A DNA stretch of 23,258 nt from Gammaproteobacteria bacterium (GTDB lineage: Bacteria > Pseudomonadota > Gammaproteobacteria > SZUA-229): the NCBI GenBank assembly GCA_013138755.1, contig WTCC01000160.1, forward strand, positions 1 through 23,258, in the 5' to 3' direction. Under the pieces are notes generated by a model, which was given only the letters and a program-made list of their open reading frames with translations, was not told where the DNA came from and searched no databases. Every line of letters begins with the position of its first letter. Position 1 is the first letter of the stretch. A program made the position numbers and the translations under genes. Below, piece after piece: positions 1-23,258 of the stretch.

Positions 1-1
1 G

Positions 2-1027
2 ATATCACGCACATGTCTCTACAAGGGACAACCAGTTTTTGCCGTAGTCGTACCCTTTGGCGGCTTAAGCCCAAAAGGCTACATTAAGGTTATTACCGAT
101 TTACCTTACAGCCTGAAAAAAATAGAGCAATCACTCGCTATGCCCATACAGATTAATTCCTTAAGCGCAGATTTAATCTACCAATCAAATAATTGGGAGA
201 ATACGCTAAAAAATGATAATTATTTAGTCGTCAATTTACCGATTTCAAGCAATGACAACCAACCTATAATGCGCATATCACTATTATCTGATATGACTAC
301 CTTCAATCAAGAAGTACGGGAGCACCGAAACTGGGTCATGGCTCTAGCACTCATCACCACAGTGCTGATGATATTCATCGTTTTATTAATTCTGCAAAAA
401 TCTACCATACCGCCATTAGCAAAAATACATGACGCATTAGAAAAAATTCATCTGAGCTCGCAAGCTAAAAATACTGATAGCCGTTTATTATTCGAACAAC
501 TCCTAGAACAGATCATCCAATTACGACATAAAGTAAAAGCCCACTTTTCGGTTATGTTGCTAGATCTGACACACTTTGAAAAAGTTAACGACCAATATGG
601 GGAATTAATCGGCAATCTATTACTGCTAGAAGTCGAACACCGCTTAGGCGCGACATTGCGTGAGTCAGACCTGATCTCCTGGGTTGGAACTGACACATCT
701 GGGCATAAATTATCGCCTACCGGCACCAAGACACAATACCGCGCCACGATTGCTCGATTGGGCGGGGATGAGTTTGGCTTACTACTGCCTTCCGCTGAAA
801 CAGAAAAACAGGCAAAAGTTGTTGCACAGCGCATCGTAGAAACGCTCAACACACCTTTTCATATTAAAGATCATGAGATACATATCAGATGTAGGATTGG
901 CATCAGCATATATCCCGTACACGGAGAGGATGAAAAAATACTGATACGTAATGCAGATAAGGCCATGTATCAGGCAAAGTTACATAATCAAACCGTTTTC
1001 GTATACGACTCCATAACCGTTAACTAA
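2..1027 (+). CDS. Membrane-bound GGDEF diguanylate cyclase (5' truncated by window edge)
   Basis: The frame is open from base 2 with no stop, so the ATG at 140 is probably internal and the gene starts before the window. Numbering from base 2: a presumed periplasmic sensor part, a membrane segment at about 110-132, a HAMP-like linker, then a GGDEF domain from about 180. The signature GGDEF is intact at 254-258, as is the first metal-binding Asp (Asp188 in LDLTHF) and the Asn of KVND (Asn196). These imply synthesis of cyclic di-GMP from GTP at the inner membrane. Oddities: the positions equivalent to PleD His340 and Asp344 are Glu201 and Asn205, and about 25 residues are inserted between RESD (220-223) and GGDEF, which moves the usual RxxD inhibitory site away from its normal place. 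No EAL domain follows; the protein ends shortly after GGDEF. gspA follows after 105 bases. Confidence 0.88.
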   Translation: MSRTCLYKGQPVFAVVVPFGGLSPKGYIKVITDLPYSLKKIEQSLAMPIQINSLSADLIYQSNNWENTLKNDNYLVVNLPISSNDNQPIMRISLLSDMTTFNQEVREHRNWVMALALITTVLMIFIVLLILQKSTIPPLAKIHDALEKIHLSSQAKNTDSRLLFEQLLEQIIQLRHKVKAHFSVMLLDLTHFEKVNDQYGELIGNLLLLEVEHRLGATLRESDLISWVGTDTSGHKLSPTGTKTQYRATIARLGGDEFGLLLPSAETEKQAKVVAQRIVETLNTPFHIKDHEIHIRCRIGISIYPVHGEDEKILIRNADKAMYQAKLHNQTVFVYDSITVN

Positions 1028-1132
1028 ATGACTGATAACTAACATCAGGCGACGCTGCGCATTACACTGGTTGTTTCCCTTACGATGCTTCGTTATAGTA
1101 GCCCCACGATAACTCCCACCATTAACTGATAT

Positions 1133-2938
1133 ATGTATAACGAATATTTTGGATTTAAAGAGGCGCCTTTTGCTATCGCGCCTGATCCGCGTTATCTATA
1201 TATGACCTCACAACATCGAGAGGCTCTGGCCCACCTTGTTTACGGTCTAAACAGCGAAGGCGGTTGCATCCTTCTCACCGGGGAAGTCGGTACTGGTAAA
1301 ACGACCATCTGTCGATGCCTGCTCGAACAGATACCTAGTCAGGCAAAGGTTGCTCTAGTACTCAATCCGAAAGTAAACGAGATCGAACTACTCGAAACTA
1401 TCTGTGACGAACTGAATATCAGTTACCCTACTGATACAGACAATAGCCTAAAAACTTATACTGACAGAATCTACAATTATCTCATCGAGAGTAATCGAAG
1501 AAATGAAAAGACCGTCTTAATCATCGACGAAGCACAGAACCTGGACAGTAAAGTTCTAGAACAACTGCGGCTATTAACCAATCTGGAAACCAATCAACGC
1601 AAACTTCTACAGATAATAATATTAGGCCAACCAGAACTACTAGACATATTGGCAAGAACTGAGATGCGTCAACTAGCTCAACGCATCACGGCTCGCTTTC
1701 ACCTGAAACCGTTAACCAAACCTGAGATGAAAGCTTATATCAGTCATCGGCTAGCCGTTGCGGGACAAAATATTCAATTGTTTCCAGAAAGCAGTATTAA
1801 ACTTTTGTTTAAGATGAGCAAAGGCATACCAAGACTCATCAACATACTTTGTGACCGAGCATTACTAGGTACTTATGTCGAAAACCAGTATGTCGCTAGC
1901 CCTCAGATTGTAAAAAAAGCAGCAAAAGAAGTTTTTGGTGAGCTTAAAAATGTTGAACAGAGCCAAAAGATTAAACGGTGGTTGTTTCCGGTAGCGATAT
2001 TTGCCAGTATTTCAATTATCGCCATCGTGGCTTTTACTTTATTTACACCACCCTATAACGCTTACGATAGATTTGAACAAGAAGCCGCAACCTCTGCAAA
2101 AACGATTAACCATTCGTCCGATGAAACACTAGAAAAAACACAAACGACAGATACAGCGCAATCAGATCAATCAAAAGAACATCAAACATCAGTCATCCCT
2201 TCACTGGACGACGCAGCAAACCGCCTCGATAATACAATTGCGTCTGAAGAAGTAACACAACAACCAGACCTCACCCCGGCAACCAAAGAGTCACACCAGA
2301 CCAGTATTGACGAGATATTAAATGATACATCCACTAATCCGGCATCTGCCTACCAGGTATTATTTGAAACATGGGGAATGGAATATGAAGCTGAAACAAG
2401 AGCAACAGCCTGCAAACAAGCAGAAACTTATGCATTAAACTGCTTGTATAAAAGTGGAAACCTTAACAGCCTTAAAACACATAACCGTCCAGCTGTTCTA
2501 ACCTTAGTAAACTCGGAAGGAAAAACGCGACACATCACGATAACATCTATTGACGATGACTCTGCCACCGTTTTTTCCGGTAACACCAAACATACCATCA
2601 AATTGACAGAACTAGATAAACACTGGTTTGGGCAATTTATTTTATTATGGAATAAGCCAGAACAATACACCTCCGTCATTCGTCCGGGAGACAGAGGCAA
2701 CATCATCGACTGGCTAAACACGCAACTCGAAAAAATTAATAACACACACTCCACGGGTATTATTAATATTTATGATCAATCTCTTGTTGAAAAAGTTAAA
2801 ACCTTTCAATCAAATCAGGGATTAACTGCTGACGGTATCGTTGGACCGGTTACAATTATCCATATCAATACACAATCTGGCTTAAAGGTGCCCACGCTCA
2901 TGCCAACACCCACGATCACCGCCAATAACAAAAGCTAA
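1133..2938 (+). CDS. gspA: GspA/ExeA-type AAA ATPase with C-terminal peptidoglycan-binding domain
   Basis: A 601-residue inner-membrane ATPase. In Aeromonas the ExeA-ExeB complex binds peptidoglycan and helps the type II secretin assemble in the outer membrane. Visible here: the family N-terminus MYNEYFGFKEAPF; Walker A GEVGTGKTT (50-58); Walker B VLIIDEAQ (128-135); one membrane segment at about 283-304; a low-complexity Thr/Ser/Gln-rich linker to about 400; a C39-peptidase-like fold region (about 405-505, with the ACKQAETYALNCLY stretch typical of GspA and no obvious protease triad); and a PG_binding_1 domain (about 516-585, with LTADGIVGP). gspB starts two bases after the stop, so the pair is surely co-transcribed. 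The C-terminal domain separates it from exosortase- or MSHA-linked ExeA-like ATPases. No other gsp gene is in the window. The start has no clear Shine-Dalgarno, but the N-terminus matches the family. Confidence 0.9.
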   Translation: MYNEYFGFKEAPFAIAPDPRYLYMTSQHREALAHLVYGLNSEGGCILLTGEVGTGKTTICRCLLEQIPSQAKVALVLNPKVNEIELLETICDELNISYPTDTDNSLKTYTDRIYNYLIESNRRNEKTVLIIDEAQNLDSKVLEQLRLLTNLETNQRKLLQIIILGQPELLDILARTEMRQLAQRITARFHLKPLTKPEMKAYISHRLAVAGQNIQLFPESSIKLLFKMSKGIPRLINILCDRALLGTYVENQYVASPQIVKKAAKEVFGELKNVEQSQKIKRWLFPVAIFASISIIAIVAFTLFTPPYNAYDRFEQEAATSAKTINHSSDETLEKTQTTDTAQSDQSKEHQTSVIPSLDDAANRLDNTIASEEVTQQPDLTPATKESHQTSIDEILNDTSTNPASAYQVLFETWGMEYEAETRATACKQAETYALNCLYKSGNLNSLKTHNRPAVLTLVNSEGKTRHITITSIDDDSATVFSGNTKHTIKLTELDKHWFGQFILLWNKPEQYTSVIRPGDRGNIIDWLNTQLEKINNTHSTGIINIYDQSLVEKVKTFQSNQGLTADGIVGPVTIIHINTQSGLKVPTLMPTPTITANNKS

Positions 2939-2940
2939 AT

Positions 2941-3597
2941 ATGTCATATATACTCGATGCCCTTAAGAAATCAGAACAGGAACGCGGAAACAGTAGCATT
3001 CCGAGCGTACAGACCATTCACTCATCGAGTCTAAATTACGCTGATAAAAAGACTGCATGGCCTTATGTTCTTATCGCTGCCTTATTATTAAACCTTGCTG
3101 CCATTCTTTATTATGTTGCTGTCAAAGATAACGATGATATCCCTGCGACTACTGACGAATCGAAAGACAAAGTCCAGCAGATAACTACCACAGAAACGAC
3201 AGCCAATCCGATTATCGAGAAGAGTGTTGACGCCAGGCCAGTTAAAACAAACATAGGCCAGCATGAAGAGGCCTTCACGTCTGAAACTGACCATATGACT
3301 ACACCACGGCAGAAAACGGTTCCTGAACAAAAGGCTCAACAGACGAACAACAAAACCATTGTCGAATTTTATGACCTGCCTGAATCTATAAAACAGCAAT
3401 TGCCAGCCATCATTATTTCAGCACACGTTTATTCAACCAATCCAGCACACCGCAGCATCGTGATCAACAATAATTTTCTGGAAGAAGGAGAGTACATCCT
3501 CGATGACTTAGTCTTGTATGAGATTACCAGTGACGGTGCGATTTTCTCCTACCACGAAACTCTTTTTCATCATGGCGTAGTGAGTTCGTGGCAATAA
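2941..3597 (+). CDS. gspB: GspB/PulB-like type II secretion assembly protein
   Basis: A 218-residue bitopic inner-membrane protein, partner of GspA. The N-terminus MSYILDALKKSEQERG is the family signature. One membrane segment lies at about 41-61, followed by a hydrophilic periplasmic linker (about 65-148) and the conserved C-terminal GspB domain (about 149-212, with AHVYSTNPAHRSIVIN and LYEITSDGAIFSY). The start codon is two bases past the gspA stop, which suggests translational coupling. It lies 17 bases from the 3' end of the convergent rluA. The role, positioning or stabilising the secretin GspD with GspA, is family knowledge; the pairing is direct sequence evidence. Confidence 0.88.
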   Translation: MSYILDALKKSEQERGNSSIPSVQTIHSSSLNYADKKTAWPYVLIAALLLNLAAILYYVAVKDNDDIPATTDESKDKVQQITTTETTANPIIEKSVDARPVKTNIGQHEEAFTSETDHMTTPRQKTVPEQKAQQTNNKTIVEFYDLPESIKQQLPAIIISAHVYSTNPAHRSIVINNNFLEEGEYILDDLVLYEITSDGAIFSYHETLFHHGVVSSWQ

Positions 3598-3614
3598 AAA
3601 TAAAAAACACCTCA

Positions 3615-4232
3615 CTAGAACTCGCATCTAGAAAATAAGTGCATCTCTTTCTTCGTTACAGGGTGCGTAAATAATAAATTATCTGCGTGTAACAACATTC
3701 TTGGCTGCACTGAATTATCGCTACCATATAAACCATCACCGATAATGGGATGCCCCATCGCTAAGCAATGCACGCGCAACTGATGCGTCCTACCAGTTTC
3801 AGGTTTCAATAGTAAACGAACAGAGTCCCCATTGCGCTGCAACACTTCCCAATAAGTTATCGCTGATTTCCCATGCTCATAATCGACTATCTGCCTGGGG
3901 CGATCATCTATGTCACAACGCATAGGATATTTGATTACGCCAGCTTCATCATCAAACCAGTCCTTTACGACAGCTATATATTGCTTCTGTATCTGTCTAT
4001 CATGAAATATTCGACTTAAAGCCCGCTGCATTTCAATACCGATTGCAAACAACATAATACCGGAGGTATAACAATCCAGACGATGCACCACCTTAGCCTC
4101 TGGGACTAGCTCCAGTAAGCGCGAAATCATACAATCTTTTTTGTTAGGCCCCAGACCCGGCACAGACAACAACGCCTGAGGTTTATTTACCGCAACAATG
4201 TAATCGTCTTGATAGATTATTTCGATAGACAT
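3615..4232 (-). CDS. rluA: Dual-specificity rRNA/tRNA pseudouridine synthase RluA
   Basis: A 205-residue protein with the RluA-family catalytic motif VVHRLDCYTSG; Asp53 is the expected nucleophile that attacks the uridine ribose. Also visible are RTHQLRVH near residues 168-175 and the closing HPIIGDGLYG and LLHADNL motifs. Length and sequence fit the short form lacking an S4 domain, as in E. coli RluA (219 residues), which makes pseudouridine at 23S rRNA position 746 and tRNA position 32. RluC and RluD are longer and carry S4, so RluA is the better call. It converges with gspB and is divergent from the histidine kinase across 173 bases, where I see no convincing promoter for this gene. Confidence 0.88.
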   Translation of the reverse strand: MSIEIIYQDDYIVAVNKPQALLSVPGLGPNKKDCMISRLLELVPEAKVVHRLDCYTSGIMLFAIGIEMQRALSRIFHDRQIQKQYIAVVKDWFDDEAGVIKYPMRCDIDDRPRQIVDYEHGKSAITYWEVLQRNGDSVRLLLKPETGRTHQLRVHCLAMGHPIIGDGLYGSDNSVQPRMLLHADNLLFTHPVTKKEMHLFSRCEF

Positions 4233-4359
4233 ATTAATGGCATCACTTTTCCTGTTGTTATTGCTATTGTAAATTAGTTAATACTTAATACGCACTTTAC
4301 AGCCGAATAATGCAGTAATGCAAAATTTAATAGCCAACTTTGATAATTTTAAGTAAGGT

Positions 4360-4443
4360 ATGCACGAAACTAAAACATGGTTACCAGTAATTCAAGTGGC
4401 AATGGATGAGACTACTGATGAATTCGAACGAAATATTTTCTGA
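4360..4443 (+). other. Possible 27-codon upstream ORF, or 5' part of the kinase gene displaced by a frameshift
   Basis: An ATG at 4360, preceded directly by the purine-rich AAGTAAGGT, opens 27 codons (MHETKTWLPV...FERNIF) that stop at 4441-4443, 36 bases inside the kinase gene in another frame. Its ribosome site looks better than that of the kinase start at 4406. It may be a leader peptide coupled to kinase translation. Alternatively one base could be missing or extra near 4430-4445, in which case FERNIF would continue straight into the kinase residues SEKQLKKQ. It may also be chance. Confidence 0.25.
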
Positions 4444-6571
4444 AAAACAACTTAAGAAACAGATTCAGCTCGAAGAGATAAAACTTCTCTATGGTGGCTC
4501 CCGCTTCTCGTACACGGCTGCTATAGTAATCGCTCTGATTATCTATTATGTCTTAAAAACTCACGTAACATCTGAATACAACTTATCAATTTGGCTAGGC
4601 ATAATTTTAAGCGTCATGCTCATCAGAAGCATTGATACATACCTATTCACCAAGAGTGATCTAAAAGAACAGCAGAATATAAAGTGGCGGATTCGTTTTT
4701 TCGTTGGCACCGGTATTGCGGGGATATGCTGGGGACTGCTGCCCTGGCTCGGCTATTCATCTGACGTCGAATATTTTGCTTTTATCATCGTGTGTCTAGT
4801 GGGGGTGATTGCCGGCTCCCTCTCAACTTTGTCTTATCGTTGGGAAACGATGGTACTCTTTTTATTACCTGCCAGCTTGCTACTGATATTCAGACTCATC
4901 GTTGAAGATCAAACATTTTCAAAAGCGACTTCTTTTGTCCTTGCAGTATTTATCTTTTTTTCATTATCCGCAGGCAAACGTATATTCAACAACACGCAAC
5001 AAAACATTCGTCTCCGTCTAGAAGCCGATAATCGCGAGCATGCGATTGAACTGATGCATCAGAAACAAGCACTTCACTTGCAAAATACGCCTCTGGCAAT
5101 CATCGAATTTGATATCGACTTATGTGTGACCGAGTGGAATAAATCCGCTGAAAGCATCTTTGGCTATCAGCGAGATGAAGCACTTAATGAAAATATATTG
5201 CGATTGATTCTGCCCAGAGATAGCTCTCTGGAAGCAGAAAAGCTGTGGCAGCGCTTACTGAATTATGAAGCAGTTATCGGCGCAGTTATTGAAAACAAAA
5301 CAAAAAATGGCGAACCCATCTTCTGTGAATGGTTTATCACACCATTAACAGACGATAAAAACAATATTGCCGGCATCGCTGCCATGGCACTGGATATTAC
5401 AGATAAAAAACATAATGAACTTGCGATCATGCAATCTAAAGATGAGGCAGAAAAAGCCAATCAGGCGAAATCAGATTTTCTCTCAAACATGTCTCATGAA
5501 TTACGAACACCGTTGAATGCGATACTAGGTTTTACTCAACTATTATCATTTGAAAAACAATTAACCGAAAAACAACTGTCACACATCAGTGAAATCAATA
5601 GCGCAGGCAACCTGTTACTCAAACTTGTAAACCAGATTCTGGATCTGGCAAAAATTGAGAAAGGCCATCTTCAACTTTCTATGGAACAGGTAAACCTGTC
5701 AGATGTCTTTAAGGAATGTCGCGCTATGATAGCGCCTCTTGCCGAACAGAAAGGCCTTACTCTTAACATAAACATTGAAACCAATGGCTACGTTATCGCA
5801 GATTACACGCGACTGAAACAGGTCATATTAAACCTTCTCAGCAACGCTATTAAATACAACAAAAATAATGGTTCGGTTAGCCTGATGGTGAAACAGAAAG
5901 AAAATGATATCGTACGCATCTGCATCATGGATACTGGCACAGGAATTTCAGAAGACTTGCTGCAAGAAATTTTTCAGCCATTTAATCGTCTGAATGCCGC
6001 ATGTCATATCGAGGGCACGGGCATCGGCTTATCCATCAGCAAACAACTGATAGAAATGATGCGTGGCAAAATCGGCGTGACGAGTAAGCTCAATGAAGGC
6101 AGCGATTTTTGGATTGAACTATCCGGAAAACTAAACATTACCACTGCTATCGAACGCGAAAGTCAGTCAAACTACTCCAACACAATACTAAATGTTTCAT
6201 CTCTATCAGCACAAAAAATTCTCGTTGCTGAGGACAACCCGACGAACCAGGTACTTATAAAAAGCCAACTGGAGTCACTAGGTTATGCTGCTGACCTGGT
6301 CAAAAATGGACAGGAAGCATTGAACAAATTGATAAACAATGAATATCAGTTATTGATTACTGATTGCAACATGCCTTTAATCGATGGTTATCAATTAGCA
6401 AAAACCATCCGTGATCGCGGCAACAACAAATTACCCATCATTGCATTAACGGCAGATGCCTTCCCTGAAAAAAGGGCTGAATGTTTGAAGGCCGGCATGA
6501 ATGAGCAGCTCACCAAACCTGTTGATCTAGAAACGCTAAAAACAGCGCTGGAAAAGCTTCTGCACCAGTAA
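4406..6571 (+). CDS. Hybrid sensor histidine kinase (multi-TM, PAS, HisKA, HATPase, REC)
   Basis: A 721-residue inner-membrane hybrid kinase. Order: about six hydrophobic segments between residues 18 and 195; a short coiled stretch; a PAS domain (about 220-335, with LQNTPLAIIEFDIDLCVTEW and ITDKK at its end); a HisKA dimerisation domain with phospho-accepting His364 in MSHELRTPLNA; a HATPase domain with N-box NLLSNAIKYN, G1 DTGTGIS and G2 GTGIGLS; and a C-terminal receiver domain (about 600-718) with acidic residues EDN, phospho-accepting Asp653 in LITDCNMP, and the Lys of TKPVD. All catalytic residues are intact. No output domain or cognate regulator is adjacent, so a phosphotransfer protein elsewhere is likely. 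The signal is unknown. The start is uncertain: 4406 and 4418 both have weak ribosome sites. The 3' end lies four bases from the convergent ggt. Confidence 0.92.
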   Translation: MRLLMNSNEIFSEKQLKKQIQLEEIKLLYGGSRFSYTAAIVIALIIYYVLKTHVTSEYNLSIWLGIILSVMLIRSIDTYLFTKSDLKEQQNIKWRIRFFVGTGIAGICWGLLPWLGYSSDVEYFAFIIVCLVGVIAGSLSTLSYRWETMVLFLLPASLLLIFRLIVEDQTFSKATSFVLAVFIFFSLSAGKRIFNNTQQNIRLRLEADNREHAIELMHQKQALHLQNTPLAIIEFDIDLCVTEWNKSAESIFGYQRDEALNENILRLILPRDSSLEAEKLWQRLLNYEAVIGAVIENKTKNGEPIFCEWFITPLTDDKNNIAGIAAMALDITDKKHNELAIMQSKDEAEKANQAKSDFLSNMSHELRTPLNAILGFTQLLSFEKQLTEKQLSHISEINSAGNLLLKLVNQILDLAKIEKGHLQLSMEQVNLSDVFKECRAMIAPLAEQKGLTLNINIETNGYVIADYTRLKQVILNLLSNAIKYNKNNGSVSLMVKQKENDIVRICIMDTGTGISEDLLQEIFQPFNRLNAACHIEGTGIGLSISKQLIEMMRGKIGVTSKLNEGSDFWIELSGKLNITTAIERESQSNYSNTILNVSSLSAQKILVAEDNPTNQVLIKSQLESLGYAADLVKNGQEALNKLINNEYQLLITDCNMPLIDGYQLAKTIRDRGNNKLPIIALTADAFPEKRAECLKAGMNEQLTKPVDLETLKTALEKLLHQ

Positions 6572-6575
6572 AAAC

Positions 6576-8282
6576 TTATCTCACGACGACAGCGCTGCCT
6601 ACTCCACGCCTATCTGACGCAGCCTCTACTGTGCCAGTTTTCTTATCGATAATAATCATGTGCATATTGCCGTAATCGCCATCCAGCTCTTTCGTCTGGT
6701 GCCCCAAAGCACCTAACGCCTTAAGTAATTCATCATCAAAAACACCTGGTTCATATGATATTTCATCAGGCAGGTACTGGTGATGATAACGGCCTGCATT
6801 AACAATCTTCTCGGCATCTTTATCGTCATAAAAATCAAGAACTGCTAGCAGAACCATAGTAATAATTCGGCTACCTCCTGGCGTACCGATAACACCTATA
6901 CGATCATGCGTTTCTACAATACTGGGTGTCATACTGGATAACATTCGCTTACCTGGTTCGATTGCGTTTGCATCTGAACCCACTAAACCGTAAACATTAG
7001 GCACACCTGCCTTGGTAACGAAATCATCCATTTCATCATTTAATAAAACACCAGTACCCGCTGCCACGTAACACGACCCAAAGGGATAATTAATTGACAG
7101 CGTTGCCGATACCTTATTTCCATCACTATCAACAATCGAAAAGTGCGTGGTATCCGAACCTTTACCAGAAGGCTGGGCAACCGCCTTGAGCGAAGAACTT
7201 AAAGTAGCTTTATCACGATCTATCGTTGAAACAAGCGATCTGATATGCCTTTCCGAAATCAGATAGTCGACAGGTACATCGGCGTAATCAGGATCCCCCA
7301 TGAACTCAGCACGATCACGATAAGCGCGACGCATGGCTTCAACGATATGATGAACGCGTTGCGCCTCAGTCATCTTCTCCAACTTCAAGGTTGAGAGCAT
7401 ACCCAGAATTTCAGACAGTACGATACCACCGGAGGACGGCAGAGATGCTGATATCAGACGCATTCCTTTATACATAGAAACATTAGGTGAACGCTGTTTT
7501 ATCTCATAGCTCGCCAGATCCTTTACCGTCCAGATGCCGCCATTATCTCTTACATCTTTGACCATTCTCCCTGCTAGATCACCTTCATAAAAACCTGCAT
7601 GACCAGACTCTGCCATCAGTTTTAATGTCTTAGCCAGGTTGCTCTGTATGATTTTATACCCTAAGTCAGGCACCCTCCCATCCTGCAAAAAAATATCACT
7701 CGCCGTTGTATTCGCCTGTAAATCGTTTAACCGAAAGCCAGCCATTCGTCGATAATACTCATCAACAGTAAAACCTTGCTGAGCATGGACGACCGCCGGC
7801 GCTAAAGATTCAGATAGTTTTAATTTTCCGTATTTGTCCGCAAGATGGACCAGTGCCGCAGGGATGCCAGGAATACCAGCTGATAAGGCACCCGTTATTG
7901 AAGCTTTAGGTTTTACCGCCCCTGCGTCATCAAGGTATAGATTTTTATGTGCATTCAACGGTGCTCGTTCACGCGCATCGATCATTACATATTCATCTTT
8001 AATAGCCTGATGAAGCAAATAAAAACCACCACCACCAAGACCTGAGGAATACGGCTCAACGACGGCCAGAGTCGCCGTCACCGCGATAGCCGCATCAAAT
8101 GCATTGCCACCCTGAGCTAAGATATCAAGGCCAGCTTGTGTCGCTAACGGATGCGCACTGGCAACGGCAACATAACCAGAAGATTCAGCTTTTGAGGTTG
8201 ATGGATTATCTGCGGCATGAATATTTACCTGATAACCAGATACGATCGCAAAGACAAAGAAACAGTTAAGAAATTTGTTCAT
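6576..8282 (-). CDS. ggt: Periplasmic gamma-glutamyltransferase (glutathione hydrolase)
   Basis: A 568-residue precursor of an Ntn-hydrolase that cleaves the gamma-glutamyl bond of glutathione, releasing Cys-Gly, or transfers the glutamyl group. A signal peptide is clear (hydrophobic to about residue 22, with cleavage after the Ala of VNIHA). The large-subunit start NAFDAAIAVTATLAVVEPYSSGLGGGGF is conserved. Autocleavage should occur before Thr378 in DTTHFSIVD, making this Thr the N-terminal nucleophile of the small subunit. Other substrate elements are present: the Asn of LSINYPFG, the MDDF segment, SSMTPS and GTPGGSR. It is the last gene of the minus-strand run, 83 bases after the ferredoxin gene. 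A ggt next to fdx and coaD also occurs in Pseudomonas-type genomes. Confidence 0.93.
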   Translation of the reverse strand: MNKFLNCFFVFAIVSGYQVNIHAADNPSTSKAESSGYVAVASAHPLATQAGLDILAQGGNAFDAAIAVTATLAVVEPYSSGLGGGGFYLLHQAIKDEYVMIDARERAPLNAHKNLYLDDAGAVKPKASITGALSAGIPGIPAALVHLADKYGKLKLSESLAPAVVHAQQGFTVDEYYRRMAGFRLNDLQANTTASDIFLQDGRVPDLGYKIIQSNLAKTLKLMAESGHAGFYEGDLAGRMVKDVRDNGGIWTVKDLASYEIKQRSPNVSMYKGMRLISASLPSSGGIVLSEILGMLSTLKLEKMTEAQRVHHIVEAMRRAYRDRAEFMGDPDYADVPVDYLISERHIRSLVSTIDRDKATLSSSLKAVAQPSGKGSDTTHFSIVDSDGNKVSATLSINYPFGSCYVAAGTGVLLNDEMDDFVTKAGVPNVYGLVGSDANAIEPGKRMLSSMTPSIVETHDRIGVIGTPGGSRIITMVLLAVLDFYDDKDAEKIVNAGRYHHQYLPDEISYEPGVFDDELLKALGALGHQTKELDGDYGNMHMIIIDKKTGTVEAASDRRGVGSAVVVR

Positions 8283-8365
8283 AACGACTATCTACATTAA
8301 ATAATAAATCACGGAATAATTTATTGATCAGATACTTATGCACATGGCAATTAACTCTTAAGTGA

Positions 8366-8620
<255 letters not shown>

Positions 8621-8658
8621 CTAACCACATACACCACTTAAACTATCAAACACTTATT

Positions 8659-9168
<510 letters not shown>

Positions 9169-9777
9169 TTATATAAGGGTAAATAGTTTATATGCAACCT
9201 GCCCCGAGCTTTTCTCTTTCAGACATTCCCAGTTATCAGGTACATCAACAATAGCACCAGCCGCATGTTCTATATAGATTATGGCATCCTCAGCCAAACA
9301 TCCACTGTTGTTAAGTAGCACACAACTCTCTACCAACAAATCCGAGTGGAAAGGCGGATCAAGAAACACCAGGTTAAAAGGAGTATCTGGTGTGTTCTCC
9401 AATGGCATGGCCTGTAACCAGGATAATGCATCTTGCTGCTTGATAACCGCTTTGTGGTCATCTACCGCAAGGACACTAGCATTTTCTTTCAGGTTATTAA
9501 TCGTCTGCTTGTTCTTCTCAATAAAAACCACTTTATCGGCGCCACGTGACAGCGCTTCAAAGCCCAGCATGCCACTGCCAGCAAAACAATCTAAGCAGTT
9601 GCTATGAGGAAGATAGACCTGCAACCAGTTAAACACTGTCTCGCGTATACGATCCGTCGTCGGGCGTAAACCTTCCGCATCATCAAACCTGAGTATTCGC
9701 CCTCGCCATTTACCGGCAATGATCCGACACTTGCCACTCTTACTGACAGCATGCTTTGTACGATCACCTTTTGTCAC
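9169..9777 (-). CDS. rsmD: 16S rRNA (guanine-966-N2)-methyltransferase
   Basis: A 202-residue SAM-dependent methyltransferase acting on m2G966 of 16S rRNA during 30S assembly. Motifs: RIIAGKWRGR and LRPTTDRIRETVFNWL at the N-terminus (RNA recognition), SAM-binding LDCFAGSGMLGFEALSRGA, and catalytic FLDPPF. The start is a GTG at 9777 with a poor Shine-Dalgarno. No ATG lies between it and the conserved N-terminal block, so the GTG is chosen by homology. It begins 20 bases after the M16 gene and precedes coaD. Confidence 0.94.
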   Translation of the reverse strand: MTKGDRTKHAVSKSGKCRIIAGKWRGRILRFDDAEGLRPTTDRIRETVFNWLQVYLPHSNCLDCFAGSGMLGFEALSRGADKVVFIEKNKQTINNLKENASVLAVDDHKAVIKQQDALSWLQAMPLENTPDTPFNLVFLDPPFHSDLLVESCVLLNNSGCLAEDAIIYIEHAAGAIVDVPDNWECLKEKSSGQVAYKLFTLI

Positions 9778-9797
9778 TTTAAAAACCAGCGGAATTT

Positions 9798-11126
9798 TTA
9801 CTGTTTGCCAACGATAACGGTAACCATCTTGTCAGGATGTATACGGCGGGTTAAGGCATCATTTATTTTTTTCACATCAACCGATTTTATATTATCTAAA
9901 AAACGATCAAGGTAATCGATCGGCAGATCATAAAAACCGATCATAGAAAGATACCCTAGTAATTTGCTATTACCGTCCATCTTCAATGCAAAGCCACCGG
10001 TGATATTACTCATGGTATCAGCAAGCTCTTTTTTTTCAGGGCCATTATCAACATACTTTTTAAGCTCCTGATTGAGCAATAATAAAGCCTGCTGCGTCTG
10101 TTCAGTTTTAGTCTGCATACCCATTGTAAACAGACCATTTTCTCGCAGTGGCGCGAAATAACTATACACGCTGTAGGCCAGCCCCTTATCTTCACGGATC
10201 ACTTCGACCAGGCGGGAAGCGAAACCACTACCACCAAAAGGATGATTTGCCACATACAGACTGAAATAATCTTCATCACCACGCTTAACACCCGTTTGCC
10301 CGACAAATATATGTGTTTGCGCCGAAGGATAATCGATAATGATTTTTTTCGCTTCCGCCAAAGGTTTTACCGGTGGTAACGCTATCGCTTTCTCGGCGAC
10401 CGGTAACGACGAAACCACTGCTTTAACGATCTCCTCAGCTTGCCAGCGTTCCACATCTCCGACGATAGCAACAGTGGCATTGTTCGCCACATAGTACTGC
10501 TTGTAGAAAGCACGGACATCATCCAGCGTTATCTTCTCTAAGCTTTCTTCGCTCCCCGAGCCCGGTGAAGCATATGGATGATCACCAAAAACAGCTTTAT
10601 TAAAAGCCTCACTTGCGATTGCAGATGGTGATTGCTGGCGTGCCTTCACAGCAACCTTCATATGAGTGAGGTCACGCTGAAATGCATCCCGTGGAAAGTC
10701 CGGCTGAGTTAATACCTCAGTCAAACTTTCAATAGCAGTACTCAGATAGCGAGACTCGGTAAGAGACCTCACACCCACCACTGCCATATCACGCCCGGCT
10801 TCAAAACTTATCTGCGCACCCACGGACTCAAAGACCTCCGCAATTTCCTGTGATGTTTTACCGGCAGCACCTTCAGACAATAAACCATTTGTCAGTGCGG
10901 CCAAACCACTTAGACCATCATCTCTCGCACTGCCGGCATCAAATACGACACGCACATCAAGCATAGGGGTTTCATTTGCCGATACGAATAGTACTTTTAT
11001 ACCATTCGCTGTTTGCCAGGTTTGAATTTTTGGTGTCGCGCTAGCAGCAACACTGAACAGCATCAAAAGTAACATGATGACCATTTTTCTTGTTTGCAAG
11101 AATGTGCTACCCAACTTACTGTCCAT
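9798..11126 (-). CDS. M16-family peptidase-like protein lacking the zinc motif (inactive partner)
   Basis: A 442-residue exported M16 (insulinase-like) protein. A signal peptide is visible to the Ala-Ser-Ala before TPKIQT (about residue 30). Two M16 repeats follow. Where active members have HxxEH, this one has GLSGLAALTNGLL, with no His or Glu, so it cannot bind zinc. The substrate-binding C-terminal half is retained (GGSGFASRLVEVIREDKGLAYSVYSYF). This is the usual picture of the non-catalytic subunit of an M16B heterodimer, and the active subunit is encoded just upstream with an 11-base overlap. A strong AGGAG sits seven bases before the ATG at 11126, confirming that start within the upstream gene. 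The substrate is unknown. Confidence 0.88.
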   Translation of the reverse strand: MDSKLGSTFLQTRKMVIMLLLMLFSVAASATPKIQTWQTANGIKVLFVSANETPMLDVRVVFDAGSARDDGLSGLAALTNGLLSEGAAGKTSQEIAEVFESVGAQISFEAGRDMAVVGVRSLTESRYLSTAIESLTEVLTQPDFPRDAFQRDLTHMKVAVKARQQSPSAIASEAFNKAVFGDHPYASPGSGSEESLEKITLDDVRAFYKQYYVANNATVAIVGDVERWQAEEIVKAVVSSLPVAEKAIALPPVKPLAEAKKIIIDYPSAQTHIFVGQTGVKRGDEDYFSLYVANHPFGGSGFASRLVEVIREDKGLAYSVYSYFAPLRENGLFTMGMQTKTEQTQQALLLLNQELKKYVDNGPEKKELADTMSNITGGFALKMDGNSKLLGYLSMIGFYDLPIDYLDRFLDNIKSVDVKKINDALTRRIHPDKMVTVIVGKQ

Positions 11127-12534
11127 GAGTTACTCCTGCTGACGATGTTGCTTTTGTTCCATTCTCTATTGGTAACGGATTGAGTATTGCTACGGTTAAA
11201 CGCTCATCAGTTAAGTATTTATTTGCTACCTGCTGCACTTGCAGAGCTGTCACAGCCAGGATCTTCTCCACATAGTCATCCTTTATCTGCCACGGCAACC
11301 CGATGGTATCCAGCATACCAACCTCCATCGCCTGATAAAACATTGAATCCTGCTGATACACCTGAGATGCAACTACCTGTGCCTTTACGCGATCGAGCTC
11401 ACCCTCGTCTGGCAACAGAGATTTAATCGTGCTGACTTCTTCACGAAGTGCAAATTCAAGAACATCTACCTCTACCCCTTCATTGGGCACGGCTGACAAG
11501 GTAAACAAGGTTTCGTGCCGTGAAGTCATACCGTAGCCGGCACCCGCACTACTGGCAATCTCCTGTCCACGCACAAGATTTTTACTAAAGCGAGCACTCT
11601 GTCCACCATCAAGCACGCCTGCCAGTACTTCTAGTGCGTACATCTCCCACTCCGTATCCCCATTAACGATATCTGGCGTTAACACGGGCACTTTGTAACC
11701 CATGATGAGATACGGAAGTTTTGCTGGCAGCTCGACAGTCAGCCTTTGCGTGCCATATTGCCGCGCTTCATGCCGGGGTTTTAATTCAGGTATGACAGAA
11801 GCATTCAGCTGCCCAAAGTGTTCTTTAGCCAAACGATAAACATCGTCAGCAACAACATCACCGGCAACGACCAGAGTCGCATTATTTGGTGCATACCATG
11901 TCTCATACCACTTACGCGCATCATCCACAGTAAGTGTATCGAGATCCTCCATCCAGCCAACGATAGGACGACGGTATGGACTATTGGTATAAGCCACTGC
12001 ATTAAATCTCTCATAAGTTAACGCCGTGGGCTTGTCGTCCGTACGCAAACGGCGCTCTTCTTTTACCACTTCGATTTCTTTGAGAAATTCTTTTTCTTCG
12101 AATATCGTATTTCTCATGCGATCCGCTTCCATCTCCAGACACAGCTCAAGTTTGTCGTTCGTTATCTTCTGAAAATAAGCAGTATAGTCGCGACCAGTAA
12201 ACGCATTTTCCTCACCGCCATTTGCTGCCACAATATCTGAAAATTCGCCAGCTGGGTGCTTTTCGGTACCCTTGAACATCATATGTTCCAGAACATGTGA
12301 GACACCGGTAATACCATCATGCTCATAACTGGAGCCAACCTTATACCAAACCTGTGACACCACTATCGGCGCACGATGATTCTCGATGACAAGAACCTTC
12401 ATACCATTTGATAATGTATAGGATTGTACTGCCGCTCTGTCCTGATCAGTCAAAGGCTCTTTACTGTCAAACAGCACCCAACCTAACACCACTGTTGAAA
12501 CAGCAACTACACCAACAATTAATTTCAAATTCAT
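11116..12534 (-). CDS. M16-family zinc metallopeptidase (active subunit)
   Basis: A 472-residue periplasmic or membrane-anchored zinc protease. An N-terminal hydrophobic segment (about 4-22) serves as signal or anchor. The inverted zinc motif HVLEH is intact: His80 and His84 are ligands, Glu83 is the catalytic base, and the third ligand is expected at Glu159/Glu160 in VVKEERR, the usual distance downstream. The C-terminal half holds the conserved GGQSARFSKNLVRGQEIASSAGAGYG segment. It overlaps its inactive partner by 11 bases, and the two probably form a heterodimeric chamber that degrades peptides. It is the first gene of the minus-strand operon, divergent from ftsY by 148 bases. Confidence 0.92.
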   Translation of the reverse strand: MNLKLIVGVVAVSTVVLGWVLFDSKEPLTDQDRAAVQSYTLSNGMKVLVIENHRAPIVVSQVWYKVGSSYEHDGITGVSHVLEHMMFKGTEKHPAGEFSDIVAANGGEENAFTGRDYTAYFQKITNDKLELCLEMEADRMRNTIFEEKEFLKEIEVVKEERRLRTDDKPTALTYERFNAVAYTNSPYRRPIVGWMEDLDTLTVDDARKWYETWYAPNNATLVVAGDVVADDVYRLAKEHFGQLNASVIPELKPRHEARQYGTQRLTVELPAKLPYLIMGYKVPVLTPDIVNGDTEWEMYALEVLAGVLDGGQSARFSKNLVRGQEIASSAGAGYGMTSRHETLFTLSAVPNEGVEVDVLEFALREEVSTIKSLLPDEGELDRVKAQVVASQVYQQDSMFYQAMEVGMLDTIGLPWQIKDDYVEKILAVTALQVQQVANKYLTDERLTVAILNPLPIENGTKATSSAGVTHGQ

Positions 12535-12643
12535 TAATAAAATCTCTTAATAAAAATTTCGTTTTACACCATAAACCAATCAGAAAGAATGCAAATCGAA
12601 TCAACACACACCTTCATTTTCTTTCAACTATCCGGTCAAGTGA

Positions 12644-12652
12644 TGATAGGAT
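12644..12652 (+). promoter_or_regulatory. Possible extended -10 promoter for ftsY
   Basis: TGATAGGAT fits the extended -10 pattern TGnTAnnnT and would start transcription about 25 bases before the ftsY ATG. The matching -35 (TTCAAC, 12623-12628) is poor. This is a candidate only; the rest of the divergent 148-base gap shows nothing else convincing. Confidence 0.3.
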
Positions 12653-12682
12653 ACATCAATTATTTTCACCGTACGAATCATC

Positions 12683-13702
12683 ATGTTTGGCTTCATAAAA
12701 CGCAAACAAAAAAAAGACAAAGTAGCCGATAAAGTTTCTACGGAAACCCTGCCTGTTTCTGACCCAACGACGGCAGAAAGCAATCCTACCGATCTAAGCA
12801 AATCCCTCGAGAAAACCAAACGGTCGTTCTCCGACGGCATGGCCGATTTCTTTCTCGGTAAAAAGAGCATCGACGACGAACTGCTTGATGAACTGGAAAC
12901 ACGCTTACTCAGTGCCGACGTTGGCATTGATGCTACCACAACTATCATCGATGAATTGCAAAGCGATATCTCCCGTAAGGCAATCAATGATGCAGAAGGC
13001 CTTCACATCAAACTAGCGCAGATAATGAAGTCCATCCTGCAGCCCTGCGAACAATCATTAAGTAGCGTGATCGCAAACACTGAATCAGATAAACCCTTTG
13101 TTATCCTGGTCGTCGGAATCAATGGCGCAGGCAAAACGACCAGTATCGGTAAACTTGCTAATCATTTTATCCAGCAGGGAAAATCCGTCATGCTGGCTGC
13201 AGGTGATACCTTTCGCGCTGCAGCCGTCGAGCAGTTACAGGAATGGGGGAAACGCAACAATGTGCCCGTTGTTGCTCAGGGCACAGGCGCTGACCCGGCA
13301 TCTGTAATCTTTGACGCGGTGGCGTCAGCAAGTTCAAAAAATATCGACATCGTCATCGCCGATACAGCCGGACGTCTGCACACACAAGATAACCTCATGG
13401 ATGAACTGGCAAAGATCAAACGCGTGCTGGGAAAACTTGACCCCGATGCCCCACACGAAACCCTGATCGTCATGGATGCAGGTTTTGGTCAAAACGCACT
13501 ACATCAGGTACAGCAATTTCATGACGCTATCGGATTAACCGGTATGGCCGTTACCAAACTGGATGGTACCGCTAAAGGCGGTATATTATTTTCTATTGCA
13601 AACACGCTAAGCCTGCCGGTTCGTTTTATCGGTGTCGGTGAAAGTATCAATGACCTGCGCCCATTTAATGCCAGCGAGTTCGTCGATGCCCTGCTGGAAT
13701 AA
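12683..13702 (+). CDS. ftsY: Signal recognition particle receptor FtsY
   Basis: A 339-residue SRP GTPase that docks ribosome-SRP complexes at the inner membrane for co-translational insertion. A short charged A region (1-50, beginning MFGFIKRKQKK) is followed by the four-helix N domain and the G domain: G1 GINGAGKTT (145-153), DTFRAAAVEQL (175-185), DTAGRL (227-232), TKLDGTAKGG (291-300) and the C-terminal FIGVGESINDLRPF. The one oddity is the DAxTGQN motif, which reads DAGFGQN with Phe268 in place of the usual Thr. It heads the ftsY-ftsE-ftsX cluster typical of proteobacteria. No clear Shine-Dalgarno precedes the ATG. Confidence 0.96.
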   Translation: MFGFIKRKQKKDKVADKVSTETLPVSDPTTAESNPTDLSKSLEKTKRSFSDGMADFFLGKKSIDDELLDELETRLLSADVGIDATTTIIDELQSDISRKAINDAEGLHIKLAQIMKSILQPCEQSLSSVIANTESDKPFVILVVGINGAGKTTSIGKLANHFIQQGKSVMLAAGDTFRAAAVEQLQEWGKRNNVPVVAQGTGADPASVIFDAVASASSKNIDIVIADTAGRLHTQDNLMDELAKIKRVLGKLDPDAPHETLIVMDAGFGQNALHQVQQFHDAIGLTGMAVTKLDGTAKGGILFSIANTLSLPVRFIGVGESINDLRPFNASEFVDALLE

Positions 13703-13714
13703 AACTAATGGACA

Positions 13715-13793
13715 GTGAACAACTAATAGTGAATAACACAAGACTAAAAACCTGCGCCCGCTACTGTTCACCATTCACTATTCACCATTCACC
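13715..13793. repeat. Heptamer repeat cluster in both orientations (GTGAAtA / ATTCACc)
   Basis: The 97-base gap between ftsY and ftsE has four contiguous heptamers, GTTCACC, ATTCACT, ATTCACC and ATTCACC (13766-13793). The inverted forms GTGAACA (13715-13721) and GTGAATA (13729-13735) lie upstream on the same seven-base period. Pairs such as GTGAACA/TGTTCAC (7 bases) and TAGTGAAT/ATTCACTA (8 bases) could form alternative hairpins in the transcript. It may be a slipped-strand or dispersed intergenic repeat; no function is shown. Confidence 0.6.
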
Positions 13794-13799
13794 GCTCTC

Positions 13800-14483
13800 A
13801 TGATCCATTTCGATAATATCTGCAAACGTTATCCTGGCGGACATGATGCCTTAAATCGAATAAATTTACGTCTACCCAAGGGTCAAATGGCCTTTCTTAC
13901 CGGCCATTCAGGCGCTGGAAAAAGCACCTTATTAAAACTAATTGCCATGATAGAGCGGCCGACACGCGGGCAGATATTTCTCGATGGCGTCAACTTAAAC
14001 AACATCAGCAACCGAAAAATTCCATACATCAGGCGTAATATCGGCATCATATTTCAAAATCACCACCTGCTCTACGATCGCCCAGTGTTCGATAATGTCG
14101 CCATGCCGCTTATCATTCAGGGGTACCGACGTCAGGAGATACACAAACGTGTCAGAGCTGCATTAAATCAAGTCGGCCTATTGAGTAAAGAAAAGTCAGA
14201 ACCTATTACTCTTTCTGGCGGCGAACAACAACGCGTCGGTATCGCACGCGCCATCGTCCACAAACCTTTGTTACTGCTTGCAGATGAACCAACTGGTAAT
14301 CTCGACCCGGAGCTGTCGCTGGAAATCATGCAGCTGTTCGCCCGCTTTAATCAGGTCGGCACCACGGTATTAATAGCCAGTCATGATCTCGACCTAATCA
14401 AACTCATCGGAGCACCAAGCATCAGCCTGCAAGATGGAAAAGTAGCTCACAACGGGTTACCTTTCACCGTGAGCAACAACTGA
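13800..14483 (+). CDS. ftsE: Cell division ABC transporter ATP-binding protein FtsE
   Basis: A 227-residue ABC ATPase that pairs with FtsX and regulates periplasmic peptidoglycan hydrolysis (through EnvC in E. coli) and divisome assembly. Walker [10 protein letters not shown] (35-43), Q-loop FQNHHLL, signature LSGGEQQR (138-145), Walker [11 protein letters not shown] and switch His in ASHD are all intact. Length is normal. ftsX starts one base after its stop, so the two are translationally linked. The heptamer repeat cluster lies immediately upstream and no Shine-Dalgarno is obvious. Confidence 0.96.
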
Positions 14484-14484
14484 G

Positions 14485-15429
14485 ATGCGCAACAGCCCAC
14501 ATAGAAAGAACCGACTACGCTCATATTTCAGCCACCATCTACAAGTCAGCCTCGCCAGTCTGGGGCGCCTCTACGCTCAACCCGCCGCCACGCTGATGAC
14601 GACAGCCGTTATCGCCATCGCTCTTGCGCTACCCGTCGGTTTATACATCGCACTGGATAATGTCAGCAAACTCAGCAGTGACTGGGATGGCTCAACGCAG
14701 ATCTCTTTGTTTTTACATACCCATGTCAAAAACAGTGATGCACAAAAATTAATGAATCGCTTGCAGAAACACAGACACATAAAAAAAATCGATTTCATTA
14801 CCAAAGAACAAGGCCTGGAACAATTTAGAGAAACCTCAGGCTTTGGTGATGCCTTAAAGTATCTGGATGACAACCCCCTACCCATCGTGCTGGTCATACA
14901 CCCCAGGATAAAAGAAAATCAGGCAACCACAACAACTCGCCTGGTCAAAGAACTGAGTAAGAATAAATTGGTCGAACTGGCGCAACTGGATGTGCAATGG
15001 GTAAAACGTCTTTACACCCTGCTGGAGATCGCCCACAGAAGCATCTGGGTCATCAGCACGATGCTGGCTTTCGCTGTCTTGTTAATTATCGGCAACACCA
15101 TTCGGCTAGACATACAAAATCGCCGTGAAGAAATTGAGGTATCCAAACTCATTGGCGCTTCGGATGCCTTTATCCGGCGGCCTTTTTTATATACTGGCTT
15201 ATGGTATGGCATCATCGGTGGTCTGCTCGCTACCATCGTTACATTCATAACATTATTATTAATAGAAAGCCCTATTCACCGACTAGCACTGCTTTACCAC
15301 AGCGATTTCCATCTACATGGGCTGGGTTTTGCAAAAACGCTATTATTGATACTCATCAGTTGCTCACTAGGACTCATTGGCTCATGGATAGCGGTAAGCA
15401 GACACTTAAAAGAAATCGAACCATGCTGA
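14485..15429 (+). CDS. ftsX: Cell division protein FtsX
   Basis: A 314-residue inner-membrane permease-fold subunit of FtsEX. A basic cytoplasmic N-terminus is followed by a first membrane segment (about 36-58), a periplasmic domain (about 60-175, with ISLFLHTHVKNSDAQKL) that contacts the hydrolase activator, and three further membrane segments (about 186-207, 233-258 and 287-306). The conserved cytoplasmic stretch NRREEIEVSKLIGASDAFIRRPF is present. It starts one base past ftsE. rpoH follows after a gap holding a CIRCE element. Confidence 0.95.
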   Translation: MRNSPHRKNRLRSYFSHHLQVSLASLGRLYAQPAATLMTTAVIAIALALPVGLYIALDNVSKLSSDWDGSTQISLFLHTHVKNSDAQKLMNRLQKHRHIKKIDFITKEQGLEQFRETSGFGDALKYLDDNPLPIVLVIHPRIKENQATTTTRLVKELSKNKLVELAQLDVQWVKRLYTLLEIAHRSIWVISTMLAFAVLLIIGNTIRLDIQNRREEIEVSKLIGASDAFIRRPFLYTGLWYGIIGGLLATIVTFITLLLIESPIHRLALLYHSDFHLHGLGFAKTLLLILISCSLGLIGSWIAVSRHLKEIEPC

Positions 15430-15532
15430 TAATTACTTAACATAATCATCTAGTTACAGTAAAAAAAGTTTTCCGGGCGACAGCCATCTTTGTTCAGAGA
15501 ATCAATCAACTTTTAATGAACTTTCCTCATAA

Positions 15533-15559
15533 TTAGCACTCTTACTTTAGGAGTGCTAA
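15533..15559 (+). promoter_or_regulatory. CIRCE element (HrcA operator) upstream of rpoH
   Basis: TTAGCACTC, nine bases, then GAGTGCTAA: a perfect 9-9-9 inverted repeat with no mismatch to the CIRCE consensus. CIRCE is the binding site of HrcA, the heat-labile repressor that usually controls groESL and dnaKJ. Here it ends 24 bases before the preferred rpoH start at 15584. A -10-like CATAAT (15528-15533) abuts its left arm, so bound HrcA would cover the transcription start. No good -35 is visible. Confidence 0.92.
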
Positions 15560-15583
15560 AATCACCTTATGAGAGAAAACGAT

Positions 15584-16444
15584 ATGACAACAGCTCTGGT
15601 TACGACCCTACAGAATACGCCCTTAAGTGCTGGCAACCTGAATGCGTATATCCGCCAAATTCACAGTATTCCTGTTCTAAGCAGTGAAGAAGAACGTGAG
15701 CTTGCGTTGCGCCTGGAACAACAAGATGATCTTGCCGCTGCACAACAATTAATTATGTCGAATCTGCGCTTCGTGGTAAAAATAGCACGCGGTTACGCGG
15801 GTTACGGTCTTCCACTGGGTGATTTAATTCAGGAAGGTAACATCGGCTTGATGAAAGCGGTAAAACGCTTCTCTGCTAGCCATGAGGTGCGACTGATATC
15901 CTATGCTGTCCACTGGATAAAATCTGAAATCCATGAGTTTGTATTACGTAACTGGCGCATCGTTAAAGTAGCAACGACCAAACCACAACGTAAGTTATTT
16001 TTCAAACTACGTAGCTCTAAAAAAAGATTAGGCTGGTTTAATCAGGATGAAGTTAACGACGTTGCTGAAACATTGGGCGTTAAGCCAGAAACCGTACTTG
16101 AGATGGAATCTCGTTTAAGTGGTAGCGACGTAACTTTTGACCCACCAACAAATGATAATGATGACGAACACCATTTCACCCCTGCTGCTTATCTTACCGA
16201 TGACCGAGCAGATCCAGCCCACCAGCTGGAAAGTGATGACATCCAGTCTCAGCAACTTACTTTAATGAGCGACTCATTAAAAACACTTGATGATCGCAGC
16301 AAGGCCATCATTCAACGTCGCTGGTTAAATGAGGACAAAGCCACGCTACATGAACTGGCTGACGAATATAAAGTGTCTGCTGAACGCATACGTCAGATCG
16401 AAAAAAATGCGTTAGGCAAGATGCGGGTAATCTTCGAAGCTTAG
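15584..16444 (+). CDS. rpoH: RNA polymerase heat-shock sigma factor RpoH (sigma-32)
   Basis: An alternative sigma factor that directs heat-shock gene transcription. From Met at 15584 it is 286 residues and begins MTTALVTTLQNT, like Pseudomonas RpoH. A GAGAG ribosome site sits eight bases upstream. An ATG at 15569 would add five residues but has no ribosome site. Visible: region 2 (NLRFVVKIARGYAGYGLPLGDLIQEGNIGLMKAVKRF, about 60-96), the RpoH box QRKLFFKLR (135-143) that separates RpoH from other sigma-70 paralogues, and the region 4 helix-turn-helix (HELADEYKVSAERIRQIEKNA). A CIRCE element lies just upstream, implying repression by HrcA; a Rho-independent terminator follows. Confidence 0.96.
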   Translation: MTTALVTTLQNTPLSAGNLNAYIRQIHSIPVLSSEEERELALRLEQQDDLAAAQQLIMSNLRFVVKIARGYAGYGLPLGDLIQEGNIGLMKAVKRFSASHEVRLISYAVHWIKSEIHEFVLRNWRIVKVATTKPQRKLFFKLRSSKKRLGWFNQDEVNDVAETLGVKPETVLEMESRLSGSDVTFDPPTNDNDDEHHFTPAAYLTDDRADPAHQLESDDIQSQQLTLMSDSLKTLDDRSKAIIQRRWLNEDKATLHELADEYKVSAERIRQIEKNALGKMRVIFEA

Positions 16445-16468
16445 TTTCTGACAGTAAAACAAGCTAAT

Positions 16469-16496
16469 AAAAAAGACTGCTTATGCGGTCTTTTTT
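16469..16496 (+). terminator. Rho-independent terminator of rpoH
   Basis: An A-run, stem GACTGC / GCGGTC (one G-T wobble) with loop TTAT, then six T, 25 bases after the rpoH stop. The A-run on the left arm can extend the stem against the T-run, so it might also work weakly on the other strand for the convergent bioC. Confidence 0.85.
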
Positions 16497-16549
16497 ATCG
16501 CCTATTAATAGAACATCTAAAATCACTGCAGCCTCACTCTCTACTGTAT

Positions 16550-16573
16550 ACCCCCTCTCCCCATGGGAGAAGG
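16550..16573. repeat. GGGAGA/TCTCCC hairpin between rpoH and bioC
   Basis: TCTCCC, loop CAT, GGGAGA, flanked by C-rich and AAGG sequence, 10 bases from the bioC 3' end. There is no T-run on either strand, so it is not a classic terminator. Its make-up resembles the CCCTCTCC/GGAGAGGG intergenic repeats dispersed in many proteobacterial genomes; that link is inference. Confidence 0.45.
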
Positions 16574-16583
16574 AATTTAACAG

Positions 16584-17462
16584 TTAACGAGTAATTTCGA
16601 CAAACTGCTGACTCGCAGCCTGTAACTTTTTATCCGACTGAACAGGTTTCCACGCATGCCCATAGACGATTTCATAAGTTGCCGGCAATACATCATCTTG
16701 TCTAAACGGCTCATAAGCTTGCCTCACCGTTTGTAAAACCGACTTCCCTGTTAAACCTTTCTTGGATCGCTTACCTTGAGAGTTTGCAGCCGTCACATTG
16801 GCACCGATGGCTTTTAGGTCATGCATAATTTCATCAACTGTATCGTAAGTCACCGTCATGACTTCAGCTTCCATTACCGGCTCTGCATAACCATCCTGCA
16901 ATAATGCATCGCCAATATCGTGCATATCGATAAACTGGTTTACATGATTAAACTCATCAACTTTATTCCAGCTATATCGCAGTTCCTTCAGCGTATCAGG
17001 ACCAAAGGTGGAAAATACGAACAGACCGCCTGGTTTAAGTACTCGCTTAGCTTCCAGCAATGCCGCATTCAAGTCGTTACACCATTGCATACTCAAACTG
17101 GAAAAGACCAGATCAAATGTATCATCTGCAAACGGCAGATTCTCGATATCAGCACAGACCAGATGTGGAGCACGAAAAAAGCCGCCATGCCGACCACTCT
17201 TACCGAGCATCTTTTCCGATAGGTCGAGCGCGACAAGCTGAGCTTTTTTGTAACGTTCGAATAGTGCAGGAATGGCCTTGCCGGTTCCCGCGCCTGCATC
17301 TAAAATAAATTCTGGAGTAATTTTTACGATATCCAGCTTTTCAAGCAAACGCTTACAGACCTCATTTTGTAGCACCGCAAACTGCTCATAGCGTTCAGCC
17401 GCACGGTCGAATGCACGGCGAACATCCGCCTGATTAAAAATTTGTAACGCTTCTTGTTTCAT
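16584..17462 (-). CDS. bioC: Malonyl-ACP O-methyltransferase BioC
   Basis: A SAM-dependent methyltransferase that methylates the free carboxyl of malonyl-ACP so that fatty-acid synthesis can build the pimelate part of biotin. From Met at 17462 it is 292 residues. Motifs: N-terminal VRRAFDRAAERYEQFAVLQ typical of BioC, SAM motif ILDAGAGTGKAIPALF, VALDLSEKML, and FDLVFSSLSMQWCNDLNAALLEAKRVLKPGGLFVFSTFGPDTL. A longer in-frame form from 17576 would overlap bioH by 89 bases and adds unconserved sequence, so the shorter start is preferred despite a poor ribosome site. bioH lies 25 bases upstream on the same strand. Confidence 0.92.
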   Translation of the reverse strand: MKQEALQIFNQADVRRAFDRAAERYEQFAVLQNEVCKRLLEKLDIVKITPEFILDAGAGTGKAIPALFERYKKAQLVALDLSEKMLGKSGRHGGFFRAPHLVCADIENLPFADDTFDLVFSSLSMQWCNDLNAALLEAKRVLKPGGLFVFSTFGPDTLKELRYSWNKVDEFNHVNQFIDMHDIGDALLQDGYAEPVMEAEVMTVTYDTVDEIMHDLKAIGANVTAANSQGKRSKKGLTGKSVLQTVRQAYEPFRQDDVLPATYEIVYGHAWKPVQSDKKLQAASQQFVEITR

Positions 17463-17487
17463 ATACTGGATGGGTGATACCGATCGA

Positions 17488-18246
17488 TTAACCTGTACCG
17501 CGTATTTTTTCTGCGATAACGAGTAACTGCTTAATAAATTCATCGCGTTGCGAAATAAATGGCGCGTGACTCGCATCTTCGCATAATGTCACAGCATCCT
17601 GTTGATATTTTACTGACAGTGTTTTGGCTAACTCAGCAGGCACCAGAGTATCTCTGGCGCCTAACATCCAATATAACGGACTTTCGATATGACCTATATT
17701 GCTGCGGAGGTCTGTTTTCAACAAAATATCTAGACCTGTTTGCAATGCCGCCATAGAAGCCTGCCCCCGAGATTCCATACTATTCTGCAACTGCCGAACC
17801 ACGCTCATAGCATCGGAGAGACCTTTGACCTGAAGCGCTAAAAAACGTCGTATGGTTTTTTCCTGATTGAGTGTTAAATCACTGGCAAACTGATCAAACA
17901 CGCTCTCATCAACAGCGCTTGACCAGCCCTCTTGAGTGACAAAACAGGGGTTGGTCGCTACCAATAGCGCAGAAGCTACACGCTGCGGATATAACTCTGC
18001 CAAACGTAGCACCGCAAGCCCACCTAGCGACCAGCCAATCCATAACACCGGACGATGCACCAACGGAACCAGCGCTTTAACGTAATCATCCAGTGTCTTT
18101 GCTTCGACCTCCGCCATGGTGCCATGCCCTGGGAGATCAACGACAACCGCATTTATCCAGTCAGGAAGCTGTGTAATACAATCGTCCCATACTGCACTAT
18201 TCATAGCCCAGCCATGAACAAAAACACAAGTCACTGAATCATGCAT
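17488..18246 (-). CDS. bioH: Pimeloyl-ACP methyl ester carboxylesterase BioH
   Basis: A 252-residue alpha/beta hydrolase that removes the methyl group added by BioC, releasing pimeloyl-ACP for BioF. Catalytic triad: Ser73 in GWSLGG, Asp199 in GARDTLVP, His227 in ASHAPF. The oxyanion region HGWAMNS and the closing sequence match the family at normal length. A ribosome site (CAGGA, eight bases from the ATG) supports the start. It is followed by bioC, so the entry and exit enzymes of pimelate synthesis are made together. bioA, bioB, bioD and bioF are not in the window. Confidence 0.93.
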   Translation of the reverse strand: MHDSVTCVFVHGWAMNSAVWDDCITQLPDWINAVVVDLPGHGTMAEVEAKTLDDYVKALVPLVHRPVLWIGWSLGGLAVLRLAELYPQRVASALLVATNPCFVTQEGWSSAVDESVFDQFASDLTLNQEKTIRRFLALQVKGLSDAMSVVRQLQNSMESRGQASMAALQTGLDILLKTDLRSNIGHIESPLYWMLGARDTLVPAELAKTLSVKYQQDAVTLCEDASHAPFISQRDEFIKQLLVIAEKIRGTG

Positions 18247-18368
18247 AAATTTTCCTGAAAAAACTATTCCTTACCAATAACACGCCCATCTACTCAAGCA
18301 ATTAGCCAACACCTGAGGTAAGCTTGCGCACTGCTAACCGTTGACACATCAATGAAAAACCCATATCC

Positions 18369-18974
18369 ATGGAACACATTCTCAACATCCTATTATTTTG
18401 TAGCCTAGCTTACCTCATCGGCTCTTTTTCAACCGCTATTATCACTTGTAAGATAATGGGTATCGAAGACCCGCGTAAAACAGGTTCTAACAACCCGGGA
18501 GCAACTAATGTTTTACGTCATGGCGGTAAAAAGGCGGCTGTCATCACTCTGATTGGGGACATGGTAAAAGGTCTGCTTCCGATATTAATAGCCCTGCAGT
18601 TTCACACCGACAACCTACTCATCGGGCTTGTCGGTTTATTCGCCTTATTAGGGCACATTTTCCCCGTTTACTATCATTTCAGAGGTGGTAAAGGTGTTGC
18701 CACCTACTACGGCGTTATCCTGGGTATCAACTGGCAGGTTGGCATCATAGCGCTCGCTATCTGGCTGCTAGCGGCTGCGTTACTAAAAATATCATCGCTG
18801 TCCGCACTTATTTCTATCTTTCTAACACCGTTGCTTCTCTGGTATTTTTCTCCATCTGTCGAACTCTGCGGCGCTGTTGCAGCCATGAGTCTTTTTGTCT
18901 TCTGGCGCCATCAGCGCAACATCAAGTCTCTCCTGCAAGGCACCGAAGTAAAAATCGGGAAAAGCGCTAAATAG
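18369..18974 (+). CDS. plsY: Glycerol-3-phosphate acyltransferase PlsY
   Basis: A 201-residue inner-membrane enzyme that transfers the acyl group of acyl-phosphate to glycerol-3-phosphate, the first step of phospholipid synthesis. Five hydrophobic segments are visible. Conserved motifs: GSNNPGATN (39-47), FRGGKGVAT (104-112) and the C-terminal [16 protein letters not shown]. The usual first motif reads SGNPGATN; here it is GSNNPGATN, a common variant. The last eight bases overlap the 3' end of the convergent tsaD. The gap to bioH (122 bases) shows no convincing site. Confidence 0.95.
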
Positions 18975-20004
18975 CACTCAATTCTTGCATTGACCAGCGA
19001 GCTCTGGCATCAATTTCTAGCGGCTGTCTCTCACCTGCTACCAGGCGTAAGCAGCCTGCCTGCGCGATCATGGCACCATTATCAGTACAAAACTCAATCC
19101 GAGGGTAATACAGATTGCCCGCCAGCTGCTCGACCATCTCACCCAGAGCAGCTCTCAATCGCTTGTTAGCGCCCACTCCACCAGCAATTACCAGGCGACT
19201 ACAGTGCTGCTGCTCTAACGCTCTCCGGCATTTAATCTTCAAAGTATCCACCACGGCTTCCTCGAACGCCAATGAGATATCAGCCTTAGTCTGCATCGAT
19301 AATTCACCCTCTAAACTAGATTTTTTCGCTTCAGACTGCATAGTGTTCAAAGCAAACGTTTTCAAGCCACTGAAACTAAAATCTAACCCTGGTCGATCTA
19401 CCATGGGACGTGGGAATTTATAAACGCCTTGCTCACCATTTTCTGCCATTGCAGCTAGTGCCGGGCCACCGGGGTAACCCAGGCCAAGTAGTTTCGCCGT
19501 TTTATCAAACGCTTCGCCTGCCGCATCATCAAGGCTTTGGCCTAATAATTCATATTGCCCGATGCCTTTTACATAAGCTAACAGCGTATGCCCACCGGAC
19601 ACTAGCAGGGCGACAAAAGGAAATGCCGGCGGATTCTCTTCCAGCATCGGCGCCAGTAGATGGCCTTCCATATGATGCACTTCGACAGCAGGAATCCCTA
19701 ACGCCCACGCCAGAGAGCGTCCAACCGATGCCCCGGACATCAATGCACCGATCAAACCGGGACCCGCCGTATACGCAATACCATCAATCATTGATTTTTC
19801 TATGTTTGCCTGCTGCAATATCTGCTCTAATAAAGGCACCAGATAGCGGATATGATCTCTTGAGGCCAATTCTGGCACTACTCCGCCGTATTCTGCGTGC
19901 AATTCTACCTGGCTGTGCAGAATATGCGCCAACAGGCCTTTTTCACTATCGAACAATGCAATACCGGTTTCGTCACAAGAGCTTTCAATACCTAAAACAA
20001 TCAT
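18967..20004 (-). CDS. tsaD: tRNA N6-threonylcarbamoyladenosine transferase TsaD
   Basis: A 345-residue ASKHA-fold enzyme that, with TsaB and TsaE, moves threonylcarbamoyl from its AMP ester to A37 of tRNAs reading ANN codons. N-terminal [17 protein letters not shown]; metal ligands His111 and His115 in HHMEGH, at the same positions as in E. coli; [33 protein letters not shown]; and [10 protein letters not shown] near the C-terminus. It is complete and of normal length. It converges on plsY with an eight-base overlap and is divergent from rpsU, as in many gammaproteobacteria, but the intergenic gap is unusually long (357 bases) and structured. Confidence 0.97.
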
Positions 20005-20061
20005 AATTTATTCTTTTATTTCGCTACAGGGCCAATAGACCAATTATTTTTTCAATTTGGC

Positions 20062-20079
20062 TTTTAGGTTTACCTAAAA
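20062..20079. promoter_or_regulatory. Perfect 18-base palindrome, candidate operator in the tsaD-rpsU gap
   Basis: TTTTAGGT-TT-ACCTAAAA is an exact inverted repeat of two 8-base arms. It overlaps the -35 region of the putative rpsU promoter and lies 57 bases upstream of the tsaD start, so a bound protein could affect either gene. The TTTAGG...CCTAAA shape recalls operators of DtxR/MntR-type metalloregulators, but that is only a resemblance. Confidence 0.6.
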
Positions 20080-20091
20080 ATAAGATATAAT
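20064..20091 (+). promoter_or_regulatory. Putative sigma-70 promoter for rpsU
   Basis: A consensus -10 TATAAT lies at 20086-20091. The -35 is poor (TTAGGT at 20064-20069, 16-base spacing) and sits inside the palindrome. Transcription would start near 20098 and give a leader of about 260 bases that includes the hairpin at 20099 and the whole repeat array. Confidence 0.55.
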
Positions 20092-20098
20092 ACGTGAT

Positions 20099-20124
20099 TC
20101 CGCTACATTCTTTGCGGATTTTTT
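20099..20124 (+). terminator. Hairpin plus T-run at the start of the rpsU leader (possible attenuator)
   Basis: TCCGC, ten-base loop, GCGGA, then six T. The form is that of a weak intrinsic terminator, but it lies right at the expected 5' end of the rpsU transcript. It could be a 5' stabilising stem, an attenuator, or the edge of the repeat insertion. Confidence 0.35.
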
Positions 20125-20333
20125 ATGTCCATGGATGGACTGTATAACGCAAAGAGCCAGGAAGGCGGTGCGAATATGTCCATGGATGGACTGTATATCG
20201 CAAGGAGCCAGGGATGGCAATGCGAATATGTTCATGGACGAACAAAATATCGCAAAGAGCCAGGAAGGCGGTGCGAATATGTTCAAGGATGAACCGTATC
20301 TCACATGGAACCATAAATGGTGGTGTGAGGATG
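20125..20333. repeat. Four-copy 51/52-base tandem repeat with conserved paired hairpins
   Basis: Units: 20125-20175 (51), 20176-20227 (52), 20228-20278 (51), and a diverged fourth at 20279-20333. Each begins ATGTyC. Hairpin 1 is GTCCA-TGGA-TGGAC in units 1 and 2; the stem becomes GTTC...GAAC in units 3 and 4, a compensatory C-G to T-A change. Hairpin 2 has outer arms CGCA/TGCG in units 1-3 and CTCACA/TGTGAG in unit 4. Its inner stem is GCC/GGC in units 1 and 3, GCCA/TGGC in unit 2 and ACCA/TGGT in unit 4. Units 1 and 2 share their first 22 bases; units 1 and 3 share 32 bases across hairpin 2. Short frames stay open on both strands, but the one-base insertion in unit 2 shifts them, so coding is unlikely. 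There are no spacers, so it is not CRISPR. I recognise no named family. Confidence 0.85.
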
Positions 20334-20361
20334 TATTTTAATTTATTTTTAAGAGAGCACT

Positions 20362-20592
20362 ATGCCAGCTATACGAGTAAAAGAAAACGAGCCCTTTGAT
20401 GTAGCTCTACGTCGTTTTAAACGTTCATGTGAGAAAGCCGGTGTTTTAACCGAAATTCGCAAACGTGAAGCGTACGAAAAACCAACAACTGAACGCAAAC
20501 GTAAAGCCGCTGCAGCAGTTAAACGTCACTTGAAAAAACTTTCAAAAGAACGCAATAAGTTTTCACGTTCACCTCACCAACGTCGCCGTTAA
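20362..20592 (+). CDS. rpsU: 30S ribosomal protein S21
   Basis: A 76-residue basic ribosomal protein that helps 30S subunits engage mRNA. The core [26 protein letters not shown] and [23 protein letters not shown] is almost identical to the E. coli protein (71 residues); the C-terminus is a few residues longer and ends in a run of Arg. A purine-rich AAGAGAG precedes the ATG. The long upstream leader carries the structured repeat array. yqeY follows after 62 bases; the usual dnaG and rpoD are not downstream. Confidence 0.97.
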
Positions 20593-20654
20593 TTTCATTA
20601 TCACTGTACACCCAAGTATTCCAACTTTAATACGGACATAGTGTTTAATAAACA

Positions 20655-21110
20655 ATGAGTGAACTCCAAAAGCAGATTCAGGGCTCTGTTATCAGCGCAA
20701 TGAAGTCAGGTGAAAAAGAACGCCTTGCCATCATCCGTCTTATAACTTCAGCTATGAAACAGATAGAAGTTGATGAACGCATCGAACTTGATGATGCACG
20801 CGTTATCGCTATTCTGGACAAGATGGTAAAACAGCGCCGCGAGTCAATTGCACAATTTAAAACGGCTGAACGTGATGACCTGGTGAAACAGGAAAATTAT
20901 GAGATCGGCATCATTCAGGAATTCTTACCAGAAGCGCTGAGCGAAGAAGAAGTGGACGACATCGTCAACCAGGCCATCGATAAAACTGGTGCATCTTCGA
21001 TCAAAGACATGGGTAAAGTAATGGGTATAGTAAAACCTCAGATTATCGGTCGTGCTGACATGGGTGAAATCAGTGGTCGCATCAAGTCATTACTAACGAC
21101 CAATAGCTAA
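20655..21110 (+). CDS. yqeY: GatB/YqeY domain protein
   Basis: A 151-residue cytoplasmic protein made only of the YqeY domain, which is the C-terminal tRNA-contacting domain of the GatB amidotransferase subunit. N-terminal helices (IQGSVISAMKSGEKERLAIIRLITSAMKQIEVDERIELDD) and the C-terminal MGKVMGIVKPQIIGRADMGEIS block are conserved. Its function is not established. A stand-alone yqeY right after rpsU is common in gammaproteobacteria, usually between rpsU and dnaG. No clear ribosome site precedes the ATG. Confidence 0.93.
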   Translation: MSELQKQIQGSVISAMKSGEKERLAIIRLITSAMKQIEVDERIELDDARVIAILDKMVKQRRESIAQFKTAERDDLVKQENYEIGIIQEFLPEALSEEEVDDIVNQAIDKTGASSIKDMGKVMGIVKPQIIGRADMGEISGRIKSLLTTNS

Positions 21111-21188
21111 CGACTCACCCTTAGAATATAACGTTACAAACAATAAACCCACATAATAACCATAAGCAACCACACTCTCATCTAATTC

Positions 21189-22253
21189 ATGAGCACACTC
21201 AAAAACGATCGATTCATTAGAGCTCTATTTCGCCAACCTGTCGACCGCACGCCGGTTTGGATCATGCGCCAGGCAGGTCGTTATCTGCCAGAATACCGTG
21301 AAATACGCGCTACCGCAGGCGATTTTATGACCTTGTGCAGCACGCCTGAACTAGCCTGTGAAGTAACCTTACAACCGTTGCGCAGATTCGACCTTGATGC
21401 TGCCATCTTATTTTCAGACATTTTGACAATTCCCGATGCCATGGGTTTAGGTCTCTATTTCTCTGAGGGTGAAGGTCCAAAATTTAAACGTACGCTGGAC
21501 TCTGCCAGTGATATAAAAAAATTAGCCATACCTGATCCTGCCGACAAATTATCTTATGTGACCGATGCTGTCTCATTGATTCGCAAAGAGCTAGACGGAT
21601 CCGTACCACTGATTGGATTCGCCGGTAGCCCATGGACCTTAGCCACTTATATGGTCGAAGGCGGTAGCAGTAAAACCTTTTCAAAGGTCAAAGCTTTACT
21701 GTTTGAAGATCCTGCATCTGCTCATATGTTAATGAGTAAACTGGCAGACTCTGTTGCCAGTTATCTCAATGCACAGATTGAAGCAGGCGCGCAAGCAGTA
21801 ATGGTGTTTGACAGCTGGGGTGGTGCACTAACAACGCCACACTACAAAGCTTTCTCTCTAGCGTATATGCAACAGATTGTAGACCAGCTAATACGAGAAA
21901 AAGATGGCCAGAAAATTCCGGTAATTTTATTTACCAAAGGCGGCGGTTTGTGGTTACAGGATATCGCCGACACAGGCTGTGACGCCGTTGGTTTAGACTG
22001 GTCTGTTGATATCAATCTCGCTCGTCAGCAAATTGGCGACAAAGTTGCACTACAGGGCAATATGGACCCTGCCATCATGGCGACCAATCCCGATGTCATC
22101 AAACAGGAAGCCGCTCGCATCCTTGCAGGATTTGGCCATGGTAACGGACATGTGTTCAACCTGGGTCATGGCATCACGCCAAACATCACGCCTGATAATG
22201 TTGCCGCACTGGTTGATGCTGTGCACGATGAAAGCGCTCAATACCACGATTAA
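21189..22253 (+). CDS. hemE: Uroporphyrinogen decarboxylase
   Basis: A 354-residue cytoplasmic enzyme that removes four carboxyl groups from uroporphyrinogen III to give coproporphyrinogen III in haem synthesis. Signatures: [16 protein letters not shown] (22-37) with the substrate-binding Arg residues, FSDIL with Asp77, [17 protein letters not shown] with Tyr154, and the C-terminal [15 protein letters not shown]. Complete and of normal length. It lies 78 bases after yqeY in the same direction and may be transcribed with it. hemE is not the gene I would expect here. Confidence 0.96.
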
Positions 22254-22328
22254 CCTCAGCAAATTTATTCACGCTGCTATTACCGTTTCGTTATACTCTG
22301 CGTTAAATCCATAACAGCGAATGTAATT

Positions 22329-23258
22329 ATGTTTTTGAACAAACGTAATTTCTTAATAATCTTCTCTTACTTTCTACTCACTTTACTCTGTGTCTGCGCG
22401 ACAACTATCCACGCAGAACAGCAGAATGCCCAACCAGTAACAAAACAACTAAAAGAAACAGCACGGCCTAAGATTGGCCTGGTACTCAGCGGTGGTGGTG
22501 CACGTGGCTTTGCTCACATCGGTGTATTAAAAGTGCTTGAGGCAAACAACGTACCGATTGATTATGTCGTCGGTACCAGCATGGGCTCTATCATCGGTGG
22601 TCTGTATGCGATCGGCTTAAGCCCTGAAGAAATTGAACATGGCGTAAATGGTATCGCATGGGACAAAGTGTTTGATGATTTCGCCCATCGTGAACACAAA
22701 ACATTTCGCCGTAAACAAGATGACTTCGATTTTTTCGATATTCACCGCGTCGGCATAACTGATGACGGACTACAACTTTCGCCCGGTCTTATCGAAGGAC
22801 AACAGATTGAGATTGCACTCGACCGCCTTGCCTACCCGGGCTTTCACATTAACGATTACGATAAATTAAGAATTCCTTTTCGTGCCATCGCAACGAATAT
22901 CGAAGATGGCGAACCCTTTATCATCAAAAATGGCAATATTGCGCGTGCGATGCGTGCCAGTATGTCTATTCCAGGCGCGCTACCCCCTATAACCATCGAT
23001 GACACACTGTTAGTAGACGGCGGTATTGCCAATAACGTACCCATCGATATTGCACGTGAAATGGGGGCTGATATCGTTATCGTTGTTGACATCAGTGCGC
23101 CACTGTCGAAAAAAGAAGACATTAAATCAAGCGTGGATGTAACCGGTCAGCTAACCACTGTCCTGACTCGGCGCATCGCTGATATCCAACTTAAAACATT
23201 AAAGGATAAAGACGTTTTAATTATCCCTGGCGCAGCAGAAATCACATCTTCTGATTTC
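22329..23258 (+). CDS. Secreted patatin-like phospholipase, N-terminal part (cut by window end)
   Basis: 310 codons are open to the last base. A signal peptide (hydrophobic about 8-28, cleavage likely after IHA) is followed by a patatin domain: oxyanion motif GGGARG (55-60), nucleophile Ser84 in GTSMG, and catalytic Asp230 in DGG. This is a Ser-Asp dyad lipase. The export signal plus N-terminal patatin domain fits PlpD-type (type Vd) proteins, in which POTRA and beta-barrel parts follow; those parts would lie beyond the window, so a smaller periplasmic RssA/YchK-like lipase is not ruled out. The start at 22329 has a weak ribosome site but gives the signal peptide. A TATACT (22292-22297) could be a -10 for its own promoter. 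Confidence 0.88.
   Translation, partial: MFLNKRNFLIIFSYFLLTLLCVCATTIHAEQQNAQPVTKQLKETARPKIGLVLSGGGARGFAHIGVLKVLEANNVPIDYVVGTSMGSIIGGLYAIGLSPEEIEHGVNGIAWDKVFDDFAHREHKTFRRKQDDFDFFDIHRVGITDDGLQLSPGLIEGQQIEIALDRLAYPGFHINDYDKLRIPFRAIATNIEDGEPFIIKNGNIARAMRASMSIPGALPPITIDDTLLVDGGIANNVPIDIAREMGADIVIVVDISAPLSKKEDIKSSVDVTGQLTTVLTRRIADIQLKTLKDKDVLIIPGAAEITSSDF

Follow-up and report, generated by a model that had tools for sequence, protein, structure and literature searches.

Textbook accounts contrast two ways of running the bacterial heat-shock response: sigma-32 in E. coli, and the HrcA repressor with its CIRCE operator elsewhere. Promoters that depend on sigma-E (RpoE) take the form of a GAACTT -35 element, a spacer of 15 to 17 bp, and a TCTNA-like -10 element. 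One of the E. coli rpoH promoters, P3, is sigma-E-dependent and consists of GAACTT, a 16-bp spacer, and TCTNA. In Geobacter sulfurreducens, a perfect CIRCE was reported in 2004 before rpoH, at -51 relative to the start codon, and others before groESL and hrcA-grpE-dnaK-dnaJ (PMC545781, Table 8, as far as the portions of that report available to us go). Those portions describe no overlap between the rpoH CIRCE and a sigma-E promoter (PMC545781). Like the locus analyzed here, that of G. sulfurreducens has a CIRCE before rpoH, but the organism lies outside the class of our host. In the Geobacteraceae locus of our own comparison (L145), CIRCE is present and GAACTT is absent at both -15 and -16.

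In the window, by which we mean the whole 23,258-nucleotide stretch of DNA analyzed, positions 15533 to 15559 of the forward strand form a perfect CIRCE, TTAGCACTC-TTACTTTAG-GAGTGCTAA. A palindrome scan for TTAGCACTC-N9-GAGTGCTAA found this element, the expected HrcA site, with 0 mismatches, and it is kept before rpoH in relatives. At up to 3 mismatches it was the only match in the window, against a mean of 0.01 in 100 dinucleotide shuffles. Between its end and the ATG at 15584 lie 24 bases, which puts it in the promoter or leader of a heat-shock gene: the reading frame at 15584 to 16444 (forward strand, with an alternative in-frame ATG at 15569) matches the RpoH profile TIGR02392 at 391.7 bits against a cut-off of 323.1. 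The claim of the first-pass annotation that a perfect CIRCE stands directly before rpoH was thus borne out. The gene order is ftsY-ftsE-ftsX-rpoH, with ftsE at 13800-14483 and ftsX at 14485-15429, both on the forward strand and above the cut-offs of their profiles (ftsE/ftsX: TIGR02673, TIGR00439). A plasmid search with the region upstream of rpoH returned no match.

The assembly of the host (2.15 Mb in 368 contigs, 73% complete) contains two such palindromes at up to 3 mismatches, both perfect, namely the rpoH CIRCE and one more copy, before groES (contig C49), which shares its sequence and its expected regulator. A reversed-pattern control found none in the same assembly at that threshold, and the same CIRCE scan of the rpoH reading frame itself, at 143 loci, found no site with fewer than 6 mismatches. 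The shuffles, the assembly scan, and the reading-frame scan together rule out a chance palindrome. Elsewhere in the window, positions 1133-2938 encode a 601-residue AAA ATPase with GspA C39-like and peptidoglycan-binding domains, of the GspA/ExeA type, followed by a 218-residue open reading frame (2941-3597). The genes at 1133-3597 likely serve secretion or pilus assembly.

The element is kept throughout the close relatives. Within the genus (18 genomes in all), a CIRCE precedes rpoH in 16 of the 16 genomes with a full rpoH, our own included, at 24-28 bases before the projected start; 11 of these elements are perfect, 4 have one mismatch, and 1 has two. The 13 other family genomes with a readable rpoH upstream region (of 19 in all) likewise carry it, with at most one mismatch. 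RpoH-grade matches were obtained in 50 of the 58 genomes searched, one of them partial, and the other 8 matched through other sigma factors only.

For a wider view, we used a class sample of 140 genomes, made up of our own and genomes drawn evenly at at least 95% completeness, and searched it for rpoH and hrcA. The class as sampled takes in the former Betaproteobacteria. The rpoH upstream region was obtained from 133 genomes besides our own, and the scan used the best rpoH locus of each genome (L064 being replaced by L167, the same gene). A second copy of one locus (L194, from G050) and extra RpoH paralogs of two genomes (L267, L293, and L297, from G066 and G111) were left out of the count, and G037, G044, G022, G041, and G056 lie outside the class sample. 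At up to 3 mismatches, 92 of the 100 genomes with hrcA carried an rpoH CIRCE, against 4 of the 33 in which hrcA was not detected (Fisher P = 7e-18, uncorrected for kinship). We considered kinship with a FastTree tree built from the 133 RpoH proteins. Among 8 independent hrcA pairs on supported branches, CIRCE agreed in direction in an average of 6.3 and went the opposite way in 0 (sign test, median P = 0.031, range 0.016-0.25).

Among the genomes sampled, a CIRCE before rpoH is therefore the rule where hrcA exists, and it is not exotic, since 92 of 100 genomes with hrcA carry one and only 8 of 100 do not. The first-pass annotation had treated this placement as unusual; it turns out to be the normal state of the sampled genomes with hrcA, and the G. 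sulfurreducens case (PMC545781, as available to us) had been on record since 2004. Its other proposal, that HrcA controls rpoH, gains from the conservation in genus and family, from the class-wide co-occurrence, and from the kinship pairs, and the repression itself stays a prediction. Four genomes that are 97-99% complete kept the rpoH CIRCE while hrcA was not found (L164 of G052, L196 of G098, L245 of G139, and L285 of G145); candidate readings are a missed gene, a recent loss, or another regulator. In a further set of 80 named loci, for which hrcA status was not part of the set, 42 had a CIRCE. They include Dyella, Methylocaldum, Nitrosomonas communis, Pandoraea, Trinickia, Pseudoalteromonas, and a Geobacteraceae metagenome-assembled genome. 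No CIRCE was found at the Vibrio, Shewanella, Aeromonas, and enterobacterial loci among the 80. Some of the named loci may be from the same species as sampled genomes, and only one identical pair was removed.

A search of the host's own assembly, which is 73% complete, did not turn up the repressor gene. One explanation would be that this species has lost HrcA and that its CIRCE is a relic which no longer works, a reading favored by the 4 of 33 genomes that keep an rpoH CIRCE without a detected hrcA. We regard this as very improbable, the least probable of the alternatives we weighed, because both CIRCEs of the genome are perfect and hrcA is present in all 6 congeners that are at least 88% complete. 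Across 17 congeners, hrcA was found in 12, in 2 of them as a partial or split gene. In 6 congeners the block runs from hrcA to grpE, dnaK, and dnaJ, as far as the stretch compared reaches, and on the other side of hrcA lies a divergent long open reading frame of 1290-1394 residues, in one case cut by a contig end. Like hrcA, grpE was not found in the host assembly, even though bacteria generally need it. In a DNA search of this assembly with 10.9 kb of the block from one congener (G005), there were 5 matches, 1 strong and 4 short. The strong one is the ABC-transporter gene at the far end of the block, and it stops at the last base (4800) of contig C255; one of the short ones, 294 bases at 65% identity within dnaK, looks like a paralog. 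Because grpE is missing too and contig C255 breaks off at the edge of this block, the missing hrcA is probably an assembly gap, and its loss in this species is unlikely.

A predicted sigma-E promoter runs into the rpoH CIRCE. Its -35 element, GAACTT (15518 to 15523, forward strand), starts exactly 15 bases before CIRCE and ends 9 before it. Its -10 element, TCTTA (15540 to 15544, forward strand), stands 16 bp from GAACTT and straddles the junction of left arm and spacer, with two bases in the arm and three in the spacer. The resulting GAACTT-N16-TCTTA (15518-15544) fits the sigma-E consensus given above. GAAC (15518-15521) is invariant in all 29 sequences of the near set: 16 of 16 from the genus, 12 from the family, and 1 from the class.

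The -35 element also occurs outside the near relatives. At up to one mismatch, GAACTT stands at -15 before 90 of 168 rpoH CIRCEs, whereas the 99 other offsets tested average 0.92. By group, the counts are 16/16 for the genus, 10/12 for the family, 46/98 for the class, and 18/42 for the named loci, and 9 further genomes of the class sample have the sigma-E -35 at -16. (The 168 loci exclude L167, and L059 is too short for the -35 test.) CIRCE lies anywhere from about 5 to 193 bases before the projected start codon while the GAACTT offset holds at -15 or -16, and thus the fixed spacing does not come from a fixed leader. As controls, we used the CIRCEs present in 38 of 42 groES loci and 24 of 32 hrcA loci, with one locus occurring twice in each set (G055, as L009 and L321; G047, as L005 and L348). 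At the same threshold, GAACTT stood at -15 in 0 of the 38 groES and 0 of the 24 hrcA CIRCEs; one hrcA CIRCE has it at two mismatches. The first spacer base is T in 70% of the 168 rpoH CIRCEs, 8% of the groES CIRCEs, and 38% of the hrcA CIRCEs, and the third is A in 74%, 24%, and 29%, respectively.

The other side of the palindrome resembles a sigma-70 promoter. The right arm plus the following AAT gives a predicted extended -10, TGCTAAAAT (15554 to 15562, forward strand), and the left arm supplies a -35-like TTAGCA (15533-15538, forward strand) at a spacer of 18 to the extended -10. This prediction draws on conservation plus a match to the consensus, the latter being near chance by itself: the site scored 9 of 12 matches, with TG ahead of the hexamer, and the scan gave 2 sites in 401 bases where 1.1 were expected. 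Across loci, the right arm plus AAT reads TGCTAAAAT or TGCTAATAT, and TGCTANNAT occurs in 124 of 168 rpoH CIRCE loci (genus 15/16, family 9/12, class 66/98, named 34/42). T holds the last place in 92% of rpoH CIRCEs, against 11% in groES and 33% in hrcA CIRCEs.

The first-pass annotation had instead pointed to CATAAT (15528 to 15533, forward strand), a -10-like hexamer that lies within the predicted sigma-E spacer and shares its last base with CIRCE. With this hexamer as a sigma-70 -10, the locus could be under plain HrcA/CIRCE control of the kind seen at groES, and GAACTT and TCTTA would stand there by chance. In the class, TATNAT does stand just before the operator at groES, in the place where CATAAT is present here, whereas the predicted -10 elements of rpoH lie inside CIRCE. 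By our count by eye, however, only 7 of 16 genus upstream regions have NATAAT at that place, against 16 of 16 for GAAC. CATAAT is therefore not the conserved element and probably not the one that matters most for the promoter. The fixed -15 offset is also absent from the 62 other CIRCEs, and GAACTT occurs in 0 of the 11 CIRCE-bearing genomes that lack rpoE. In view of these last two observations, chance can no longer be maintained for the class taken together, and we consider plain control improbable at this locus as well, though somewhat less so than the other alternatives weighed here.

Variation within the arms shows two further patterns. The third base of the left arm is G (TTGGCACTC) in 23% of rpoH CIRCEs, and the mirrored change in the right arm occurs in about 1%; this G makes the left arm more like a sigma-70 -35. 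Because hrcA CIRCEs (50% vs. 21%) and groES CIRCEs (13% vs. 5%) are asymmetric in the same way, the left-arm G is not special to rpoH. A C at the third base of the right arm (GACTGCTAA-like) occurs in 11% of the 168 rpoH CIRCEs and in 0 of 38 groES CIRCEs. Loci with this variant are L042, L044, L045, L046, and L048 in the genus, as well as L074, L075, L088, and L157, and the left arm is altered too (CAGTC) in Luteimonas (L074), Lysobacteraceae (L088), and Xanthomonas (L075). The C variant may be a weaker or re-tuned predicted HrcA site special to rpoH.

If the GAACTT element is used by sigma-E, its distribution should be compared with that of rpoE. The host genome carries rpoE (contig C312, E = 5.9e-91, above cut-off). 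Among the CIRCE-bearing class genomes, GAACTT at -15 or -16 with up to one mismatch was found in 54 of 85 with rpoE, against 0 of 11 without it (P = 5e-5, uncorrected for kinship). In the kinship comparison, 4.0 of 6 pairs went the same way and 0 the opposite way, with a median P of 0.125, and the link between rpoE and the sigma-E motif is weak once kinship is considered. The sigma-E part of the architecture is also not universal, as 42 of the 96 CIRCE-bearing class genomes had no sigma-E -35 at up to one mismatch. A free scan of the 37 class genomes without CIRCE found a sigma-E promoter upstream of rpoH in 10 of the 20 that carry rpoE and in 1 of the 17 that lack it, compared to 2.9% in shuffles. 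Given these co-occurrences, the presence of the sigma-E promoter tends to go with that of rpoE, and the presence of the operator with that of hrcA, independently of each other. Among CIRCE-less named loci, 19 of 37 had a sigma-E-type promoter (L133, which is short, was skipped, and L141, which has no upstream DNA, was scored as a miss).

The leader between CIRCE and rpoH offers two start codons. Two in-frame ATGs, 15 bases apart, lie at 15569-15586 (ATGAGAGAA...ATG) and are kept, without indels, in 16 of 16 genus sequences. The ATG at 15584 is the likelier start, with GAGAGA (15571 to 15576, forward strand) as its likely ribosome binding site, and the one at 15569 is possible. GAGAGA, GAGAAA, or GAGGAA occupies the ribosome-site position in all 16 genus sequences. 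Because the first ATG (15569) coincides with the predicted sigma-70 start, a leaderless rpoH start is conceivable. In several congeners (L043, L045, L051, L052, and L053), we also noticed an inverted element of the type cacagaggcacagag...ctctgtgcctctgtggt upstream of rpoH that resembles a small mobile repeat.

Control at the level of RNA would be another explanation for the palindrome, with a leader hairpin that hides GAGAGA by pairing it with an upstream pyrimidine run and that melts on heating. An RNA beginning at 15520, upstream of CIRCE, does fold into a long hairpin covering GAGAGA (z = -4.05), and 14 of 16 genus members fold alike, as judged by eye. RNAs beginning at 15550 or 15569, however, have no such fold (z = +1.83 and +1.08), and farther than about 31 bases before CIRCE we saw no run of conserved columns that would suit an upstream promoter. 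Single-sided right-arm changes (GACTGC, in 5 of 16 genus members) break an RNA pair, and a search of Rfam over 15300-16000 gave no thermometer match and one snoRNA match far below cut-off. We judge this explanation to be quite improbable, somewhat more so than plain control by HrcA. If the hairpin has a role, it may be confined to transcripts that read through from upstream. The suggestion of the first-pass annotation that the CIRCE hairpin itself could affect RpoH translation is likewise weak, because both predicted transcript starts lie downstream of the left arm.

Based on the elements themselves, their fixed spacing, the restriction of that spacing to rpoH among the CIRCEs compared, and the co-occurrence with hrcA and rpoE, we think it likely that this CIRCE is an HrcA operator over a two-promoter rpoH control region, with predicted sigma-E and sigma-70 promoters. 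HrcA binding, repression, promoter use, start sites, and a feedback loop are what we infer from this arrangement. Both predicted -10 elements overlap CIRCE, and HrcA is therefore predicted to occlude both promoters. At normal temperature, GroE-assisted HrcA would sit on CIRCE and cover the sigma-E -10 of GAACTT-N16-TCTTA, the sigma-70 extended -10 TGCTAAAAT, and the sigma-E start near 15550. In Campylobacter, HrcA has been described as losing DNA binding on heating and as assisted by GroE (PMC8533110, as far as the parts available to us report). Here, heat would make HrcA lose its binding, or misfolded proteins would titrate GroE. With HrcA off, rpoH would be read with sigma-70, and more strongly with sigma-E under envelope stress. 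RpoH would then raise chaperones including GroE, which would restore HrcA and shut rpoH again. The proposed loop would be a transcriptional version of the chaperone feedback that acts in E. coli on the RpoH protein.

The predicted sigma-E promoter has the same form as P3 of E. coli rpoH. At enterobacterial loci such as L095, L096 (Kluyvera), L114 (Lelliottia), and L126, GAACTT-N16-TCTGA is present and CIRCE is not, and there the sigma-E promoter is about 115-150 bases from the projected start codon, whereas it is 66 bases from it in this window. We found no HrcA operator overlapping a sigma-E promoter in the literature on CIRCE/HrcA, rpoH, and rpoE that we searched, largely without full texts, and we believe that this overlap is the new part. 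RegPrecise, Permina and Gelfand 2003, and a 2007 paper on Geobacter RpoH may contain cases of CIRCE before rpoH.

For the class as a whole, we lean slightly toward a broader proposal: in its HrcA-bearing members, one palindrome would serve as HrcA operator, sigma-E -10, and sigma-70 -10 and make rpoH an AND gate, and an E. coli-type P3 without operator would be the remnant after hrcA was lost. If this is true, sigma-E activation would pass only once HrcA has let go. Mutations can be placed in the sigma-E -35, in the CIRCE spacer, or in the AAT that follows CIRCE without touching the HrcA half-sites. In terms of the textbook contrast, the data suggest that the two systems are connected in series in most of the sampled genomes with hrcA, with HrcA acting on the rpoH promoters, and that in about half of those genomes envelope stress enters through sigma-E at the same 27 bases. 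The predicted AND gate would then combine cytoplasmic and envelope stress, and the E. coli circuit looks like a derived one.
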